NCBI GenBank assembly: GCA_018268255.1
Contig: JAFDWX010000001.1
Coordinates: forward strand, 186,001-250,000
Reading direction: 5' to 3'
Length of the DNA stretch: 64,000 nt
Source: Armatimonadota bacterium
Lineage (GTDB): Bacteria; Armatimonadota; Fimbriimonadia; Fimbriimonadales; Fimbriimonadaceae
The translations under genes were made by a program, and so were the position numbers. Below are positions 1-64,000 of the stretch, piece after piece; position 1 is the first letter of the stretch, and each line of letters starts with the position of its first letter. The notes under the pieces are model-generated. The model did not search any database. It saw only the letters and a list, made by a program, of their open reading frames with translations, and had not been told where the DNA came from.

Positions 1-147
1 TTTCTTGTCGGCTGTTGGGCGATCTTTGTGAGGCTCGGGACAGAACTCGACCTGCACAGGTGAGAATTCGGTCAGGATGGACGGTTGAATCTGGTCGCGA
101 AGCCAATTGGAAACGCGGGAAAGAGTAAGACTGGGGTGCTTGAGCAT
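1..147 (-). CDS. N-terminal fragment of an unidentified protein, cut by the window edge
   Basis: Reading leftwards from an ATG at 145-147, 49 codons stay open to the window edge. The product begins MLKHPSLTLSRVSNWLRD. It is hydrophilic with alternating basic and acidic residues and has no signal peptide, so it would be a cytoplasmic protein. It is divergent from dprA, with about 75 bases between the two starts, a normal promoter-sized gap. I do not recognise the family from this short piece; the start of a large glycosidase is one possibility, but nothing here proves it. The start choice rests only on being the ATG that leaves a divergent intergenic region. Confidence 0.45.
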   Translation of the reverse strand, partial: MLKHPSLTLSRVSNWLRDQIQPSILTEFSPVQVEFCPEPHKDRPTADKK

Positions 148-209
148 GACGATGCCTTCAAAACGAGTTTACTGAATCTGCCACACTGCGGTGCGGCGTT
201 ATACTGTCG

Positions 210-215
210 TATAAT
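210..215 (+). promoter_or_regulatory. Candidate -10 box of dprA (leaderless arrangement)
   Basis: A perfect TATAAT lies six bases before the dprA ATG at 222. Transcription from this box would begin at or next to the A of the start codon, so the mRNA would have no leader. No good TTGACA-like -35 box is seen at 16-18 bases. The same geometry recurs at several other genes in the window (see findings). Confidence 0.5.
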
Positions 216-221
216 AGATAT

Positions 222-1160
222 ATGAGTGCGCATGAAGGTGCCATTGCCCTCTGTACGATTTATGGGCGAGGCGGCCCCAACTGGGTTCAAAATCCCCCCA
301 GATATCGGTGGGCGATGGTCCTCGATCTCATGCAGTCTCAGGGGCTGAGTGCATCTGGAGCCGCCAGTGCATTGATCCGAAAGGGGTTGCACGAGGAAGC
401 CGCTCTTCTGCGAGACTCGCAACGCCTGGAATGGGCTCATCAGTGCTGTGCACGTGGGAAAATCCTCACCCCCGCCCATCCCGGATATCCCCTGCTGTGG
501 CGTCGTCGTTTGATGGCGCAGACTCCGCCCGTGGTCTTTGTGCGAGGCACCCTACCCAGCGGGACGACTGTGGGAATCGTCGGCAGCCGTGTCCTCAACG
601 CGAGCGAAAGAAAGTTCGCACGCACTGCCGGAGCCTCGGCGTCTCGCAACAACCTCACTGTGGTCTCTGGCGGCGCAAATGGCACCGACCAGTACGCGGT
701 GATGGCTTGCGCGGCCGCCGGCGGTGCTACCGTGGAGATTTGGCCTTATGGCTTGGGATCGACCGACGCTGCTGCTCGCCTCCATCGCCCGGCACCCACA
801 TGCGCGCTTTCCCTTTGCGCGGATTCCGAGCCCTTTTCCAGCGGCATGGCACTGGCGCGCAACCTTCTCATCTACGCCATGTCCAGCCAAGCTATCGTCG
901 TGGCGGCACGATTCAAAACCGGTGGCTCGTGGCACGGAGCAGTCGATGCTCTTCGTCGCCGAGTCACACCCATCTGGGTGCGACAAGGCGTGGCCGACCC
1001 GGAGACCCAGCGAGGAGCAGCAGCCCTGGTCGGCCTGGGAGCAATGCCCTTGGTCGAGGCTGCACCATCATCGCTTGATGCTGTGATGATGCACATCGCG
1101 GCTGGCACCCTTGGTCCAAGCATAAGCGCCCAGCCTCCGCTGTTCGCCCATTGGGTGTGA
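222..1160 (+). CDS. dprA: DprA/Smf-family DNA-processing protein
   Basis: DprA proteins bind incoming single-stranded DNA and load RecA during transformation. The 312-aa product has the short lead-in typical of the family (LTPAHPGYPLLW, residues 82-93). It then has the Rossmann-like core with GIVGSR (118-123) and SGGANGTDQYA (149-159), and later GSWHGAVDALRR, the usual spot for the DprA G(S/G)xxxA turn. The classical GxRxxSxYG motif is only half kept: the Ser-x-Tyr-Gly part is missing, so this is a divergent member. The family assignment is firm; a role in competence is inferred. There is no good Shine-Dalgarno site, but a TATAAT box sits six bases upstream. Confidence 0.82.
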   Translation: MSAHEGAIALCTIYGRGGPNWVQNPPRYRWAMVLDLMQSQGLSASGAASALIRKGLHEEAALLRDSQRLEWAHQCCARGKILTPAHPGYPLLWRRRLMAQTPPVVFVRGTLPSGTTVGIVGSRVLNASERKFARTAGASASRNNLTVVSGGANGTDQYAVMACAAAGGATVEIWPYGLGSTDAAARLHRPAPTCALSLCADSEPFSSGMALARNLLIYAMSSQAIVVAARFKTGGSWHGAVDALRRRVTPIWVRQGVADPETQRGAAALVGLGAMPLVEAAPSSLDAVMMHIAAGTLGPSISAQPPLFAHWV

Positions 1161-1244
1161 GGCGCAGCACAAGCCTTCCGGAAGGCTCAAACAGGGTAAT
1201 CCGAGAGGTCCGGGCGGTACACTAAGGGTCTTCCGACTTCGTCC

Positions 1245-3041
1245 ATGAATCGCTCAAACATCCGCAATTTCTGCATCATTGCTCACATCGATCATGGCAA
1301 GTCGACTCTCGCCGACCGCCTGATCGAGAAAACGGGCATGATTCGCGGCACCGCCCAAGAGCAGATGCTGGACAGCATGGATTTGGAACGCGAGCGCGGC
1401 ATCACCATCAAGATGGCTGCGATCCGGTTGACCTATCGCGCGAACGACGGGCAGGACTATGAGCTGAACCTCATCGATACGCCCGGGCACGTCGATTTCA
1501 CGTATGAGGTCAGCCGAGCCCTGGCCGCGTGCGAAGGGGCCCTTCTCATCGTCGATGCCAGCCAGGGTGTGGAAGCTCAGACCATCGCCAACGCCAGCAT
1601 GGCGATGAACCAGAACCTCGAAATCGTGCCAGTCATCAACAAAATCGATCTTCCCCACGCAGATGTGGACCGCGCGAAAGAAGAAATCGAAAGCTCTGTT
1701 GTGATTCCGGCTGACGATGCCGTCTTGACCTCTGCCAAATCGGGGTTGGGTATCGAGGACTTGCTGGAAGCTATTGTGCAGAAGGTTCCCGCTCCAGCAG
1801 GCGATGTGAACAAGCCTCTCAGAGCACTTATTTACGATTCACACTTTGACCCGTACCAGGGCGCAGTGGCATACGTTCGCGTTTACGACGGTTCCATCAA
1901 GCCGGGCGACAAGATGATGATGATGTCGACCGGCAACGTGTTCGATGTCGATTCGGTTGGGTTTTTCAGTCCCAAACTGGAACGGAGCGACATCTTGGAG
2001 GCAGGCGAGGTCGGCTTTGTCACCGCAGCCATGAAGACCATCGGCGACGCGGGCGTGGGCGACACGATCACGTTGCGCGACAATCCGGCAGAGGCACCGC
2101 TGCCTGGCTATCGCGAGGCCAAACCCATGGTGTTTTGCGGTCTCTACCCCACCGATGGCGACCAATACGAGGACCTGCGAGACGCCATCGAAAAGCTCAA
2201 GCTCAACGACGCAGCGCTCACGTACACCCCGGAGACTTCAGCAGCACTGGGCTTCGGTTTCCGATGCGGCTTTTTGGGTCTGCTCCACATGGATATCGCC
2301 CGCGAACGGCTGGAGCGCGAATTCGGCTTGGACCTGATTCTGACGGCTCCGAGCGTGGACTACGTGGTTCACCGCACCAACGGCGAAGTCGAGCACATCA
2401 GTAACCCCTCCGAAATGCCGAGCCCGACGGAAATCGCGCATATCGAGGAGCCTTCGATTAGTGCAACCATCATGTGTCCCACCGAATACGTCGGCACGGT
2501 GATGACACTGTGCCAGGAACGGCGCGGAATCTATATCAAATCCGAATACCCCTCCCAGAATCGCGTGATGATCTACTACACGTTGCCGCTGGCCGAGGTT
2601 CTGTTGGACTTTTTTGACAAGCTCAAGTCGTCCACACGCGGCTACGCCTCGTTCGATTACGACCTCGGCGACCTCATCCGCAGCGACTTGGTGAAAGTGG
2701 ACATCATGCTCAACGGCGACATCGTGGACGCGCTCTCGTTCATCGTCAACCGGCAGTTTTCGTATCCTCGGGCTCGAGCGATGGTGGACCAACTGCGAAA
2801 AGTGGTCCCGCGCCAGCAGTACGAAGTCCGAATCCAGGCATCCATCGGCGCTAAGATCATCGCGGCCGACACGATCAAGCCGTATCGCAAGAACGTCATC
2901 GCCAAATGCTACGGCGGCGACGTCACCCGCAAACGCAAACTGCTGGAGAAGCAAAAGGAAGGCAAAAAGCGCATGAAGCAGATCGGCACGGTCGAACTCC
3001 CGCAGGAAGCCTTCCTGAGCGTGCTGAAAGTCGCGGAGTGA
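1245..3041 (+). CDS. lepA: Elongation factor 4 (LepA), ribosomal back-translocase GTPase
   Basis: LepA is a cytoplasmic ribosome-binding GTPase related to EF-G. The 598-aa length is normal for the family. Visible motifs are the P-loop [10 protein letters not shown] (residues 13-22), switch region [10 protein letters not shown]3 DTPGHVD and G4 NKIDLP. The characteristic LepA C-terminal domain is complete, with [20 protein letters not shown] near the end. The start gives [20 protein letters not shown], as in other LepA proteins. It is the first gene of a probable pair with the gene starting four bases after its stop codon. Confidence 0.97.
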
Positions 3042-3045
3042 GGGG

Positions 3046-4044
3046 ATGTTCGGGCGGATCGGCGAGTGGCTGAGCGGTTCAATCCTCACAAGAACCGTCG
3101 AATGGCTCCAGAGCATGGACGCTCGCAATCGATTTTGCGAGGCTGTGCTGTGCGGCTGGGGGATGGATTCGGTTCCGGAAATTGCCGAGTTTACAATCCG
3201 CAATTTGGCTGACAAGCCAGAAACTCCCCTGACACTGGACCGTCTCGCGTTGGCCCATAGTTGCCTGGGAAACTACGCAGCAGCCTTGGAAATCACCCGT
3301 CGGAAAGGCGAACTTATGGACCGATTACCGCCGCTCCAATGGGGCCAACTCAATATTCAGGAACCTGTGAAACTGACCACCGGTCGGCCGGCTCGAATCA
3401 AAGCGGTCCATCGATTTCGATTCCACGCTGCGATGGGGTTGGTCCAGTCGGCCATTTGGTTGACCAGCGCCCAACCGGGTGAGCAGCCCCCTTCCGAAGC
3501 GAGAGATCACCTTCGCAAGGCGATCCGGATTGATCCCCACGGATACGGCGGCAGCCTCCGAGCCTTGTTGCTTCTGCTGCGCTGGCTGGCTGACGGCGAT
3601 CACCTTCACGTGAGTCGTGAATTTCGCTTGAAGGGGTTCCCATATGCCTTCTGCCAACTCTTTTTTGTGTTGCCCGCAGCTCGAATCCCGGATTCCTGTC
3701 ACCTCATTGCTCATATCGCTCAAATCCAGGGGCACTATCGCACTTCTGTTTGGGCACAAGATGTCGAACGGGAACTACTGGACAATGGAAAAGTCTTTAT
3801 GCGAGAGCCGATCCCTTTGCCCCCTCACGAGCCAGCGTCATCGCGGAGCCGGAAATGTGCGTCTGCGGCCCGTGAGATCCATCGCCTCCGTTCACATGTC
3901 GAGACCTCGCTTGCGAAAAGCAGCAACCCCTTTGAAAGTGAAGACTTCTGGTCGGGTGCACCTCGATCCGAGGCTGCTGACACCTGGATCGCCCTCTGGC
4001 GAGCTCTGAACTGCACTGCGCCGAGCAGCGAGGCTAATTCCTGA
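3046..4044 (+). CDS. Unknown 332-aa protein coupled to lepA, possibly helical-repeat
   Basis: The gene starts four bases after the lepA stop codon, with a GAGGGG stretch abutting the ATG, so translation is probably coupled. The product is alanine- and leucine-rich with paired helices (for example the stretch around LALAHSCLGNYAAALEITRRKGEL at about residues 68-90), which reads like a TPR-type helix pair. Central residues 165-200 look similar. There is no signal peptide and no catalytic motif I recognise. The C-terminal 80 residues are low in conserved character and rich in Ser, Arg and Ala. Function unknown; co-transcription with lepA does not by itself say it acts in translation. Confidence 0.7.
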   Translation: MFGRIGEWLSGSILTRTVEWLQSMDARNRFCEAVLCGWGMDSVPEIAEFTIRNLADKPETPLTLDRLALAHSCLGNYAAALEITRRKGELMDRLPPLQWGQLNIQEPVKLTTGRPARIKAVHRFRFHAAMGLVQSAIWLTSAQPGEQPPSEARDHLRKAIRIDPHGYGGSLRALLLLLRWLADGDHLHVSREFRLKGFPYAFCQLFFVLPAARIPDSCHLIAHIAQIQGHYRTSVWAQDVERELLDNGKVFMREPIPLPPHEPASSRSRKCASAAREIHRLRSHVETSLAKSSNPFESEDFWSGAPRSEAADTWIALWRALNCTAPSSEANS

Positions 4045-4237
4045 TCGCACGTCCTCGAACAACGACCTGAACTGAGGTCGCGCCATTGCCGCGTACTGCC
4101 CTTCGATCCTCTGGCGCGGCATTCTTGTGTACGATATTAACGCCCGCATAGCCCCAGGATGCTGCTCTCATTAATGCGGAACGAGAAGGGCCAAGAAGCA
4201 AACGGGGACGGTTGCACTCCGTTCGGAGGCAAATTGC

Positions 4238-6733
4238 TCAGTTGCCCTCGATTTCGTCTTCATCGAACTCCGGGGCCGGAGGGGCACCCGTGGGCGGGGA
4301 CCAGACGATGTAGCATGGCCAGATTAGGGCTTCGAGCCAACTAATTTGCTTTACCGGGACCCTTGTGCCGTTCAGGCCCAGCGATCTTAGGTTCTTGCAC
4401 TCGCTCAAGGCCTCGATGGAAGTGACCGGCGTGCCGTTCAGGTCCAGCACCTCTAGGTTCTTGCACTCGCTCAAGGCCTCGATGGAAGTGACCGGCGTGT
4501 CGCGCAGTTGCAGCACTTCTAGGTTCTCGCACTTGCTCAAGGCCTCGATGGAAGTGACCGGCGTGTCGCGCAGTTCCAGCACTTCTAGGTTCTCGCACTT
4601 GCTCAAGGCCTCGATAGAGATGACCGGCGTGCCGTCCAGGTACAGCGATTTTAGGTTCTCGCACTTGCTCAAGGCCTCGATGGAAGTGACCGGCGTGTCG
4701 CGCAGTTGCAGCACTTCTAGGTTCTCGCACTTGCTCAAGGCCTCGATAGAGATGACCGGCGTGCCGTCCAGGTACAGCGATTTTAGGTTCTTGCACTCGC
4801 TCAAGGCCTCGATGGAGGTGACCGGCGTGCCGTTCAGGTCCAGCACCTCTAGGTTCTTGCACTCGCGTAGAGGTGCCAGCTCCCGCACCGCATACCTGGC
4901 AACAGATAGGCCCCCGATATCGTTGAGGGCGACCCCATCGACCGGACACCACCGAGACCAAGTCGCCGAGCGGAGCAGCTCGCCGTAGAGACCATCCCAG
5001 TTAGCCCGCCGGTTGCCTGCGGGCATCTCGTTCCAAGCCATCAAAGCGAGGTTCAACTCCCAGATGGGGTCCACAAACACATCAAGCGGTCGTTCACGAT
5101 CCTCGTCATTCCATATCCCGTCGCGAATCCAACTCTCGGCATCGTCGATATCCACCAGCGACCTCAGTCCAACCGCGAGCTTGATCACTTCCACCCAATT
5201 CGGGTCAGACCTGCGCTCCCGGAAGAGTTCTGCCGCCGAAATCAGTCCAGGCTGCAGTCCCTCGTTCTCAACGATGTACCGGGCGACGAGAAACTCAGCG
5301 AACGTGCGGTGGCGGAAGGCGATTCGATCCCCATCGGTGGATTCGACAAACGTTTGGCGTTTGAGCAGCTTTTCGAGAAATCGCGACGCCTCCGACTTGT
5401 TGCAGTTGCAGTCGCGCTCCCAAAAACCCCTCAGGGCCGCCTGCTTCGGGACGTAGCCGGATTCGAGGTGCTCACCAACTAGCGAAGCATAGGCAAAGGC
5501 GGGCATCAAGTCTTGGAACAGGCCCACGAACCCATCGTCCACCTGCTCTTTACCCTGGGCCAGGATCTTGTCAAATGCGGCTTCATAGAACTCGGCCCGG
5601 TTGCGAACCTGCACGTTCCCCGGCCCGGCAAACAGAAACACCGCCATCGTGAGGAGGAGCGGGTTGGTGCTGAGTTCCTGCAGACCTTCATGGTCTCGAA
5701 GTGCCTTGCGGGTCCGGGTGGCAATCTCTTGTTGCCGATCTGCCAAAGCTATCCCCTCAAACTTCTCCTCCTTAGCGAGGTGGAGAGCATAGTTGACGAT
5801 CAATCCGTCCCGCTGCGCCTCATCGAGGGGTGCTAGTTTGAAGTGCACCTTTGCATCCAAAGGCGCGCCAAAGGTCGCGCCCTCCAGCACCCCCGGCCGC
5901 GTGCTCACGACCAACCGGTTGCCAGTTTTGGCTTGCAACTCGCATGAAAACTTGGAGATCTGTTCGATCACCGAGTCCTTGTCGCCAGGCACTTCATCCA
6001 GGCTATCGAGGAATACCGCCGCCCGCCCTTCTTGCATTGCTTTCGAAAACAGGCCCTGGGATGTCGCTTCGAAATGCTGAAGCAAGGTGTCAGCGCTTTT
6101 GCTCTCTCGAAATTCCCGCACCGTCGAGTAGAACGGCACAGGTCTGCTCGGATCCTGTTCGCAAGCTTCGGCAGCCTGGTAGGCCATATGTCGCAACGTC
6201 GTCGTCTTTCCCGACCCCGCGTCGCCTAACAGAACCAAAAAAGGCAGCCGCTGGTAATCCGCGAAACTGAGCTTCTTGGTCTCGGGTTCTTCGCTTATGC
6301 CGCCGGGGTCTTGGTCCGCTCCGAAGCGTTCCTTTCGCTTCTTCTTCTCCTCGGCCGTGAGTTCGATGAGTACATCCGGAAGGTGGATCTGCTGGTCCGT
6401 AAGCGAGTTCCCTAACAGGTCCACGAGCTTCGTCGCTTCCTTAACCCGTTCGAGGTGGGCAAGCAACCCTTTGTTCTCACCGGCTGACGCGGCCCGTGTC
6501 GCATAGGCTTCCAAGAGTAATCCGTTGTCGACCGGACTTAGGTACTTAAATTCAACGGCTGCGTCAAGGATTTTCTGAATCGTGGACTCAGGCTTGGCTT
6601 TGCCGCCTAGCGCCTCGCGAATCGCTGTGTCGTCCATGCCGACTTCTATCTCAAAGTCAGTCTTGGCACCTCGGTTCGCGAGCGCCTTTTTTATTGCCGC
6701 CGATGCTTCAAGTCTTAGGTGCCACTTCGCCAA
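4238..6733 (-). CDS. NACHT-type STAND NTPase with C-terminal leucine-rich repeats
   Basis: The 831-aa product has three parts. Residues 1-165 form a helical N-terminal region with no recognised effector motif. The NTPase core has Walker A GDAGSGKTTTL (170-180) and Walker B AAVFLDSLDEVPG (238-250), where the Asp followed by Ser-Leu-Asp-Glu is typical of NACHT ATPases. Residues 619-790 are 22-residue leucine-rich repeats of the form LxxLxLxxTPVxSIEAL. This is the domain order of animal NLR sensors and of bacterial NACHT proteins, several of which defend against phage. A defence role is inferred: no nuclease, protease or membrane effector is evident, and no second defence gene is next to it. The last 40 residues are acidic and Pro-rich. 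Confidence 0.88.
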   Translation of the reverse strand: MAKWHLRLEASAAIKKALANRGAKTDFEIEVGMDDTAIREALGGKAKPESTIQKILDAAVEFKYLSPVDNGLLLEAYATRAASAGENKGLLAHLERVKEATKLVDLLGNSLTDQQIHLPDVLIELTAEEKKKRKERFGADQDPGGISEEPETKKLSFADYQRLPFLVLLGDAGSGKTTTLRHMAYQAAEACEQDPSRPVPFYSTVREFRESKSADTLLQHFEATSQGLFSKAMQEGRAAVFLDSLDEVPGDKDSVIEQISKFSCELQAKTGNRLVVSTRPGVLEGATFGAPLDAKVHFKLAPLDEAQRDGLIVNYALHLAKEEKFEGIALADRQQEIATRTRKALRDHEGLQELSTNPLLLTMAVFLFAGPGNVQVRNRAEFYEAAFDKILAQGKEQVDDGFVGLFQDLMPAFAYASLVGEHLESGYVPKQAALRGFWERDCNCNKSEASRFLEKLLKRQTFVESTDGDRIAFRHRTFAEFLVARYIVENEGLQPGLISAAELFRERRSDPNWVEVIKLAVGLRSLVDIDDAESWIRDGIWNDEDRERPLDVFVDPIWELNLALMAWNEMPAGNRRANWDGLYGELLRSATWSRWCPVDGVALNDIGGLSVARYAVRELAPLRECKNLEVLDLNGTPVTSIEALSECKNLKSLYLDGTPVISIEALSKCENLEVLQLRDTPVTSIEALSKCENLKSLYLDGTPVISIEALSKCENLEVLELRDTPVTSIEALSKCENLEVLQLRDTPVTSIEALSECKNLEVLDLNGTPVTSIEALSECKNLRSLGLNGTRVPVKQISWLEALIWPCYIVWSPPTGAPPAPEFDEDEIEGN
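4364..4879 (-). repeat. 66-bp near-identical tandem repeats encoding the LRR tail of the NACHT protein
   Basis: Seven to eight head-to-tail copies of a 66-base unit encode 22-residue leucine-rich repeats. The copies differ at few positions. Two alternating versions occur, one reading LKSLYLDGTPVISIEAL and the other LEVLQLRDTPVTSIEAL, and two copies of each are almost the same at DNA level. Because 66 is a multiple of three, the repeat also leaves open frames on both strands; these are shadows. Such low divergence means recent expansion or gene conversion. Confidence 0.95.
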
Positions 6734-6858
6734 TTCTTTTCTGCCGGGATTTCCTGAATCCGGAAGTTCTCCTTCTAGCTATCCCGCTCCCTTAGGACAA
6801 TGTTCCTTGCACGTGACATCGGCGGGGACGCCTGCCAACAAACGGAGGTGACACCGAG

Positions 6859-7224
6859 ATGTCATCGATCTTTAGCTTGTTGTTCGCGATTCTACTCGCC
6901 TCGACCTTCTCGGCTCTTGCGAAAGCATTTGGCCACGACATACAACTAAAGCCCGCCGCCATCGGCTGGTCCTGCGTGTTAGGCACACTACTCGCTCTTG
7001 GCTTCGCCTTCGCGAACCAGGTGGCAACCGCCAGTACAGCCATGGCTCTGGCAAGTTGTGCGATCGGATATATCCGACGCATCGAAGGCCCGAAACGAGG
7101 CAAGAACGAAGAGCGTCGGCAAGCAGTACGGGCCGTGAGTCTGAGAATGTTCTGGGTTATCACTGAAGCCGTTATCGGTGGAATCGCCACCGCAATGGTG
7201 ACCCGATTCATCTTCCAACGCTAG
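6859..7224 (+). CDS. Small membrane protein of unknown function
   Basis: A strong ribosome binding site (GGAGGTG, 6844-6850) lies eight bases before the ATG. The 121-aa product has three to four hydrophobic stretches: residues 1-20 (SIFSLLFAILLASTFSALA), 34-52, 53-70 and 100-118, with a basic loop at about 72-92 (RRIEGPKRGKNEERRQ). It would sit in the inner membrane. I do not recognise the family. It is divergent from the NACHT gene, with 125 bases between the starts, so the two may share a control region. A hairpin terminator follows at 7234. A link with the NACHT protein is only a positional guess. Confidence 0.7.
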   Translation: MSSIFSLLFAILLASTFSALAKAFGHDIQLKPAAIGWSCVLGTLLALGFAFANQVATASTAMALASCAIGYIRRIEGPKRGKNEERRQAVRAVSLRMFWVITEAVIGGIATAMVTRFIFQR

Positions 7225-7233
7225 GGGCTGAAT

Positions 7234-7257
7234 GGGCGGACGCTTCGGTGTCCGCCC
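7234..7257 (+). terminator. Hairpin terminator after the small membrane gene
   Basis: GGGCGGAC (7234-7241) pairs with GTCCGCCC (7250-7257), extended inward by a G-T and a C-G pair around a TTCG tetraloop, followed by a short CCTTTG tract. The stem is strong; the T-tract is weak, so efficiency is uncertain. Confidence 0.75.
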
Positions 7258-7329
7258 CTTTGCCTGACGACTTGAAATCTCACGTACTCACCCGACATCC
7301 GAAGGAGAATTTGGGTTAGGATTGGAGCG

Positions 7330-7728
7330 GTGAAGGATATCAACGCCTGTTCGGGGCCGTGGGTGGGGTGGAGCATCCAGGATGGAATCCGCATCGGAGA
7401 GACGATGCGGCTCACCATTCGCAACGGCCAGATCGAAGGAGCAGGCGAAGATATGGACGGCGAATTTGAACTGATCGGCAGCTATCACTCCAAGGACGAT
7501 CGGGTCATCCTCACGCGGCGTTACAGCCGCACCACCGAGCCTTCGCAGGAAGGCGTCGGGATTCCCTACGATTACGAAGGCACCTGGGACGGGAGCTTCG
7601 TCAGTGGAAATTGGCATCCCCGTGCGGCGCCGAACTACGGTGGTCCGTTCGAAATGTGGCCCGCCTCGGAGACCGACCTGGAGGAACTCCAGATCGACAT
7701 CCAAGAGTCTGCGACCGCCAAAGCCTAG
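7330..7728 (+). CDS. Unknown 132-aa cytoplasmic protein
   Basis: It starts at a GTG. The product is acidic and beta-rich, with a run of short strands (GETMRLTIRNGQIEGAG, then GEFELIGSYHSKDDRVILTRR and YDYEGTWDGSFVSGNWHP). This reads like a small antiparallel barrel or lipocalin-like fold in which each strand pair ends in a Gly-Xaa-Trp/Tyr turn. No signal peptide and no catalytic motif. It precedes the esterase gene by only 35 bases on the same strand, so they may be transcribed together. The start is not certain because no clear ribosome binding site is at the usual distance. Function unknown. Confidence 0.7.
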   Translation: MKDINACSGPWVGWSIQDGIRIGETMRLTIRNGQIEGAGEDMDGEFELIGSYHSKDDRVILTRRYSRTTEPSQEGVGIPYDYEGTWDGSFVSGNWHPRAAPNYGGPFEMWPASETDLEELQIDIQESATAKA

Positions 7729-7763
7729 GACCGCGGATCTGGGCCCCCTGGTAGCCTATAAGC

Positions 7764-8531
7764 ATGGTTACGATCTTGGCAAGCGCAACCCTTGCCACAA
7801 TGCTCATGGCTTCTCCGGGCGGGCAAGAGGCCAAGTCCTTCAAGCGATCGGTCCGCATCGAGCAGACGGGCAACTATTTGCTCTATCTGCCAAAAGACTA
7901 CGGCAAAACCGACAAGCACTTTCCGCTCCTTATCTTTCTGCACGGAGCCGGGGAACGTGGCGATGATCTGGATAAGGTGAAAGTCCACGGACCGCCACGA
8001 TATGTGAACGAGGGTCAGGAATTCCCGTTCATCATCGTATCGCCGCAATGTCCCGAAAACCGGTGGTGGGATCCGCTCAACGTCCTTACGCTCCTCACGG
8101 AGATCGAGATGAACTACCGTGTCGATGTCGATCGGGTCTATCTCACAGGTCTCAGCATGGGTGGGTTCGGCACCTGGGCTCTCGGCGCGATGTATCCAGA
8201 CAAGTTCGCGGCTCTGGCTCCCATCTGCGGTGGGGGAGAGCCTCGCATGACGATGACTCTGGGCGGTATGCCGATCTGGGCCGTCCACGGCCGACAAGAT
8301 GGCGCAGTTGCCTTTGTAGAAGGGGAGTCGATGGTCAACGCTGCGGCAAAGAACGGTGCAAACGTGAAGTTTACGATTTACACCGACGGTGGCCACGATG
8401 TCTGGACCACAACCTATTCCAACCCAAAATTCTATGAATGGCTTCTCAGCCATCGGCGCTCGGATCGGAAGGGTGGCCCAACTCCGGCAACCCAAGTCGA
8501 TGTCGAAGAGATGAACTTGCCGAAAAGTTAG
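7764..8531 (+). CDS. Secreted alpha/beta-hydrolase (esterase/phospholipase-like)
   Basis: The first 20 residues form a signal-peptide-like stretch (MVTILASATLATMLMASPGG). The mature part has the oxyanion-loop segment PLLIFLHGAGERGDD and the nucleophile elbow GLSMGGFGTW (Ser about residue 131). A later DGGHDVW carries the catalytic His, and a candidate Asp lies in VHGRQDGAV. This set is typical of the secreted esterases related to feruloyl esterases and PHB depolymerases that many environmental bacteria annotate as predicted phospholipase or peptidase. The product is 255 aa, a normal length. The substrate cannot be told; an ester of plant or polymeric carbohydrate is a reasonable guess given the GH16 glucanase elsewhere in the window. 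Confidence 0.85.
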   Translation: MVTILASATLATMLMASPGGQEAKSFKRSVRIEQTGNYLLYLPKDYGKTDKHFPLLIFLHGAGERGDDLDKVKVHGPPRYVNEGQEFPFIIVSPQCPENRWWDPLNVLTLLTEIEMNYRVDVDRVYLTGLSMGGFGTWALGAMYPDKFAALAPICGGGEPRMTMTLGGMPIWAVHGRQDGAVAFVEGESMVNAAAKNGANVKFTIYTDGGHDVWTTTYSNPKFYEWLLSHRRSDRKGGPTPATQVDVEEMNLPKS

Positions 8532-8598
8532 CGAATAGCCAGCCCGCAGCAACTCGTTGCGGGCTTACCCTGCCGGAATAAGGTAATCACACACAACG

Positions 8599-9249
8599 AT
8601 GGAAAAACTGTGGACCGAAGTCGATGCGATGTTGGAAGCTCACCTTGCTCCACCGGAATCGGTCCTGATAGAGGGAATCGAACGAGCCAAGGAGGCAGAG
8701 ATGCCCGCCATCGCCGTAACACCGCTTCTAGGCAAACTCTTGATGATTCTCGCTCAATCGATTGGGGCAAAGAGAATCTTGGAGATCGGGACCTTGGCCG
8801 GATTCAGCACCACATGGATGGCACGCGCACTTCCCCCAGACGGCAAGTTGATCAGCCTTGAGTTCGAGCCCAAACATGCGGCTGTTGCCCGAGAAAACGT
8901 GGATGCAGCTGGAGTAGGAGACAAGATTGAGATTCTCGTCGGTCCGGCACTGGATCTGCTTCCCCAGGTCGAAGGGCCATTCGACCTTGTGTTTATCGAT
9001 GCGGACAAAGAAAACAATCCGCACTACTATGCGTGGGCCCGGAAGCTCACCCGCTCGGGCAGCCTCATCTTGGTCGACAACGTAGTGCGCGACGGGAAAA
9101 TCGTGGACTCAACCATCACGGACCCCCACGTCCAAGGCGTACGCGATCTTCTCAAAGCGATTCGGGAAGATCAAGGCGTCGAGGCGACAGCGATTCAAAT
9201 GGTTAGTGGCAAGGAATACGATGGATTCGCCCTGATCCGGGTGAACTAA
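8599..9249 (+). CDS. Class I SAM-dependent O-methyltransferase
   Basis: The 216-aa product matches the cation-dependent O-methyltransferase family related to caffeoyl-CoA O-methyltransferase. It has the SAM-binding motif I ILEIGTLAGFSTTWMA (about residues 60-75), the acidic residue after strand 2 (LISLEFEP), and the metal/catalytic segment LVFIDADKENNPHYY followed by ILVDNVVRDGKIVD. These Asp and Asn positions are the usual divalent cation ligands. It would act in the cytoplasm on a small catechol-like acceptor, which I cannot name. The stop codon overlaps by four bases the end of the convergent VOC gene. The start follows an AAGGTAAT stretch, a weak ribosome binding site. Confidence 0.9.
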   Translation: MEKLWTEVDAMLEAHLAPPESVLIEGIERAKEAEMPAIAVTPLLGKLLMILAQSIGAKRILEIGTLAGFSTTWMARALPPDGKLISLEFEPKHAAVARENVDAAGVGDKIEILVGPALDLLPQVEGPFDLVFIDADKENNPHYYAWARKLTRSGSLILVDNVVRDGKIVDSTITDPHVQGVRDLLKAIREDQGVEATAIQMVSGKEYDGFALIRVN

Positions 9250-9701
9250 AGCGGCGTTTTCGTCTGTTCGAGCAGTTCGATGAAGGTGCCCAACTGCTCT
9301 GTTCCGTCAAAGTAGGCGTATTGGCCTTCGCCCATATCGCCCCGCTGGATCATTTCGATGCCTTGACTTTGCAGCTGTTCCTTGGAGACTTTCATATCCT
9401 CAACCCAAAAGGCCAAGTGGTGGACGCGCTCGCCTTTTTCGTCGAGGCCCTCAGCCCAGGCAGTATCGTTTTCGATCGGCTCAACAAGCTCCAGCTGAAC
9501 TCCTCCCATGTCAATAAATGCCAATTTTGCCCTACCTTTCGTAGGAACACCCCTATACGTAGCATTCACTTGGTCGCCAGGATCGGTTACGATGTAAGCG
9601 GGTGGATCAATGCCGAATAGTGTCGCCCAACGTTGGGAAGAAGTTTCAATATCGCGCACCACAATAGCTACTTGCGCCAACTGCCCATTTCCTAAAGCCA
9701 T
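9246..9701 (-). CDS. VOC-superfamily protein (glyoxalase/methylmalonyl-CoA epimerase-like)
   Basis: From the ATG at 9699-9701 the product begins MALGNGQLAQVAIVVRDI, the normal start of a VOC-fold protein, and is 151 aa long. The open frame extends further upstream, but those residues do not look like VOC sequence. Paired modules are visible: QVAIVVRDIETSSQRWATL with LFGIDPP, then VHHLAFWVEDMKVSKEQL. Candidate metal ligands are the His in VHHLAFWV and Glu residues in VQLELVEPIE and TFIELLEQ. The layout resembles methylmalonyl-CoA epimerase-type proteins, but the exact substrate is open. Divergent from the response regulator gene, whose start is 79 bases away. Confidence 0.85.
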   Translation of the reverse strand: MALGNGQLAQVAIVVRDIETSSQRWATLFGIDPPAYIVTDPGDQVNATYRGVPTKGRAKLAFIDMGGVQLELVEPIENDTAWAEGLDEKGERVHHLAFWVEDMKVSKEQLQSQGIEMIQRGDMGEGQYAYFDGTEQLGTFIELLEQTKTPL

Positions 9702-9779
9702 AACGTTATCTCTTGCCACAGCAAGTATTATAGCCGCAATCGATGTATACAATTTCATGACACACAGGGGTTCTGCTAG

Positions 9780-10454
9780 TTGAAAGTGCTGATTGTCGAA
9801 GATGATGAGGTGATAGGGGAACGGCTCCAATCTGCTCTCAAGAAGAACGGTTTTGAGGCTGAATGGGCTCAAGATGGCGATACTGCGCTCGAAATCTTCG
9901 CCGTTGGCTTTTTCGGAATGATCATCCTCGACATTAATCTTCCCAAGCGGAACGGAATCGAGGTTTGCCGAGAAATTCGCAAGGCAGGGAGCGTTGTTCC
10001 CATACTGATGTTGACCGCGCGGGACGCGATCGAGGACAGAGTGAAGGGACTGGACGCCGGAGCGGACGACTATCTCATTAAGCCTTTTGCGATTCAGGAA
10101 GTTCTAGCCCGTATCCGAGCCCTCACCCGTAGAACCCAATCCGTCAAGCAGACCGTCATCCGAGTGAAGGACCTGGTGATCGACACGACGAGCCGTACGG
10201 TGGAACTGGGAGGTGTGGTTCTTCACCTGACTCCGCGCGAATATCAGTTGTTGGAAGCATTAGCGCGTAACCTAGGGCGAACACTGAGCCGAGAGACGAT
10301 CATCGAGCGCGTTTGGAACGATGACTTGAGCCTTTCGAACACGGTGAATTTCCACGTAACCTCACTTCGCAAAAAGATCGACACCGGGCGCGAATCGAGC
10401 CTCATCGAAACCGTCCATGGATTTGGATACCGGATGGGTGGCGATTCAGGATGA
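9780..10454 (+). CDS. OmpR/PhoB-family response regulator
   Basis: It starts at a TTG giving LKVLIVEDDEVIGERLQ. The receiver domain (residues 1-120) has the acidic pair EDD at 7-9, the phosphoacceptor Asp in MIILDINLP (about residue 51), the conserved Thr in MLTARD and Lys in LIKPF. The C-terminal winged helix (about 130-220) ends with VHGFGYRMG, the classic OmpR tail. Its stop codon overlaps the start of the sensor kinase gene (ATGA), so the two are co-translated. Its likely target is the Gly-Pro-rich envelope protein gene just downstream, by analogy with CpxR controlling cpxP; that is inference. Confidence 0.96.
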   Translation: MKVLIVEDDEVIGERLQSALKKNGFEAEWAQDGDTALEIFAVGFFGMIILDINLPKRNGIEVCREIRKAGSVVPILMLTARDAIEDRVKGLDAGADDYLIKPFAIQEVLARIRALTRRTQSVKQTVIRVKDLVIDTTSRTVELGGVVLHLTPREYQLLEALARNLGRTLSRETIIERVWNDDLSLSNTVNFHVTSLRKKIDTGRESSLIETVHGFGYRMGGDSG

Positions 10455-11869
10455 GTTTTCGACTGCGTCTCGTCTTTCTTAGCGCATTGAGCGTCATGAT
10501 CGCCGTTTTGCTCACGGCCTACATCATCAGCAGCCAAACTCGCAAGCTCTTCTTCCAGTCGATTGACCGAGAGTTAGAAGGCCGAGCCATGGGCCTTCGA
10601 GACCGCCCTCCCGGTGCTCCTGGTCCTGAAATGAGCCCGGACCGCAGACCACCGAACCGCGGCCCCGATCCGTTTGGCCGACCAGTGGAGCTTACTGCGA
10701 ATGGAATGCCTGAAGCCGCCGGGGAAACGCCTTACGATCTGGAGGCGCTCAAACTCGCCAGGCCAGAAGGACCCGTTTTCACTACCGTCACAATCGACGA
10801 CACGGACGTACGAGTGGTGACCGTCATGCGGCGGGAGCCCGGGCAGGGAGCTGGCTACATCCAGGTCGGCCACAACATGGCCGACTTCAAACGACTCGGG
10901 GAGACCCAATCTCGGATTCTCATTCTCCTTGTGCCGGCGACCATTCTTGCCGCGGGAATAGCTGGATGGCTTTTAGCCGATCGCGCTCTCAAACCGGTTC
11001 AGCAGATTGCGCGAACCGCCGAAAGGGTCACGCATAGCGATCTTGGCGCACGACTCAATGTAAGCGGTCAAGATGAGCTTGCTCAGTTAGCGACTTCTTT
11101 CAACGAAATGCTGGGTCGGTTATCGATTTCCTTTGAGGAACGCGAGAAGTTGGTCCAAGACCTGCAGCTCTCGCTCGAACAGCAGCGCCAGTTTGTCGCC
11201 GATGCATCCCACGAGCTCCGAACGCCCTTGGCGCGGCTTATGCTCACCACAAGTTCTGCGCTCCAGGGTGAATCAGATTCCACCGAACTCCGGAAAGCCC
11301 TAGAGATTGCCGATCAGGCTGGGACAAGCATGTCGAAGCTCGTCGATCAACTGCTCACGCTCGCACGGGCTGAAGCTCCCACGGCAGGGGAGTTGCCGTC
11401 GAGTTCTTTGCACAGTGCGATCCATGAGGCTCTGGATACGGTGCAAGCCACTCCCGGCGCACCGATCGAAGCAAGCTTCTCGGATGACATTTCGGTTTTG
11501 GGCGATGTCCACGATCTTTCTCGAGTGGTCATCAACCTGCTGACCAACGCTCGGCGCTACACGTCAGAAGACGGATGCATCAAGCTGCTTCAAGATTCAT
11601 CAGGCGAATGGGCCCGCGTTGTCGTCGCCGATAATGGTTGCGGAATCTCTCCCGAACATCTTGAAAAACTGGGCCAACGGTTCTATCGTGTGGATGCGTC
11701 TCGGGCCAGAAAAGAAGGCGGCACCGGATTGGGTCTGGCGATTTGCCGAGCCATATTGAATCGGGTCGGGGGCCGACTGGAGATCCAAAGCGAACTCGGT
11801 ACCGGTACCCGTGTGAGCATTTTTGTACCTGTAGACAAGAATTTTTCCGAAAATCCCGTTTCCAAATAA
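10451..11869 (+). CDS. Membrane sensor histidine kinase
   Basis: The 472-aa product has a first transmembrane helix at about residues 7-28 (LVFLSALSVMIAVLLTAYII) and a periplasmic part of some 125 residues that is rich in Pro and Arg. A second helix follows at about 157-176 (ILILLVPATILAAGIAGWLL), then a HAMP linker. The HisKA domain carries the phosphoacceptor His in ADASHELRTPLARL, and the ATPase domain has NLLTNARRYT (N box), VVADNGCGIS (G1) and GGTGLGLAICR (G2). It overlaps the response regulator gene by four bases. The proline- and arginine-rich periplasmic region may sense envelope stress or a metal, but nothing shows which signal. Confidence 0.95.
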   Translation: MSFRLRLVFLSALSVMIAVLLTAYIISSQTRKLFFQSIDRELEGRAMGLRDRPPGAPGPEMSPDRRPPNRGPDPFGRPVELTANGMPEAAGETPYDLEALKLARPEGPVFTTVTIDDTDVRVVTVMRREPGQGAGYIQVGHNMADFKRLGETQSRILILLVPATILAAGIAGWLLADRALKPVQQIARTAERVTHSDLGARLNVSGQDELAQLATSFNEMLGRLSISFEEREKLVQDLQLSLEQQRQFVADASHELRTPLARLMLTTSSALQGESDSTELRKALEIADQAGTSMSKLVDQLLTLARAEAPTAGELPSSSLHSAIHEALDTVQATPGAPIEASFSDDISVLGDVHDLSRVVINLLTNARRYTSEDGCIKLLQDSSGEWARVVVADNGCGISPEHLEKLGQRFYRVDASRARKEGGTGLGLAICRAILNRVGGRLEIQSELGTGTRVSIFVPVDKNFSENPVSK

Positions 11870-11937
11870 CTTCCAAATATCTCCCGACTAAAGTAACCAA
11901 TGTAAGAGGAACAGAACCTCGAACACGGAGAACGAAA

Positions 11938-12693
11938 ATGGCACGAAACACCTCTAACTCAATTCGATGGCTGGCCCTGTTGGGAGTTGCGACCCTGGGG
12001 ACCGTGACCTTCACTCAGGCGTTCGCAGCAGATAAGAACGCCACCGGTAACTCGACCACGGTGTGTATGGTGCAACCCGGAGGCGAACGCGGCGGCCCTG
12101 GCGGCCCTGGTGGCCCGGGAGGACCTGGCGGTCCCGGCGAGCATGGCCCTCGACGCGAGATGGGTGGACCGCAGCTCTTACTTCATCCCGATGTCGTCGA
12201 AGAGCTGAAGCTCACCGATGCCCAGTTGGACGCAGTCAAGAACTTCTTGGACAGCCATCGACCTCAAGGCGGTCCTCCGAAGGAGGGTGATCGCGAGAAG
12301 ATGCGCGCCGAGTTCGAAACGTTCTTGTCGCAGACCCTGAATGCGAACCAGAACAAGCGGTTCCACCAAATCGACCTTCAGGTCGCAGGTCCGAAAGGGT
12401 TGATGCGACCGGACGTGGTCAAAGCTCTTGGTTTGACACAAGCTCAACTGGAGAAGATTGATCAGATCTTGAAGGACAATCGACCAGGGCGTGGACAGGG
12501 CGGCGATCCCGAAAAGGATCGGCAGGCTGTGATGGACAAGGTTATCGCGGTGCTCTCCGCTGACCAGAAGGCAGCGTTTGGAGCCATGCTGGGTGAGCCG
12601 TTCAAGCTAACCCCGCCTCCGGGAGGACCAGGCGGGCCTGGCGGACCCGGTGGCCCCGGTGGACCGGGCGGGCCTGGTGGCGGAGGCTTCTAG
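11938..12693 (+). CDS. Secreted Spy/CpxP-like (LTxxQ-type) protein with Gly-Gly-Pro tracts at both ends
   Basis: Starting at the ATG at 11938, which follows the kinase gene by 68 bases, the 251-aa product has a signal peptide (about residues 1-30, cleaved after TFTQAFA). It then has a Gly-Gly-Pro tract, two similar helical modules and a second Gly-Gly-Pro tract at the C-terminus. The modules carry LKLTDAQLDAVKNFLD and LGLTQAQLEKIDQILK, which resemble the LTxxQ helices of Spy/CpxP periplasmic proteins. The frame is open further upstream, inside the kinase gene, but those residues are not signal-like. Position suggests it is regulated by the kinase pair. A strong terminator follows. Confidence 0.8.
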   Translation: MARNTSNSIRWLALLGVATLGTVTFTQAFAADKNATGNSTTVCMVQPGGERGGPGGPGGPGGPGGPGEHGPRREMGGPQLLLHPDVVEELKLTDAQLDAVKNFLDSHRPQGGPPKEGDREKMRAEFETFLSQTLNANQNKRFHQIDLQVAGPKGLMRPDVVKALGLTQAQLEKIDQILKDNRPGRGQGGDPEKDRQAVMDKVIAVLSADQKAAFGAMLGEPFKLTPPPGGPGGPGGPGGPGGPGGPGGGGF

Positions 12694-12733
12694 CGTCGCT
12701 TCGGGTGAGTTACCCATCGCGCTTGTGAACCCC

Positions 12734-12766
12734 ATCGGAGTGCTGAGTTCGTCTCAGCACTCCGAT
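12734..12766 (+). terminator. Intrinsic terminator after the Gly-Pro-rich envelope gene
   Basis: A perfect 14-bp stem, ATCGGAGTGCTGAG (12734-12747) with its complement at 12753-12766, encloses a five-base loop and is followed by TTCTTTCT. It closes the two-component operon and separates it from the hut genes. Confidence 0.9.
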
Positions 12767-12884
12767 TTCTTTCTCGCAGGAAAGAAATCCCCTTCACTAG
12801 TACGCACTGCGAGCGGAGGGACGGTGAGACATACGCAAGGCTCTCAGGACCAAAAAAATGTTCTACTATTAGGGTCTAGCAACC

Positions 12885-14546
12885 ATGTCAATGACGACCC
12901 CGATCCGTTCTCCACGAGGCACTCAATTGCAGTGCAAAGGCTGGCACCAGGAAGCCGCACTCCGCATGCTCATGAACAACCTCGATCCCGAAGTGGCCGA
13001 AGACCCAAGCCACTTGATTGTGTACGGCGGGAGAGGTAAGGCGGCTCGAAACTGGCAAGCATTTGAGGCCATTTGCCATGCGTTGAGGAACCTGGAAAAC
13101 GACGAGACGCTCCTCATCCAATCCGGAAAACCCGTCGGCATTTTCAAAACGCACCCGGAATCGCCTCGTGTGCTCATCGCCAACTCGAATCTGGTCGGCA
13201 AGTGGTCTCACTGGCAAGAGTTCGACCGACTTGAGCAGCTCGGGCTCATGATGTACGGCCAGATGACTGCTGGCTCGTGGATTTACATTGGCAGCCAGGG
13301 CATTGTCCAAGGCACCTATGAAACCTTCGCCGCATGCGCTGATCGACACTTTGGCGGGACGCTGGCGGGACGCTGGATTTTGAGCGGCGGCATGGGGGGC
13401 ATGGGCGGTGCCCAACCTCTCGCAGCAACCCTGGCGGGGGCAGCGTTTCTGGGTATCGACGTCGACCCGAACCGTATCGAAAGGCGCCTCAAGAATGGTT
13501 ACTGCGACCGCATGACCCACCATCTGGACGAGGCACTTGAGTGGATTCAAGAGGCAACGGCAGCGAAACGAGCCGAAAGCATTGGTCTGGTCGGCAATTG
13601 CGCCGACGTATTGCCAGAATTGGTTCGCCGCAACGTGGTGCCAGATATCCTCACGGACCAAACGTCTGCCCACGACCCGATCGGAGGCTACGTTCCGCAC
13701 GGAATGTCTTTGAGCGATGCGCTCGTCCTTCGCGAAGAGAGCCCTCACGACTACCGGTCCCACAGCATCCACTCAATGGCGGTGCACGTCCAAGCGATGC
13801 TCGATCTTAAGAAGTTGGGAGCCGTGACCTTCGATTACGGTAACAACATCCGGGCTTTTGCCACTGAGGGCGGCGTTTCCGGAGCGTATGACATCAAAGG
13901 GTTTGTTCCTGAGTACATCCGTCCCCTGTTCTGCGAAGGAAAGGGGCCCTTTCGCTGGGCGGCTCTCTCCGGCGACCCTGCAGACATCCATCGAACCGAT
14001 GCCCTTGCGTGCGAGCTTTTCCCAGAGAATGAGACGCTGCAGCGCTGGATGTCTCTTGCGCCGAAGAAAATCCAGTTTCAGGGCCTTCCGTCTCGAATCT
14101 GTTGGCTTGGGTACGGCGAGCGAGCCAAGATGGGTCTTGCAATCAACGACCTTGTGAAAACTGGCCAGGTCTCGGCTCCGATCGTCATCGGGCGAGACCA
14201 TTTGGATTGCGGATCGGTGGCCTCTCCCAATCGGGAGACGGAGTCGATGAGGGACACAAGCGACGCCGTTGCCGACTGGCCGCTGTTGAACGCAATGGTC
14301 AACACAGCAGCTGGAGCCTCTTGGGTTTCTCTGCATAACGGTGGAGGCGTGGGCATTGGATACTCGCAACACGCAGGAATGGTCGTGGTAGCCGATGGCA
14401 CTGACTCGACCGCGCGACGACTAGAGCGCGTTCTGACCAGCGACCCGGGAATGGGAATCATTCGGCACGTGGATGCGGGTTACCCAGAAGCGGAAGAGTT
14501 CGCGAGGAACCATGGAGTTCGCCTGCCGATGCACGAGGCCGAGTAA
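12885..14546 (+). CDS. hutU: Urocanate hydratase (urocanase)
   Basis: This enzyme converts urocanate to imidazolonepropionate in histidine breakdown and uses a tightly bound NAD+. The 553-aa length is standard. Signature segments are [11 protein letters not shown] near the N-terminus, [20 protein letters not shown], the NAD-binding [22 protein letters not shown] and the active-site stretch [18 protein letters not shown], which contains the catalytic Cys. Its TAA overlaps the ATG of the next gene (TAATG), so the three hut genes form one translationally coupled operon. Histidine ammonia-lyase, which makes urocanate, is not in the window. Confidence 0.97.
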
Positions 14547-15439
14547 TGCACGAAGATCCAGGCTGGCCCCGCGCAGGACACTGGCTTTCGCAAGGAAGCG
14601 CAGACCCGAATGTGACCATTTTGGGGGTGCCATTGAATCACTCGGTCACCCCGGGCCGGTGCGATCTTGCTCCAGACGCGATTCGTTCGGCTCTGTTGCG
14701 CTATTCGACGTGGGACTACCGAACCAGCCGGGATCTCCGCGACCTGCCGGTCAGCGACTCAGGCGATGTCAGCCTCTTGGGAGATATCGCTATCCAACAT
14801 CGTCAAATCCGGAAACAAGTGGCAGAACTGCACGGCCGGACGGTTCTGCTCGGGGGCGACAACGGCATTACTTGGCCCGCATTGATGGGCATGGCCGATC
14901 GGCTGAATCTGCCTCTGGCTTCGATAGGGCTCATCACCCTCGATGCCCATCTGGACCTTCGGACGCTCGAGACCGGTCCCATGAACGGCAATCCTGTCCG
15001 AGGCTTGCTGAGCGAGGGCTTGCCAGGAACGAATATCGTCCAAATCGGAATCCAGTCGTTCGCCAACTCGCCCGAGTATCAGGCTATCGCAACTGAGTCC
15101 GGGATTACGCAATACCTTGTCGAGGACGTGGAGGCCCACGGAATCGAATCGGTGATGGTCGAATCGATTGCGAGGCTCGCCCATTGCGATGCAATCTATT
15201 TCGACTTAGATCTGGATGTGATGGACCGCGCATTCGCTCCCGGCTGCCCAGGATCGCGACCAGGAGGAATCACACCCAGCCAAGCTCGCAAAGCGGCGCG
15301 CATCGCCGGATGCGAGCCGAAAGTTCAAGCCATGGATTTGGTTGAGCTCGATCCCACCATTGACCAAAATGACACCACCGCGCTTGCTGGGGCTGCGTGT
15401 CTGCTTGAGTTCTGCGCTGGCACCCTGCAAACACTATGA
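14546..15439 (+). CDS. hutG: Ureohydrolase (arginase-family), probable formimidoylglutamase
   Basis: The 297-aa product is of the arginase/agmatinase fold. Metal-binding segments seen are LLGGDNGITWPAL, ITLDAHLDLR, and FDLDLDVMDRAFAPGCPG, with the later acidic Glu in LVELDPTID. The first motif reads GGDN, where most ureohydrolases have GGDH with a manganese-binding His, so metal binding at that site must differ. Its place between hutU and hutI makes formimidoylglutamate the likely substrate; this is inferred from context and not from specificity residues. It overlaps hutU by one base and hutI by four. Confidence 0.82.
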   Translation: MHEDPGWPRAGHWLSQGSADPNVTILGVPLNHSVTPGRCDLAPDAIRSALLRYSTWDYRTSRDLRDLPVSDSGDVSLLGDIAIQHRQIRKQVAELHGRTVLLGGDNGITWPALMGMADRLNLPLASIGLITLDAHLDLRTLETGPMNGNPVRGLLSEGLPGTNIVQIGIQSFANSPEYQAIATESGITQYLVEDVEAHGIESVMVESIARLAHCDAIYFDLDLDVMDRAFAPGCPGSRPGGITPSQARKAARIAGCEPKVQAMDLVELDPTIDQNDTTALAGAACLLEFCAGTLQTL

Positions 15440-16683
15440 GTTCGCTCGCCATCCTCAACATCGGCCAATTGGTCTCCCTGATCGGCCCCAATCGAGGCCG
15501 GGTGGGACAGGAAATGTCCGACCTGGGCCTGATTTATGGAGCAGGAATCCTTGTTCAGGATGATCGGATTCGTGCAGTCGGTCCAAGCGAAGACATTGCC
15601 CTGGAAATGCCCGCCGATGCGGTCATCATCGACGCTGGTGGACGGGTGGTTACCCCCGGGTTTGTCGACGCTCACACGCACCTGGTCTTCGGCGGGAACC
15701 GATGCCAAGAGTTCGAACTTCGATCCCAAGGCGCGACGTACCAAGAGATCTCTTCAAAGGGAGGCGGGATCCATTCCAGCGTTGAAGCGACACGGTCCGT
15801 CGACGAGGAAAGTCTATTGGCAAGGTCTCAGAAGTGGGCTCACAAACTCATCCAAATGGGCACAACCACGGCGGAAATCAAATCCGGTTATGGCTTGAAC
15901 GCAGATTCCGAATTCAAGATGCTCCGGGTCATTCGCGATCTCAGACGCACCACTCCTTTGCGAACGGTGGGGACCCTCTTGGCGGCTCATGCGATTCCAA
16001 AAGATCAAGATAAAGATGATTATCTAAAACATATCACTACCCATATGATCCCGGAGGCATCCTGCTCTGGGCTTGCTCGATATGTCGATATTTTCGTCGA
16101 AGAGAACTACTATTCAGCTGAGTGCGCGCGAAAGATCGCTGGAGCTGCGAAGAAACACGGTCTTGGCCTCCGCATGCATGTCGACCAGATGCGTGATGGG
16201 CACGGTGCCGCCTTGGCCGCTGAGCTAGGTGCCATCACGGCGGACCACTTAGAGCAGACAAGCCCAGCTGGGATCGGAGCCATGAAGGCAGCCAACACGA
16301 TCCCGGTACTGCTACCGACTTCAGTTTTTGGGTTGAGGCACGAGAAATATCCCGTGGCTCGCGCCATGATCGACGCCGGCCTGCCTGTCGTGCTGGCAAC
16401 CGATTTCAATCCAGGGTCTTCCCCATCGCCATCGATGCCCTTTGCGATGAGCCTTGCGATGCTCAACATGGGGATGTCGGCCGCGGAATGCCTCACCGCC
16501 GCGACCATCAACGCCGCTGCCTCATTGGAGTTGGCCCACGAACTCGGGTCGCTGGAACCTGGAAAGGTCGCCGACATCGTGATCCACGAGTGGGAGGACT
16601 ATCGCGAAATCCCCTACTGGATCGCCACACCGGGAGTTCGCACGACCATTTGTCGTGGACAAAAATTTGACAAAGTTTCCTGA
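15436..16683 (+). CDS. hutI: Imidazolonepropionase
   Basis: A cytoplasmic amidohydrolase that opens the imidazolone ring to give formimidoylglutamate. The 415-aa product has DAHTHLVFGGNR (metal-binding His pair with the characteristic Phe-Gly-Gly-Asn-Arg), then KSGYGLN, HVDQMRDGHGAALAAELGA, ADHLEQTS and the metal-ligand Asp in LATDFNPGSSPSPSMP. All are family signatures. The ATG overlaps the stop of the ureohydrolase gene (ATGA). No terminator with a T-tract is evident before the riboswitch that follows, so some read-through into 16902 is possible. Confidence 0.96.
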   Translation: MSSLAILNIGQLVSLIGPNRGRVGQEMSDLGLIYGAGILVQDDRIRAVGPSEDIALEMPADAVIIDAGGRVVTPGFVDAHTHLVFGGNRCQEFELRSQGATYQEISSKGGGIHSSVEATRSVDEESLLARSQKWAHKLIQMGTTTAEIKSGYGLNADSEFKMLRVIRDLRRTTPLRTVGTLLAAHAIPKDQDKDDYLKHITTHMIPEASCSGLARYVDIFVEENYYSAECARKIAGAAKKHGLGLRMHVDQMRDGHGAALAAELGAITADHLEQTSPAGIGAMKAANTIPVLLPTSVFGLRHEKYPVARAMIDAGLPVVLATDFNPGSSPSPSMPFAMSLAMLNMGMSAAECLTAATINAAASLELAHELGSLEPGKVADIVIHEWEDYREIPYWIATPGVRTTICRGQKFDKVS

Positions 16684-16724
16684 GAACGAACAGGCCGCAA
16701 AGTTCTGGGCGTCTCTATCTATAG

Positions 16725-16856
16725 TCGAATCCGACCATTCGGTTGGAGCGGGGGACCCGATCTTTGGGGCGTAGCGCTTAGCGCAGGATACTTTCGGTCC
16801 TAGCCCGTCAGCTAACTCCGTAGACACATCGAAAGAGGCTTCATGGTCGGAATCAC
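16725..16856 (+). promoter_or_regulatory. c-di-AMP riboswitch (ydaO/yuaA class)
   Basis: The conserved blocks of the ydaO/yuaA aptamer are all present in order. They are AGCGGGGGACCC (16747-16758), GGGGCGTA (16766-16773), a variable hairpin GCGC-TTA-GCGC (16774-16784), a second arm AGGA/TCCT (16785-16801), AGCCCGTCAGCTAACTCCGT (16802-16821) and GAAAGAGG (16831-16838). The closing stem is nine perfect pairs, TCCGACCAT (16730-16738) with ATGGTCGGA (16843-16851). It matches what I recall of the Bacillus ydaO aptamer almost block by block. In known cases c-di-AMP binding lowers expression. No intrinsic terminator follows, so control may be at translation. It precedes the genes at 16902 and 17267. 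Confidence 0.92.
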
Positions 16857-16901
16857 TCGGCCAATAGTCCTCGCGACATCAGAACCAGGAGGTTACGTAT
16901 C

Positions 16902-17243
16902 GTGTTGACGGAAGATAAATTTTTGAAGAACTGCCAAACCATCCGCGAGCAGGAGGCACCACCGATTCGCAAGGCACGGGAATTTTTGGCTCTTTCCCGC
17001 AAGATGCGCGGTTTGGGAACCCATCTGATGGATCTCGGGTTTCGGTCCCATCGCCAGCACCAGGATCGTCAAAAGCGGCGGTTTTGGGCTGCCGCCGCCA
17101 ACTTCTTTGGGTTCGCCAAGACGGCTCGGGAGGAAGCCCAGGCTGTTTTGAACGGAGCCCCAGCAAAACTCTCGTTCGGATACTCACCAAGGCCCTATGC
17201 TGATCCAGGCTGGGAACCCAACGCTAACGCGAGTGATCGCTAA
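16902..17243 (+). CDS. Unknown 113-aa protein behind the c-di-AMP riboswitch
   Basis: The GTG start has an ideal AGGAGG (16887-16892) nine bases upstream. The product is basic and helical, with a Lys/Arg/His-rich stretch at about residues 45-60 (RSHRQHQDRQKRRFW) followed by AAAANFFGFAKTAREEA. It ends in a Pro-rich tail (SYSPRPYADPGW-like, about 93-106). There is no signal peptide or long hydrophobic segment, so it is probably cytoplasmic. I do not recognise the family; it is not one of the potassium, osmolyte or cell-wall products usually behind this riboswitch. It is followed after 23 bases by the second gene of the unit. Confidence 0.75.
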   Translation: MLTEDKFLKNCQTIREQEAPPIRKAREFLALSRKMRGLGTHLMDLGFRSHRQHQDRQKRRFWAAAANFFGFAKTAREEAQAVLNGAPAKLSFGYSPRPYADPGWEPNANASDR

Positions 17244-17266
17244 CCAAGAAAAGCAGGAGGATTGCA

Positions 17267-17590
17267 ATGTCTGAAAACATGGAAGCTTGGAGATCGATGG
17301 ATGGTTCCGACGGATTTGTCTGTAAGCCGTTCATCCACATCATATTTCAACGAGGGCCGGTTCACGATCACGGCATCAATGGATGCCGAATCGAAGATGT
17401 GATTGAGGTTCTCCAAAACCGCCTGTTGGACCACCAGGGCCGAGAACTGGCTTGCGAGGAAAATGCGCAGGCTCTCTACCATTTGGATCTTGCCAGAGAA
17501 GCCCTTCTGCTCCGCCATCGTCGACGTGAAGACCAAGGCGTGCTGAATCAGCCGGAGCGGCACGTTAGCGGTGAAGGCGTCCCAGCTTAA
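17267..17590 (+). CDS. Small protein resembling the Acb2/Tad1-type hairpin family of phage signal sponges
   Basis: The ATG has AGGAGG five to six bases upstream, as strong as that of the preceding gene. The 107-aa product has a short strand (FIHIIFQRGPV, residues 22-32), a Gly-Xaa-Asn-Gly turn and a helix (NGCRIEDVIEVLQNRLLDHQ). A second helix pair reads ACEENAQALYHLDLAREALL and then LRHRRREDQGV. The pattern (F-Q-x-G-P, G-x-N-G, E-D-V-L, Q, A-C-x-E-N-A, A-L-x-x-L, R-x-x-x-R-x-x-x-G-V) matches what I remember of small phage proteins now named Acb2/Tad1-domain. Family members bind cyclic nucleotides or gcADPR isomers. The match is from memory; the ligand, if any, is unknown. Confidence 0.6.
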   Translation: MSENMEAWRSMDGSDGFVCKPFIHIIFQRGPVHDHGINGCRIEDVIEVLQNRLLDHQGRELACEENAQALYHLDLAREALLLRHRRREDQGVLNQPERHVSGEGVPA

Positions 17591-17642
17591 CTCCCTAACA
17601 TCCCAACAATCGCCTCGTTCTGGAATTCCAGGGCGGGGCTCT

Positions 17643-18575
17643 TTAGTGCGCGACAGCCATCCGGGTGATATGGGTCCCCTCGGACGAAGGATCCAGAATC
17701 CAGTATCGCGACTTGAGACCAGCCGCAGCAAATGCCGCATTCATGCTCCTGCCGATTCGGTCATAGCCGTCGCGAGCAAAGGCGATCACACCTGGACCAG
17801 CACCGCTCAGCGAAACGCTCACGGCTCCCGCTTCGAGCGCCCCCTTCTTAGCCTCAAGGGCTCCGGGAATGGCAGGAAGGCGATAGGGTTCGTGGATTTT
17901 GTCGTTCATTGATCGCGCCAACATCGCATCATCGCCCATTCGTAGAGCTTCGGCGACCAACATGGCTCGGCCGATGTTGAAGATGGAATCCGACTTCGAG
18001 TAGGAGTTGGGCAGGGCGGCACGCGCCTGGGTCGTCAGATAGGCGTACTCCGGCACGCAGACCACCGTTTTTATGGGGACATACGGAATTCGTTGGGTGA
18101 GGACCGTGTTGCCATCTGGAACGACAATCACAAATCCCCCAAGGAGGGCCGGGGCAACATTATCGCCGTGGCCTTCGATCTCCACAGACCGCTGAAGGAT
18201 CTGCACTCGATCCAAATCGGCAGGGTCGTTTTCGAGTACGGCCTGCGACAATGCTTGGCCGAAAATGACACCCGCTAGAGTCGCCGTGGAGCTGGATCCC
18301 AAGCCGCTTGCGGCGGGGACGGTGTTGTGACAGATGATGCGTGCTCCCCTAGGGGGTTCCAGCCCAAGTCTGGAGCACTCTTCCAACAGGGTGTGTGCGA
18401 CAAGATTGCTCGAGTCGCACGCGAGGACACCTTCACCCTCACCATGAGTCTCGACCCGAATATCGTCGCCGCCGATGTGAAGTTCGAATGTGTTCCACAA
18501 GTCCAGAGCCAGACCCATGCAATCGAATCCGGGGCCCAAATTAGCAGTGGTTGCAGGGATGCGAACTCTGATCAT
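17643..18575 (-). CDS. thrB: Homoserine kinase
   Basis: A GHMP-family kinase that phosphorylates homoserine for threonine synthesis. The 310-aa product begins MIRVRIPATTANLGPGFD, the classic ThrB start. It has the ATP-binding motif VPAASGLGSSSTA (about residues 88-100) and the C-terminal SVSLSGAGPGVIAFA of motif III. It lies directly after thrC with a gap of four bases, so the two form an operon. Length and motifs are normal. The homoserine dehydrogenase gene is not in this window. Confidence 0.96.
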   Translation of the reverse strand: MIRVRIPATTANLGPGFDCMGLALDLWNTFELHIGGDDIRVETHGEGEGVLACDSSNLVAHTLLEECSRLGLEPPRGARIICHNTVPAASGLGSSSTATLAGVIFGQALSQAVLENDPADLDRVQILQRSVEIEGHGDNVAPALLGGFVIVVPDGNTVLTQRIPYVPIKTVVCVPEYAYLTTQARAALPNSYSKSDSIFNIGRAMLVAEALRMGDDAMLARSMNDKIHEPYRLPAIPGALEAKKGALEAGAVSVSLSGAGPGVIAFARDGYDRIGRSMNAAFAAAGLKSRYWILDPSSEGTHITRMAVAH

Positions 18576-18579
18576 CGTC

Positions 18580-19656
18580 CTAGACCTTGAGATGCTTCTT
18601 TAGGGCTTCCAGCTTCGCGTCGATGGTTATCGGAGGCTGAACATCGGCCGTGGCACTGTCCGGATCCTTGAGCCCGTGGCCGGTCAGCACACAAACAATC
18701 GTTTCACCCTCAATGACTAGCCCTTGCTGAACGGATTTGCGCAAACCCGCCACACCAGCAGCAGAAGAGGGCTCGCAAAAGACGCCTTCGAGTCGAGATA
18801 GGGCGTGATACGCTTCGAAGATCTCCTCATCCGTTACCGCCAGGATGTGACCTCCAGATTCTTGGAGGGCCTGTTCAGCTTGCTTCCATCGAGCAGGATT
18901 TCCAATTCGAATAGCAGTTGCCCGCGTCTCAGGTTGCTCAATCCTCCTGCCCAACACTATCGGAGCCGAACCGGACGCTTGGGCGCCGAGGAGCTTTGGC
19001 CGACGCTTCTCTCGACAGCCACACGTGTTGGGACATTCCCCTGCAGAGCATTCGGAGAAGCCCATCCAGTAGGCGCTGATATTCCCAGCGTTCCCTACTG
19101 GCAAGCAAAGACGATCAGGCATCGCTCCAAGCTGTTCACAGATTTCCCATGCTGCGGTCTTTTGACCTTCCAGTCGTGCCGGATTAACGCTGTTCACCAA
19201 AACGATGGGCGACGTGGACGCTATCTCCCGAACAAGATTGAGTCCATCATCAAAGGAACCTCGGATCGAAACAACCTCTGCACCATACGCCACCGACGCC
19301 GCGAGCTTGCCCAAGGCGATTTTGCCGTCGGGAATCAGCACGATGCAACGCAATCCGGCACGCGCAGCGTAAGCCGCCGCGCTCGCGCTCGTGTTCCCTG
19401 TACTCGCGCAAATTACTGCTTCGGCGTTTTCGGCAACGGCCTGGGTGATCGCCGTGGTCATGCCGCGATCTTTGAAGGATCCTGTCGGATTCAATCCCTC
19501 GTATTTGACAAATACCTGCGCGCCACCGCCGATCCAAGTTGATAATCTCGGAACTGGGATCAGAGGAGTGTTACCTTCGCACAGCGTAACTGGTTGCACA
19601 TACTGGGCAATCCGCAACGCCGCGCCATATCTGTTGATAAGCCCCTGCCACCGCAT
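18580..19656 (-). CDS. thrC: Threonine synthase, PLP-dependent
   Basis: The 358-aa product belongs to the short bacterial type of threonine synthase. The PLP-binding Lys is in NPTGSFKDRGM (about residues 56-66), followed by ICASTGNTSASAAAYAA and LPVGNAGNISAYWMGF. An unusual feature is a Cys-rich stretch at about residues 199-216 (ECSAGECPNTCGCREKRR), where most homologues have a shorter loop before the PRxxGxQAxG segment; four Cys in 13 residues could bind a metal. The frame stays consistent on both sides. thrB follows after four bases. Confidence 0.93.
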   Translation of the reverse strand: MRWQGLINRYGAALRIAQYVQPVTLCEGNTPLIPVPRLSTWIGGGAQVFVKYEGLNPTGSFKDRGMTTAITQAVAENAEAVICASTGNTSASAAAYAARAGLRCIVLIPDGKIALGKLAASVAYGAEVVSIRGSFDDGLNLVREIASTSPIVLVNSVNPARLEGQKTAAWEICEQLGAMPDRLCLPVGNAGNISAYWMGFSECSAGECPNTCGCREKRRPKLLGAQASGSAPIVLGRRIEQPETRATAIRIGNPARWKQAEQALQESGGHILAVTDEEIFEAYHALSRLEGVFCEPSSAAGVAGLRKSVQQGLVIEGETIVCVLTGHGLKDPDSATADVQPPITIDAKLEALKKHLKV

Positions 19657-19691
19657 TGATAAAACTCGTGCCGAACTTCCGGTAGCTTACG

Positions 19692-21002
19692 CTACTCGGT
19701 TGGCTGGTTAACATTTTCGGAGCGAATGATGCGAAGGCTCAGGAGCCACGCTGCCGTAACGCAAAGAGCGCATCCAAGAAACGGTGAATATCGCCCGAAG
19801 CTCGGTGAAATGAACTGAAAGTGAGCGTACATCCAGCCTCCGAGCGGAGCACCGATGATCGCACCAAGCCCCTGGGCAGTCATCACGGCACCAATGTTAA
19901 CGGCTCGACGTTTGCAATCAATTTCGCTCACGCTGGCGTACCAAGCCGGAATTGCAAGGAGAAAACCGACTCCCAAAGGAATGCCTCCCAACGCAAGTGC
20001 AAGTGTCGATCGCAGCCAAGGAACCACCGCTCCTGCTGAAACCAGTAGCAGACCTCCAGCGCACAGTCCCAATCCGAGGTGCACGGCTCTGACGCGTCCG
20101 ATCCGTTCGCCAATTCGAGACATCGGCACCGAGAGCACAGCCATCGCGATTGCGCCTGGCAACACGAGAAAGCCGAATTGCGTCTCGCTCATGTTGAACT
20201 GGTCTTTGGCAAAAAGCTTAATGATCACCATCGGAAATCCGATTCCGGCAAAGGTGATCAACCCTAAAACGATGTACTGGGGAATGCTCTTGAGCGCATT
20301 GAGGAACTGAGAAACTTCGGAGGGCTTGTCGGATTCATGGACAGTCTCGACGTTACTGCTCCGCATCTCCTGCCCAGAGGGGACATATCGGTAGGAGAGA
20401 TAGGCTGCGGACATGAATAAGAACGCCGCAAAGTACAGCGATGGCGTTTTTTCACCGGAGAACTGAGCAAGGAAGCGCCCGAACAAGTCGTTAAAGATTC
20501 CACCCAAGGGCAGAGCCATGGCAATGCCGAGCAGGTAACAAGTGTTCAGGAGCGACATGGATTCTTGCCGTTCGTTATCAGCCACTAAATCGCCCATCAG
20601 GGCAAACGCCGCAGGCCAAATCATCGCCGCGCCGATTCCATCCATCACCCGCAGAAACATGAGGGCGATCGTCTCGCCTGCACCCCACCCGTGATGGGGA
20701 ATGAGCATCGTGAACAAGCAAGTCGCGACGCTGAAGGCTGGCCCCAGCACCATCAGCCGACGCCTTCCGTACGTATCGGCCAGGTGACCCATGGGGCTTT
20801 TGAACAGCGCCTCGCTGAGCAAGAACGCGACGACGACCAATCCGATAATCCCCTCGGAAAGTCCCCGATCCTCCCGAAGGTACACGGGCATGGTCGATAT
20901 GTTCAGCACCGCGTAGCCGATTTCCACCAGCAAAGCGATCAGCAAAAGTCGCGCGACTGCCGGACGTCGGTAAAGCGGAACCGGTTTGGCGTTCGGCTCC
21001 AT
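19692..21002 (-). CDS. Major facilitator superfamily transporter
   Basis: The 436-aa product has about 12 hydrophobic helices. The MFS signature loop between helices 2 and 3 reads GHLADTYGRRRLMVLG (about residues 72-90), with a matching loop SRIGERIGRVRAVHLG between helices 8 and 9. It would be an inner-membrane proton-coupled exporter. The substrate cannot be told; drug or sugar efflux is usual for this subfamily. A cytoplasmic loop at about 210-230 is charged, as expected between the two halves. It lies 35 bases upstream of thrC on the same strand, so it might be co-transcribed with thrC and thrB; an amino-acid exporter is one possibility but unproven. Confidence 0.92.
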   Translation of the reverse strand: MEPNAKPVPLYRRPAVARLLLIALLVEIGYAVLNISTMPVYLREDRGLSEGIIGLVVVAFLLSEALFKSPMGHLADTYGRRRLMVLGPAFSVATCLFTMLIPHHGWGAGETIALMFLRVMDGIGAAMIWPAAFALMGDLVADNERQESMSLLNTCYLLGIAMALPLGGIFNDLFGRFLAQFSGEKTPSLYFAAFLFMSAAYLSYRYVPSGQEMRSSNVETVHESDKPSEVSQFLNALKSIPQYIVLGLITFAGIGFPMVIIKLFAKDQFNMSETQFGFLVLPGAIAMAVLSVPMSRIGERIGRVRAVHLGLGLCAGGLLLVSAGAVVPWLRSTLALALGGIPLGVGFLLAIPAWYASVSEIDCKRRAVNIGAVMTAQGLGAIIGAPLGGWMYAHFQFISPSFGRYSPFLGCALCVTAAWLLSLRIIRSENVNQPTE

Positions 21003-21110
21003 GCGTTTGTTAGTCTAGCAAATACGAGTTCAGAGTCTCCTCCGATTCACATCTTCGTACTCAAATCATTCTCGTCTGGATTTTGTCGAAGCGTTTCGAT
21101 AAAGTCGTGT

Positions 21111-21116
21111 TAGAAT
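21111..21116 (+). promoter_or_regulatory. Candidate extended -10 box of the GH16 gene (leaderless arrangement)
   Basis: TAGAAT, preceded by TGT (an extended -10 TGn), ends six bases before the ATG at 21123. Transcription would start at or beside the start codon. No Shine-Dalgarno sequence is present. Confidence 0.45.
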
Positions 21117-21122
21117 TAGTTC

Positions 21123-22448
21123 ATGGTTCGCCCTTCCCTCGCCGTGGCCCTATGCTGGCTGGCTACTAGCGCAGGAGCACAATCCTGGAACTCAGTTTGG
21201 TCGGATTCGTTCGGTTCTGGTACTTATCCAAACGCTCAAAACTGGGGCTACGAACTTGGAGCGAATGGTTGGGGCAACGGGGAGCTCCAAAACTACACCA
21301 ACCGCCTGGTTAACGCACGGATCGACACGACCTCTGAGGGAAAACTCGTGATCGAAGCTCGACGGGACTATTACCAGAACGTCGAGTACTCCAGCGCGCG
21401 TCTGCTGACTGTTCCCACATGGACTTATGGAAAGTTCGAGGTCCGCGCCAAGATTCCGAGCGGGCGAGGCACCTGGCCGGCCATTTGGATGCTTCCTGCT
21501 GCGCAGTCGTACGGAACAGCTTATTGGCCAGACAACGGAGAGATCGACATCATGGAGCACGTGGGCTACGATCCGGGCCGAATCCACTGCACTGTGCATA
21601 CGAAAGCCTACAACCACATGCTCGGAAACCATCCCACCAACAACACTGTGGTGGCGGATCCATTTGGCACGTATCACACCTACACCTGTGAGTGGCAACC
21701 CCACCAAATCAAGCTGTACGTGGATGGCTTTACTGTCTTGGCATGGGCCCGACAAGGAGGTGATTGGACCCGCTGGCCGTTCAACAAGCCGTTTTCTTTC
21801 CGACTTAACATTGCGGTAGGCGGAAGCTGGGGCGGAGCGCAGGGCGTTGACCCGAACGCATTTCCAACTTCCATGTCGATCGATTCGATTTCCGTATCCA
21901 AGGCATCCTCAATGCCATTCGGCACAGCACCCGTGTTGCCTGGGACCATCGAGGCTGAGAATTTTGACGATGGTGGTGAGGGATTCGGCTACCACGACCT
22001 CGATGCCACCAACCAATCGGGCCAAAACTGGCGGGGCTTGGGCGTAGATGTCGGAGCCGTGATTCCCAGCGAAGCTTCGCGCTGTATCGGGTGGATTGGG
22101 ACCGATGAATGGATAAACTACACGTTTCGGTCGACTGGAAATTGGGTTGGCGATCTGTTTTTCCGCGTCGCGTCGATTTACAACTCCCGGAGTTTCTCGG
22201 TTGAGCTCGACGACAAATTGATTTCAGCGAATGTCACCGTGCCCAACACGGGCAATTGGGATGCATTCAAAACAGTCGCGCTGCCCAACGTTGCAATCTC
22301 GAAAGGGACGCATAAACTCCGGATACTGGCGAACAACGGCGATTGGAACCTCAACTGGATCAAGTTTTCGGCATATAAAGGCGGACAGCCTCCGGTAGTT
22401 GGAACGCCTGGGATCGCGCCTCCGCCGGTGAGGCGATTGCCTCGATAG
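21123..22448 (+). CDS. Secreted GH16 endo-beta-glucanase with C-terminal CBM6-type module
   Basis: The signal peptide is residues 1-19 (cleaved after SAGA). The GH16 domain covers about residues 22-262. It has YTNRLVNARID, WTYGKFEVRAKIPSGRGTWPA-type strands and the catalytic motif GEIDIMEHVG, with nucleophile Glu140 and acid/base Glu145. This EIDIMEH form (with the extra Met) is typical of laminarinase-type endo-beta-1,3-glucanases. Residues about 270-420 carry a CBM6-like module (TIEAENFDDGGEG, then WINYTF and a late NLNWIKF). The enzyme would be released or surface-bound and would attack beta-glucans. The stop lies nine bases from the end of the convergent acyltransferase gene. Confidence 0.94.
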   Translation: MVRPSLAVALCWLATSAGAQSWNSVWSDSFGSGTYPNAQNWGYELGANGWGNGELQNYTNRLVNARIDTTSEGKLVIEARRDYYQNVEYSSARLLTVPTWTYGKFEVRAKIPSGRGTWPAIWMLPAAQSYGTAYWPDNGEIDIMEHVGYDPGRIHCTVHTKAYNHMLGNHPTNNTVVADPFGTYHTYTCEWQPHQIKLYVDGFTVLAWARQGGDWTRWPFNKPFSFRLNIAVGGSWGGAQGVDPNAFPTSMSIDSISVSKASSMPFGTAPVLPGTIEAENFDDGGEGFGYHDLDATNQSGQNWRGLGVDVGAVIPSEASRCIGWIGTDEWINYTFRSTGNWVGDLFFRVASIYNSRSFSVELDDKLISANVTVPNTGNWDAFKTVALPNVAISKGTHKLRILANNGDWNLNWIKFSAYKGGQPPVVGTPGIAPPPVRRLPR

Positions 22449-22456
22449 CCAGCGGC

Positions 22457-23071
22457 CTACTCGATACGCGAAAGTAAGCCGTCTTCGCCCACCCGGTAAC
22501 GGAACCCATGTTCTCCCGGGCAGACGAGATTGCCGGATTCGTTTTCGCGCAAGGTGAGGCCACACTCGCATGCCCATCCGATCTGTCGCGCCGGGACGCC
22601 GACCATGAGCGCATAGGGCTTCACATCTTTGGTGACAACTGCCCCAGCGGCGACAAAAGCCCATTCGCCGATGGTCACGCCGCAGACAATCGTGCAGTTC
22701 GCTCCAAGGCTCGCACCGTGTTTCACCAATGTTTGGTGATAGTCGCTGCTTGTGTTTCGCGGATACGCGCATCGGGGAGTCAGCACGTTGGTGAACACCA
22801 TGCTCGGGCCGCAGAACACATAGTTCTCCAAGACGACGCCCTCATAAAGGCTGACGTTGTTCTGGATTTTGCAGAAATCACCAACCTTTACATTGCTGGC
22901 GACAAGCACATTTTGGCCAATGCTCACCTTTTTGCCGATGACCGAGGTCGAGCTCACATGGGTGTAATGCCAGATTCGTGTTCCCTCGCCTATCTGCGCT
23001 CCCTCATCGATGTAGGCCGACTCATGGGCGGTGAATCCACCCGGAAATTCTTTAACTTGCGACATCCTCAA
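22457..23071 (-). CDS. Left-handed beta-helix acyltransferase (sugar N-acetyltransferase, WlbB/WbbJ type)
   Basis: The 204-aa product is built of hexapeptide repeats: [47 protein letters not shown] and then [17 protein letters not shown]. That forms a left-handed parallel beta-helix. The sequence layout is that of UDP-N-acetylaminosugar acetyltransferases used in O-antigen or S-layer glycan synthesis. Candidate catalytic His residues lie in RIWHYTHV and in the loop with [12 protein letters not shown]-terminal tail of about 30 residues has two Cys pairs (CECG and later CPGEHG) that look like a small zinc ribbon. No other sugar-pathway gene is adjacent. A GAGTTGAGG ribosome binding site precedes the ATG. 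Confidence 0.92.
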
Positions 23072-23146
23072 CTCCTATTGTGCCTTGGTTGGCAATACCT
23101 GCGCCCGCGATGAAGGACGTCAAAATTTAACTGCAACTAAACTGCC

Positions 23147-23341
23147 ATGTCGGAGGTGAGTCGTGAGACAACAAGATTCAAGTTCTCAGGATTCTCCATC
23201 GCAGACCTACTCATTTTTGTAGTTTTAATAGCCCAATTTACATAGAATGGCTCGTATACTTAGCGGTATCTCGGGTCGACTTTGAGCGCAAGAAACTTGT
23301 ACCCAAAGGCACAAATCTGATCTCGACCACTCCTGTCATTG
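23147..23341 (+). pseudogene. Possible small membrane protein gene with an internal frameshift
   Basis: This 277-base gap between two minus-strand genes holds an ATG at 23147 that gives 32 residues (including FSIADLLIFVVLIAQF, a single membrane helix) before TAG at 23243. From 23245, one base back in frame, a further 32 codons are open (EWLVYLAVSRVDFERKK and onwards) to TAG at about 23341. Both halves look coding. The whole could be one decayed or frameshifted protein of about 65 residues of the short FSxxDLL type seen in Planctomycetes, or chance. Weak evidence. Confidence 0.25.
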
Positions 23342-23348
23342 CCGAGCG

Positions 23349-25001
23349 CTAGCGACCCAAGCTCTGCTGGTAGAGATCAGCCAAAACCTCAGGGGTGACA
23401 GGTTCGATGCCCTTCTCCCTGAGATAGCTTCCGATTCCCGGAAGCGAGTCCACCGGGTAATTCCAATTCAGCAGAAAGATGTGGAGGAATCTCGGGCACT
23501 TGGGATCGGCGACCATGCGGTCGATTTCTTTCCTCAGGGGCTCAGGACCATTGGAGTCGTGAAGGCAATGGAAGATACCGACCTGGTTGATCGATTCTAA
23601 CGCTCTGCCGAAGTCATCCGTGACCTTTCCGTAGCCACCCATAATGGCCTTGATCCCCTTGGAGCCCCACGCGTAGTAGTTGATCCAATCGCTGGAAGGA
23701 GGCCCGTATCGCATGACCCAGAGCCACTTCATCCCTGAGAGGCCGCAAGCTTCATTTGTTTGATCCAAAAAGCCCTGAATCACCTGCTTTCGCTCGTCGC
23801 CGTACGCCTTTCCGTACTCATCCAGGGCAATATAACCCACCCCGCTGACGCCGGTACCGATCGAGTCGCCAGCAGGCATCGTGGCAAGGTTCCACTCATA
23901 AACCGGAGGCGCAAGTTCCCTTAAGGTTGGCCCCATGGTCCAACTCATCGGAAAATCACGCTTGATCTTGCTATCGAGGTAGCCGGGGAAGAAATTCAGC
24001 CACGTGCAGAGGTTGTCGCCATCCGACATCACAACTGCCGCGTACTTTTTCCCAGGCTCCAACTTGGGTTTGATTGCTTTGACAGGAATCTGCTTCTCGC
24101 TCGGTTTGAAACACGTCCAAAAGCTCAAGTTGGTGAACAAATCCGTTGGCACGAGCCACTTGCCCCGTTGACTCAGGAAAGTGACGCCCGGACCTTCTCC
24201 CGGCCCGTGTCCTTCTCCAGACCACGGGTAGCCCAGGCAAGGAATGTTGGGCGACCAATTCTTCTCCAGCAATTGCCCGAGAAATCGCTCCTCTCCGGAT
24301 CGATCGGCACCGTAGAGTCTCTTTTCCTGGTCCCCGGTTAGCCAGAACGTGAAAATCCGGTTCGCGACCTGATAATCGCGCAACTCCGCCGGAACGTGAG
24401 CTGGTGTCGGTCCTGGTGGGGAGATTGCGATCGCTTTGCGGTTGAACTCCTTGCCGTATTTTTCAACGAGCCAAGCATAGGCTGCAACATTGGACTCGAA
24501 TCGGTCTCTAAGATCGACCTTAATTTCCAGGTCCAGATTATCCGCCAGCTTTGGATCCGCCACAAGGAGCGCCCTTTCACACCCAGCCACGGTCGTGGCG
24601 ATATCTCCCAGCTGATACGGTTTTCGGTCGAATACAACGGCCCTCCGGACTCCGGCAAGCTTGACCATCTCTCGAAAGTCGGTGATCGTCTTCTTAAGGC
24701 TCACACGCTTGGTCGCGACAAGATATTTGAGCCACGACTCATCCTGCGGACTCCAAATCAGATAGAGCTTGGTTCCTCGAGATGCGTGCGAGTTGTAGAG
24801 CCCCTGAACACTTGCCGCAAGGCAACGTTCTGGGAAACCTTTGAATTCGCGCAGATCGAACGCGAGGACATCTTTGGGCTCTGCACCTGCTGATGGGTAG
24901 AAATCTGTTGAAATAACGGCACCTTTCAACTCCACACCTTGGGCGAGAGCTGAACTGAAAACAGCTCCAACCATGAATCCAAAGACCAACTCCATCCGCA
25001 T
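23349..25001 (-). CDS. Secreted GxGYxYxP-family protein (putative glycoside hydrolase)
   Basis: The signal peptide covers residues 1-20 (MRMELVFGFMVGAVFSSALA). The 550-aa product has a long N-terminal region followed by AVVMSDGDNLCTWL, then PMSWTMGP, and a GVSGVGYIALDEYG segment where the family signature GxGYxYxP would lie. Here it is only partly kept, with Ile-Ala instead of Tyr-x-Pro. The acidic SDGDN turn is strongly family-like. Members are extracytoplasmic, occur next to polysaccharide-degrading genes and are thought to be glycosidases, but no activity is established to my knowledge. The gene is divergent from ubiD. Confidence 0.8.
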   Translation of the reverse strand: MRMELVFGFMVGAVFSSALAQGVELKGAVISTDFYPSAGAEPKDVLAFDLREFKGFPERCLAASVQGLYNSHASRGTKLYLIWSPQDESWLKYLVATKRVSLKKTITDFREMVKLAGVRRAVVFDRKPYQLGDIATTVAGCERALLVADPKLADNLDLEIKVDLRDRFESNVAAYAWLVEKYGKEFNRKAIAISPPGPTPAHVPAELRDYQVANRIFTFWLTGDQEKRLYGADRSGEERFLGQLLEKNWSPNIPCLGYPWSGEGHGPGEGPGVTFLSQRGKWLVPTDLFTNLSFWTCFKPSEKQIPVKAIKPKLEPGKKYAAVVMSDGDNLCTWLNFFPGYLDSKIKRDFPMSWTMGPTLRELAPPVYEWNLATMPAGDSIGTGVSGVGYIALDEYGKAYGDERKQVIQGFLDQTNEACGLSGMKWLWVMRYGPPSSDWINYYAWGSKGIKAIMGGYGKVTDDFGRALESINQVGIFHCLHDSNGPEPLRKEIDRMVADPKCPRFLHIFLLNWNYPVDSLPGIGSYLREKGIEPVTPEVLADLYQQSLGR

Positions 25002-25061
25002 ACTTCCAAATTACCACGCGACCGAAAGGACCGCGAACCGCGTAGAATCAAGCCGATCTGC

Positions 25062-26615
25062 ATGGCCTATCGCGACTTTCAAGACTTTCTCGAAACGCTT
25101 CGCTCCAAGGGCGAACTCAAGTCCATTTCCGAGCCAGTCAGCCCTTACCTTGAGATAACGGAAATCGCTGATCGGGTGATGAAATCGGATGGACCCGCGC
25201 TTCTGTTCGAGAACGTCGTCGGGCCACCCCATCGGCTGGGAACCCCCAACCACCGGAGCGCGGTGATGAACTACCCGTCCATCCACCCGACTTCGGCTCC
25301 GTCTGGTTCGGTCAAGTATCCCTATCCCGTGGCGATCAACACGATGGGCTCTCGACGCCGGATGTCCTTGGCGCTCAGTTGCGAGGATTTTGAGGAACAC
25401 GCCGATCGACTCCGTAAACTCTTGGCCGCTCCTGCGAACATGCCCAAGAGCCTGGGCGAAAAACTGAGGCTCGCCCTGGAACTTGGCAGCGAAGTGAAGA
25501 CCACAGCTCCTAAACAAGTGAGCACTGGGATCTGTCAACAAGTGGTTATGCAGGGAGACGAGATCGATCTCACCCAGCTTCCGATACTTACCTGCTGGCC
25601 TGAAGATGGCGGCCCCTATGTAACCCTTCCGCTTGTGTTCACCCATGACCCCTCAACTGGGAAACGCAACGTCGGGATGTATCGTGTGCAGTTGTACGAC
25701 AAAAACACCTGCGGGATGCACTGGCAGATGCACAAAACGGGGATGCGCCAAATGGAGGATGCTGCCGCATTGGGCAAAAAGCGATTCGAAATCGCTGTCG
25801 TGTTGGGAGGTGACCCTGCCTACACGTTCTCGGCAATCTCCCCGTTACCGCCGGGAATTGACGAAATGGTCTTTGCAGGCTTCTTGCGAAAGAAAAATGT
25901 GGAGCTTGTCAAATGCAAGACCGTTGACATCCAAGTTCCCGCTGATGCCGAAATCGTGTTGGAGGGCTACGTGGATCCAGCCGAGCGCAGGCTGGAAGGA
26001 CCATTCGGGGACCATACGGGATATTATTCGTTGGCCGAACAATTCCCAGTCTTCCACGTCACCTGCGTTACCATGCGACAGAAGCCTGTTTGGCCCGCCA
26101 CAATCGTTGGCATTCCTCCTATGGAAGATGGCTGGATGGGCAAAGCGGTCGAACGAATCTTCATGCCGATGATCCAACTCACGGTTCCGGAAATTGTAGA
26201 TATGAACCTTCCGGTCGATGCCTGTTTCCACAACGTAGCGTTCATCAGCATCAAAAAGAAGTACCCCGGACACGCGTACAAGATCATGAATGCAGTCTGG
26301 GGATTGGGGCAGTTAGCCTTTACCAAGATGGTTTACATTTTTGACGAAGACACCAATGTGCAGGACATTGGAGAAGTGCTCTTCCGCTTGGGAGCCAATT
26401 GCGATCCGAGCCGGGATGTGATGATGTCGCGCGGCCCGATCGACCAACTAGACCATGCCTCGGTTGCCGAGGGATTTGGCGGGAAGATCGGTTTCGACTG
26501 CACCCACAAGTGGCCAGGCGAAAACGGCTTTTCCCGCGACTATCCCAAGCTCATCAAGATGTCCGATGACGTAAAGGCCCGAATCGACCAGATTTGGCCG
26601 AAACTGGGCCTCTAA
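25062..26615 (+). CDS. ubiD: UbiD-family prenylated-FMN decarboxylase
   Basis: The 517-aa product begins MAYRDFQDFLETLRSKGEL, like UbiD/MenF-type proteins. It has GICQQVVMQGDEIDLTQLP, NVGMYRVQLYDKNTCGMHW, and the region EIVLEGYVDPAERRLEGPFGD followed by HTGYY. This Glu-x-x-Arg/Glu context carries the acidic residues that work with prenylated FMN. Family members decarboxylate 4-hydroxy-3-polyprenylbenzoate or, in the futalosine pathway, an aromatic menaquinone precursor; which applies here cannot be told. The partner prenyltransferase UbiX is not in the window. Its stop codon directly abuts that of the convergent Tricorn gene. Confidence 0.92.
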   Translation: MAYRDFQDFLETLRSKGELKSISEPVSPYLEITEIADRVMKSDGPALLFENVVGPPHRLGTPNHRSAVMNYPSIHPTSAPSGSVKYPYPVAINTMGSRRRMSLALSCEDFEEHADRLRKLLAAPANMPKSLGEKLRLALELGSEVKTTAPKQVSTGICQQVVMQGDEIDLTQLPILTCWPEDGGPYVTLPLVFTHDPSTGKRNVGMYRVQLYDKNTCGMHWQMHKTGMRQMEDAAALGKKRFEIAVVLGGDPAYTFSAISPLPPGIDEMVFAGFLRKKNVELVKCKTVDIQVPADAEIVLEGYVDPAERRLEGPFGDHTGYYSLAEQFPVFHVTCVTMRQKPVWPATIVGIPPMEDGWMGKAVERIFMPMIQLTVPEIVDMNLPVDACFHNVAFISIKKKYPGHAYKIMNAVWGLGQLAFTKMVYIFDEDTNVQDIGEVLFRLGANCDPSRDVMMSRGPIDQLDHASVAEGFGGKIGFDCTHKWPGENGFSRDYPKLIKMSDDVKARIDQIWPKLGL

Positions 26616-29600
26616 TCACTTCACTTTTTTGAGGAGTTCCTTGACTGCGGCTTCCAGCTGAACATCGCGGCCTTCCAGAGCAGCGTTCATATCCCATAGG
26701 ACCTTGATATCTGGTTGCCGCCCCTTGTTCTCAAGATTTTCGCCGTCGATAGCGTACGCACCCGAAGCAGGCATCCGGATCTGTCCACCATCCCACAGGC
26801 TCCAGCTTGAAGTGCCAATGACTCCGCCTGCAGTGGCTTCCCCAACCACAGGACCGACCTTCAGTCGCTTAAATCCTTCGGACATGATTTCCGCGTTGCT
26901 AAACGAATACTGGTTCGTCATCAAAGCGCTTGGCAACTCCAAGGAGTCGCCTCGATAAATGTTCTCGCTGAGCTTGAGCTCAGGAAAATCGCGTCGCGTG
27001 CGGATCAGCCACGGAGACTTGATCAACACACCCAGAGCCTGCTGGGCGGTGGACCCTCCGCCGTTATAGCGAACGTCAATGATGAGAGCCTTCTTGCCGA
27101 TCGTCTTGGTGCGAATCTCGCGGACAAATAGGTCTTGGCTCGCCTGGTTCATCGAGGCATAGTGAAGGTAACCAACCTGGCCATTGCTGATCTTCTCCAC
27201 AAACGCGCGATTGCGCTCGACCCAGTCCTGGTATGCGAGGCCGTTCCAAGCTCCTGGAGAGCTTGGTTTGATCGTGACCTCCCTAGCTCCCATCTTTCCG
27301 CGCACGGTCAAAACCGTTTTTCTGCTGGTAAGGCCATTCATAGCGCGGGCGAACGTCATCTCCTTGCCCAAGGCTACGCCGTTGACTCTTTCGATGACAT
27401 CTCCGGGTGAAAGGAGCGAGCTGGGGTTCGCGGCGGGAGATCCAGGTAAGACCGATGCCACGACATAGCGATCTTCTCTTTCCAAAGTTCCCCAGTCCCA
27501 CTCGACGCCGATCATGGCGGTGGAATCTTGGCCAAACCCTGGAGAGGGTGGGTCTGCCGGTTCAGTTGCCCCCAGGTGCGAGCTTTCCAGTTCCTCGAGC
27601 ATTTCGTCCATCAAGGCGTAAAAGTCTGCGCGCCCCGTGGTGTAAGGAAGAATTTTCGCGTACCTCGCCTTGATGTTCTCCCAGCCGACGTTGTTCATAT
27701 CCGGCCGATAGTAGAACCGATCCATGGCCCACCAAATCTCGTTGAACAACTCCTTCTCTTCGTCACGGAGATTGACGGTCGTCTCAGCGCTGTAATTAAT
27801 TGGAGATGGAGCTTGGCCCGCAGCCATTCCCATGAGTTTCCCAGCAGATACGAAGTAGGTTTTGCCGTTCGGGCCGAGCTTCGGGTTGCCCCACGACGTC
27901 ACGCCTGTTACTGGCATTCCGAACCCAGTCGCAACGTTGAACGCGGTCAGCTGTCCATCGGCAACAGCGTAGATCGTTTTGCTGTCGGAGCTTGCCAGAG
28001 GGGCGAACGCGCCCGCATTGGAGATTTGGCGCAACCGATCTTCGATTCCAGGCAAATAGACCTCGACTTTGACCTCTTTTTTCTCTTCCTTTTTGGGTTG
28101 ATCAATCAGGTCCAAGTCATCTTCATTGAACTTGGGCTCATCGGGCACAAGGTCCACAACAAACAGGTCGTTATCCTCGAATTCACGGGCCAAAAAGTAG
28201 ATGCCCTTTCCATTTGGAAGAAAACTCAAACTGTCGACGCTGCGTGCGAGCCACGCAACGGTCTCGTGCTTCTTGGTCGCAACATCCACCAGATCGAGAT
28301 TCGTCCCTCCCCTGTCCGTTGCCATTTGTACCAACAAGTACCGGCTATCCGGAGACCACGCAAAAAGTTTGTCGCCGGCAAATCCAAAGCCGAACGCGCC
28401 TGTTGCAACAACCGTCGCAGGTCCACCCGCTGTTGAAAGCGTCACGATTTCATGGTCGCCACGGTGTACAGCGATCGTCTTGCCGTCAGGCGACATCTGC
28501 GGGTTGCCGACATCCTCGGCAGCCGCATAGAATGCCTTTTCGTTGCCCTTAAGATCGACGGTCCACAGTTCGCGCTTGCCGGTTCGCCCCGTGCAAAAGA
28601 GGATGCGATCCTTGTCCAACCACAGAGGCTGGTTGTCCATAGCCAAACTCGACGTGAGCTTGCGCGTGGTGCCGCCCTTTTCCGGTATGAGCCACAGATC
28701 GCCTCGAAGAGCCACCACCATCCGTTTCCCATCTGGAGCGACCGCGAAGTCGTTGGCTCCCGTGGTGAGGGTGAGTTTGGCTGTCGGCACGATGCGTTCG
28801 TCCTCGGGGACATCGACCTTCACCTCTTCGGCTTTTCCAGTTTTGCGATCAAGGGTGTAGATTCGCGACTGCTGCTCAAAGGCGACCCACCGACCATCCG
28901 GAGAGATGCTTGGCCATCTCAAGGTGCCTTGTGTGAACTGCGTGAGTTGCTTCGCGTTCTTCCCATCCAGGCCCATCTGCCACAAGTTGGGAACTCCGGC
29001 ACGGTTCGAGACGAACACGATCTCCTTATCGCCCGCAACCATAGGGAACAAATCCTGCGCCAGGTTCTCGGTCAGCTTCTTGAAGTTTTTGGCAGGCACC
29101 GTGGCGTCTGCAATAAATATCTCGCCCGTATTGGAACCGCTTTGGCGCGGCCGTCGCCACGATCCGCCGCTGGCTCCCGAGTTGAAAATGAAGTGCTTAC
29201 CATCGGCACTGGGAGATGGATAGTATTCCAGTTCAAAGTAACCGCCGGTCATCCGAATCAGCGATCCTCCCGAAAGCGGGACCCGAAAGATGTCGCTCCT
29301 GCCGAACCCGGTCGTGTATCCGTAGACGAAGTTCTTATCAACTGAGAAAACCTGTTCGTTCGAGCTTTCGTAGTTCAAGCGCTTAAGATCGCTGCCATCT
29401 GGCTTGATGCTAAACACGTCGCTGTTGCCATATCGATCCGAAACAAAAACGATTCTCGATCCATCGGGAGTCCACCTCGGCATCTGCTCCTTTGCCGGGT
29501 GAACCGTGATCCGTCTTGCTTCACCGCCGGTTCGGGGCACGATCCAGAGGTCGCCTTGATAGCTGACGCAGAGTTTTGATCCATCCGGCGAGATCGCAGG

Positions 29601-29681
29601 ATGAGTCGCGCGGAGTACAGGAGTCGCAGCGGCACCGACAGCCAGCGATGCAGCCATTGCCAAGAGGGTAACGCGAGTCAT
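26616..29681 (-). CDS. Tricorn protease homologue (S41 family, beta-propeller plus PDZ)
   Basis: The 1021-aa product has a signal-like N-terminus (residues 1-18). Residues 22-330 and 330-640 are two beta-propellers made of repeats such as HPAKEQMPRWTPDGSRIVFV and WPSISPDGRWVAFEQ. Residues about 740-820 form a PDZ domain (GVEWDWGTLEREDRYVVASV with LLSPGDVIERVNGVALG). The S41 catalytic core has DVRYNGGGSTAQ and LMTNQYSFSNAEIMSEGFK, where the Ser of SNAE is the nucleophile, followed by GEATAGGVIG. Tricorn enzymes trim peptides released by other proteases. Here a signal peptide suggests action outside the cytoplasm, a known variant. The start codon has TAGACT five bases upstream. Confidence 0.93.
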   Translation of the reverse strand: MTRVTLLAMAASLAVGAAATPVLRATHPAISPDGSKLCVSYQGDLWIVPRTGGEARRITVHPAKEQMPRWTPDGSRIVFVSDRYGNSDVFSIKPDGSDLKRLNYESSNEQVFSVDKNFVYGYTTGFGRSDIFRVPLSGGSLIRMTGGYFELEYYPSPSADGKHFIFNSGASGGSWRRPRQSGSNTGEIFIADATVPAKNFKKLTENLAQDLFPMVAGDKEIVFVSNRAGVPNLWQMGLDGKNAKQLTQFTQGTLRWPSISPDGRWVAFEQQSRIYTLDRKTGKAEEVKVDVPEDERIVPTAKLTLTTGANDFAVAPDGKRMVVALRGDLWLIPEKGGTTRKLTSSLAMDNQPLWLDKDRILFCTGRTGKRELWTVDLKGNEKAFYAAAEDVGNPQMSPDGKTIAVHRGDHEIVTLSTAGGPATVVATGAFGFGFAGDKLFAWSPDSRYLLVQMATDRGGTNLDLVDVATKKHETVAWLARSVDSLSFLPNGKGIYFLAREFEDNDLFVVDLVPDEPKFNEDDLDLIDQPKKEEKKEVKVEVYLPGIEDRLRQISNAGAFAPLASSDSKTIYAVADGQLTAFNVATGFGMPVTGVTSWGNPKLGPNGKTYFVSAGKLMGMAAGQAPSPINYSAETTVNLRDEEKELFNEIWWAMDRFYYRPDMNNVGWENIKARYAKILPYTTGRADFYALMDEMLEELESSHLGATEPADPPSPGFGQDSTAMIGVEWDWGTLEREDRYVVASVLPGSPAANPSSLLSPGDVIERVNGVALGKEMTFARAMNGLTSRKTVLTVRGKMGAREVTIKPSSPGAWNGLAYQDWVERNRAFVEKISNGQVGYLHYASMNQASQDLFVREIRTKTIGKKALIIDVRYNGGGSTAQQALGVLIKSPWLIRTRRDFPELKLSENIYRGDSLELPSALMTNQYSFSNAEIMSEGFKRLKVGPVVGEATAGGVIGTSSWSLWDGGQIRMPASGAYAIDGENLENKGRQPDIKVLWDMNAALEGRDVQLEAAVKELLKKVK

Positions 29682-29728
29682 AGGGCAGTCTATACCGGAT
29701 ATTTGTGCCGGGTAGCATGTGCCCCAGC

Positions 29729-30331
29729 ATGTTCATTACGTTCGAAGGTCCCGAAGGAGCCGGAAAAACCACGTTAATCCGAGCCTTGGAGAACCGACTC
29801 CGGGACGAATTCGAACGTGTTGTCCTGGTCACCCGAGAACCGGGCGAAGGGCACTTCGGCAGACAGATTCGTGAAATTCTGCTCCAACAAGAGGAAGTGA
29901 CCGACCGAGCCGAGCTTTTCCTTTTTCTGGCTGACCGAGCACATCATGTGGAGACCGTTATCAAGCCTTCGCTGGCTCGCGGCGAGATCGTCCTGTGCGA
30001 TCGCTATGTGGACTCCACGGTCGTGTATCAGGGCCACGCCCGAGGCATGGACATCGGGTTTCTCAGGAACATGAACGCCTTTGCCACGGACAAGCTGCGG
30101 CCCGAGATCACGTTCCTACTTGATATCGACCCAGAAATCGGTTTGGTACGCCAAGTTGATAGGGACCGGCTCGGCAGGATGCCCCTGGAGTTTCATCAGC
30201 GCGTTCGCAGAGGATTTCTCCGGGAAGCCGATCTGGACCCCGAGCGATTTATCATCCTTGATGCGGAAAGGCCCGCCCCTGGGGTGGAGGAGCAGGCCTG
30301 GATGTTCCTTGCTGAGCGACTCAGAAGCTAA
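29729..30331 (+). CDS. tmk: Thymidylate kinase
   Basis: It phosphorylates dTMP to dTDP. The P-loop reads FITFEGPEGAGKTT and is followed by the DR[YF] motif in LCDRYVDSTVVYQGHARGMD and the LID segment QVDRDRLGRMPLEF. I start at the ATG giving MFITFEGPEGAGK, the usual Tmk N-terminus; an upstream ATG (29717) and GTG (29705) are also in frame. The product is about 200 aa, normal length. The stop codon overlaps the end of the convergent cheW gene by four bases. The neighbouring genes give no operon context. Confidence 0.95.
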   Translation: MFITFEGPEGAGKTTLIRALENRLRDEFERVVLVTREPGEGHFGRQIREILLQQEEVTDRAELFLFLADRAHHVETVIKPSLARGEIVLCDRYVDSTVVYQGHARGMDIGFLRNMNAFATDKLRPEITFLLDIDPEIGLVRQVDRDRLGRMPLEFHQRVRRGFLREADLDPERFIILDAERPAPGVEEQAWMFLAERLRS

Positions 30332-30789
30332 GCTGCAGGTTGTTGGTTATATTTGGATATCTGGCTGCGGATTTCCGCTGGCAGCATGTTGTTGGGATCG
30401 ATGAGCACGACCAGTCGATCACCAGACTTACCGATTCCGGTAACCAATCCAGGTACCGATGAATTCATGGATGCTGTTGGTTTGTCGATGTTTTCCTCGT
30501 GAATTACAGCGATACCATCGACTCCATCAACTCTGAATCCGCATCGTCCCCACTCCGTCAGGCAGATGATAAAATTGGTGTCCCCCTCCTTATCTGCCAA
30601 ATCAAACCGACGGCGTACATCCAAGACCGGAATGGTGTCGCCTCTCAATTCGAACACCCCCAAAAGCACCTTGGGAGCCCTAGGAATTCGGGTAACTTGC
30701 TGGGACGCTAGGATGCGTTCCACATTCTCTATTGCCAACCCGTAAAACTCAGCCCCTATTTTGAACACGACGAATTTACTCTCCGCCAT
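30328..30789 (-). CDS. cheW: CheW-like chemotaxis coupling protein
   Basis: A cytoplasmic adaptor that links chemoreceptors to CheA. From the ATG at 30787-30789, seven bases after a GGGGAGG ribosome binding site, the product is about 153 aa. It begins MAESKFVVFKIGAEFYGLAI, the classic CheW start. Other family landmarks are ENVERILASQQVTRIPRAPK, VFELRGDTIPVLDVRRRF and LVVLIDPNNML. A second ATG one codon upstream would also be used. No CheA, CheY or receptor gene is in the window, so it is either part of a dispersed system or works with another kinase. Convergent with tmk. Confidence 0.95.
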   Translation of the reverse strand: MAESKFVVFKIGAEFYGLAIENVERILASQQVTRIPRAPKVLLGVFELRGDTIPVLDVRRRFDLADKEGDTNFIICLTEWGRCGFRVDGVDGIAVIHEENIDKPTASMNSSVPGLVTGIGKSGDRLVVLIDPNNMLPAEIRSQISKYNQQPAA

Positions 30790-30895
30790 CATTTTTCCTC
30801 CCCACGAAGCACGTGTATGGGAAGGGTATGCCACACCATCGCTTGGATGAAGCCCGTATTCGTGGCGGAGCGTTCAGTAATCTAAGAGCAATACG

Positions 30896-31903
30896 GTGAC
30901 GACGATCCTACTGAACTGGTTTCTCTATCAGGGTTCCGCTCCCGCGTTGGTGGTAAAAGCCTCGGAATACTACCGATCCGTGAAGGCGCTGGATGTTGAT
31001 TTGCAGATCCGATTCAACACCTCGAAAGGCAAAGCCCACCTCACATGGGTCAAACCCCTTAATCAGAGATTCACCCTCAATTTCGGTGCAGAGATGCGGG
31101 AGTATGTCCAGAACGCAACTGGACGGTGGGAAATCAATCGGACAGCGTCCATTTTCACACGGTTTGAAGCGGTAGATGGCGCATACCCGTACCAAGACCT
31201 TATGGGCACGGTAGGGGTGAACCTATATCCTGATTTTCTTTTGATGGCGGCAGATCCCAAAGCGCCGTTAAACCGCATACGATGGCAGGAACAAAGGGAG
31301 CACTCAAACGGTGGCAGGATATTTGTCGCGGCACAACAAGACGGCCCCTCCAAGCTCACTCGAACCATGGTGTTGGAGCCCACGGGTCGGATCTCAAAAT
31401 TCACGTACTTGTTTGAAGAACCGCAAGGTACCAGTGAAACCGAATTTATCCTTGGCCCTGAGAACAAGAAAACTCCTAGCACCAGGATAGAACCTGATTT
31501 GAAGGGCCTGAGCAACGCGATTATGGAGGATCGGCAGATGGCAAGACCTGCTGGTACGTCTTTGCCCGACCTCAAAGTGAAAGTGGGGAGCACCACCCGA
31601 GCCATCCACGAGCTTGGGTCAAGCATTTTGGCGTTGATGAGACCAGGAAACGCGCCTGATGACGGATTCTTGAAGTCCATACCTGCTGACCTGCGTGCGC
31701 GGATAACGGTCATCGCCCCTGAGGGCTCGTCCGGGGCGGATGCAATCTGCTCTGAATCAGACATCGCAATCCTCGCCCCGGAAGGCACCCCGACGCTGTA
31801 CCACGTGGGAAAAGGTGCAACAATTCGCCGTTCGTGGTACGGTTATCAACCTGAAAAATCCGGCAAGTTGTGGGACGAAGTCAGGGCCGCACTTGCCCAG
31901 TAG
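30896..31903 (+). CDS. Unknown 335-aa protein, LolA-like N-part and possible thioredoxin-like C-part
   Basis: It starts at a GTG. The first 20 residues are hydrophobic but short of a clear signal peptide. Residues about 20-190 (YYRSVKALDVDLQIRFNT, then the WVKPLNQRFTLNFG type strands) look like the unclosed beta-barrel of LolA-type outer-membrane lipoprotein carriers. The C-terminal region about 230-335 reads like a worn thioredoxin/AhpC-type domain (TPTLYHVGKGATIRRSWYGY), without the Cys pair. Both readings are by pattern and unproven. The neighbours are cheW (divergent) and serA, which starts 40 bases after the stop. If periplasmic, it would handle a lipid or lipoprotein. Confidence 0.65.
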   Translation: MTTILLNWFLYQGSAPALVVKASEYYRSVKALDVDLQIRFNTSKGKAHLTWVKPLNQRFTLNFGAEMREYVQNATGRWEINRTASIFTRFEAVDGAYPYQDLMGTVGVNLYPDFLLMAADPKAPLNRIRWQEQREHSNGGRIFVAAQQDGPSKLTRTMVLEPTGRISKFTYLFEEPQGTSETEFILGPENKKTPSTRIEPDLKGLSNAIMEDRQMARPAGTSLPDLKVKVGSTTRAIHELGSSILALMRPGNAPDDGFLKSIPADLRARITVIAPEGSSGADAICSESDIAILAPEGTPTLYHVGKGATIRRSWYGYQPEKSGKLWDEVRAALAQ

Positions 31904-31931
31904 CAAACGGCGACTGCGGGTCGGTTCCAGC

Positions 31932-31937
31932 TAAAAT
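31932..31937 (+). promoter_or_regulatory. Candidate -10 box of serA (leaderless arrangement)
   Basis: TAAAAT ends six bases before the serA ATG at 31944. The six intervening bases are GAGGCC, which could also act as a very close and poor ribosome binding site. The two readings compete. Confidence 0.4.
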
Positions 31938-31943
31938 GAGGCC

Positions 31944-33152
31944 ATGAAGGTACTTGTGGCCGATAAATTCGAAGATGTAGGTTTGGAGGGTCTCAAGGCT
32001 CTTGGCGCCGACGTTGCATTCGAGCCAGATCTCAAAGACGACACACTCGCCGCGAAGATTAAGGAACTCAAGCCGCAAGTTCTGGTCGTCCGTTCAACCA
32101 AAGTTACGGAACCGATGTTGGAGGGCTCGTCGCTGGGCCTGATCATTCGCGCTGGTGCTGGTGTCAATACGATCGACGTTGCTGCCGCTAGCAACCGAGG
32201 CATCTACGTTGCGAACTGCCCGGGTAAGAACGCACTGGCCGTCGCCGAACTCGCTTTCGGTCTCATTCTCGCCGTCGATCGGCACATCCCCGACAACGTC
32301 ATCCAGTTGCGCGAAGGAAAGTGGAACAAAAAGGCTTTCAGCAAAGCAAAAGGGTTGTACGGACGGACGTTAGGGCTTGTCGGCATGGGCAAGATCGGCC
32401 AGGAAATGATCCCGAGAGCTAAAGCCTTCGGCATGAACGTGGTCGCCGTGAGCCGATGGATGACGCCAGAAGTCGCCGCGCTCCTGGGAATCGGCCGAGC
32501 AGCATCGATGACCGAACTGGCTGCACATTCCGACATCGTTTCCGTCCACGTTGCGCTCACACCAGAGACCCGCGGATCGATCGGAGCCGACTTCTTTGAT
32601 GCCATGAGGCAGGGCGCCTACTTCATCAACACGAGTCGAGCCGAAGTCGTCGATCAAAAGGCGATGGAAGCCGCACTGAATTCGGGCAAGATCTTTGCCG
32701 GACTAGATGTCTTTGAAGGAGAACCCGCCGGTGGCGAAGCAGCCTACGACGGTCCGCTCCGTGATAACCCGCGCGTGTATTGCACGCACCATATTGGAGC
32801 GTCGACTGATCAAGCTCAGGACGCCATCGCTCGAGAGACGGTCCGAATCGTCAAAGAGTACAAATCGACGGGATTGGCACCGAACGTGGTCAACGTGGCC
32901 ACCAAGGGATCAAGCGCGACCCACCTTTTGGTGGTCAGACACCTCGATCGAGTCGGTGTCTTGGCCCATGTCCTCGGATCTTTGAAAGACGAGCACGTCA
33001 ATGTCCAGGAAATGGAGAACATCCTACTGGGCGGTTCTAACGCCGCGATCGCGCAGATCTCGGTTGACAGAGAGCCCAGCCCAACGGCAGTTCAGAAGAT
33101 CAAGATGAATGACCACGTCCTAGACTGCTCGGTCATCGCGATGTCCGAATAA
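31944..33152 (+). CDS. serA: D-3-phosphoglycerate dehydrogenase with C-terminal ACT domain
   Basis: This enzyme opens serine synthesis by oxidising 3-phosphoglycerate. The 402-aa product has the start MKVLVADKFEDVGLEGL, the substrate-loop GAGVNTIDVAAASNRGI, and the NAD-binding GLVGMGKIGQEMIPRA (about residues 138-153). The catalytic Arg is in NTSRAEVVD and the catalytic His in CTHHIGASTDQA. A C-terminal ACT domain (about 325-400, VVRHLDRVGVLAHVLG) suggests serine feedback. It lacks the extra intervening domain of the 530-aa class. TAAAAT lies six bases before the ATG. Convergent with the epimerase gene. Confidence 0.95.
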   Translation: MKVLVADKFEDVGLEGLKALGADVAFEPDLKDDTLAAKIKELKPQVLVVRSTKVTEPMLEGSSLGLIIRAGAGVNTIDVAAASNRGIYVANCPGKNALAVAELAFGLILAVDRHIPDNVIQLREGKWNKKAFSKAKGLYGRTLGLVGMGKIGQEMIPRAKAFGMNVVAVSRWMTPEVAALLGIGRAASMTELAAHSDIVSVHVALTPETRGSIGADFFDAMRQGAYFINTSRAEVVDQKAMEAALNSGKIFAGLDVFEGEPAGGEAAYDGPLRDNPRVYCTHHIGASTDQAQDAIARETVRIVKEYKSTGLAPNVVNVATKGSSATHLLVVRHLDRVGVLAHVLGSLKDEHVNVQEMENILLGGSNAAIAQISVDREPSPTAVQKIKMNDHVLDCSVIAMSE

Positions 33153-34145
33153 CTACATGTCGTCACTGACCGCCTTGATGACTCCATGGAGGCGGTCAGT
33201 CGAGATCCCAGCCTTGAGCTGCAGCGGCTGCGGACGCTCGTCCATCTCCTTAAGCAAGGCGCTGATCGTGTCATCGATTTGGCGGGTTTTGAGGTTCATG
33301 GAACGGGCACGGTCGGTATTCACCCTGCTCATGATCTCTGTGTCCTCACTCAAAGGGACCCAAAGGGGAAGGTCCGTTCCAGGTTCTACGCCGAGCTTTC
33401 TGAGGATGCTGGGAGAGGCCCACAGAATCTGGGCCGGAACAGGAATCTGGCGGCAGCATGCTGCGATGAGATCTTGCCATTTGATCGCCGGACCTGTAAC
33501 GTTGTATGCGCCCACTCCTTGCCTCTGAGCCATCAGAATTGTGAAGTGGGCCAAATCTCGGGCGTCAATGACCTGAATTTGAGCACTCTTCGGCATCGGG
33601 GCTATCATGTACGGTTCGGTCTTGATACGCCAAGGCCAGAAGGAAAAACGGTCCGTATGATCATAGGGTCCAACAACCAACCCGGGTCGGATGATTAGGG
33701 ACTTATTTCCGAAAGCCTTCTCAACCACACGTTCGCAGGCGACCTTGAGTGGTCCGTAGTTTTCTCCCGTGATCTCGCTTTCTAGAGTCGCCGGAGGATT
33801 GTGGACCGGGCCACCTTCGTGAAGCTGATTGGCTTTGGTGCCGGAGTAAACAGAAATGGTCGATACAAAGATGTACCGGCCGACTTGGCCCTTGAGGGCA
33901 TTGCAGGCGAGCTCCAGATCCTGCGGAAAGTAACCGCAGACGTCGATGACCGCATCGAAAGTCTGACCTTGTAAACCCGCCAATGAGGCCTTCCGATCAC
34001 CTAACACCTGCGTGACACGGTCATCCCAAAGCTTTGGGTTGGTCTTTCCACGTTGAAAGAGCGTAACTTCGTGGCCATCTGTCAGTGCCTGCTGCACCAT
34101 ATGTCGGCCAACGAATTGCGTACCTCCCAGAAACAAGAGCTTCAT
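33153..34145 (-). CDS. NAD-dependent epimerase/dehydratase family protein
   Basis: An extended short-chain dehydrogenase of 330 aa. The cofactor motif is KLLFLGGTQFVGRHMVQQ (GGxxxxG with G at residues 7, 8 and 13), and the catalytic Tyr-x-x-x-Lys is in ENYGPLKVACERVV (about residues 130-136), preceded by the Ser of FVSTISVYS. The sequence FLGGTQFVGRH with DVCGYFPQ is typical of the isoflavone-reductase-like or NDP-sugar-type subgroup found in many bacteria with no fixed substrate. It is convergent with serA and shares an end with it at one base. The next gene upstream on the same strand is the glycosyltransferase at 34167 (22-base gap), so a role in glycan synthesis is possible. Confidence 0.9.
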   Translation of the reverse strand: MKLLFLGGTQFVGRHMVQQALTDGHEVTLFQRGKTNPKLWDDRVTQVLGDRKASLAGLQGQTFDAVIDVCGYFPQDLELACNALKGQVGRYIFVSTISVYSGTKANQLHEGGPVHNPPATLESEITGENYGPLKVACERVVEKAFGNKSLIIRPGLVVGPYDHTDRFSFWPWRIKTEPYMIAPMPKSAQIQVIDARDLAHFTILMAQRQGVGAYNVTGPAIKWQDLIAACCRQIPVPAQILWASPSILRKLGVEPGTDLPLWVPLSEDTEIMSRVNTDRARSMNLKTRQIDDTISALLKEMDERPQPLQLKAGISTDRLHGVIKAVSDDM

Positions 34146-34166
34146 AGAATGTGGTGGAGTCTACCG

Positions 34167-35093
34167 TTAGTTGAGTTTACGAAAAGTTTTACGCGGCAGA
34201 TACGTTGCGCCCCATCGGAGAATGCTCTTGAAGCGCCAGGGGATGAGGCTCAAACTCTTGGCATATGCGGACCTTCCGCCCCTGGGATCTCCATTCCATG
34301 TTCGCGTAGTTCCCAAACATGCAAGAGCGTGGGCCATGGCGTTTCGGAGACGTTCATCGTGGGCCATTCTGGGCCTGAGATCCTCTAGGCGGTCGGCCAA
34401 CCACTCCCGGACCATCAGGTCGTCCAAGTTCATCTTGTCGTCATCGCGAGAAGCGTTCGTCTCGTGGACCCGATAGAACGTGTGATCTCCGGCTGCGTAG
34501 CCAAACTTGAAGTGCTCGGTAATGCGTAGCCACATGTGCCAGTCTCCGCATCCGTAATAGCTGGGGTCAAAGAGTCCGACCCTATCGACCGCTGATCGGC
34601 GAAACATGGCTGAGCTCGTAATCAGCTTGTTGTGTTCCATCAAGTCGGGAAATCGATCTCCTGTCGGCAGATGTGGGAAAAAGAACCCGAGAGGCTTGCC
34701 GTCCACCCGGGAACCATTACCGTCGATAAACCAGCCTCCCGTGCTGCACAGGCCGATCTGCGGATCAGACTCCATGATTTCGATTTGCGAAGCCAGTTTG
34801 TTCGGTCCCCATATGTCATCATCATTGAGGATGCACAGAAACTCGCCTTTGCTGATCTCGATCCCCCGATTGAGAGAGCCGTAGGTGCCCAAATTCTTTT
34901 CGTTGAACTCCAAGTAAACAGGGATGCCGTCCGTTCCCCGCTCCACCCGCTGATGGAGCCAATCGCGAGTCCCGTCTTTGGAGCCGTCGTCGAGACAGAC
35001 AATCTCAAAATCTCGATACGTCTGTCCGATGCAAGCCTCGAAGCACTCGGGTAGGTATTCAAGGTGGTTGTAGCATGTGAGCAACACGCTCAC
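34167..35093 (-). CDS. Family 2 glycosyltransferase
   Basis: I start at the GTG at 35091-35093, which is 13 bases after the stop of the lipoprotein gene and gives VSVLLTCYNHLEYLPECF, the usual GT2 start. The open frame extends to 35162 but would overlap that gene. The product (about 309 aa) has an Asp triad in VCLDDGSKDGTRDWL and the metal-binding DxD in LNDDDIWGPNKL, with a later FDPSYYGCGDWHMWLRI carrying the catalytic Asp and Glu/Asp. It would transfer an activated sugar in the cytoplasm, probably to a lipid-linked glycan. Followed by the epimerase gene after 21 bases. Confidence 0.92.
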   Translation of the reverse strand: MSVLLTCYNHLEYLPECFEACIGQTYRDFEIVCLDDGSKDGTRDWLHQRVERGTDGIPVYLEFNEKNLGTYGSLNRGIEISKGEFLCILNDDDIWGPNKLASQIEIMESDPQIGLCSTGGWFIDGNGSRVDGKPLGFFFPHLPTGDRFPDLMEHNKLITSSAMFRRSAVDRVGLFDPSYYGCGDWHMWLRITEHFKFGYAAGDHTFYRVHETNASRDDDKMNLDDLMVREWLADRLEDLRPRMAHDERLRNAMAHALACLGTTRTWNGDPRGGRSAYAKSLSLIPWRFKSILRWGATYLPRKTFRKLN

Positions 35094-35106
35094 TCTGGGG
35101 TTGGGA

Positions 35107-35814
35107 CTACTGCTGAAGGCGGACCTCCACTGACCAATCGGACATGTCCAAATCGGGATCAATCTGATCGCCTACCGGTTCGATCCCACCCGCTCGCTGG
35201 TTGGTGTAGAGTCCGTTTGCCCGTAACGGAATGACCAGATACTGGTTGATCTCGCTCGGAAGACGTCCATCTCCCAGAGCATCCCAAAGCTTGCTGTTCC
35301 CGGTTTGGGGCGCACTGTCCATAGTGAGAAAATTCACCTGAACGCTGCGGATTTTTGCGGCTTGCGTGGCATCCGGTTCCAACTGGGAGAGGGCGACCTC
35401 AAATTCAATCCAGGAAGTGCCTTGGACAACCGGTTGGAACGCCACAGGATATCCGAGAGTCTGCCACTGCAACAAATCGGAGTTGATGAATTTGTAGATG
35501 GTGAACTCGTTCGCCTGGGCCGGATCCCACTGGACAAAATGGGTTGCATTGCCTCCGACGAATCCATTGCCCCACGGTGGTCCGATGATGGGAATCGGGC
35601 CAGTATCGGTTGGATTCTCCTCCTCACTCAATCGTAAGGCTACCATATAGATGTACGCCTGGCCCGAACCTCCTTGTTCGGAACCCGTACGAATTCTCCC
35701 GTCAACTTTGAACTTGAAGTGAATCCGAGTCGAACTGAGATCAACGGTGTTCTTGGGTAGCCTCGCACATCCGGTGAGAAGAATCGCGCTGCAGGCAAGG
35801 GCGAGCCATTTCAT
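35107..35814 (-). CDS. Putative lipoprotein of unknown function
   Basis: The product (235 aa) has a textbook lipoprotein signal: MKWLALACSAILLTGCARL with a lipobox LTGC at residues 13-16, so Cys16 would be lipidated and the protein anchored to a membrane facing the periplasm. The mature part is beta-rich, with strands such as IHFKFKVDGRIRTG and TSWIEFEVALSQLE, and looks like a fibronectin- or jelly-roll-like fold, without motifs I recognise. The ATG overlaps by four bases the stop of the upstream zinc-ribbon gene. The surroundings give no functional hint. Confidence 0.8.
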   Translation of the reverse strand: MKWLALACSAILLTGCARLPKNTVDLSSTRIHFKFKVDGRIRTGSEQGGSGQAYIYMVALRLSEEENPTDTGPIPIIGPPWGNGFVGGNATHFVQWDPAQANEFTIYKFINSDLLQWQTLGYPVAFQPVVQGTSWIEFEVALSQLEPDATQAAKIRSVQVNFLTMDSAPQTGNSKLWDALGDGRLPSEINQYLVIPLRANGLYTNQRAGGIEPVGDQIDPDLDMSDWSVEVRLQQ

Positions 35815-36530
35815 ACACTAGGAATAACGGATATCAGAATCCGGTGGCACGCTTCACAGGAGACAATTTTTCCATCATCGACGGCTTGAACGACTTTGGT
35901 CGGCAGTGTTGTTCCACATCGTCCACAAGATCCATCGTGTTTGATTTCAGCCATGCCGATGCCACCCTGGCGTGCACGAATGGCGTCGTACTGCTTGAGC
36001 AAAGCGGGTGCGACTGCCTTTTCTCGTTGCGCGCGCTCGGCTGCGACAGATCGATACTCCTTCTCGAGGCGTTCTTTCTCCGCAACAGCCTTTTCGTAAG
36101 CCGCCTTAGCTTCTTTCTGTAGGGCGCTCATCTTGGAGTTCACTTGCTTGTAAGCTTCCTCTACGGAAGGCTGCTGGTCAAGCAGTTCTAACTCTTTTGT
36201 TTCTGCTTCATCGATGTGGCGACGAAACATCTTGATCTCCTGTTGATAAGCTTCGACCTCGCGTGGATTGACAACAGATCCGCCGTACAAGAGTTTCTCT
36301 ATCTTGTCGATTTTCGCCCTCAGGTCCTGGACTGTCGTTTCCAAATCCTTGAGACCGCCGCTCACCCGCGTTTGCTCAGCTTTGGCCCGCTCCCACTCGG
36401 GTTTGAGGGCCTCCATAGACTTTTTCTGAACTTGCCCAGCATCCAGGGCTGCAGCCTTAGCCTTGATCTCAACAATGGCCGCATCGATTTTGTGGAGTCG
36501 GTAGAGGGCGTCCAGTTCTGGAGCTTCCAT
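35811..36530 (-). CDS. Coiled-coil protein with C4-type zinc ribbon (DUF164/CdsZ-like)
   Basis: Residues about 1-180 form a long coiled coil with heptad-like leucines and charged residues (for example KSMEALKPEWERAKAEQTRV). Residues 200-232 form a zinc ribbon with CGRC (203-206) and CEAC (225-228) separated by some 18 residues, as in the DUF164 family. The 239-aa length is normal. These proteins are cytoplasmic; in Chlamydia a relative was proposed to act with type III secretion, and others appear near RNase HI or Nif3 genes, but no role is settled. The stop codon overlaps the start of the lipoprotein gene, so these genes are likely co-transcribed. Confidence 0.92.
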   Translation of the reverse strand: MEAPELDALYRLHKIDAAIVEIKAKAAALDAGQVQKKSMEALKPEWERAKAEQTRVSGGLKDLETTVQDLRAKIDKIEKLLYGGSVVNPREVEAYQQEIKMFRRHIDEAETKELELLDQQPSVEEAYKQVNSKMSALQKEAKAAYEKAVAEKERLEKEYRSVAAERAQREKAVAPALLKQYDAIRARQGGIGMAEIKHDGSCGRCGTTLPTKVVQAVDDGKIVSCEACHRILISVIPSV

Positions 36531-36612
36531 GATATGTGTTAATTCGGGTTCGGATGCTAAGGTAGCGAGAAGGTGAGAAGGAAAAAGCCTACCACAAGCG
36601 AATTATCCCTAG

Positions 36613-37002
36613 GTGGCGGATTGCAGCATTGCCAAGCTCATCCTAGACGTCGGGAATATGCCTCGCAGCCTGGCGTTTTACCACGGCGTGCTTCACCTTC
36701 CTCTCATTGAACAGCAGGTGGTGGATGGCCATCGGCTGGCCAGACTTTCCAGCGGATCTATCGAGATCATGCTGGTAGAACAGCCCCAAGAAGATCAGGG
36801 CGACGCTCAGATGCGTTTGGGAGGCATGGTCGTCATCTTCTGGGTCGACGATTTCGAAGAGATGCTGAAATTCGTCCGAACTGCGTCCACAAAGATTCTC
36901 TCACTGAACCGCGAAGGCAATGGTGGGCCCCGATCGATGCTCGTTACCGATCCGGACGGATACACGCTACTGCTCAGCGAGCGGTCTGAGACGGTCCACT
37001 AG
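36613..37002 (+). CDS. VOC-superfamily (glyoxalase-fold) protein
   Basis: It starts at a GTG. The 129-aa product has the paired VOC modules: IAKLILDVGNMPRSLAFYHG (residues 5-24), with VLHLPLIEQQ, and VVIFWVDDFEEMLKFVR, ending in MLVTDPDGYTLLLSER, the normal C-terminal strand. This looks like the glyoxalase/bleomycin-resistance type with one Glu at the end (SER) as a metal ligand candidate. The substrate is unknown. The last 29 bases overlap the end of the convergent Cys-rich gene at 36974, which is uncommon and worth noting. No clear ribosome binding site is present before the GTG. Confidence 0.85.
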   Translation: MADCSIAKLILDVGNMPRSLAFYHGVLHLPLIEQQVVDGHRLARLSSGSIEIMLVEQPQEDQGDAQMRLGGMVVIFWVDDFEEMLKFVRTASTKILSLNREGNGGPRSMLVTDPDGYTLLLSERSETVH

Positions 37003-37183
37003 AATCTTGCTGCCTCTGGCGTGATTTCACCAACTGCTCTCTAAAATCGTTCAACGGACACAGAGCACGAACGCCAAGTATGTTGGCGACCTCGACAGCA
37101 ATCACCCATTTTTGTGGATTGACCTTTCCATCTAGGCACTTTCGTTCGTCTCTATCGTAGCGGGTGCAGTCTCGGCAGTCCAT
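36974..37183 (-). CDS. Small Cys-rich protein of unknown function
   Basis: A 69-aa product starting MDCRDCTRYDRDERKCLDGKVNPQ. Cys residues are spaced C-x2-C-x9-C, with a fourth in RALCPL, so a zinc or iron-sulfur knuckle is likely. The remainder is a helix (VIAVEVANILGV) and a charged, Gln/Ser-rich tail. It looks coding because all four Cys are in a sensible ligand pattern and the start lies 13 bases from the divergent gene at 37197. It overlaps the convergent VOC gene by 29 bases. I do not recognise the family. Confidence 0.6.
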   Translation of the reverse strand: MDCRDCTRYDRDERKCLDGKVNPQKWVIAVEVANILGVRALCPLNDFREQLVKSRQRQQDSSGPSQTAR

Positions 37184-37196
37184 TTTGAACTAGACA

Positions 37197-38201
37197 ATGA
37201 TAGTTGGCATCACAATTCTGAGCTTGCTTTCGGCCCAGCCGGATATCGCAAGTCTATCCTACAAAACAGGGAACTTCACGATCAAATCTGAGGGGATAAC
37301 CTTGGTGGTGCCACTTAAGGAGCAAACTCCCATCGCTCCCAAGGCATTTCGGTTCGAGGATGGAAGCCTTAAAGTGGCGTGGACCAATGGCAAGATGACG
37401 GTCCAACGAGGCAAGTACGAGCGGACAACCAATTTTGTGGATGTCCCAACATCGCCACGGTTGTTTTCAAAGGAACAGATTCGCGAGACGATCCGTGCGG
37501 TTGAAAATGGCGAGCGGCCCCTGGGAGCAAGTGCCGTCGTGGGTCATGAGCTCGTCGGCGACACGCTGTACTTCCTCATGAGGTGGGCGGACAAAACTAA
37601 GAAGCCAATATTTGAGGCTCTGATTTCGCTGGACCTGACTCTAGCCAAGCCATGGTTCAAAGTTCAAGAAAAGCTGCCTGGCCTCTCCACAGCGAATGGT
37701 CCAGTTTCGGATTTGCTGTTTACGCACCAGAATCATCTCGCAGTCATTGCCACGCAGGGACCCAAGTGGGGTCTCGCCACGTGGGATTTGAGCCGGAAGT
37801 TCATGCAATTCACGGCCCTTGGATCTGGGCTTGCCCGATTTTCGATCCCAAAGACCGATCCCGATACGGCCCTCTTCGTCGAAAAAACGGATTACGGCAA
37901 CTGGCTTTGTGGTTCGGCGAACCTAGCGACCAGAGCCCGCAGCGAGATCGCGGATTCCAAAGACAAGGTCTCTTTTGTTTCAGCCAATCCCCTTATCATT
38001 CGATTTGATTCTCCTGAGGAATGCCGCGTCCGATATGCGGAATCCGGGTTGGAACAAGCCTTCAGCCCCTGGACAGCCGCAAGGTTAACACCGAAGGGGT
38101 TGCTGATGTGGCATCCGGCGACCGATCCAAAACAGGCCGTACTTTTCAAGCCGGAATCATTCGATGCTGCGGCTCGGTGGTCGGCTACTAAGATTCGCTA
38201 A
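37197..38201 (+). CDS. Unknown 334-aa protein, possibly exported
   Basis: The first 14 residues are hydrophobic (MIVGITILSLLSAQ) and could be a short signal peptide. After that the protein is beta-rich and looks like a series of blades or a propeller-type fold: GNFTIKSEGITLVVPL, DGSLKVAWTNGKMTVQ and LAVIATQGPKWGLATWDL. No catalytic motif is recognisable. The gene is divergent from the small Cys-rich gene with only 13 bases between the starts, so the two promoters must overlap the coding ends. The stop overlaps the end of the convergent kinase gene by four bases. Confidence 0.65.
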   Translation: MIVGITILSLLSAQPDIASLSYKTGNFTIKSEGITLVVPLKEQTPIAPKAFRFEDGSLKVAWTNGKMTVQRGKYERTTNFVDVPTSPRLFSKEQIRETIRAVENGERPLGASAVVGHELVGDTLYFLMRWADKTKKPIFEALISLDLTLAKPWFKVQEKLPGLSTANGPVSDLLFTHQNHLAVIATQGPKWGLATWDLSRKFMQFTALGSGLARFSIPKTDPDTALFVEKTDYGNWLCGSANLATRARSEIADSKDKVSFVSANPLIIRFDSPEECRVRYAESGLEQAFSPWTAARLTPKGLLMWHPATDPKQAVLFKPESFDAAARWSATKIR

Positions 38202-39745
38202 GCGGCCGCATTTTGATTGACCCTACCTTGCAGAGCCTTAAGCAGATCCGTTGATTTGAGCGGCTTTGCCACGATAGCGTCTATGCCACTTCTCGCGAGG
38301 TCATCCTCGGTATGAAGGATTTCGTTCGCCGTGCACATTACGATGGTCATGTCGGCGTGGGGGAACTTCTCGCGGATGGCGCGAGATGTTTGGTAGCCAT
38401 CCATCCCTGGCATCATGCAGTCAACCACAACAAGGTCTGGCGCGCTGGCCCGGAATAATTCCAAAGCTTCTTGTCCACTCGAGACTGTCTGAACGTTAAA
38501 ACCTAGCTGACCAACGACTCGCCGAAGAACGATAAGGTTGACCATCGTGTCATCGATCACGATGGCAGTTTTTCCGTTGTACGGCGCGGGAGTCGGTTCA
38601 ACGACCGAAATGGGGGTGCACTTAGGATGCCGGAGAACCTCCGCGACTTTTCTCACAATTTCCCGAGGGGTTGACTCGTGGCGCAGGCATCCACAAAAAA
38701 CACGCCCAGATTTGGCCAGTGGGCAATGGGGAGAGTTTGAAAATACGATGGTGTGAGGCAGATAGCCGCTGTGTTTGGCCATATGGACCAAAGACTGGCG
38801 CGCGTCGAGAGGCAGTTTGTCATCGATCATCAGCATCAGCGGAATTCTCAGGTTAGCTCCGCCTTCACCGGATACGGGATGGTGGATCGCCGATGGCGCG
38901 ATGACTTGCACTCCGATTTCTTCCAGCAGTCGTTCCAGAATCTCGCGATGTCCCTTTGATGAGACAGATACAGACGCGTAGATTGCCGTTGGGAAACTGA
39001 GGTGGCTCTCGGGCCACGTGATCACGGTGGCGGGGAGCAAACATTCGACCGTGGTGCCAACCCGATACTGACTGGTCACGGACAGGGTCCCACCCATTGC
39101 CTCAACTAACTCTCGGCAAATGGAAAGTCCCAACCCAAAGCCGGTTCCACCGGCCTGGGACGCGACGGCTCCCTGTTCGAACGGACGCACGATACGATCG
39201 ATGTCGCTCTTTCGAATACCTCTGCCCGTATCACGAACACCAAAATGAATTTCTGCCTGGTTTTCGGACCCCTCACTTCTGACACATCGTGCCCAAATTA
39301 CGATGTCTCCATGATCCGTATATTTCACCGCATTGGAAACCAGGTTGATGAGAATCTGCCGGATACGAAGCGAGTTTCCGGTGAACTCAAGCGGAAACCC
39401 GAGTTCATGGTCGACGTGGATGGTGAGGCCCTTGGCATGGGCAGCCAGCGCAAAGAGTTGGGCTGCTGAACTCATTTCCTTTACGAGATCGACCGGTCGC
39501 TCATCGTTTTCGACGCCCAGGGACTCCAACTTCGCGAGTTCCAAAATGTCGGTTACGAGCCGCACGAGCGATTCGCCGTTGTTGTGAATGATGCCAAGCA
39601 GGCGCGCCTGTTCGTCAGTCAGGTTCGTCTCCCTGAGCATATCGACGAGGCCCAGAATCGCGGTAAGGGGCGTGCGAATTTCATGGCTTACGCGCGCCAG
39701 TGACTGGACGACCACATTCCTGTCAGAGATCCCGGAATACGTCAT
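38198..39745 (-). CDS. Soluble hybrid histidine kinase with C-terminal receiver
   Basis: The 515-aa product has no membrane helix and no sensor domain. It begins almost at once with HisKA (SLARVSHEIRTPLTAILG, phosphoacceptor His at about residue 21). The ATPase domain follows at about 115-245 (NLVSNAVKYTDHGD, DTGRGIRKSDIDRIV, GFGLGLSICRELVEAMGG). Residues about 250-390 look like a worn receiver domain, and a true receiver at about 392-510 has the acidic VIDD pair, the phosphoacceptor Asp in VVVDCMMPGMDGYQ and KPLK. It may take its signal from a partner protein or serve as a phosphorelay hub. Confidence 0.93.
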   Translation of the reverse strand: MTYSGISDRNVVVQSLARVSHEIRTPLTAILGLVDMLRETNLTDEQARLLGIIHNNGESLVRLVTDILELAKLESLGVENDERPVDLVKEMSSAAQLFALAAHAKGLTIHVDHELGFPLEFTGNSLRIRQILINLVSNAVKYTDHGDIVIWARCVRSEGSENQAEIHFGVRDTGRGIRKSDIDRIVRPFEQGAVASQAGGTGFGLGLSICRELVEAMGGTLSVTSQYRVGTTVECLLPATVITWPESHLSFPTAIYASVSVSSKGHREILERLLEEIGVQVIAPSAIHHPVSGEGGANLRIPLMLMIDDKLPLDARQSLVHMAKHSGYLPHTIVFSNSPHCPLAKSGRVFCGCLRHESTPREIVRKVAEVLRHPKCTPISVVEPTPAPYNGKTAIVIDDTMVNLIVLRRVVGQLGFNVQTVSSGQEALELFRASAPDLVVVDCMMPGMDGYQTSRAIREKFPHADMTIVMCTANEILHTEDDLARSGIDAIVAKPLKSTDLLKALQGRVNQNAAA

Positions 39746-39802
39746 GCAGTCTTAATGATTGGCAAACCACCGGCAAATCATATGGGGTAAAAGCTTGGCG
39801 GT

Positions 39803-41152
39803 ATGGGTCAATATCTGCCGTGTTTCAAAGCGTACGATGTACGCGGAAAAGTCCCCAGCGAACTCAACGAGGAACTGGCATACAGGATCGGCAGGGCATA
39901 CGCCGCCGAAGTGCGTCCGTCCAGGGTTTGCATCGGTTACGATATTCGACTTTCAGGCCCAGGTTTCTCCGATGCTCTAGCTCGGGGTCTCAATGAGGGC
40001 GGAGCTGACGTGATCGATCTCGGGATGGTCGGCACGGAAATGGTGTACTTTGCCACCGCTCACTACGGCTACGAAGGCGGGATCATGATCACCGCCAGCC
40101 ACAACCCTCCCGAGTACAACGGCATGAAGATGGTGCGCGCCAAGAGCCGGCCGATCAGCGGAGATTCTGGGCTGGGTGAGATTGAGCGTCGAGCCGCCCA
40201 AGAGGATTATGGCGCTCCCGCAACTCGCACCGGCTCCGTGGTCAAACAGGACGTCTACGACGATTTTGTCGACCATCTCAAGACTTTTGCCGATTTGGAC
40301 ACGATGAAACCGTTCAAGGTATTGGCTGACCCTGGAAACGGTGCCGCAGGAATCGCGCTTGAAAAGTTGGCGAAGTTCCTCCCGCTTCAAATCGAGAAAA
40401 TGCGTTATGAGGCGGACGGACACTTTCCAAACGGAGTTCCGAATCCAATCCTTCCAGAAGCTCGCGCCGTAACTGAAGCCAGGCTCAAACAGGGCGGACT
40501 GGATTTTGGTGTGGCATGGGACGGCGATTATGATCGATGTTTCTTCTTGGATCACGAAGGCCAGTTCATCGAAGGCTATTACATCGTGGGTGTGCTAGCG
40601 CAGGCCATTTTGACCAAGGACCCTAATCAAACGATCATCTACGACCCGCGGCTCACTTGGAACACCCTCGACATCGTTTCCAGATTGGGCGGCAAAGCAG
40701 TGGTATGCAAGAGCGGCCATGCGTTCATCAAGGAGAAAATGCGTGCCGAAGACGCCGTCTATGGCGGTGAGATGAGTGCCCACCACTACTTCCGCGGGCA
40801 CTGGTATTGCGACAGCGGGATGATCCCATTCCTTATGATCTGCGACCTACTCTCCAAATCGGGTCAATCGCTTGGTGAACTCGTGGGAACGATGATGGAG
40901 CGATTCCCGTGCAGCGGAGAGATTAACTCGACGGTTCCAGACGTAAAGACCGTTTTGGCTGATGTGGAAGCCGCTTATCCCGGAGGTGAGGTGTCCAAGA
41001 TTGATGGACTTTCCATTGATTTTCCGGAATGGCGATTCAACCTTCGCGGATCGAACACGGAACCCGTCATACGACTGAATGTCGAATCACGCGGCAACAA
41101 GGCTCTGATGGAGGAGAAGACGGAAGAGCTTTTGGCCCGAATTCGTAAATAA
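39803..41152 (+). CDS. Phosphomannomutase/phosphoglucomutase
   Basis: A cytoplasmic alpha-D-phosphohexomutase of 449 aa. Motifs are the N-terminal FKAYDVRGKVP, the phosphoserine loop MITASHNPPEYNGMK (about residues 93-107), the metal-binding DGDYDRCFF (DxDxDR type, about 239-247), the sugar-binding GGEMSAHHYF and the phosphate-binding RGSNTEPVIRLNVE. This matches ManB/AlgC-type enzymes that interconvert mannose or glucose 1- and 6-phosphates for surface glycans. The end is followed by a 274-base gap that carries the promoter and leader of the SLH-porin gene. Confidence 0.95.
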   Translation: MGQYLPCFKAYDVRGKVPSELNEELAYRIGRAYAAEVRPSRVCIGYDIRLSGPGFSDALARGLNEGGADVIDLGMVGTEMVYFATAHYGYEGGIMITASHNPPEYNGMKMVRAKSRPISGDSGLGEIERRAAQEDYGAPATRTGSVVKQDVYDDFVDHLKTFADLDTMKPFKVLADPGNGAAGIALEKLAKFLPLQIEKMRYEADGHFPNGVPNPILPEARAVTEARLKQGGLDFGVAWDGDYDRCFFLDHEGQFIEGYYIVGVLAQAILTKDPNQTIIYDPRLTWNTLDIVSRLGGKAVVCKSGHAFIKEKMRAEDAVYGGEMSAHHYFRGHWYCDSGMIPFLMICDLLSKSGQSLGELVGTMMERFPCSGEINSTVPDVKTVLADVEAAYPGGEVSKIDGLSIDFPEWRFNLRGSNTEPVIRLNVESRGNKALMEEKTEELLARIRK

Positions 41153-41235
41153 AAACTCAAAATTCTGACCAGTAGCTCTAGGTTTTTTATCCGAAATGCT
41201 GGAGCGTCCTTGCATTTTTTGCAGGCCTGTGCCAA

Positions 41236-41241
41236 TATAAA
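41236..41241 (+). promoter_or_regulatory. Candidate -10 box for the SLH-porin gene
   Basis: TATAAA at 41236-41241 is the best -10 candidate in the 274-base gap. A TTGCAT about 20 bases upstream is the nearest -35-like hexamer, but the spacing is long. Transcription would begin near 41248, leaving a leader of roughly 180 bases. Confidence 0.4.
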
Positions 41242-41247
41242 GAGTAG

Positions 41248-41426
41248 ATCGGTCGTAGTATCGGTCTAGGTACGTCACAGGATGTGGCGGAGCCAAGCAA
41301 AGCCGCGCAGCTTGGTGCTCATAGGAAACTCAAGGATAGTTGTGAGACGAGGGTTGCGGCAGACTTAGCGAGAGCTCGGCAAAGTCCTGGAAGCGTGCCA
41401 ACTTAAACTTAGGAGAAATAGCACGC
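41248..41426 (+). other. Long structured 5' leader of the SLH-porin gene
   Basis: This roughly 180-base stretch has several hairpins. CCAAGC (41293-41298) pairs with GCTTGG (41310-41315). GACTT (41362-41366) pairs with AAGTC (41382-41386), and inside it AGC-GAGA-GCT forms a GNRA-type tetraloop hairpin. The AGGAG ribosome binding site lies before the ATG. I could not match it to a riboswitch class I know. It may stabilise the mRNA of an abundant envelope protein, or control its translation. Confidence 0.45.
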
Positions 41427-43289
41427 ATGAAGCATATGCTTAAAATGGCGCTTGGGCTTACCCTTGGCGTTATGGTCGCAGCTCCGGCTTTTGCTCAGGA
41501 TCAATTCAGCGACGTTCCGGCTAACCACTGGGCGTACGACTCGATTGCCAACCTGAAGGCTGAGGGCATTCTCGTCGGATATCCCGACTACAAATATCGA
41601 GGCGCTCGCCTCGCCACCCGATACGAAATGGCAGTCGCCATCAATGCTGCATACACGAAGTTGATGCGCATGATCGACGGTCTTTCGGAAAAGATCGGCA
41701 CCGGCGGCGGAGATGGCGTCACCAGCGAACAGCTGAACGAGCTCAAGGCCCAGATCGAAGAGATGAAGGGCTGGGGCACGGCTATCGACGACCTCAAGAA
41801 GCTCGTTAATGAGTTCGAATCCGAGCTCACCGGCATCGGCAACGATGTGGACGAGATGAAGAAGCGACTTGGCTCCCTCGAGGGTCGAGTTAAGGTTCTC
41901 GAAGACAAGCAGTTCCCGGTTGACATTTCGGGCGACGTCAACTTCCTCGTCTACGCTGGCAACAGCCGAGACAAGAGAGCTGGCATGAACAAAGAAGGTC
42001 GACTCGTCGGCGTTAACGAGAAGGGCGGCAACTCCCAGACCGGTTTGACCCGAGACCTCAATGTTTATCACGAGATCGGCATCAACCTCAAGGGCACCAA
42101 CACCGAGGGTCCGAAGTGGAATGCCACCATCGCATACGGCAATATGTACGGCAACAGCAATGCTGCTGGCAACGCTGGTGTGTTGGCTGACCTCGTGAAC
42201 TTCCCTGCAAACGGCACCGGTTACACCGACAACATCCAGGGCGCGTTCCGAATCGACAAGGCAGCTGTCAATTTCGACACCAGCCTCGTTGGTCTGAAGT
42301 TCAACGCAGAAATCGGTCGAGTTGGCGTGAAGGTTGCTCCATACATTCTTCAGCGAGCCGACGACACCCTGTACTTCGCTAACGAGCGATGGGACGACGG
42401 CGAGTATCGAATGGACGGCGCCAAGCTGGTCTTCGACTTCTCAGGCGTTGATTTCGTCCTCGTCGGTGGTAAGAACAGCGGTCGAAACGACTCCGCTAAC
42501 GTTGACATCAACCCGATCGCAGGTGCCTTTGTTGACACCACGCTCGGTGCAGTCCTTGGATTCAACGTAGGTACCTTCGGCAAGCTCAACCTCGCCTATC
42601 TGTACCACGATTCGGATACCGCTGCAGCTGCAACGACTCCGAACCGAATGAACACCTTTGGTGTTGATGGCAATGCCAAGTTTGGCAACATCAACCTTAA
42701 GGGTGGTTACACCAAGACGATCTTGACGCACAACTCCAAGAACATTGGTCTGGATCGATTGAACCAGGCTGCTTACTTGAACGCAGGCTATGATTCCTCC
42801 AACTGGGGAGTCAGCGGCGAGTTCCGAAAAGTTCAGATGAACTTCGGTGCTCCTGGCGATTGGCGACGAATCGGTACCTTCTGGAATCCGACCAACTTCC
42901 AGTCCATCACCGCGATGGCCTACTTCAAGCCGACTGCAAACGTGAAGCTCAGCTACACGGGTGAATTCGGTGAGACTCGAGAAGCCGTTGCTGGTATCCC
43001 AGCCAAGAGCAAGATCGAGAGCCACATTGCTAATGTCGACTACACGCTCAACTCGAGCTGGAACGTCGGCCTCGGCTACGAAGAAGTTCGAGTCAAGCTC
43101 GCTGGTCCGGATATCCGACAGCGATGGGCAACCGTTGGCTTCGGCTATAAGCTCGGCACCAACAGCCTTCTCAACTTCGCATACGAGTACGGTTCGGTTC
43201 GACAGCCGGCAACGTGGGGCAATGCTTCCGCGTCTGGCGCCGACTACCGAGGCGGATTCCTCACCACGCAGCTCACCGTTCGCTTCTAA
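41427..43289 (+). CDS. SLH-domain outer-membrane porin (OmpM/SlpA-like)
   Basis: The 620-aa product has a signal peptide (residues 1-23, cleaved after PAFA). One SLH domain follows (FSDVPANHWAYDSI, then GILVGYPDYKYRG, about residues 27-75), which would bind peptidoglycan-linked polymers. A coiled coil (about 80-165) comes next, then a beta-barrel of alternating aromatic and polar residues (about 170-620). It ends in TQLTVRF, with a terminal Phe as recognised by the outer-membrane insertion machinery. This is the plan of OmpM/SlpA proteins that tether the outer membrane in Negativicutes and Deinococcus. Arginine is coded by CGA in 24 of 28 cases. A strong terminator follows. Confidence 0.93.
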   Translation: MKHMLKMALGLTLGVMVAAPAFAQDQFSDVPANHWAYDSIANLKAEGILVGYPDYKYRGARLATRYEMAVAINAAYTKLMRMIDGLSEKIGTGGGDGVTSEQLNELKAQIEEMKGWGTAIDDLKKLVNEFESELTGIGNDVDEMKKRLGSLEGRVKVLEDKQFPVDISGDVNFLVYAGNSRDKRAGMNKEGRLVGVNEKGGNSQTGLTRDLNVYHEIGINLKGTNTEGPKWNATIAYGNMYGNSNAAGNAGVLADLVNFPANGTGYTDNIQGAFRIDKAAVNFDTSLVGLKFNAEIGRVGVKVAPYILQRADDTLYFANERWDDGEYRMDGAKLVFDFSGVDFVLVGGKNSGRNDSANVDINPIAGAFVDTTLGAVLGFNVGTFGKLNLAYLYHDSDTAAAATTPNRMNTFGVDGNAKFGNINLKGGYTKTILTHNSKNIGLDRLNQAAYLNAGYDSSNWGVSGEFRKVQMNFGAPGDWRRIGTFWNPTNFQSITAMAYFKPTANVKLSYTGEFGETREAVAGIPAKSKIESHIANVDYTLNSSWNVGLGYEEVRVKLAGPDIRQRWATVGFGYKLGTNSLLNFAYEYGSVRQPATWGNASASGADYRGGFLTTQLTVRF

Positions 43290-43313
43290 ACGAAGCGTTC
43301 GCTGAACTGAACG

Positions 43314-43341
43314 AAGTCCAGGGTTTTAGAACCCTGGACTT
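43314..43341 (+). terminator. Intrinsic terminator after the SLH-porin gene
   Basis: AAGTCCAGGGTT (43314-43325) pairs perfectly with AACCCTGGACTT (43330-43341) around a TTAG-type loop, followed by TTCGTCTTTTTTG. A strong Rho-independent terminator. Confidence 0.93.
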
Positions 43342-43403
43342 TTCGTCTTTTTTGTTGTAGTGCAAGAGACCTCTAGGTATTCTGAACCCCAAGGAAACAA
43401 CCC

Positions 43404-43832
43404 ATGACTAAGCGAAATCGATGGATTGCCGTAACGGCAGCAGTTCTTCTCATGACAGCTATTGCCACGCCACAAATCAAAGAGGCCATCAAGATTATCG
43501 GCGTAGGGGCGGCCGTTGATCAATTCGGACCTGAGCTTGATCGTCAGCTTAACAAGCTGGTGAAACACACCAAGACCGAAAAGGAGTGGACCAAAGTTGT
43601 CCCGATTCTTACGGTCGGCATCGGCAAGAGCAGTGCGATCGGCGCCGCGCAGGTGACCGGCACCAAGAAGCTGGTGGACTCGGTGGAGGCTGTGGCGGCT
43701 CCGGAAGTTGACCTATTCGGCAAGGAGATCCGCATCCGCGGAATGATCCCAGTATCCGACAAAAACGTCTTAAAGGGAATCAAACGGGTTTCTGGCGTTG
43801 GCGTGAGCGGAATCGTCGACCTCAAACTGTAG
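43404..43832 (+). CDS. Unknown 142-aa exported protein
   Basis: The N-terminal stretch MTKRNRWIAVTAAVLLMTAIA is a signal peptide or membrane anchor. The mature part starts with a helix (QIKEAIKIIGVGAAVDQFG) and continues with VPILTVGIGKSSAIGAAQVTG and VSGVGVSGIVDLKL, a beta-type Gly-rich C-terminus. AAGGAA lies a few bases upstream of the ATG. It follows the SLH-porin terminator with its own start region and is followed by a bidirectional terminator. I do not recognise it. Position next to the porin suggests an envelope role; no more can be said. Confidence 0.7.
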   Translation: MTKRNRWIAVTAAVLLMTAIATPQIKEAIKIIGVGAAVDQFGPELDRQLNKLVKHTKTEKEWTKVVPILTVGIGKSSAIGAAQVTGTKKLVDSVEAVAAPEVDLFGKEIRIRGMIPVSDKNVLKGIKRVSGVGVSGIVDLKL

Positions 43833-43855
43833 TTTCGGGTCAGAAAAATACAAAG

Positions 43856-43884
43856 AGAGCCTCAAGGCATTGCCTTGAGGCTCT
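43856..43884. terminator. Bidirectional terminator between convergent genes
   Basis: AGAGCCTCAAGGCA (43856-43869) pairs with TGCCTTGAGGCTCT (43871-43884), flanked by AAA on the left and TTTCTTT on the right. It can end transcription of the gene at 43404 and, from the other side, of the lipoprotein gene ending at 43907. Confidence 0.88.
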
Positions 43885-43906
43885 TTCTTTGAGTCGCTTG
43901 ACCGGA

Positions 43907-44932
43907 TTACTGACCGGCTGCGGCGCCTGTTGAATCCGTGGTGAGGTCGGTCTTCTTGAGATCGTCCTCGAACTCCTTATAGGGCTCCTGGAGCGGATCG
44001 TACTTGATCGAGATCTTAGCCTGTTTGTACTTGTTGAGCAGGGTTGTATCCAAGTCGGTTCGCTTCAGACCTCGCTGCATCGCCAATTGACGTCGCAGTC
44101 GCTCAAGCTGAGTCTCATCCATCGGAATTGGCTTGGCCGGAGTCTTTTCTTCAACGTAAAACTTGGCAAATCCATCCGTGAGTTGGATCCAGTCCGTCTG
44201 TCGAGCCACGTCGGTCTTCTCAAGAGCAGCTCGAATGGGCCCCGGCATTCTCTCCAGCACATTCTGCGGATAGCGCGGATTCTGCTTTGCCCGAGGGAGT
44301 TCGCTTCGCCGTTTGGCAACATCGGCGAATGCTTGACCATTGGCCAGTTCCGAATCCACTTGCTTCTTGCCAGACTCTGCCTTAACAAAGATCACCAGCG
44401 CACTGGCGGTAGCCGGATTCAAGAACTCGCTGGGGTGATCTTTCCAGTACTTCGTCGCCTCTTCCGTCGAGATCTTCACGCCTTCAGTGACAAGTCGCTC
44501 ACGGGCCAGGTCAACCTTTACCCGGGTGCGAATATCGTCCACGGTAAGACCAGCGGCGGAAAGCTCCTTAAAGAAGTTCGGGTTGAGTTTCTTTTGGAAT
44601 TCGATCTCAGCCTCGATGTCCTTGTCCGTAGGCTCCATGCTTCGGTCTTTGGCCATCTGCAGGAGCAAGCGCTGTTGAATCAGGTCCTGAAGAGCCTGGA
44701 AGCCCAGCGTTTGGGAGACCTTCGCGTTGCCGATCTGGCCGTTGCCGGTCACGATGGTGACGGTGGATTTCGTTTCAAGATATTTGCGGAATTGATCAAG
44801 AGTAATCGCTTCGCCATTAACGGTTGCAAGGGTGCCACCCGAGCCGCCGGATCGGTTACCGCAACCGATACCTGTAAAAACAGCGGTAAAGGTTGCAACG
44901 CCGGCCAAACATACCAGAAGGGTTTTATTCAA
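43907..44932 (-). CDS. SurA/PrsA-like lipoprotein (foldase family)
   Basis: I start at the TTG preceded by GAGGAG (7-8 bases away), giving LNKTLLVCLAGVATFTAVF with a lipobox-like FTGIGC. Cys would be lipidated, so the protein is membrane-anchored and periplasmic. The frame is open seven codons further. The N-terminal SurA-type domain begins TLATVNGEAITLDQFRKYLE and continues with LIQQRLLLQMAKD. Residues about 160-290 lie where a rotamase domain would be, but it is reduced, without a clear parvulin motif. It probably acts as a chaperone for exported proteins, plausibly the nearby porin. Confidence 0.85.
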   Translation of the reverse strand: MNKTLLVCLAGVATFTAVFTGIGCGNRSGGSGGTLATVNGEAITLDQFRKYLETKSTVTIVTGNGQIGNAKVSQTLGFQALQDLIQQRLLLQMAKDRSMEPTDKDIEAEIEFQKKLNPNFFKELSAAGLTVDDIRTRVKVDLARERLVTEGVKISTEEATKYWKDHPSEFLNPATASALVIFVKAESGKKQVDSELANGQAFADVAKRRSELPRAKQNPRYPQNVLERMPGPIRAALEKTDVARQTDWIQLTDGFAKFYVEEKTPAKPIPMDETQLERLRRQLAMQRGLKRTDLDTTLLNKYKQAKISIKYDPLQEPYKEFEDDLKKTDLTTDSTGAAAGQ

Positions 44933-45068
44933 TCTTCGCTCCTCGTTCCTCACAAGTCTAGTTAGGAGATGCTACCCCAGGGAAGCGTCCCTCCAAACAT
45001 AACAAGCGAGATGCACAATCCGTGCCAATGGACCAATCAAGTTCCTGACTCCGTGCCTTGCCCACAAT

Positions 45069-45106
45069 AATATCTCTCTCCCTGCTAGTGAAGGAAGAGA
45101 GATATT
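45069..45106 (-). terminator. Strong inverted repeat after the sigma factor gene
   Basis: AATATCTCTCT (45069-45079) pairs perfectly with AGAGAGATATT (45096-45106), with three further inner pairs around an eight-base loop. It sits 29 bases after the end of the sigma factor gene (leftward transcription). No good T-tract follows, so it may be a terminator or a 3' end stabiliser. Confidence 0.6.
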
Positions 45107-45134
45107 GGTTTGCCACTCTTGCCGGTGAGCCCCC

Positions 45135-45914
45135 TTAGCGGACGGGAGTCGCACCTTGCTCGCGCATGTGGTTTCTCAAGCGAGTCATGGCTTGGGTGTG
45201 GAGTTGATAGACGCGCGATTCGCTGACGCCAAGGACCTTGCCAATCTCTTTAAAGGTCAGTCCTTCAAAATAATAAAGCGCGACAACCAATCGTTCGCGC
45301 TCTGGAAGTTTGTCGATCCCGGCCGACATAATCCGCCGGACTTCTCGACCCTCGGTTTCTCCGGCCGTGTTAGCTCCATGATCCACAATCATATCGATAA
45401 AGTGGATCTGGTCATCACCATCGCCGGTAACCAGGATGTCGTCGAGACTATAGACATTGGTGCGGCCCAATCGCACCAGGAGTTCCGAAACCTCAATTTC
45501 ACTGATGCCGAGGTATTCGGCAAGCTCACGTTCTGAGGCCGGTCGTCCGTATTTGCTTTCCAGAGTCATCTGAGCGCGATCCAGAGCCTTGAGCTTCTCC
45601 CGAATCGATCTTGGGACCCAATCCTCGTCTCGGAGCATCTCCAAGATCGCTCCACGGATCAATGCGATGGCGTAAGTTTCAAACTTAACATCGCGAGTCG
45701 GATCAAACTGATCCACGCTCTTGATGAGTCCGATTACACCCGCGCCGACCAGATCCTCTCGATCCAGTCCTCCTGGCAACGAAGTAACCAACCTTCCTGC
45801 TGTAATCTTTACTAAATAGGAATAATGGTTAATCAGTTCGTTTCGCGCGGAGGGATCGCGATAAACCTTATAATCAACCCAGAATCGTTTGAGTTGTTCG
45901 GGGGACAGAGCCAT
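45135..45914 (-). CDS. fliA: Sigma-70 family factor of the FliA/WhiG type
   Basis: The 259-aa product has region 2 (NELINHYSYLVKITAGRLV, then DLVGAGVIGLIKSVDQFD and FETYAIALIRGAI) and region 3 (VPRSIREKLKALDRAQM). Region 4 has LPERERLVVALYYFEGLTFKEIGKVLGVSESRVYQLH. This domain set and spacing are those of FliA/WhiG-type sigma factors, which direct motility or developmental genes. No flagellar gene is visible around it; the only chemotaxis-related gene in the window is a lone cheW far upstream. The gene is 27 bases downstream of a small membrane protein gene on the same strand. Confidence 0.93.
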   Translation of the reverse strand: MALSPEQLKRFWVDYKVYRDPSARNELINHYSYLVKITAGRLVTSLPGGLDREDLVGAGVIGLIKSVDQFDPTRDVKFETYAIALIRGAILEMLRDEDWVPRSIREKLKALDRAQMTLESKYGRPASERELAEYLGISEIEVSELLVRLGRTNVYSLDDILVTGDGDDQIHFIDMIVDHGANTAGETEGREVRRIMSAGIDKLPERERLVVALYYFEGLTFKEIGKVLGVSESRVYQLHTQAMTRLRNHMREQGATPVR

Positions 45915-45941
45915 ATCGTTATAACCAAGCCTTACAAATTA

Positions 45942-46190
45942 CTATTGTGCCGACTCGAGAGCTGTGATTTCCCGTTCTGAATCTTTTGATTGCCCTTCAA
46001 GTTGTCCGAGACTACCGGATATTCCTTTTTGAACCCGAACTGTAAAGAAGACATACCAGATTTGTGTCGAAATTATCCCAACAATGAATGCGGTTGCACC
46101 ACGGAGCAGACACGTTATTGGATCCGCATGAGCGAGCAAACTCGACCCTAACGCAACTAGAGCCAGTATTCCTCCTACCAACTTTGGCAT
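45942..46190 (-). CDS. Small two-helix membrane protein upstream of the sigma factor
   Basis: The 82-aa product has hydrophobic segments at about residues 3-20 (KLVGGILALVALGSSLLA) and 28-52 (LRGATAFIVGIISTQIWYVFFTV), then a hydrophilic tail rich in Ser, Glu and Gln. A GGGAGGA ribosome binding site lies before the ATG. It precedes the sigma gene by 27 bases on the same strand and is probably co-transcribed. A membrane anti-sigma partner would be a tempting idea, but the sequence has no recognisable anti-sigma feature. Confidence 0.7.
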   Translation of the reverse strand: MPKLVGGILALVALGSSLLAHADPITCLLRGATAFIVGIISTQIWYVFFTVRVQKGISGSLGQLEGQSKDSEREITALESAQ

Positions 46191-46304
46191 CGGGTGCCGA
46201 ATTCCTCCCTCATCTAGACTCCAACATTTTTACACATCGGAAAACCATAAGAGTGTCTTTATAGCGATCCTAGAACTTTATGTCAAATTTTAGAACCCGC
46301 GATT

Positions 46305-47066
46305 CTAAAGTGGAATGCGAAGTCCGTCGTAGGCCAACTCAATTCCAGTGGGCAACTGGGAATTCGTCACGTCATGGTCGTAGTCATGAGAAAGGTGCGT
46401 GAAGAAAGTTCGCTGTGGTTTGAGCTCCGTAACGGCTTTCAGGGCCTGGTCCAAATTAAAGTGATTCGGATGTGGTTTCAGCCGGACGGCGTCGATCACC
46501 AAAGTTTGCAATCCGCTTAAGAGTGGCATCGTCTCAACTGGGATGGAACTTACATCTGTAACGTAGGCGAAGTCGTTGACGCGAACCACAACCACGCGAG
46601 TCGGACCATGCCAAACCCATCCGGTTTTCACTTCAAGGCCGCATACATTGAGCGTCTCGGGCACGTCCGCTAACTCGTATCTCGGTACATCCACTCCGGG
46701 CGGAAATTCTGCAAATGCGTAAGGAAAGACTCGTCGAATATCTTCCTGCGTCTCTGGAAGAGCGTAAATCTTCATCGCCCGGCGATACTTCAGCGAGAAG
46801 CTTCTCAAATCATCCATTCCCATGATATGGTCCGCATGTGAATGGGTTATCAGTACAGAATCGATATCTTGAATTTTCTCTCTCAGTAGCTGAAGCCGCA
46901 TTTCAGGGCTGCAATCGATGAGAAGATTGCCCTCCGGTCCACTGATGATAATCGAGGACCTCGTTCGATGATTCTTGGGGTTGGCCAAGAACGGCTCGGG
47001 ATATTCAATGCCAAGGGTAGGAACACCGTTACTCGTTCCAGACCCAAGGATGATCGCTTCAGCCAT
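46305..47066 (-). CDS. Metallo-beta-lactamase-fold hydrolase (PhnP-like)
   Basis: I start at the ATG giving MAEAIILGSGTSNGVPT, which overlaps the stop of the upstream gene by eight bases. The product (253 aa) has the metal-binding LITHSHADHIMGMDDL (HxHxDH), with earlier LIDCSPEMR, and later WHGPTRVVVVR, VTDVSSIP, and FFTHLSHDYDHD. This is the pattern of the PhnP-like phosphodiesterase branch that cleaves cyclic phosphate esters. The exact substrate is unknown. It is likely co-transcribed with the DnaA-N-like gene. Confidence 0.9.
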   Translation of the reverse strand: MAEAIILGSGTSNGVPTLGIEYPEPFLANPKNHRTRSSIIISGPEGNLLIDCSPEMRLQLLREKIQDIDSVLITHSHADHIMGMDDLRSFSLKYRRAMKIYALPETQEDIRRVFPYAFAEFPPGVDVPRYELADVPETLNVCGLEVKTGWVWHGPTRVVVVRVNDFAYVTDVSSIPVETMPLLSGLQTLVIDAVRLKPHPNHFNLDQALKAVTELKPQRTFFTHLSHDYDHDVTNSQLPTGIELAYDGLRIPL

Positions 47067-47670
47067 TGCTAGCGAGCTTATCATTCACCGCGATCGCAAT
47101 GAGAACACTCGGAACTTCGCTGTATTGGGAGACCCGTTCCAAGCACCGAGCGTAATTACGCTCAGCGAGCTCGTCGGTGAGTGGGTTGGATCGAAGCGAT
47201 TCCGAGAGAAGATCGACGCATTGGTGAAAGAACTTGGCTCGACTCTGGGGAAGGGATTTATTGGGAAGCGCTGCAAAATTTCTCGAAATTTGATCGTAAA
47301 TCGATTCCCAATCGGATCTGGCTCGAACCTCAGCTGCTGCTCTAGTGAGTGCCGCTTCCTGGATTTTGCGCATCTCCTCGTCGCGCCGTTTGGCAAGTTC
47401 CCAATCGGCAGCGGAGGTTCCTTCGATGACCCGTAGGGTGATCGGGCGATTCAGGCGAGAACCCAGCGCACGCTCAATCAGCACCCGCGTCGATTGAGAA
47501 CGCAGGTGTCCCGCGAGGTCCCCCAGTTCGATCGGCAATCCCAGTACAAAAGTGGTCTCGTCTAGAGCCACCGCTTGACTGTTATTCAGCGCTTGCCAAA
47601 TGCCGACACCGGTGACCGTATTTCGGACTTCGGGCATCACTTCTGCCCAAAGCTGAGTCGCGTCCGCCAT
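47059..47670 (-). CDS. Stand-alone protein with DnaA N-terminal-like domain
   Basis: I start at the ATG giving MADATQLWAEVMPEVRNTVT. The product (about 203 aa) opens with a region that reads like DnaA domain I (LWAEVMPEVR, then GIWQALNNSQAVALDETTFVLGLPIELGDLAGHL, ending RPITLRVI). The rest is helical and charged, with no AAA+ or DNA-binding helix-turn-helix. It might bind DnaB helicase or another DnaA partner, as DnaA domain I does. The stop overlaps the MBL gene start. The likeness is by pattern and needs a profile search. Confidence 0.65.
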   Translation of the reverse strand: MADATQLWAEVMPEVRNTVTGVGIWQALNNSQAVALDETTFVLGLPIELGDLAGHLRSQSTRVLIERALGSRLNRPITLRVIEGTSAADWELAKRRDEEMRKIQEAALTRAAAEVRARSDWESIYDQISRNFAALPNKSLPQSRAKFFHQCVDLLSESLRSNPLTDELAERNYARCLERVSQYSEVPSVLIAIAVNDKLASNG

Positions 47671-47813
47671 AAGGACGAGTTTAGCCCGTTGGCGCACCCA
47701 TGCGCAGAGCGAGGACTAAATGAAGAGACATCCCCAATGTTTTCCAGGCGCCGCGGTTGCTTCTGCGCCGAGCTCACCAATGCTTGCCAGCCTCGTGGGC
47801 AGCAACAGAGAAC

Positions 47814-49181
47814 CTAGAAGTCGCCCCCACCGCCAAAGTCACCGCCGCCAAAGTCGCCACCTCCAAAATCGCCGCCTCCACCGAAGTCGCCGCCGCCTGT
47901 GAAGTTGTCCAAGAAGCTCCCTCCAGAATCCGAACCGTAGTCGGAGTACACAGAAGGGCCATAGTCGGGAGTCATCATGTCAAACAATGCGGAGTAGGCG
48001 AGAGCATCCCAGAGAAAGTTGCCCGACCCGTAGCTCATGACTGGATCGTAACCAGGCGTTTGATACCAAGGTTGGAAGCGGTTGTTGCCCACCCAGCGGC
48101 CTCTCATTTGCGGTGAATTTCCGTGCCGGATCAATTCAAGATCGTTCGGGCATACAAATACCGCAGCACGACCCTGGGGGGTATCGGTTTCCAAAAGCGT
48201 CAAATCGCCTTCATCGGGCTTGGAGCAAAAGTAGCAGCTGCGCTGTTTTCCCAAAGCCATCGGCGACCCGGCAGGCTGATAGAAGACTCCGCCTTCCGTG
48301 GTTTGAAGAGGGGGTGCCACCGGCGCGTCCTCGCTTCCGTTCAATTCGGCCTGGATGACTTTTCGGGCCAAGCCAACATCCGAATACGTGGCCTTGAATT
48401 CCGCCTCAGCGACTGCCAAGTCTTCCGGCTTAGTGGCGGCGGTCATCTTCTTTCTCGCTGATTCGTACAGCTCATACGCTCGATCGCGATAATCCCTGAG
48501 CGCGGATTGGTTGTGACCGATCTGCAACAAATCGAGATACGGGTCGATGGACTCGATATCTGCCAATGCTCGATCTCGGGCGGTTTCGGCCTTGGCCCGA
48601 GCTACCGCCATCGCGCGTTTTTTGACCGCCAACCGCGCCAAAACAATGAGGGCAACGCCACCCAACACCACGGAGACAATCGTCCCCATCACAAAATTTC
48701 CTCGGGAAGCGTTGGATCGTGCAGTCGCCGACACTTGATCGGCTAACCAAAGCACTGCTGGCGTGAAGTCGGTTTCCGTAGTGTGACCCACCGCTTGGTT
48801 GTTGAGCTTCCTAAGATCTGAGATGCTGACCTTATCGGAGTACGCCGTGATTCCCTTCTTGGTTAGGACGATGACGGCTCCGTTTTCAATCGATAGGCGA
48901 TCGCTGAAGAACTTGTGCGCATAACTGGCACGCAATTCACCTGTCTCTTTCGTCCCGGCGTCGGTCACCTGCGGGACCACGATGACTTTGAGAGAGAATG
49001 GCTTAAGTTGCTCCGCTTTCTGACGAATCGCGCTGATATCAACGCCTGTTGCCATCTGCGGATCGACATAAACGGAATCCCGCTGCAAAATCTCGCCCAT
49101 CCCGAGTGTCCTCTGAGGCCACGCAACTCCGAAAGACAGAGCCAACACCAGGACCATTAAGAACTTAAGCCGGTTTGCCAT
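47814..49181 (-). CDS. TPM-domain-like membrane protein with Gly-Asp-Phe-rich tail
   Basis: The ATG at 49181 gives a signal peptide (MANRLKFLMVLVLALSFGVA). A TPM-like region follows at about residues 35-150 (SLKVIVVPQVTDAG, then NGAVIVLTKKGI), and a membrane helix at about 170-190 (FVMGTIVSVVLGGVALIVLARLA; quoted in part). A coiled-coil region lies at about 200-285, and a small Cys knuckle (CYFCSKP with a later VCPN) at about 315-345. A C-terminal tail repeats Gly-Gly-Gly-Asp-Phe. TPM proteins with Gly-rich tails are common in bacteria and their function is poorly known. TACTAT lies seven bases before the start. Confidence 0.82.
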   Translation of the reverse strand: MANRLKFLMVLVLALSFGVAWPQRTLGMGEILQRDSVYVDPQMATGVDISAIRQKAEQLKPFSLKVIVVPQVTDAGTKETGELRASYAHKFFSDRLSIENGAVIVLTKKGITAYSDKVSISDLRKLNNQAVGHTTETDFTPAVLWLADQVSATARSNASRGNFVMGTIVSVVLGGVALIVLARLAVKKRAMAVARAKAETARDRALADIESIDPYLDLLQIGHNQSALRDYRDRAYELYESARKKMTAATKPEDLAVAEAEFKATYSDVGLARKVIQAELNGSEDAPVAPPLQTTEGGVFYQPAGSPMALGKQRSCYFCSKPDEGDLTLLETDTPQGRAAVFVCPNDLELIRHGNSPQMRGRWVGNNRFQPWYQTPGYDPVMSYGSGNFLWDALAYSALFDMMTPDYGPSVYSDYGSDSGGSFLDNFTGGGDFGGGGDFGGGDFGGGDFGGGGDF

Positions 49182-49229
49182 ACACTTGATAGTACGTAAT
49201 TGGGCCACTTGAGGATGAGCCCAAAAATT

Positions 49230-49260
49230 GCGACCCCCGGAATTGCATTCCGGAGGTCGC
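49230..49260 (-). terminator. Terminator of the PEP-CTERM gene
   Basis: GCGACC and CCGGAAT (49230-49243, one mismatch) pair with ATTCCGG and GGTCGC (49247-49260) around a short loop. In the leftward direction the stem is followed by AATTTTTGG, a T-tract. It ends transcription of the PEP-CTERM gene. Confidence 0.85.
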
Positions 49261-49289
49261 ATTCGATTGAGCAAGAGAATCCGAAACTC

Positions 49290-49931
49290 TTACTTTTTGC
49301 GTCGCTTGAGAGCGGCCAAAGCGCCGAGTCCAAGAACAGCCATGGTTGCCGGTTCGGGAACGGTCTCAACCTTCACATCGTCCACGCCTGCCCAGTCGAA
49401 GTAGTAGCCTGGAGCAATCAGAACGAGATCCACAGTTTGGGAGAAACCGTTGAGCGTCAGGGTCTCAGGAGCACCAGATGTTCCGGTGGCGTACGCGACG
49501 CCCAACAGGTCGTAGCTCGATCCATTGTCGTGGTAAGCAGCCATGAGACTGGAGGCGGAAGTGTCGCCCATGACCACGCACGAAACCGAAGAAATTGCTC
49601 CGAGGCTGCCGTCGTAGGTGAAGCCCATATTGGGGTCGCCATCCTCGCCCAACCAACCGCCGAACGAGTGGAGGATGTTGCCCATACTCGCGTCGTAACC
49701 AGCTCCAACGTCTGTGCTAGTCATGGTCATATCAGTGACGGATGCCCAACCGGAATTGGGGTCGAGCAAACTTGATTGCCACAAACATCCGTAGCCAGCA
49801 TACTGGTTGCTCAGAGTTGTGCCATCAGCGATGTTGTTGCCGCTGGAATCCTGATCAAAATTCATGACGAAGGCCTGCGACAAAGCGGCAGTGCCCAAAA
49901 GCGCGATAGCGCCGAGAACGCGAAGTTTCAC
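49290..49931 (-). CDS. PEP-CTERM sorting-domain exported protein
   Basis: I start at the GTG preceded by AGGAGG nine bases away (the frame is open further). The signal peptide is VKLRVLGAIALLGTAALSQA. The mature 170-residue part is polar and Gly/Asp/Ser-rich, with GYDASMGNILHSFGGWLGED and similar short strands. The C-terminus reads VPEPATMAVLGLGALAALK followed by RRKK, the PEP-CTERM tripartite signal (Val-Pro-Glu-Pro, hydrophobic helix, basic tail). Such proteins are processed by an exosortase and delivered to the surface; no exosortase is in the window. Function of the mature part is unknown. Confidence 0.92.
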   Translation of the reverse strand: MKLRVLGAIALLGTAALSQAFVMNFDQDSSGNNIADGTTLSNQYAGYGCLWQSSLLDPNSGWASVTDMTMTSTDVGAGYDASMGNILHSFGGWLGEDGDPNMGFTYDGSLGAISSVSCVVMGDTSASSLMAAYHDNGSSYDLLGVAYATGTSGAPETLTLNGFSQTVDLVLIAPGYYFDWAGVDDVKVETVPEPATMAVLGLGALAALKRRKK

Positions 49932-50146
49932 TATTCTTTTCCTCCTTTTCAACAAACTAGGGAAGCCAAAATGCTTCTCCATAGCAGCACTCACAAATGA
50001 GTAATTAACTTTATAGCACAGGAGTATACAAAATGAAGTGGCAACTACAGAATCAAGTATTTTTACAGGGTAGTTTTTGCCTTGTTATCGTCACGAAATG
50101 AGCAACGCGGGGACCAAATCAACAAATTTGTGGATACTTAGCTTCG

Positions 50147-51148
50147 ATGCCTCAGTCGCCCATTGATGTCACCGTAATTGGAGGAGGCCCTGTCGGCCTT
50201 TTTGCTGCATTCTATGCTGGGCTGCGTGGAATGTCTGTGAGAGTGGTTGACAGCTTGTCCGAACTGGGCGGACAGCTTACGGCTCTCTATCCCGAAAAAT
50301 ACGTGTACGACATGCCCGGATTTCCCAAAGTCCTGGCCAAAGAACTTGCGCAAAACCTGATCCATCAGGCTATGCAGTTCGAGCCCGAGATTGTGCTAGA
50401 GGAAGTTGCCGAGACGCTTTTGGATCAAGGGGGCTATTACGATATTGTCACAGCGACAGGCAAGTCCCTACCCACCCAAACCATCATCATCGCGGCAGGG
50501 AACGGCAGTTTTTCTCCCACAAAGATCGGCATCGACCGAGAAGAGGAATTCCACCTCAGGGGTGACCTTTTCTACGGCGTCAAGCACCTGGAGACCTTCC
50601 GTGGAAGGAATGTCGCTATCATCGGAGGCGGCGACAGTGCGTTCGATTGGGCCCTCGCGCTCCACGATATCGCCAAGTCCATCCATTTGGTCCACCGCCG
50701 CGATCAGTTTCGAGCCCATGAAGACACGGTTGAAAAAGTTCGGGCGACCACGGTCCAGTTCCATTTGTGGTGTGCAGTTAAGGAGTTGAAAGGAGACCCC
50801 GGACTATCCGAAATCATCATTGAGAATTCCCAGACCAAGGAATCGGCAGCCCTGGAATGCGATTCGGTCATCGTCAACATCGGCTACAAAAGTTCCCTTG
50901 GTCCATTGAAGGATTGGGGTCTTGAGATTGAGAAGAATCAGATCCGGGTTGACCACCAGTTCCGCACAAACCTCCCGAGGATCTACGCTGTGGGTGACGT
51001 TTGCAGTTTCGATGGCAAAATTAAACTGATCGCTACTGGAGTTGGAGAAGCTGCAACCGCCGTCTGCATGGCGAAAATGGAGCTAGATCCCAGCGCCAAG
51101 CTATTTCCTGGGCATAGTTCCGATATGGAACTTCCCGCCAAAAACTGA
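50147..51148 (+). CDS. Ferredoxin/flavodoxin-NADP+ reductase, thioredoxin-reductase-like type
   Basis: A 333-aa FAD enzyme. The N-terminal FAD motif reads VTVIGGGPVGLFAAFYAG (residues about 8-25), with ELGGQLTALYPEKYVYDMPGFP typical of YumC-type ferredoxin-NADP reductases. The NADPH motif is NVAIIGGGDSAFDWALAL (about 161-178), and the second FAD site is IYAVGDVC. There is no CxxC pair, so it is not thioredoxin reductase. It transfers electrons between NADPH and ferredoxin in the cytoplasm. The next gene starts one base after its stop, so it may be in an operon with the dgcA/dgcN-like pair. Confidence 0.93.
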   Translation: MPQSPIDVTVIGGGPVGLFAAFYAGLRGMSVRVVDSLSELGGQLTALYPEKYVYDMPGFPKVLAKELAQNLIHQAMQFEPEIVLEEVAETLLDQGGYYDIVTATGKSLPTQTIIIAAGNGSFSPTKIGIDREEEFHLRGDLFYGVKHLETFRGRNVAIIGGGDSAFDWALALHDIAKSIHLVHRRDQFRAHEDTVEKVRATTVQFHLWCAVKELKGDPGLSEIIIENSQTKESAALECDSVIVNIGYKSSLGPLKDWGLEIEKNQIRVDHQFRTNLPRIYAVGDVCSFDGKIKLIATGVGEAATAVCMAKMELDPSAKLFPGHSSDMELPAKN

Positions 51149-51149
51149 T

Positions 51150-52190
51150 ATGGATTTTCGATTCGAGACAATTCGGCTCACAAAGCTCTATCCGCTCGCG
51201 ATCAGCCGAGGAACGAGCACCGGCTCAAACAACTTGTTTGTCTTCGTGAGTCAGGATGGCTTTGAGGGAATCGGCGAGTGCGCCCCAGGCACCGGATTTG
51301 ATGACACATTGGCTGATTTGGCGAAAGGTCAGCTGGAGAGCTTGATCGGCCTAGGTCTCGCAAACCGCTCGATCCACGAAATCTACGAACTCGCTACGGA
51401 GCACGAAGTCAACCCGAGTGCGATCGCTGCTTTGGATATGGCGTTGTGGGATCTCAGGGCCAAGCAGGCGAATATGCCGCTTTACCGACTTTTGGGGCTT
51501 TCAAATCGTTGCGTACCTACCAGCGTGACCATCGGGATCAATCCGGTTGACGTTATTCGGGAGCGTGTGCCTGAAATTCTCACCCGAACAGGAGGCAAAT
51601 CCCTAAAAATCAAACTCGGCACGCCAGATGGAATCGAGCGCGACAAGGAGAATTTCGAGGCAGCTCGTGAAAGTTCAGCTTCGTACCATGTGAGCCTCCG
51701 GGTGGATGCGAATGGCGGTTGGACTCCTCAGGATGCGATTCACATGAATGAGTGGCTGAGTGCGCGAGGTTGCGACTACGTGGAGCAACCGCTCGCCGCG
51801 GGAATGGAGGATGACCTCCCTGCGGTGTTTGCAGCCAGAAAGCTCCCTATCTTCGCCGATGAGAGCTGCCGAATCGCGCGAGACGTTCTCAGGCTCGCCG
51901 ATAGGGTCGATGGTGTAAACCTAAAGTTGATGAAGTGTGGCGGAATCACCGAAGCGCTACGCATTATCGCTACCGCGAGAGCGTGCGGGCTTAAAACCAT
52001 GATCGGGTGCATGGGCGAATCCAGCGTATCCATCTCTGCGGGTGCCGCTTTGGGAGCCCTCTTCGACCATATTGACCTCGACTCGCAGATAAATCTCAAG
52101 CCAGATCCTGCGGAGGGCGCACCCATGATCGACGGATGCGTTATCCCTCCAGAGCGTCCCGGGCACGGCGCAAGGCTGATCCATGCTTAA
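51150..52190 (+). CDS. Enolase-superfamily epimerase (dipeptide epimerase / DgcA-like)
   Basis: A 346-aa member of the muconate-lactonising/mandelate racemase group. The catalytic Lys pair is in SLKIKLGTP (KxK) and LKLMKCGGITE. Metal ligands are in RVDANGGWTPQDA, VEQPLAAGM and IFADESCRIA. The C-terminal CMGESSV is typical of dipeptide or N-acyl amino acid epimerases. The next gene encodes a DUF1611/DgcN-type protein and starts eight bases before this gene's stop. Such dgcA-dgcN pairs are described for D-glutamate breakdown (N-acetylation of D-Glu, then racemisation). I infer this role from the pairing. Confidence 0.9.
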   Translation: MDFRFETIRLTKLYPLAISRGTSTGSNNLFVFVSQDGFEGIGECAPGTGFDDTLADLAKGQLESLIGLGLANRSIHEIYELATEHEVNPSAIAALDMALWDLRAKQANMPLYRLLGLSNRCVPTSVTIGINPVDVIRERVPEILTRTGGKSLKIKLGTPDGIERDKENFEAARESSASYHVSLRVDANGGWTPQDAIHMNEWLSARGCDYVEQPLAAGMEDDLPAVFAARKLPIFADESCRIARDVLRLADRVDGVNLKLMKCGGITEALRIIATARACGLKTMIGCMGESSVSISAGAALGALFDHIDLDSQINLKPDPAEGAPMIDGCVIPPERPGHGARLIHA

Positions 52191-53217
52191 TCCACAAGAC
52201 CGAATCGCCATATACATGGAGGGAGCTGTCGGTGACCTCGCCGGCAAAATGGGAGCTGGAGTGCTTCGCTACTCCCCACAGCAGATTGTCTGTGTGGTCG
52301 ATACCCATACGGCTGGGAACGACGCGCGCGCACTTCTCCACATTCCTGGAGAACCCGTTCCTATCGTAGGCCGAATTGAGGACGCTTTGGCGCTCGGAGC
52401 CACGGTGCTCCTTCTGGGCATCGCACCGCTCGGTGGCCAAATCCCCGAATCGTGGCTGTCTGATATCGATCTAGCGGTTGAATCTGGCCTATCCATTGTC
52501 AATGGGCTCCATACCAAATTGGGTCCTCGCTATTCTCAACTCAAGCAGGGTCAAAGAATTTGGGACATCCGGATTGAGCCACCCGGGTTGAAAAGTGGAA
52601 CCGGTGCAGCGTCACATCTTGCGGCAAAGAGACTTCTGCTTGTCGGGACTGACATGTCCGTTGGAAAGATGACGGCAGGACTCGAAATCTATCGGGAGAT
52701 GCGAGACCAGGGGATTCGTGCGGAGTTTGTCGCAACGGGCCAAATCGGCATGACCATCATAGGATCTGGAATTCCTTTGGACGCGATCCGAGTGGATTTT
52801 GCTGCCGGATCGGTTGAACGAGAAATAATGCGGTACCCGGACGCAGACTGGATTATCATCGAGGGCCAAGGTTCGTTGGTCCACCCATCCAGCACAGGAC
52901 CGCTCCCGTTAATTCGAGGTTCGTGCCCGACTCATATCGTGTTCTGTGCGCGTGCTGGCCAAACCCATTTGGTTCGGGCTCCGAGTGTGGCGATTCCGGA
53001 TTACAACGCTTTCATCGAGCTCTATCTTAAGACGGCGAGTGCTTGCGGAACCTATGCGGAACCACGATGCGCGGCGATCGCCCTCAACACGGCTCACCTT
53101 GATGAGAAGGAAGCCCACGACGCGTGCGAGCAGATATCCGCTCGTACCGGATTCCCAACATGGGATCCGGTACGTCACGGTGCAGCTCGGTTCGTGGAAG
53201 TGCTTCAGCGATCGTAG
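52183..53217 (+). CDS. DUF1611/DgcN-like protein (putative D-glutamate N-acetyltransferase)
   Basis: A 344-aa protein with GRIEDALALGATVLLLG in the N-terminal part, and the P-loop-like motif LVGTDMSVGKMTAGLEI (about residues 149-165). Later segments IIEGQGSLVHPSS and SCPTHIVFCARAGQ are characteristic of DUF1611. It forms a coupled pair with the preceding epimerase gene (overlap of eight bases). Literature on the DgcN group assigns N-acetylation of D-glutamate. If so, the pair would convert D-Glu to N-acetyl-L-Glu, feeding arginine or glutamate metabolism, for instance after peptidoglycan turnover. The 3' end overlaps the convergent gene by 13 bases. Confidence 0.85.
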   Translation: MLNPQDRIAIYMEGAVGDLAGKMGAGVLRYSPQQIVCVVDTHTAGNDARALLHIPGEPVPIVGRIEDALALGATVLLLGIAPLGGQIPESWLSDIDLAVESGLSIVNGLHTKLGPRYSQLKQGQRIWDIRIEPPGLKSGTGAASHLAAKRLLLVGTDMSVGKMTAGLEIYREMRDQGIRAEFVATGQIGMTIIGSGIPLDAIRVDFAAGSVEREIMRYPDADWIIIEGQGSLVHPSSTGPLPLIRGSCPTHIVFCARAGQTHLVRAPSVAIPDYNAFIELYLKTASACGTYAEPRCAAIALNTAHLDEKEAHDACEQISARTGFPTWDPVRHGAARFVEVLQRS

Positions 53218-55193
53218 AAGATTCCGACCTGGCTCTCAGCAGAGTTTTGCCGTCGATCAGTCCAATTCGCAACTCGAGTCGAGTCTTTGGCCCAAGTGGC
53301 CGCTGCTGGGTAGGTATCGCGGCCGGACATATCAAAGAACAAACCGAGAGTGAGCGCTCGCTCCCTCAATGATCCTTTCGTTGCCTCAGCGGATTTGCCC
53401 AGGGTTATCCCAGTGGACTCGTATGAATCATCCCCAATGTCATCGATGAACACTCCGATTCCATTGGCGTTGCCTGCGCCAAGGCTCAGATTGGGCGCCT
53501 TGTACACGTCCGTGCCTGAGCTGTTGAGACAGAACCCTATTCCGAAATCGTGACCTGCGCCTTGAGCCATGTTCATAGTTGCCGTGAGATGATCGTCTCC
53601 TCCGCCATCGTCCAGCAAGCCAATCCCAAAGTGCGCTGAAGCACCTTGGACGTACCACTTTCCTGTGTAGGCGTCATTCCCCGCTTCATCCCAAAGCAGG
53701 CCGGTGCCTTCCCAATAGCCGACACCCTGACCAAAGACCCCGCATGAGTATTGGTCGTTGCCTACTTCGTCCAGAAGCACGCCGACGCCTCCGCTCAGAC
53801 TGTGTCCATCCACATAATCGGCTCGCCTTCCGCTCGCCGCGCCTTGGGCCATGCTGACGTTGCTCTTATCCGATTGGGGACTCGGGAAGTCGATGGTCTC
53901 GTCTTCGGCCACGTACCGATCCTCGCCAACGCGGTCGATGAGCATCCCGAATCCAGCCACCCCGCCGAATCCTTGGCCATTAGTGAATATCCGATACATG
54001 TCGTTACCGACCCAATCGTCCAAGATTCCGATTCCGAAATTGCCGTAACCCTCCCCACCCGAGTACGCATCATAGACATCGTCGCCTGTACTGTCTTCCA
54101 GGTACGCGACTCCCATAAATGCCGAGCCGAGACCCGGGCGATGGGATCGATACAAGTCCGAGCCACCAGAGTCCATCAAAATCGAGATACCGAAGAGTGC
54201 ACTGCCAGGACCGTACGGGCCAGGTTTATTGCGTCCAGCGAACTGGCGGATCTGAGTATTCGTCAAGGCCTGGTCTGACACATATTTGTCGTTCCCAGAG
54301 GTATCCAGGACAATGCTGCACCAATTATTCGTCTCTCGGTTGGATGGCGCGTTGAGGTACACATCATCGCCCCCGCTATCTAGAATCAATAGATAGGGCT
54401 TATCACTGTACGAATCGTTGGCTCCTCCTCGCAGCTCGATCGTTCCCCAATTGGTCGGAATGCTCAATGAGAACTTTGTCTTGGGGTCGATGCTCTGGAG
54501 AATGGACCGTGCATGGCTGGCTGCGGCCACCAAGTCGCTCCCAGCAGCATACATGTAGTTCAAATCCACCGAACGGTAGAAGTCCAAGTCCTTTCGATTG
54601 ATTTCCGGATCAGCAGTTTCAATCTGGTTTTGCTGCGCGCGTTTGTACATATCCGGATAGTTGGGAATCCCGGCCAAAGCAGCTCTTCGGTAAGGGATCG
54701 TCTGCATGATGACCTGAAGAAGCACCGCAGCGGCCTCTTGGGCCTGTGCAGGAATGTTTGCCAAATCTGGCACGGATCCATCGATGATCTTCCTCTGCTT
54801 CATGGTTTCGAGAGTCGACTTCAGAGCTCCGAGCTTAATGCCGATGTTGATGGCTCCTTCAATGGGGTTGCCGAGCAGGTCGCGGCGTGTTCCCCTTCCG
54901 ATCATGCGCCCGGCGACTGATACCGTGGCACTGGGGTTTCCCACGTTGACTTCGAGCTGTCTCTTCCACATCTCCGAATAGAATGGAATGCGCCAAGGAT
55001 TTTCATAGCAGCTTTCATAAAACGGCGTCCGAAACTCTCCTTGGGCGAAAAATCGGGTGATACCAGGGTCAAATCGAGCCGTTGCGGTGGTAAGGCCTGC
55101 TGTTCCGAGCGATGACTCCAAGTCGTTGTCTAAACTGGTAGGCATCGAAGTGGCGAGGAGACCCATGCTGAGAGCTTGGAGAAGAATGCTCAT
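53205..55193 (-). CDS. Large secreted repeat protein with recurring DxxGxDxY motifs
   Basis: The 662-aa product probably carries a short signal (MSILLQALSMGLLATS), though the start is uncertain because no ribosome binding site is seen and a divergent gene overlaps here. Residues about 1-240 are helical. From about 255 to 620 it has some 10-12 irregular repeats of 30-40 residues with the core LxDxxGxDxY, for example LILDSGGDDVY, LDTSGNDKYV, LEDSTGDDVYDAYSG, LDDWVGNDMYRI, LLDEVGNDQYS and IDDIGDDSYE. The Asp/Gly turns suggest calcium-binding beta-solenoid folding. I know of no characterised family that fits. It may be an adhesin or a matrix protein. Confidence 0.8.
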   Translation of the reverse strand: MSILLQALSMGLLATSMPTSLDNDLESSLGTAGLTTATARFDPGITRFFAQGEFRTPFYESCYENPWRIPFYSEMWKRQLEVNVGNPSATVSVAGRMIGRGTRRDLLGNPIEGAINIGIKLGALKSTLETMKQRKIIDGSVPDLANIPAQAQEAAAVLLQVIMQTIPYRRAALAGIPNYPDMYKRAQQNQIETADPEINRKDLDFYRSVDLNYMYAAGSDLVAAASHARSILQSIDPKTKFSLSIPTNWGTIELRGGANDSYSDKPYLLILDSGGDDVYLNAPSNRETNNWCSIVLDTSGNDKYVSDQALTNTQIRQFAGRNKPGPYGPGSALFGISILMDSGGSDLYRSHRPGLGSAFMGVAYLEDSTGDDVYDAYSGGEGYGNFGIGILDDWVGNDMYRIFTNGQGFGGVAGFGMLIDRVGEDRYVAEDETIDFPSPQSDKSNVSMAQGAASGRRADYVDGHSLSGGVGVLLDEVGNDQYSCGVFGQGVGYWEGTGLLWDEAGNDAYTGKWYVQGASAHFGIGLLDDGGGDDHLTATMNMAQGAGHDFGIGFCLNSSGTDVYKAPNLSLGAGNANGIGVFIDDIGDDSYESTGITLGKSAEATKGSLRERALTLGLFFDMSGRDTYPAAATWAKDSTRVANWTDRRQNSAESQVGIFYDR

Positions 55194-56379
55194 AGTGTTT
55201 TTGGGAGTTTGGCTGTCGCAAATGACAGCACTCGCTCAATCTGATAGAACGTTACCCCCGCCTTCACCGGTAACGTTTAACAACTGGCAACAAGTTTCCG
55301 CGAACGAGCGAACGATCGAGTATCAAGTTGCCTTCGACAGCGGCGAACCGTCATCGTATCCCGAAAACAATACGGTAAGGATCCGCGCGTTGCTGCCTGC
55401 AGAGCGAGTGGGTCCATTCCCGACGGTCATTCTGCTCCACTATTGGGGAGCGTCAGATTGGGAACTGGAAGAGCGCATGTCTGCCCAGTTGAATCGGCGC
55501 GGTATTGCCACGGTGCTGGTCCCTCTCCCGTATCATCTCAGCCGTACACCGCAGGGGTTTACGAGCGGACAGCTTGCGGTACAACCCGATCCGAAAGCGC
55601 TTCGAGAAACCATCTTGCAGAGCGTCTCGGATGTCCGGAGGACGATGGACTGGATCTACACGCGTAGCGAGTTCATTCATGAGAAAGTCGGGCTGGCTGG
55701 AACCAGCTTGGGTGCCATTGTCTCCACGCTTGCCTTCTCAGTCGAGCCTCGCATCAAAAGTGGGTGCTTTATCCTGGGGGGAGTGGACCTCGCGCACCTG
55801 CTGTGGCACAGCTCAAGGGTGGTGAGTCAAAGGGACATCTTGCGCAGGAACGGCTACACGGAATCAAGACTTCGAGAAGAACTCGCCGATGTCGAACCTG
55901 CAAATTACCTTCCCCAAGCCCACGGAAAGCCTGCCATGGTCGTGCGGGCGAACTTTGATTCGGTCGTTCCAGCCCAAAGTTCCGAAGCACTGATTCAAGG
56001 TCTTGACCATCCCACGGTCATAACGCTGCGAACGGGCCACTATGGGGGAGTACTCGCCGAGAACCAGATCATCGCCAATGTCGGCGCTTTCTTTCAGAGC
56101 CAGTTCTTTGGCGAAGGAAAAAATTTCCTTGCCAAAGCCCTGAAAGCTCCCACTATCCGGTTGGGGGCAATGGTTGACGGCATCAACCAGCTGCAGGTCG
56201 CTGCCGGAATCGATCTTTGGCAATCTAAAAACGACTCCCGCTTCTTCGTCTCCGCGTTTGTGACCCCGAGGGGTCCGAAACTAGCCATCGGAATGCGCAT
56301 CTCCCAAAACCTCAGTATCGGCCCTGTTTTGACTCGAAAAGGTCTGACCGGCGGACTGTTTTGGAACGTCGTGCTTTAA
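55165..56379 (+). CDS. Exported alpha/beta-hydrolase
   Basis: From the ATG at 55165, which follows an AGGAG ribosome binding site, the product (about 404 aa) has a signal peptide (MLRAWRRMLIVFLGVWLS). The fold shows PTVILLHYWGASDWE (oxyanion loop), the nucleophile elbow GLAGTSLGAIVS (Ser about residue 180) and a late TGHYGG with a candidate His. The frame extends 108 bases further upstream inside the divergent gene; that part is not plausible. It looks like an esterase or dipeptidyl-peptidase-like hydrolase; substrate unknown. Its start overlaps that of the repeat-protein gene by about 29 bases. Confidence 0.82.
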   Translation: MLRAWRRMLIVFLGVWLSQMTALAQSDRTLPPPSPVTFNNWQQVSANERTIEYQVAFDSGEPSSYPENNTVRIRALLPAERVGPFPTVILLHYWGASDWELEERMSAQLNRRGIATVLVPLPYHLSRTPQGFTSGQLAVQPDPKALRETILQSVSDVRRTMDWIYTRSEFIHEKVGLAGTSLGAIVSTLAFSVEPRIKSGCFILGGVDLAHLLWHSSRVVSQRDILRRNGYTESRLREELADVEPANYLPQAHGKPAMVVRANFDSVVPAQSSEALIQGLDHPTVITLRTGHYGGVLAENQIIANVGAFFQSQFFGEGKNFLAKALKAPTIRLGAMVDGINQLQVAAGIDLWQSKNDSRFFVSAFVTPRGPKLAIGMRISQNLSIGPVLTRKGLTGGLFWNVVL

Positions 56380-56389
56380 GGCTTCGCCT

Positions 56390-57148
56390 ATGGATGAAGT
56401 CATCGAAGCAGCTCGTCAGAACGTCATTCACACCTACTTGGATTTGGCTCGCACCTTGCCGGAGGCAGTTCTTAGCCACACCGAAGGTTTCTGGTCCTGT
56501 CAAAGCAAGGTACCGATCGTTCTGGCAAATTTCGCTATCGGATTCGACTCTGATAACCTCGAAGCGACAATTTCTGCGCTCGAAATTAACGCCGCTATCC
56601 GACCTTCCTACCGAGTCTTCGTGGTGACTGGAGATCGTCCGTCAGATTTGGCAGTGCATCTGGAAAGCGGTCGGTTCCAAAAGCGGTCGCAACTCAGCGA
56701 ACTGATCTGTGAGAACGTGCGGGTTGAGGCACCTTTGGAACTCGTCGAGTATTCGGATCGCAGTTCTCGCATGCGAATTGCGAAATTTATGATCGGCAAC
56801 TTTTTTTGGCGGCGCGATGCGGCGTCCCGAGATCGCATTATCGAGGCAACTGCCCGGTCCACCCACAGGCTGCTTTGCTTTGAAGGGACCCGTGGCCCGA
56901 TCGCAGCGGTGATGCTGACCGAATCGGACCATACGCTCGGACTCTATAATCTTTGCGTCGATCCTCTCCACCGGCGAAAGGGGATCGGGACTCAGATCTT
57001 TCTCGCCTGCGCCACCCGTGCGTCAATGGATGGCAAACGACTCGTATTACAGACTGAAGACGTCCTCAAACCGTGGTATTTGCGGTGCGGATGCAAAGAA
57101 TTTGGAGAAGTTTGCTCTTTCGCGTATCGGAATGAGGCAAGAGTTTGA
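56390..57148 (+). CDS. GNAT-family N-acetyltransferase
   Basis: The 252-aa product has a divergent N-terminal half (about residues 1-125) and a C-terminal GNAT domain (about 150-245). In the latter, GLYNLCVDPLHRRKGIGTQIF carries the acetyl-CoA-binding RxxGxG/A loop, and LVLQTEDVLKPWYLRCGC ends it, as in family members. The N-terminal half may be a worn GNAT copy. It starts ten bases after the hydrolase gene stop, so the two are probably co-transcribed. The acetyl acceptor cannot be told. Confidence 0.85.
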   Translation: MDEVIEAARQNVIHTYLDLARTLPEAVLSHTEGFWSCQSKVPIVLANFAIGFDSDNLEATISALEINAAIRPSYRVFVVTGDRPSDLAVHLESGRFQKRSQLSELICENVRVEAPLELVEYSDRSSRMRIAKFMIGNFFWRRDAASRDRIIEATARSTHRLLCFEGTRGPIAAVMLTESDHTLGLYNLCVDPLHRRKGIGTQIFLACATRASMDGKRLVLQTEDVLKPWYLRCGCKEFGEVCSFAYRNEARV

Positions 57149-57172
57149 TAATATCGTAGTTGAGGAGTAGAC

Positions 57173-58033
57173 ATGGTCCATCGGCGAGGCTTTACGCTGA
57201 TCGAACTTTTGGTTGTGCTCGGGATAATCGCTATCCTGTCAGCACTACTTTTTCCTGTCTTCCTTACAGCCCGCAAAGCATCTCGAACGGCAGTCTGTGC
57301 ATCGAACTACCACCAAGTCGGTCTCTCGCTCTCCATGTATCTTTCGGATTACGACGATCGATTTGTTCCCACATCGTATTACGCGGCAACGGGAGGCTCG
57401 TTTCAATCAGACCGCAGATGGCCCCAACTCGTTCTTCCTTACGTGAAATCTCTGGCAGTATTCACGTGTCCAGAGGATTTTTCGGATAGACCCACGTTCG
57501 AACACGTCTATGGCGGCGACATCAACTTAGCCGATCCGATCAGCAAATTCTACGTGTTGGCCGAGCGGGTCAACGCGGGTTATAACTCTGCCAATCTTTC
57601 CCCTTCGATGGATTCAAGCTTGGGCCTCACCTATCGCCCTCGGTCATCGAACGAGATTTCCAGCCCGACCACAACAATCGCTTTTGCCGAAACCGTTTGG
57701 CGGGTCAATGCGGCAGGAACTCCAACCGGCGGAGGCAACTTCGTCGCCAAACCCCCTTGCCGATACGCCAAGATGGGTACCGCGACCCTAGACACTCTCC
57801 CTAACGAGGGTGTGGTGAGCCCCACAGATGGTTGGTTCATTTCCGGCGGCGCCGTGAACGATCTATCCTACGGCGGCATCTGGCCATGGCATAACAAAAT
57901 CACCCATATCCTGCTTATCGATGGCCACGCCGTAGCACGTCCCCCGGTGACCCTCGCACAGGGGTGCAATCTTCAAAACAACTGGGGCGGCCAAATCACC
58001 GATACCAGTATTTATCTCTGGGACCTCCAGTAA
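57173..58033 (+). CDS. Pseudopilin-like protein (type IV pilin N-terminus, DUF1559-like)
   Basis: The start follows a GAGGAG ribosome binding site. The N-terminus is a class III signal: [18 protein letters not shown] with Gly-Phe as the prepilin peptidase site and Glu at position +5 of the mature chain. The rest (286 aa in total) has [32 protein letters not shown], typical of the DUF1559-type or H-x9-DG-like pseudopilins of Planctomycetes and Armatimonadota, and a late [15 protein letters not shown] with the conserved DGH. These proteins sit on the surface or in secretion systems in many copies. No assembly gene is adjacent. Confidence 0.93.
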
Positions 58034-58092
58034 GCACTCAGCCACCTTTGCCATAATTGATGTGGCATCTTTGCCAAAGGTGATTTGAGAGA

Positions 58093-59019
58093 ATGTATAA
58101 AGTCAGCATTATCGGCGGTGGCGGTCGTGTCGGTTCGGACGCTGCGTTTGCTCTGCAACTCGGCGGCATCGTTGGAGAGATCGCACTAGTCGATGCCAAC
58201 CGCGATATGGCGGACGGTGAAGCCCTCGATATCCTGCACGGCACATCTCTTACCGCCGTCCAGGTCATCACCAGCGGCGACTATGAAGTGGTCAACGATA
58301 GCGACTGTGTCGTCGTTACGGCGGGTCTTCGGCGCAAGCCTGACGAGAGCCGCCTAGAGCTGATCAACCGCAACGTGGGTCTTTTCCGCCAAATCCTTGA
58401 CTCATTACGCGGATGCAAGCTCCGAGACGGAGCAACGATTCTCGTGGTCTCCAATCCGGTGGACATCCTTACCCAGTTGGCAGCCGAAAGCGGCATCGTC
58501 CCCGAGTCTCAGGTGCTGGGTTTGGGTACGGTCCTCGACACGTGCCGATTCCGATCACTCTTGGCAGCTCATTTCAATGCTCCCGCAACGGATATCAAAG
58601 CTTTGATTCTCGGCGAGCACGGCGATTCCATGGTGCCGATCTGGTCGTGCGCAGGTATCGGGGGCGTGCCTCTGGCAAGTTTGCCAGGTTACACGGATGA
58701 CGTCGCCAAGGGAATTTTTGAAGCCACCAAGAAATCTGGAGCTGAGGTAATTCGCCTGAAAGGTGGCGCCGGACGCGCCGTGGGAATTTCCATCAAGGAA
58801 GTGGTGGAAACGATGGCCATGGATAAGAAGAAGCTGCTGCCTGTTTCTTCGGTGCAACACGGCAAGATGGGGATTTCCGGCATCTCGCTCTCGCTCCCCA
58901 CTCGAGTTGGCCGAACAGGAGTCGTCGAGGTTCTCGAACCGAAGGTTTCCGATTCCGAACGAGAAGGATTGCTGCATTCCGCCCAGTCTCTCAAGGATGT
59001 CTGGGGCCAAATCCAGTAG
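58093..59019 (+). CDS. mdh: Malate dehydrogenase (LDH/MDH superfamily)
   Basis: The 308-aa product has an N-terminal NAD fold (SIIGGGGRVGSDAAFAL) and the acidic residue after strand 2 (LVDAN). The substrate loop reads VVTAGLRRKPDESRLELI, where an Arg takes the place of the Gln found in lactate dehydrogenase, pointing to oxaloacetate/malate. The catalytic His is in LGEHGDSMVPIWS, with NPVD upstream. The fold is of the LDH-like MDH class. A hairpin terminator follows. It would serve the TCA cycle or glyoxylate metabolism; the glc genes downstream handle glycolate to glyoxylate. Confidence 0.9.
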   Translation: MYKVSIIGGGGRVGSDAAFALQLGGIVGEIALVDANRDMADGEALDILHGTSLTAVQVITSGDYEVVNDSDCVVVTAGLRRKPDESRLELINRNVGLFRQILDSLRGCKLRDGATILVVSNPVDILTQLAAESGIVPESQVLGLGTVLDTCRFRSLLAAHFNAPATDIKALILGEHGDSMVPIWSCAGIGGVPLASLPGYTDDVAKGIFEATKKSGAEVIRLKGGAGRAVGISIKEVVETMAMDKKKLLPVSSVQHGKMGISGISLSLPTRVGRTGVVEVLEPKVSDSEREGLLHSAQSLKDVWGQIQ

Positions 59020-59039
59020 GGCCGCTCTGAGTTTCAAGA

Positions 59040-59063
59040 GGGGAGATTCACCGGAATCTCTCC
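59040..59063 (+). terminator. Intrinsic terminator after mdh
   Basis: GGGGAGATTC (59040-59049) pairs with GAATCTCTCC (59054-59063), one G-T wobble, around an ACCG loop, and is followed directly by TTTTTTC. It separates mdh from glcD. Confidence 0.9.
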
Positions 59064-59086
59064 TTTTTTCATTTGCTTGGCCCAAG

Positions 59087-59092
59087 TAGAAT
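59087..59092 (+). promoter_or_regulatory. Candidate -10 box of glcD (leaderless arrangement)
   Basis: TAGAAT ends six bases before the glcD ATG at 59099, with no Shine-Dalgarno sequence between them. It lies 24 bases after the mdh terminator stem. Confidence 0.45.
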
Positions 59093-59098
59093 CTTTTC

Positions 59099-60526
59099 AT
59101 GGATGCAGAGGCCATGTCGGCCGAGCTATCAGCCTTAGTGGGAAAGGAGCAGGTTCTCGCGGGCACATCTGTTGCGCGAGTCTATGACTGCGACGCCTAT
59201 ACGATCGATCGATCCAGCCCCACCGTCGTGACGCTTCCTCGCTCAACCCAGGAGGCCCAGACCATCGTCCGATGGTGTGCGAAGAACCAAATTCCCTTCA
59301 CGCCAAGAGGTGCAGGCACGGGATTAAGCGGCGGTGCGATGCCAGCTCTCGGTGGCGTGGTTATCTCAACCAAGCGAATGACCTCCATCTTGGAAGTGGA
59401 CATCGCAAACCGGAGGTTGCACGCCGAGGCGGGAGTGGCCAACGCGGCGATCTCCAAAGCCGTTGCGACGAACGGTTTGCACTTTGCACCCGATCCTAGC
59501 AGTCAAGCGGTATCGACCTTGGGCGGAAATATCGCTGAGAACGCTGGTGGTCCGCACACCCTCAAATATGGAGTCACCGCGCCTCACATTTTGGGTCTCA
59601 CGATGATTGAGCCCGATGGGAATATTCTGACAATCGACCCTGGACCCACCAATTCACCCGGCCCGGACTGGACTTCCCTGATCGTGGGTGGCGAGGGCAC
59701 CTTCGGCTTGGTTACGCAGGCGTGGGTGAAGCTGACCCCGATTCCAAGTGTCATTAGGACTTTTCTAGCCGCCTTCAAGACCATCCGAGATGCCACCGAG
59801 TGCGTCTCGGCAATCATCGCCACCGGCGTCGTTCCCGCCGCACTGGAGATGATGGATGCGAATATCCTGGTTGCGCTTAAGGCAGCATTCGGGTTGGAAT
59901 ATCCCGAGGGAACGGCTGCGCTGCTGCTGGTCGAGTGCGACGGCGAACTCAGCGAAGTCGAAACCGAGTGCGCTGAAGTCCTGGCCTGTTTCGCTCGAAC
60001 CTCTGCCATGGATGTTCGGCAGGCTGCCGATGAGGCCGAGCGCCAGCACCTTTGGACCGCAAGGAAGAAAGGAGTCGGAGCGATGGGCCGGTTGGCACCC
60101 ACCATCGTAACGCATGATGGAGTTATCCCGCGGTCAAAGCTGCCAGAGATGCTGGAGACGGTCTACGCCGTAGCTGCAGAGCACCAGATCGGAGTGGCGA
60201 ATCTGTTTCACGCGGGCGATGGCAACCTTCATCCCTGCTTCTATTTCGATGATCGGGACCCAAGGCAGGTCGAGGCTGTGGTCCAGGCAGGCGAGACGAT
60301 CATCCGTCGTTGTATCGAATTAGGGGGAAGCGTCACGGGAGAACACGGAATAGGAGTTGAAAAAGCGGACCTCATGTCCGTGATGTTCTCTCCGCAGGAC
60401 CTGGATGTGCAGATGCGGATCAAAGGCATCTTTAACCCAAATTCCACCTGCAACCCGTGCAAGATTTTTCCCAACCAAAAGGGATGCGTGGAGCACATGA
60501 GGCGCTGGCGGGGGATCGCATGGTAA
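59099..60526 (+). CDS. glcD: Glycolate oxidase subunit GlcD (FAD-linked oxidase)
   Basis: The 475-aa product carries the FAD-binding (PCMH/VAO-type) fold: RGAGTGLSGGAMPALGGVVIS (about residues 73-93; first part quoted), DPSSQAVSTLGGNIAENAGG and the IVGGEGTFGLVT motif. The C-terminal FAD-oxidase domain ends with GDGNLHPCFYFDDRD and GEHGIGVEKADLM, both characteristic. It oxidises glycolate, or another 2-hydroxy acid such as D-lactate, together with GlcE and GlcF. The stop overlaps the start of glcE. TAGAAT lies six bases before the ATG. Confidence 0.94.
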   Translation: MDAEAMSAELSALVGKEQVLAGTSVARVYDCDAYTIDRSSPTVVTLPRSTQEAQTIVRWCAKNQIPFTPRGAGTGLSGGAMPALGGVVISTKRMTSILEVDIANRRLHAEAGVANAAISKAVATNGLHFAPDPSSQAVSTLGGNIAENAGGPHTLKYGVTAPHILGLTMIEPDGNILTIDPGPTNSPGPDWTSLIVGGEGTFGLVTQAWVKLTPIPSVIRTFLAAFKTIRDATECVSAIIATGVVPAALEMMDANILVALKAAFGLEYPEGTAALLLVECDGELSEVETECAEVLACFARTSAMDVRQAADEAERQHLWTARKKGVGAMGRLAPTIVTHDGVIPRSKLPEMLETVYAVAAEHQIGVANLFHAGDGNLHPCFYFDDRDPRQVEAVVQAGETIIRRCIELGGSVTGEHGIGVEKADLMSVMFSPQDLDVQMRIKGIFNPNSTCNPCKIFPNQKGCVEHMRRWRGIAW

Positions 60527-61371
60527 CGGTTGAGCAGATTGCGTCCATCTTGCGTGCCAATACCTCGATAACGACCCTGGGGGAACGCGAAACCGCATGG
60601 ATGCGAGGCGACTGGGCAGACCATGCTGACTTTGTCCATCCTCTCCCATCCATTCCAACGAAGATCGACGTTGCTCCGGCAGATCTCACCGTAACCATAA
60701 CAGGATCGGCAACTTGGGCCGAGCTTCGAGTGGCTCTCACGCCACACAGCCTTTGGATTCCCCACCCGGCCTTCCTGGACGATCATCTCACCGCGCATTC
60801 CGACCCGGGGAGTGATACGATCGCGGGGTCTCTCGCCCTAAACCTTCCTCATGCTTTTGAGTCCAGATTTGGCTCGTGGAGAGACTGGATTCTGGGAGCC
60901 CAGATGGTGCTTGCCGACGGAACTATTGCCCGATCCGGTAGCAAGGTCGTGAAAAGCGTTGCTGGCTACGACCTTCACAAGTTGCTTGTGGGAGCCAGAG
61001 GTGCCTATGCATTCGTAACTGAGGTAACTCTTCGCGCTTGGGCGCGCCGTGATGATCCTCCCGCGATTAAGGTACTCCAATCGGATGTACCCGCAAAGGC
61101 GGTCTTACGATCGCTTCCTTCAGTTGCTCCACAGGTTCGAGATACCCTCGGCAACTCCATTGTGGCTGAGGACTCGGCGACATGCACGTTCTGGGTAAGC
61201 GATTCGATGGCGGACTTTGCTCCTGATCCGAGAGAGTGTTGGATACTGCGGCAGGGTTGCGGAAATCTCAACTTTGCGCTGACATCGGTCCAATCCCAGC
61301 TCGCCAGACGCACTATGGATGCTCTCGATCCCACCCACAAAATTAACCGAGGTGCTCTTCTGACTCCATGA
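60520..61371 (+). CDS. glcE: Glycolate oxidase subunit GlcE (FAD-binding)
   Basis: I start at the ATG overlapping the glcD stop (ATGGTAA), giving MVTVEQIASILRANTSI; the longer frame from 60457 lies inside glcD. The product (283 aa) has the short FAD-binding domain of GlcE: AHSDPGSDTIAGSLALNLPH and LVGARGAYAFVTEVTLRA. It is shorter than many GlcE proteins (about 350 aa). It partners GlcD and GlcF. Its stop overlaps the start of glcF (ATGA). Confidence 0.9.
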   Translation: MVTVEQIASILRANTSITTLGERETAWMRGDWADHADFVHPLPSIPTKIDVAPADLTVTITGSATWAELRVALTPHSLWIPHPAFLDDHLTAHSDPGSDTIAGSLALNLPHAFESRFGSWRDWILGAQMVLADGTIARSGSKVVKSVAGYDLHKLLVGARGAYAFVTEVTLRAWARRDDPPAIKVLQSDVPAKAVLRSLPSVAPQVRDTLGNSIVAEDSATCTFWVSDSMADFAPDPRECWILRQGCGNLNFALTSVQSQLARRTMDALDPTHKINRGALLTP

Positions 61372-62573
61372 GCGACCTTGAGCGACTGAGCGACCTCACG
61401 ACACGGTGCATCCGGTGTGGCTTTTGCCTGGAAAGTTGCCCGACATTTCGGTTGACAGGCGATGAAGCCGAAAGTCCTCGCGGCAGGATTTATTTGGTCC
61501 GAAGCGTTTTGGAGCAGAAACTCGACTGGGACGATGCCTCGCCGCACCTCCAGAGGTGCTTGGGTTGCCGAGGATGCGAGACTGCGTGTCCAAGCGGCGT
61601 GCAGTACGGACAGATTCTTGAAGGCGCGCGTGAGCAGCTTGATCGGAAGCACCCAAATCTGTTCACGCGCCTCCTGCTGAAGGGTTTGACCAATCCACGT
61701 CTTGCGAAGCTCCTCTTTCAATCCGCTTCCTTGCTGCCGCATCGCAAGATGCCAGGATTGATCAGTAAGTGGGTTTCGGGTCACGTCGCGGAAGCTCAGA
61801 TGCCCCTGCCAGATCATCGGAAACCGTGGCCACCCCTGGATTTGGCGGAGCTGCCTCCGATCGACGGCCGGGTCGGGATCGTCTTGGGCTGTGTCATGCG
61901 CGTGCTGTACGATCCCGTGCACGAGGCCACGAAGCGCCTGGTGAGGCGAGTAGGGTTCGAGCCAGTGGAAATTACGGCAGACTGCTGCGGGGCTCTCCAC
62001 AGTCACGCTGGCCTTGTTTCTGAAGCTCGCACTCGAGCATTCCAAATGGCCAAGCAGTTTCCACCCGGCCCCGTTATTGTTAACTCGGCAGGATGCGGTA
62101 GCACGATCAAGGAATGGAGCCACCTCGATCCGACACTTTCGGACGCCGCAAGCCACGTCACAGACTTAACGGAGTTCCTACACGATCATGGTCTGGTCGA
62201 AGAGCTTTCTCGATCAAAAGGGGTTCGAGCACGCGTCGCGTACCACCCAGCCTGCCATCTGTTGCACGGACAGAAAATTCACCGTCAGCCCGTGGCTCTT
62301 ATTCGTGCCATTCCCGGCCTTGAGTACGTCGACCTCCCGAACGCGGAGTTGTGCTGTGGTTCCGCTGGGATCTACAACGTCCTCCAGCCGAAATTGGCCC
62401 GCGAACTTATCGAGGAGAAGTGGAGAGCGATTGAGGTATCTGGCGCGGAAATCATCGTGACCGGAAATCCAGGGTGTCTCGCGTGGATTCAGCAGAAGGC
62501 TCGCGAAGCAAACAGCCGGGTGGAGGTCATCCACACGGCTGAACTTTTGGAACGATCCTTTAGCGGTTCGTGA
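61368..62573 (+). CDS. glcF: Glycolate oxidase iron-sulfur subunit GlcF
   Basis: The 401-aa product has two [4Fe-4S] ferredoxin motifs near the N-terminus, CIRCGFCLESCPTF (residues 14-27) and CLGCRGCETACPSG (about 64-77). Two CCG domains of the heterodisulfide-reductase type follow, with CCGALHSHAG (about 206-215) and CCGSAGIY (about 325-332). It passes electrons from GlcDE to the respiratory chain at the membrane. The ATG overlaps the stop of glcE. The 3' end overlaps by 14 bases that of the convergent J-domain gene. Confidence 0.95.
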   Translation: MSDLERLSDLTTRCIRCGFCLESCPTFRLTGDEAESPRGRIYLVRSVLEQKLDWDDASPHLQRCLGCRGCETACPSGVQYGQILEGAREQLDRKHPNLFTRLLLKGLTNPRLAKLLFQSASLLPHRKMPGLISKWVSGHVAEAQMPLPDHRKPWPPLDLAELPPIDGRVGIVLGCVMRVLYDPVHEATKRLVRRVGFEPVEITADCCGALHSHAGLVSEARTRAFQMAKQFPPGPVIVNSAGCGSTIKEWSHLDPTLSDAASHVTDLTEFLHDHGLVEELSRSKGVRARVAYHPACHLLHGQKIHRQPVALIRAIPGLEYVDLPNAELCCGSAGIYNVLQPKLARELIEEKWRAIEVSGAEIIVTGNPGCLAWIQQKAREANSRVEVIHTAELLERSFSGS

Positions 62574-63723
62574 AACTGAGGTCCCACACGCGAACGATCT
62601 TGTCGAGACCGCCCGCGGCGAGTCGATTTCCATCTGGGCTGAACCCGAGAATTGAAACCGGCTGGGTGCTGGCTTCGATTTTTGCATGTCCGCTTCCCTG
62701 GAGGACGTTCCACAAACGAACCGTTCCGTCACGTGAAGCACTACCCAACAGCACTCCATCCGGATGCCAGCTGAGATGCTCGATGGGCTTCTCATGCCCA
62801 AAGAATGTTTTGACCAGCGAGAGGTCCGCCAACCTAAAAATACGGATCGAGAGGTCTACCGCTGCGACTGCCAAGTAAGTCGTATCCGGACTGAAAGAAA
62901 GCGAACTCACCGTCGAACGGACTGCTTTGAAGGTGTACATCTCGCGGCCCGTAACGCCCGACCAAAGTTTGACAGTCGCATCGGCCGATCCGGTCGCGAC
63001 AAATCGCCCATCGGGTGACCATCCAACAGCGGTGACGCTTTGGCTGTGCCCGGTCCCCGCAAAAACGGCATCACCCGACTTTGCTCGGCAAACCTGCAAT
63101 GTGTGATAGACCGAACCCATGGCAACATTGGTGCCGTCTGGGGAGACGCGCATACAGCTCACCCACTCCAGAGGGGTGTTCCGCCAGCTTTCCACGTGGC
63201 CTTGATCAACAACCCATACGGAAACCACACTCTCGCTCGAACCTGCGGCGACCAAACGATCGTTCGGAAGTGAGCGAACAGTCGATACCACGCCGCCTTC
63301 GAGTTTGAGTTTGCGAGCGGGCGCATCGAGATCAGGTTGCCACCAAATCACTTCATTGTCGAAGCTACTGGTGACGAGGCCTCCTGTATCGGGCGAAAAC
63401 GTTATGCCATACACCGGCGTGCGGTGCTCTCTGAGACGGTGGGTTAAACGAACTGTGACGGTGTTCGGCTCTTCATATTCACGCGAATCAGCGACGGCGG
63501 TGGCTTGCTTAAACTCCACGTGGAGGCTCGAATCGTATTCAAGCCTTCGCTGCGGGTCAATAAGAGTTTCGAACGCTGCGTTGATTTCGGCCATGCGCTC
63601 ATGAGCCTTAGGATCCCCGCTGACATCGGGGTGATATTGGCGCGCGAGCTTTCGGTAGGCCTGGCGGAGTGCGGTGGTCTTTGCACTGGAATCAACGCCG
63701 AGGATATCGTAGAGGTTAGCCAC
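62560..63723 (-). CDS. J-domain (DnaJ-like) protein fused to seven WD40 repeats
   Basis: It starts at a GTG giving VANLYDILGVDSSAKTTALR, the DnaJ J-domain (residues 1-66), with the HPD tripeptide in ARQYHPDVSGDPKAH that stimulates Hsp70 ATPase activity. After a short linker, about residues 92-387 hold seven WD40 blades, such as GHSQSVTAVGWSPDGRFVATG, DATVKLW and EHLSWHPDGVLLGSASRDG (each in part). The protein would be cytoplasmic. The blades bind a client and the J-domain calls in DnaK. The usual DnaJ Gly/Phe and zinc domains are absent. An inverted repeat lies just upstream. Confidence 0.92.
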   Translation of the reverse strand: MANLYDILGVDSSAKTTALRQAYRKLARQYHPDVSGDPKAHERMAEINAAFETLIDPQRRLEYDSSLHVEFKQATAVADSREYEEPNTVTVRLTHRLREHRTPVYGITFSPDTGGLVTSSFDNEVIWWQPDLDAPARKLKLEGGVVSTVRSLPNDRLVAAGSSESVVSVWVVDQGHVESWRNTPLEWVSCMRVSPDGTNVAMGSVYHTLQVCRAKSGDAVFAGTGHSQSVTAVGWSPDGRFVATGSADATVKLWSGVTGREMYTFKAVRSTVSSLSFSPDTTYLAVAAVDLSIRIFRLADLSLVKTFFGHEKPIEHLSWHPDGVLLGSASRDGTVRLWNVLQGSGHAKIEASTQPVSILGFSPDGNRLAAGGLDKIVRVWDLSFTNR

Positions 63724-63735
63724 TGTTACGTCATA

Positions 63736-63755
63736 AGTATGTATCGGGACATACT
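63736..63755. promoter_or_regulatory. Inverted repeat upstream of the J-domain gene, possible operator
   Basis: AGTATGT (63736-63742) and ACATACT (63749-63755) form a perfect seven-base inverted repeat with a six-base spacer. On the minus strand it lies 13-32 bases before the GTG start, and a TATGAC box lies six bases before that GTG. It overlaps the likely promoter and could bind a dimeric repressor. Confidence 0.4.
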
Positions 63756-63879
63756 CATAAAGCTACGCTTCAGGTTCAAATCTCGTTCCTTCCTCGTAGG
63801 ATTGCCCGTTTGTCATACCCTGCCCGAAGTTCACCCTGAGCTTTAGCTTTTCATGCTCCGAAATCTAAAGTAACTCTTT

Positions 63880-64000
63880 ATGATCGAACTGGGATTACGT
63901 TGGGTTCTGGCAGGACTGGTGGCGTGGGGATCGCACACTTTCTATCGGTCTGATTTTGGTATCGCGTGGCGAACAGCGGCGCTATATTCTGCCTTTGCAC
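63880..64000 (+). CDS. N-terminal fragment of a membrane protein, cut by the window edge
   Basis: From the ATG at 63880, 40 codons stay open to the window end: MIELGLRWVLAGLVAWGSHT and onwards. The first 20 residues form a transmembrane-like helix, followed by a short polar loop and another hydrophobic stretch (AWRTAALYSAFA). It is probably an inner-membrane protein. The family cannot be told from this piece. Confidence 0.5.
   Translation, partial: MIELGLRWVLAGLVAWGSHTFYRSDFGIAWRTAALYSAFA

Follow-up and report, generated by a model that had tools for sequence, protein, structure and literature searches.

A c-di-AMP riboswitch heads an operon encoding a chromosomal Tad1-family protein in the Fimbriimonadales (Armatimonadota)

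INTRODUCTION

Tad1 (Thoeris anti-defense 1) proteins are hexamers that bind gcADPR or cyclic di- or trinucleotides and serve viruses and prophages as a weapon against nucleotide-based immunity. The locus analyzed here raises the question of what a protein of this family does in a bacterial chromosome behind a riboswitch for c-di-AMP. It lies in a window of 64 kb, i.e., the whole stretch of DNA that was analyzed, which is part of a 3.2-Mb genome of the Fimbriimonadales (Armatimonadota), soil and water bacteria that have been little studied. A first-pass annotation of the window had reported a riboswitch of the ydaO/yuaA class followed by a gene for an Acb2/Tad1-like small protein, and had proposed that the cell may use such a fold on its own messenger. 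The observation is confirmed by the analyses reported below, and the interpretation is supported as far as the sequence reaches.

RESULTS AND DISCUSSION

A full-length c-di-AMP riboswitch precedes two genes

An Rfam covariance-model scan of the 64 kb identified a full-length c-di-AMP (ydaO/yuaA) riboswitch aptamer at positions 16713 to 16842 of the plus strand (RF00379; model positions 1 to 134 of 134; 69.4 bits; E = 5e-14). This match was the only one in the window to reach the gathering level of any Rfam family, and its score is well above the gathering score of RF00379 (38 bits). The sequence blocks conserved in the class, previously recognized by inspection, are present. The class is known to form a pseudoknot, and in the window the loop strand CUUUCG (16791 to 16796, plus strand) can form six Watson-Crick pairs with CGAAAG (16830 to 16835), as read from the sequence. 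Riboswitches of the RF00379 class bind c-di-AMP with picomolar affinity (PMC7266159).

A nine-pair stem closing the aptamer had also been described. The complementarity exists, with positions 16731 to 16739 of the plus strand forming nine putative Watson-Crick pairs with positions 16843 to 16851, but this helix uses the 5' strand of P2 and is therefore an alternative to the aptamer fold rather than its closing stem. We considered the helix as a candidate expression platform and rejected it: chance is a possible origin, as nine pairs were reached in 13 of 500 shuffles, the helix was absent from the predicted minimum-energy fold, and inspection by eye of the relatives looked at revealed no counterpart. 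For 16 loci linked to Tad1, no consistent sign of regulation emerged when the partition functions of bound-like and free-like leaders were compared. The leaders are short and end at the Shine-Dalgarno sequence, and inspection of the leader in the window by eye revealed no intrinsic terminator, suggesting that the operon may be controlled at the level of translation.

The riboswitch heads an operon of two plus-strand genes separated by 23 nt, gene 1 (16902 to 17243; 113 amino acids; GTG start) and gene 2 (17267 to 17590; 107 amino acids; ATG start). Both have the perfect AGGAGG ribosome-binding site that had been noted (16887 to 16892 and 17255 to 17260, respectively, plus strand). Homologues were found for both open reading frames, and neither matched a model in Pfam or NCBIfam. 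The genes upstream of the riboswitch on the same strand are hutU, an arginase-family gene closest to hutG, and hutI, and those downstream of the operon on the opposite strand are thrB and thrC. These hut and thr neighbors indicate that the operon is not in a prophage setting, and chromosomal neighborhoods are also held in common among relatives.

Gene 2 encodes a homologue of Tad1

Searches of the PDB with the 107-residue product of gene 2 (phmmer) identified Tad1 (8kbb, E = 1.5e-7; 7uav, E = 1.6e-3) and gp184 (8y6v, E = 8e-5), and a profile of 26 sequences matched CmTad1 (E = 8.4e-11) and CbTad1 (E = 1.2e-7). Among phage genomes, tblastn reached the annotated Tad1 proteins of SBSphiJ7 and SPG24. 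The product matched phrog_2428 (E = 2e-17); all PHROGs families matched by gene 2 are unnamed, and gene 1 matched none. A pattern scan of IMG/VR for viral relatives of gene 2 confirmed none, distant ones still being possible.

The AlphaFold2 model of the product, which is of moderate confidence (pLDDT 70.8, pTM 0.59), contains β-strands at residues 17 to 20 and 23 to 27, which correspond to two of the four known from Tad1, and helices at residues 42 to 56 and 64 to 90 that form a hairpin of two long helices, the feature expected from the initial assignment. The best 20 Foldseek matches of the model were all Tad1 (best E value, 4.7e-5; TM score of at most 0.60 by query). Alignment to CmTad1 by VIA-align gave a Z score of 8.2 over 98 residues, which is modest in absolute terms and above the rows for unrelated proteins. 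No Acb2 entry appeared among the PDB sequence matches or the Foldseek and VIA-align matches listed. Thus, the Tad1 part of the proposed Acb2/Tad1 likeness holds by profile and by structure, and the Acb2 part found no match among those listed.

Each of the 78 members of the Tad1-like family has the arginines R83 and R87, and in CmTad1, CbTad1, and gp184 the aligned residues are likewise arginines. We take their counterparts to be R109 and R113 in the second helix of CbTad1, which are needed for ligand binding. The Tad1 fold could have been kept for a role other than small-molecule binding, such as contact with another protein, the partner perhaps being the small helical protein encoded just upstream of the Tad1-like gene at most riboswitch-linked loci (see below). 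The invariance of an arginine pair common with phage Tad1 argues against this explanation, which we regard as very improbable. Where dS could be estimated between close relatives, the dN/dS ratio of the Tad1-like gene was ~0.02 to 0.07. The gene is thus under strong purifying selection.

The riboswitch and the Tad1-like gene are repeatedly linked

A Tad1-like protein is encoded in 68 of 151 genomes, at 80 places, nearly all in two families of the Fimbriimonadales. Linkage was studied in a sample of 78 chromosomal Tad1-like loci, each of ~10 kb or less. RF00379 was found directly upstream of the Tad1-like gene and on its strand at 16 of these loci, which belong to 8 genera. The linkage seen in the window recurs in related genomes, where the first-pass annotation had suggested looking for it. 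A covariance model built solely from riboswitches with no known link to Tad1 was scanned over the loci (~760 kb) and detected 16 clear aptamers, every one of them upstream of a Tad1-like gene, on its strand, and at a distance of 48 to 806 nt. The same 16 loci score above the cutoff with RF00379 itself. By our own arithmetic, which assumes that a 3-Mb genome holds one or two aptamers, ~0.02 would be expected by chance.

In genomes G013 and G040, the riboswitch is followed directly by the Tad1-like gene, at 48 to 50 nt, and one or two small open reading frames intervene at the other linked loci. Linked groups differ in their flanking genes. On the tree, which is of low resolution (114 columns), about five changes of linkage are needed, at least two of them forced by strongly supported branches. 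The remaining 62 of the 78 loci have no riboswitch, indicating that the Tad1-like protein is not always under the control of c-di-AMP; an Rfam scan of 57 of the 62 found no riboswitch of any class adjoining the Tad1-like gene.

Two further observations concern the distribution of the gene. Several genomes of the g30 group (L085 to L114) carry two Tad1-like copies, one linked to the riboswitch and one without it, the unlinked copy having a different conserved neighborhood in which ruvC-like and mutL-like genes were recognized by eye in related loci. A record labeled as a Methanoregulaceae archaeon (L152; JADZEW010000008.1) contains a Tad1-like gene of the Fimbriimonadaceae type (80% identity) and itself matches genome G013 of family f1. 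This record is mislabeled or mixed.

Gene 1 belongs to a family frequently found behind RF00379

Iterative profile searches that started from the 113-residue product of gene 1, and covered the genes next behind RF00379 elements, collected 31 proteins of ~90 to 130 residues that form one family (MLTEFEVRR...RKARxLLRL...). In the 151 whole genomes, the family profile matched 38 places in 32 genomes (Fimbriimonadales; loci L180 to L279). RF00379 is immediately upstream at 31 of the 38, a proportion biased upward by a profile made from riboswitch-linked genes, although the search itself was genome-wide. The family is a frequent target of the RF00379 class, a point absent from the first-pass annotation. 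The single-sequence AlphaFold2 model of gene 1 consists of a short helix (residues 4 to 16) and a long helical hairpin (residues 20 to 51 and 55 to 83). Structure searches with this model returned generic hairpins and no specific structural relative. The family is an undescribed one of small three-helix proteins. The possibility that gene 1 encodes a second Tad1/Acb2-like protein was rejected, as hhalign gave a probability of 0.2% for the two families and only generic hairpins were matched.

Most of the riboswitch-linked members of this family occur without a Tad1-like gene, as would be expected if the riboswitch served the small helical protein and the Tad1-like gene were a passenger captured downstream, for instance from a phage. 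We consider this explanation unlikely, because the linkage is repeated, with the changes needed on the tree, and because the Tad1-like gene is itself the first gene in G013 and G040. Moreover, the g30 clade, G009, G019, and G075 have first genes from other families and still carry the Tad1-like gene, and the neighbors in the window are hut and thr rather than phage genes.

Classification by Pfam of the first genes behind RF00379 gave HisB in 18 of 88 cases, major facilitator superfamily (MFS) transporters in 6, and octopine-type dehydrogenases in 3. The HisB and MFS targets have no obvious tie to messenger binding and count against the explanation that we favor below, in which the operon handles c-di-AMP itself.

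The set of RF00379 elements also revealed other arrangements. As the commonest Pfam family behind RF00379, hisB (imidazoleglycerol-phosphate dehydratase) is an unexpected target (L033, L038, L042, L054, L187, L204, and others). The second RF00379 element of the genome under study (L001; G000:C2:231226-231364) precedes what appear by eye to be an ECF-type sigma factor gene and an anti-sigma-like gene, and the same arrangement was seen by eye at L061, from the same genus. Small helical proteins of a second set (ERxFVxxLVxxTRxLV...) are encoded directly behind RF00379 at L202, L239, L268, L270, L272, L278, and L190, and a third set (MSFVSQIMRKASIVER...) occurs behind RF00379 in the g30 clade.

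c-di-AMP as the candidate ligand

A diadenylate cyclase is encoded in the genome under study (E = 1.9e-38) and in 145 of the 151 genomes searched, i.e., in nearly the whole phylum. This genome lacks the c-di-AMP phosphodiesterase of the PgpH type (PF07698). The enzyme is patchily distributed: it is missing from 16 of the 25 searched genomes of the same family, but most of the sampled sister families have it. The presence or absence of PF07698 was considered as a correlate of the Tad1-like gene and rejected, since it showed no clear tracking across relatives and was confounded by kinship.

Published work on sponges bears on the ligand in both directions. The phage protein Acb2 has a high affinity for c-di-AMP, and the ligands of Tad1 homologues include cyclic dinucleotides, gcADPR, and cyclic trinucleotides, the binding of cAA (3'3'-c-di-AMP) by Tad1 being weak (PMC12043709). 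Acb2 of phage T4 binds 2',3'-c-di-AMP (~62 nM) (PMC12657218). The Acb4 sponge does not bind c-di-AMP (PMC11722364), and binding of this messenger by the product of gene 2 is therefore not to be assumed. The weak binding of 3'3'-c-di-AMP by the Tad1 that has been studied is counted against the explanation that we favor.

The affinity of Tad1 proteins for gcADPR and cyclic trinucleotides (PMC12043709) leaves room for another ligand. The Tad1-like protein might bind a defense nucleotide (gcADPR, cA3, or cGAMP) produced by a CBASS or Thoeris system of the cell itself and act as a brake on accidental activation, the riboswitch only coupling its expression to the envelope or osmotic state. A CD-NTase (SMODS) match was indeed found in the genome under study (E = 1.1e-11). 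However, SMODS was detected in 14 of 111 genomes, against 68 of 151 for Tad1-like genes, and in only 4 of the 16 genomes with a riboswitch-linked Tad1, and this explanation leaves the recurrent linkage to a single riboswitch class without a reason. We hold it to be possible and rather doubtful. As a correlate of the Tad1-like gene, CBASS was not convincing, since CD-NTases are rare and do not track the gene.

Because Tad1-family genes are found repeatedly behind a sensor of c-di-AMP, this messenger is the likeliest ligand. On balance, we favor the explanation that the locus belongs to the c-di-AMP regulon as a chromosomal operon in which the riboswitch in the 5' leader would control both genes, i.e., those for the three-helix protein and for a cellular Tad1-family protein. 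The latter would most likely bind c-di-AMP, or an adenine dinucleotide that resembles it closely, and would buffer or relay the same messenger that the riboswitch senses. If c-di-AMP switches the operon on, the result would be a negative feedback circuit; if c-di-AMP switches it off, c-di-AMP would lower its own sponge, leading to a switch-like response. These considerations suggest that cells apply a Tad1-type sponge to their own signal. That the arrangement is a homeostatic circuit, with a bacterial c-di-AMP sponge placed behind a riboswitch that senses the messenger it binds, and that phage Tad1 may descend from such a protein, is a plausible proposal that we put forward tentatively.

Significance and comparison with known systems

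If a conserved chromosomal branch of Tad1 has repeatedly come under a c-di-AMP riboswitch, such sponges would have a physiological role in the cell, and the level of c-di-AMP could be set by a means besides synthesis and hydrolysis. Such a branch also offers a testable source for the viral Tad1 proteins, and names a new class of riboswitch target and a new family of small proteins in a poorly studied phylum.

The riboswitch itself is an ordinary member of RF00379, with a full-length aptamer above the family cutoff. Known targets of this class are potassium, osmolyte, transporter, and cell-wall genes, whereas the genes at this locus encode a member of the Tad1 family and a small helical protein of an undescribed family; the literature searched contained nothing that connects Acb2 or Tad1 with the targets of c-di-AMP riboswitches. 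Similar to Tad1 (CmTad1, 8kbb; CbTad1, 7uav, 7uaw, and 8smd; phage SBSphiJ7), the product of gene 2 has the pattern FQxGP...GxNG...CxENA...RxxxR and belongs to the same sequence family, with the same predicted fold and arginine pair. It differs in an N terminus shorter by ~25 residues and in the location of its family in conserved bacterial chromosomal loci, 16 of them with a c-di-AMP riboswitch. The likeness to the phage sponge Acb2 (Vs.4) is one of proposed principle, the sequestration of a cyclic nucleotide by a small helical-hairpin protein; Acb2 is absent from the sequence matches and from the structure matches listed, and the product of gene 2 carries N-terminal strands of Tad1. Panoptes (OptSE) is likewise a bacterial circuit with a cyclic dinucleotide and a sponge. 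In Panoptes, however, the sponge is viral and acts as the trigger, whereas here the sponge-like gene is cellular and lies behind a sensor of the messenger.

Follow-up and report, generated by a model that had tools for sequence, protein, structure and literature searches.

The 113-aa open reading frame (ORF) studied here is situated in a 64,000-nucleotide stretch of DNA, which was analysed as a whole and is referred to as the window, and lies between a c-di-AMP riboswitch aptamer and a second small ORF. The locus contains the following features:

16713..16842, + strand: RF00379 aptamer (ydaO/yuaA leader), a c-di-AMP riboswitch (cmscan, 69.4 bits, E 5e-14)
16843..16901, + strand: linker of 59 nt from the aptamer to the start codon, with a Shine-Dalgarno sequence, AGGAGG, at 16887-16892
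16902..17243, + strand: 113-aa ORF with a GTG start, coding for a small basic three-helix protein of what we call family A (ORF list, family profile, AlphaFold2)
17255..17260, + strand: Shine-Dalgarno sequence AGGAGG of the second gene (sequence)
17267..17590, + strand: 107-aa ORF, coding for a chromosomal homologue of Tad1, of the cyclic-nucleotide sponge family (PDB, PHROG and Foldseek matches)
17612..17639, + strand: terminator-like stem-loop 3' of the second gene (pattern scan, 12 pairs, 8 GC)

The score of the aptamer in the window exceeds the RF00379 gathering score of 38, and the match covers model positions 1-134. An earlier note on this DNA had described the 113-aa gene as the first gene behind a c-di-AMP riboswitch and as equipped with a strong ribosome binding site. 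Both descriptions are correct: the aptamer ends 59 nt upstream of the gene, and the AGGAGG is located nine bases 5' of the GTG start. The gap between the 113-aa gene and the 107-aa gene is 23 nt. Pattern scans of the linker did not detect a terminator-like site, a scan of 16400-17700 did not detect a promoter-like site, and the leader RNA did not fold better than shuffles; the terminator pattern scan gave two such sites in the scanned stretch as compared with 1.4 expected in shuffles. The nearest upstream frame stops at 16683, i.e. 29 nt 5' of the aptamer. It is the last of three tandem ORFs (12885-16683) that resemble a hut operon and that we take to be hutU, hutG and hutI. Because of this short distance, the riboswitch may belong to a longer transcript. 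Further upstream, an ORF at 11743-12693 has two stretches with long Gly-Gly-Pro repeats, one of them forming its C-terminal end.

A search with the single protein in 61 genomes identified two clear relatives, in G010 (1.6e-11) and G001 (1.5e-4), both directly behind RF00379. Weaker matches in G027 and G008 are family-A members without a riboswitch that were later recognised by the family profile; by contrast, the matches L005 (in G046) and L007 (on contig C6 of the window's genome, G000) were read as chance frames. An iterated search was made among 875 ORFs, including 461 reverse-strand controls, that lie downstream of the first 76 riboswitch places; it collected 25 members, with no reverse-strand ORF below E 0.4. 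In the same 875 ORFs, a hold-out profile built from six members of another taxonomic family, without the window, recovered the window's ORF with E 5e-6 over residues 1-86, while the best control ORF was at 0.05. Moreover, dN was well under dS in close family-A pairs (0.16/1.21 and 0.04/0.37). Thus, the relatives in other genomes, the hold-out match and the low dN together argue that the frame is more than chance, and a spurious ORF is ruled out on the same grounds. A reading of the ORF as a phage gene was also rejected, as no phage record matches the protein. In total, we conclude that the 113-aa ORF is a real gene.

It is not the orphan that it was taken to be. The family-A profile detected 38 copies in 31 of the 113 genomes of the class, and no copy in the 178 genomes from the rest of the phylum (291 genomes in all). 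Named genomes were scanned separately with a pattern, and seven of the 11 loci obtained have an aptamer; the records are titled Armatimonadetes, Fimbriimonadales, Fimbriimonadaceae, Fimbriimonas or Chthonomonas, with 'Methanoregulaceae' as the one exception. That record, of a Methanoregulaceae archaeon (JADZEW010000035.1), carries a family-A locus (L221) near-identical to a Fimbriimonadaceae record, so that the bin is probably mislabelled. We conclude that family A is undescribed and evolves fast, and that its members are small three-helix proteins, most of them basic.

The 113-aa protein has a computed pI of 10.3, and the His/Arg/Lys-rich middle (HRQHQDRQKRR) and the Pro-rich end noted earlier are both present; the tail carries LSFGYSPRPYADPGWEP. 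In the AlphaFold2 model, made from 12 sequences, a short N-terminal helix (residues 4-16) is followed by two long antiparallel helices (21-51 and 55-84), with pLDDT >90 across most of the helices, and by a tail that is disordered from residue 85. The basic stretch, for which the earlier note had suggested RNA, DNA or an anionic messenger as possible ligands, is located at and around the turn that joins helices 2 and 3. It is specific to one sub-family; basicity itself is common in family A, and 40 of 48 proteins, counted as relatives or neighbours at the riboswitch slot, have a pI of ~9 or more, the remaining eight being below 9. A flexible tail is present in some family-A members. The tail motif LxFGYxP..W was found again in diverged members, a recurrence that hints at a docking motif, and a loose version of the pattern matches 8/48 proteins examined.

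Searches in Pfam, NCBIfam, PHROGs and PADLOC assigned the 113-aa protein to no family, and other members of family A gave only weak matches in family databases, each from a single member. Among solved structures, the model matched common helical shapes only (best Foldseek E 1.9, best VIA Z 9.2); neither the solved folds nor the known families searched provided a clue to function. The model resembles the protomer of the Acb2 (Vs.4) sponge as described in the available text of PMC12043709, in that both have a short N-helix and two long antiparallel helices; however, this shape is generic and common, there is no sequence link to Acb2 in PHROGs or phage records, and Vs.4 is absent among the structure matches listed for the model.

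RF00379 was detected at 137 places, one of them below the cut-off, in 84 of the 113 class genomes, and a c-di-AMP synthase domain (DAC, PF02457) is present in 108/113, the window's genome included. At 33/38 places, among them the window, family A follows RF00379 on the same strand. The distance from the aptamer is 22-109 nt for first copies and 400-543 nt for further copies. Because the 17 seeds of the family profile had been chosen behind riboswitches, the fair figure for this linkage is that of the non-seed matches, 16/21. RF00379 is present in all 31 family-A genomes as compared with 84/113 overall. Homologues thus do not always follow RF00379: near the other five of the 38 places, no RF00379 was found within 1.5 kb even at E 0.1. 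From these positions a role of the 113-aa protein related to c-di-AMP is likely, as had been suggested, and c-di-AMP control of family A is well supported by position.

A census of gene products covered 111 of the 137 riboswitch places. Family A was the commonest product found (32 sites), ahead of hisB (17), the Tad1 homologue (16) and family B (9); an MFS transporter and/or a small membrane protein followed at 14 sites, five of them with family A, and 22 sites had no labelled gene. The hisB-like genes (L069, L070, L072, L095, L097, L099, L102 and others) were named from sequence and are presumably hisB. An MFS_1 transporter and a small membrane protein without a Pfam match recur behind RF00379 at L077, L088, L114, L125, L128 and L130. 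Family B is another small helical-looking protein that is first behind RF00379 (L084, L091, L131-L134, L139, L140); it occurs at 15 places in 12/291 genomes, has an FAxPxW motif and a tail that ends like EYPFMEYSS, and HHalign did not find homology between it and family A (p 0.07). The second RF00379 site of the window's genome (L076, G000:C2:231226-231364) precedes an ORF that, named from sequence, we take to be sigma-factor-like.

Described products of c-di-AMP riboswitches include K+ and amino-acid transporters as well as cell-wall and osmotic-shock proteins, according to the available text of PMC7266159. The locus in the window is like an RF00379 regulon in having a full aptamer at the usual place before the gene and a c-di-AMP synthase domain in the same genome. 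It is unlike the described regulons in that the aptamer precedes a small helical protein from a new family, with a Tad1 homologue as the next gene; no homologue of the 113-aa protein matches a usual product of this riboswitch class, in agreement with the earlier note. The literature searched contained no paper on c-di-AMP riboswitches in Armatimonadetes or on c-di-AMP in Fimbriimonas.

The best known c-di-AMP riboswitches are OFF with c-di-AMP. A perfect terminator stem followed by a T run between aptamer and start was found in none of 21 linkers. An anti-Shine-Dalgarno match of at least 5 nt upstream in the linker was present at 19/33 loci, as compared with a mean of 7.2 and a maximum of 15 in 300 shuffles; this count omits 10 too-short linkers, one linker without a Shine-Dalgarno sequence, L118 and some first ORFs, and the shuffles are lenient because related loci are counted singly. 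The absence of terminators together with this excess suggests that the riboswitch controls family A at the level of translation. The linker in the window has an anti-Shine-Dalgarno match of 4 nt only, which is not above chance, and for this locus translational control and the direction of the switch are what we infer.

The 107-aa protein matches Tad1 in the PDB (8kbb, E 1.5e-7 with the single sequence and 2e-14 with the family profile; 7uav, 1.6e-9), PHROG 2428 (E 2e-17) and phage records including SBSphiJ7 Tad1 (tblastn, 6e-4). Foldseek ranks 1-20 for its model are all Tad1, with TM 0.40-0.59 by query length and, for CmTad1 and CbTad1, a probability of 0.98-1.00. It shares with Tad1 the core FQxG, GxNG, ED, RLxxFQ and CxEN and a C-terminal helical hairpin (helices 42-57 and 64-89 in the model). 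Unlike viral Tad1, it is chromosomal and conserved in the class, has an altered TKLEEALMWL stretch and, in the alignment, a shorter N-terminal part, where model confidence is low, and belongs to a separate clade. The chromosomal homologue was found at 78 places in 67/113 class genomes, but not in the 178 genomes from elsewhere in the phylum. In a tree of 124 columns with 28 of the 78 chromosomal places and 66 viral rows, all 28 chromosomal rows were on one side of a branch and all viral rows, including SBSphiJ7 Tad1, on the opposite side (support 100/99); the window's copy falls into a group with the copies from G013 and G012, both of them likewise behind RF00379. When viral contigs were scanned with the chromosomal family, no relative could be confirmed, and there is no chromosomal Tad1 among the literature matches listed. 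Judged from the class distribution and the separate clade, the 107-aa gene does not appear to be phage- or prophage-encoded, and reading it as a chromosomal, presumably domesticated, Tad1 is, along with a small-protein family positioned for c-di-AMP control, the sound part of the interpretation.

Sixteen of the 78 Tad1-like genes are located behind RF00379. Two follow it directly, at 47 and 49 nt, whereas one small ORF or more separates the other 14 from it. This small ORF matches the family-A profile in G000 and G088, while in G019 the Tad1-like gene comes after both a B-type match and a family-A match; eight genomes from a single genus have another conserved small protein at this position. 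The idea that homologues always lie beside the 107-aa gene is thus not supported, the three genomes G000, G088 and G019 being the only ones in which family A is found there. Because pairing is confined to so few genomes, the family A/Tad1 pair is not the rule of the family. The two families occur together in 20 genomes, which is not beyond chance (p 0.53).

Altogether, the explanation that we favour, and consider probable on the whole, is that the 113-aa gene is a member of a class-specific family under a c-di-AMP aptamer and the first gene of a two-gene unit with Tad1, and, more tentatively, that it functions as an adaptor. In detail, c-di-AMP would act through the upstream aptamer to set the output of the 113-aa protein, with control at the ribosome-binding site more likely than control through a terminator, and the chromosomal Tad1 would be the second gene on what may be a single transcript. 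The basic helical face of the protein would hold an anionic partner, RNA or membrane, and its aromatic tail would dock to a protein. For this last part, i.e. that the protein is an adaptor for stress output, we make a tentative proposal that is itself rather less likely than otherwise.

A doubtful alternative is that the two genes form a buffer for c-di-AMP in which the Tad1 homologue would bind c-di-AMP (or a nucleotide related to it) and have the 113-aa protein as its partner, reader or effector, with both under control of the aptamer. The homology and fold of the 107-aa protein fit with this idea, as do the 16 Tad1-like genes behind RF00379 and the small ORF in front of 14 of these. Moreover, the review PMC12043709, in its available text, describes Tad1 as binding cyclic dinucleotides and trinucleotides, c-di-AMP weakly, and according to that of PMC12657218, CbTad1 and ColiTad1 trigger the Panoptes defence system, which operates through 2',3'-c-di-AMP. 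However, 62 of the 78 Tad1-like genes have no riboswitch, the two directly behind RF00379 have no small ORF, most family-A genes have no Tad1 neighbour, and the co-occurrence of the two families is at chance level. Similarly, the shorter N-terminal part and the altered TKLEEALMWL motif of the Tad1-like protein speak against a buffer, and HHalign did not link the small ORFs of genus g30 to family A (p 0.01, probability 4%). Because its basis is homology and gene order, the joint reading is attractive yet unproven.

It is unlikely that family A has an accessory role in transport or envelope functions within the c-di-AMP regulon, for instance a regulator of the co-located MFS transporter and small membrane protein. 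At five of the 32 family-A sites, family A does lie between RF00379 and one or both of these genes, which follow RF00379 without family A at nine further sites, the MFS_1 assignment being confirmed by Pfam; also, the copy on G008:C6, which is not linked to a riboswitch, precedes an MFS-like and a membrane-protein-like ORF. Against this, neither most family-A sites nor the window have such a gene behind family A. Even less probable is that the small ORF mainly serves as a leader cistron, linking the riboswitch to translation of the gene that follows, and that its product matters little. While this would account for small ORFs of unrelated or very diverged sequence before the Tad1-like gene at 14/16 riboswitch loci, family A has no labelled gene behind it at 20 sites, five copies have no riboswitch, dN is below dS in the family, and the 107-aa gene has its own Shine-Dalgarno sequence. 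Finally, that the locus is anti-defence cargo of a prophage, with a Tad1-like gene that has kept its ability to block CBASS or Thoeris signals and a 113-aa gene that was carried in with it, would agree with the homology to Tad1, a phage anti-defence protein in the available text of PMC12043709, but is very improbable given the spread of the homologue over the class, its separation from all viral rows in the tree, the lack of a phage record for the 113-aa protein and the outcome of the viral contig scan.

Under the favoured explanation, a class-specific gene under c-di-AMP control with Tad1 as its second gene, family A is a new protein family added to the c-di-AMP regulon. More speculatively, and with considerable doubt, the class may have domesticated a phage Tad1, and in a sub-group Tad1 may have been put under a c-di-AMP riboswitch along with a partner that is small, basic and helical, giving a self-adjusting buffer or receptor whose supply would be set by the messenger that it binds. 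The Tad1 sponge homologue emerges as a conserved chromosomal gene, with some copies controlled by c-di-AMP. Should the 107-aa protein bind c-di-AMP, the host would have a sponge or receptor of its own that either descends from a phage anti-defence protein or gave rise to one.
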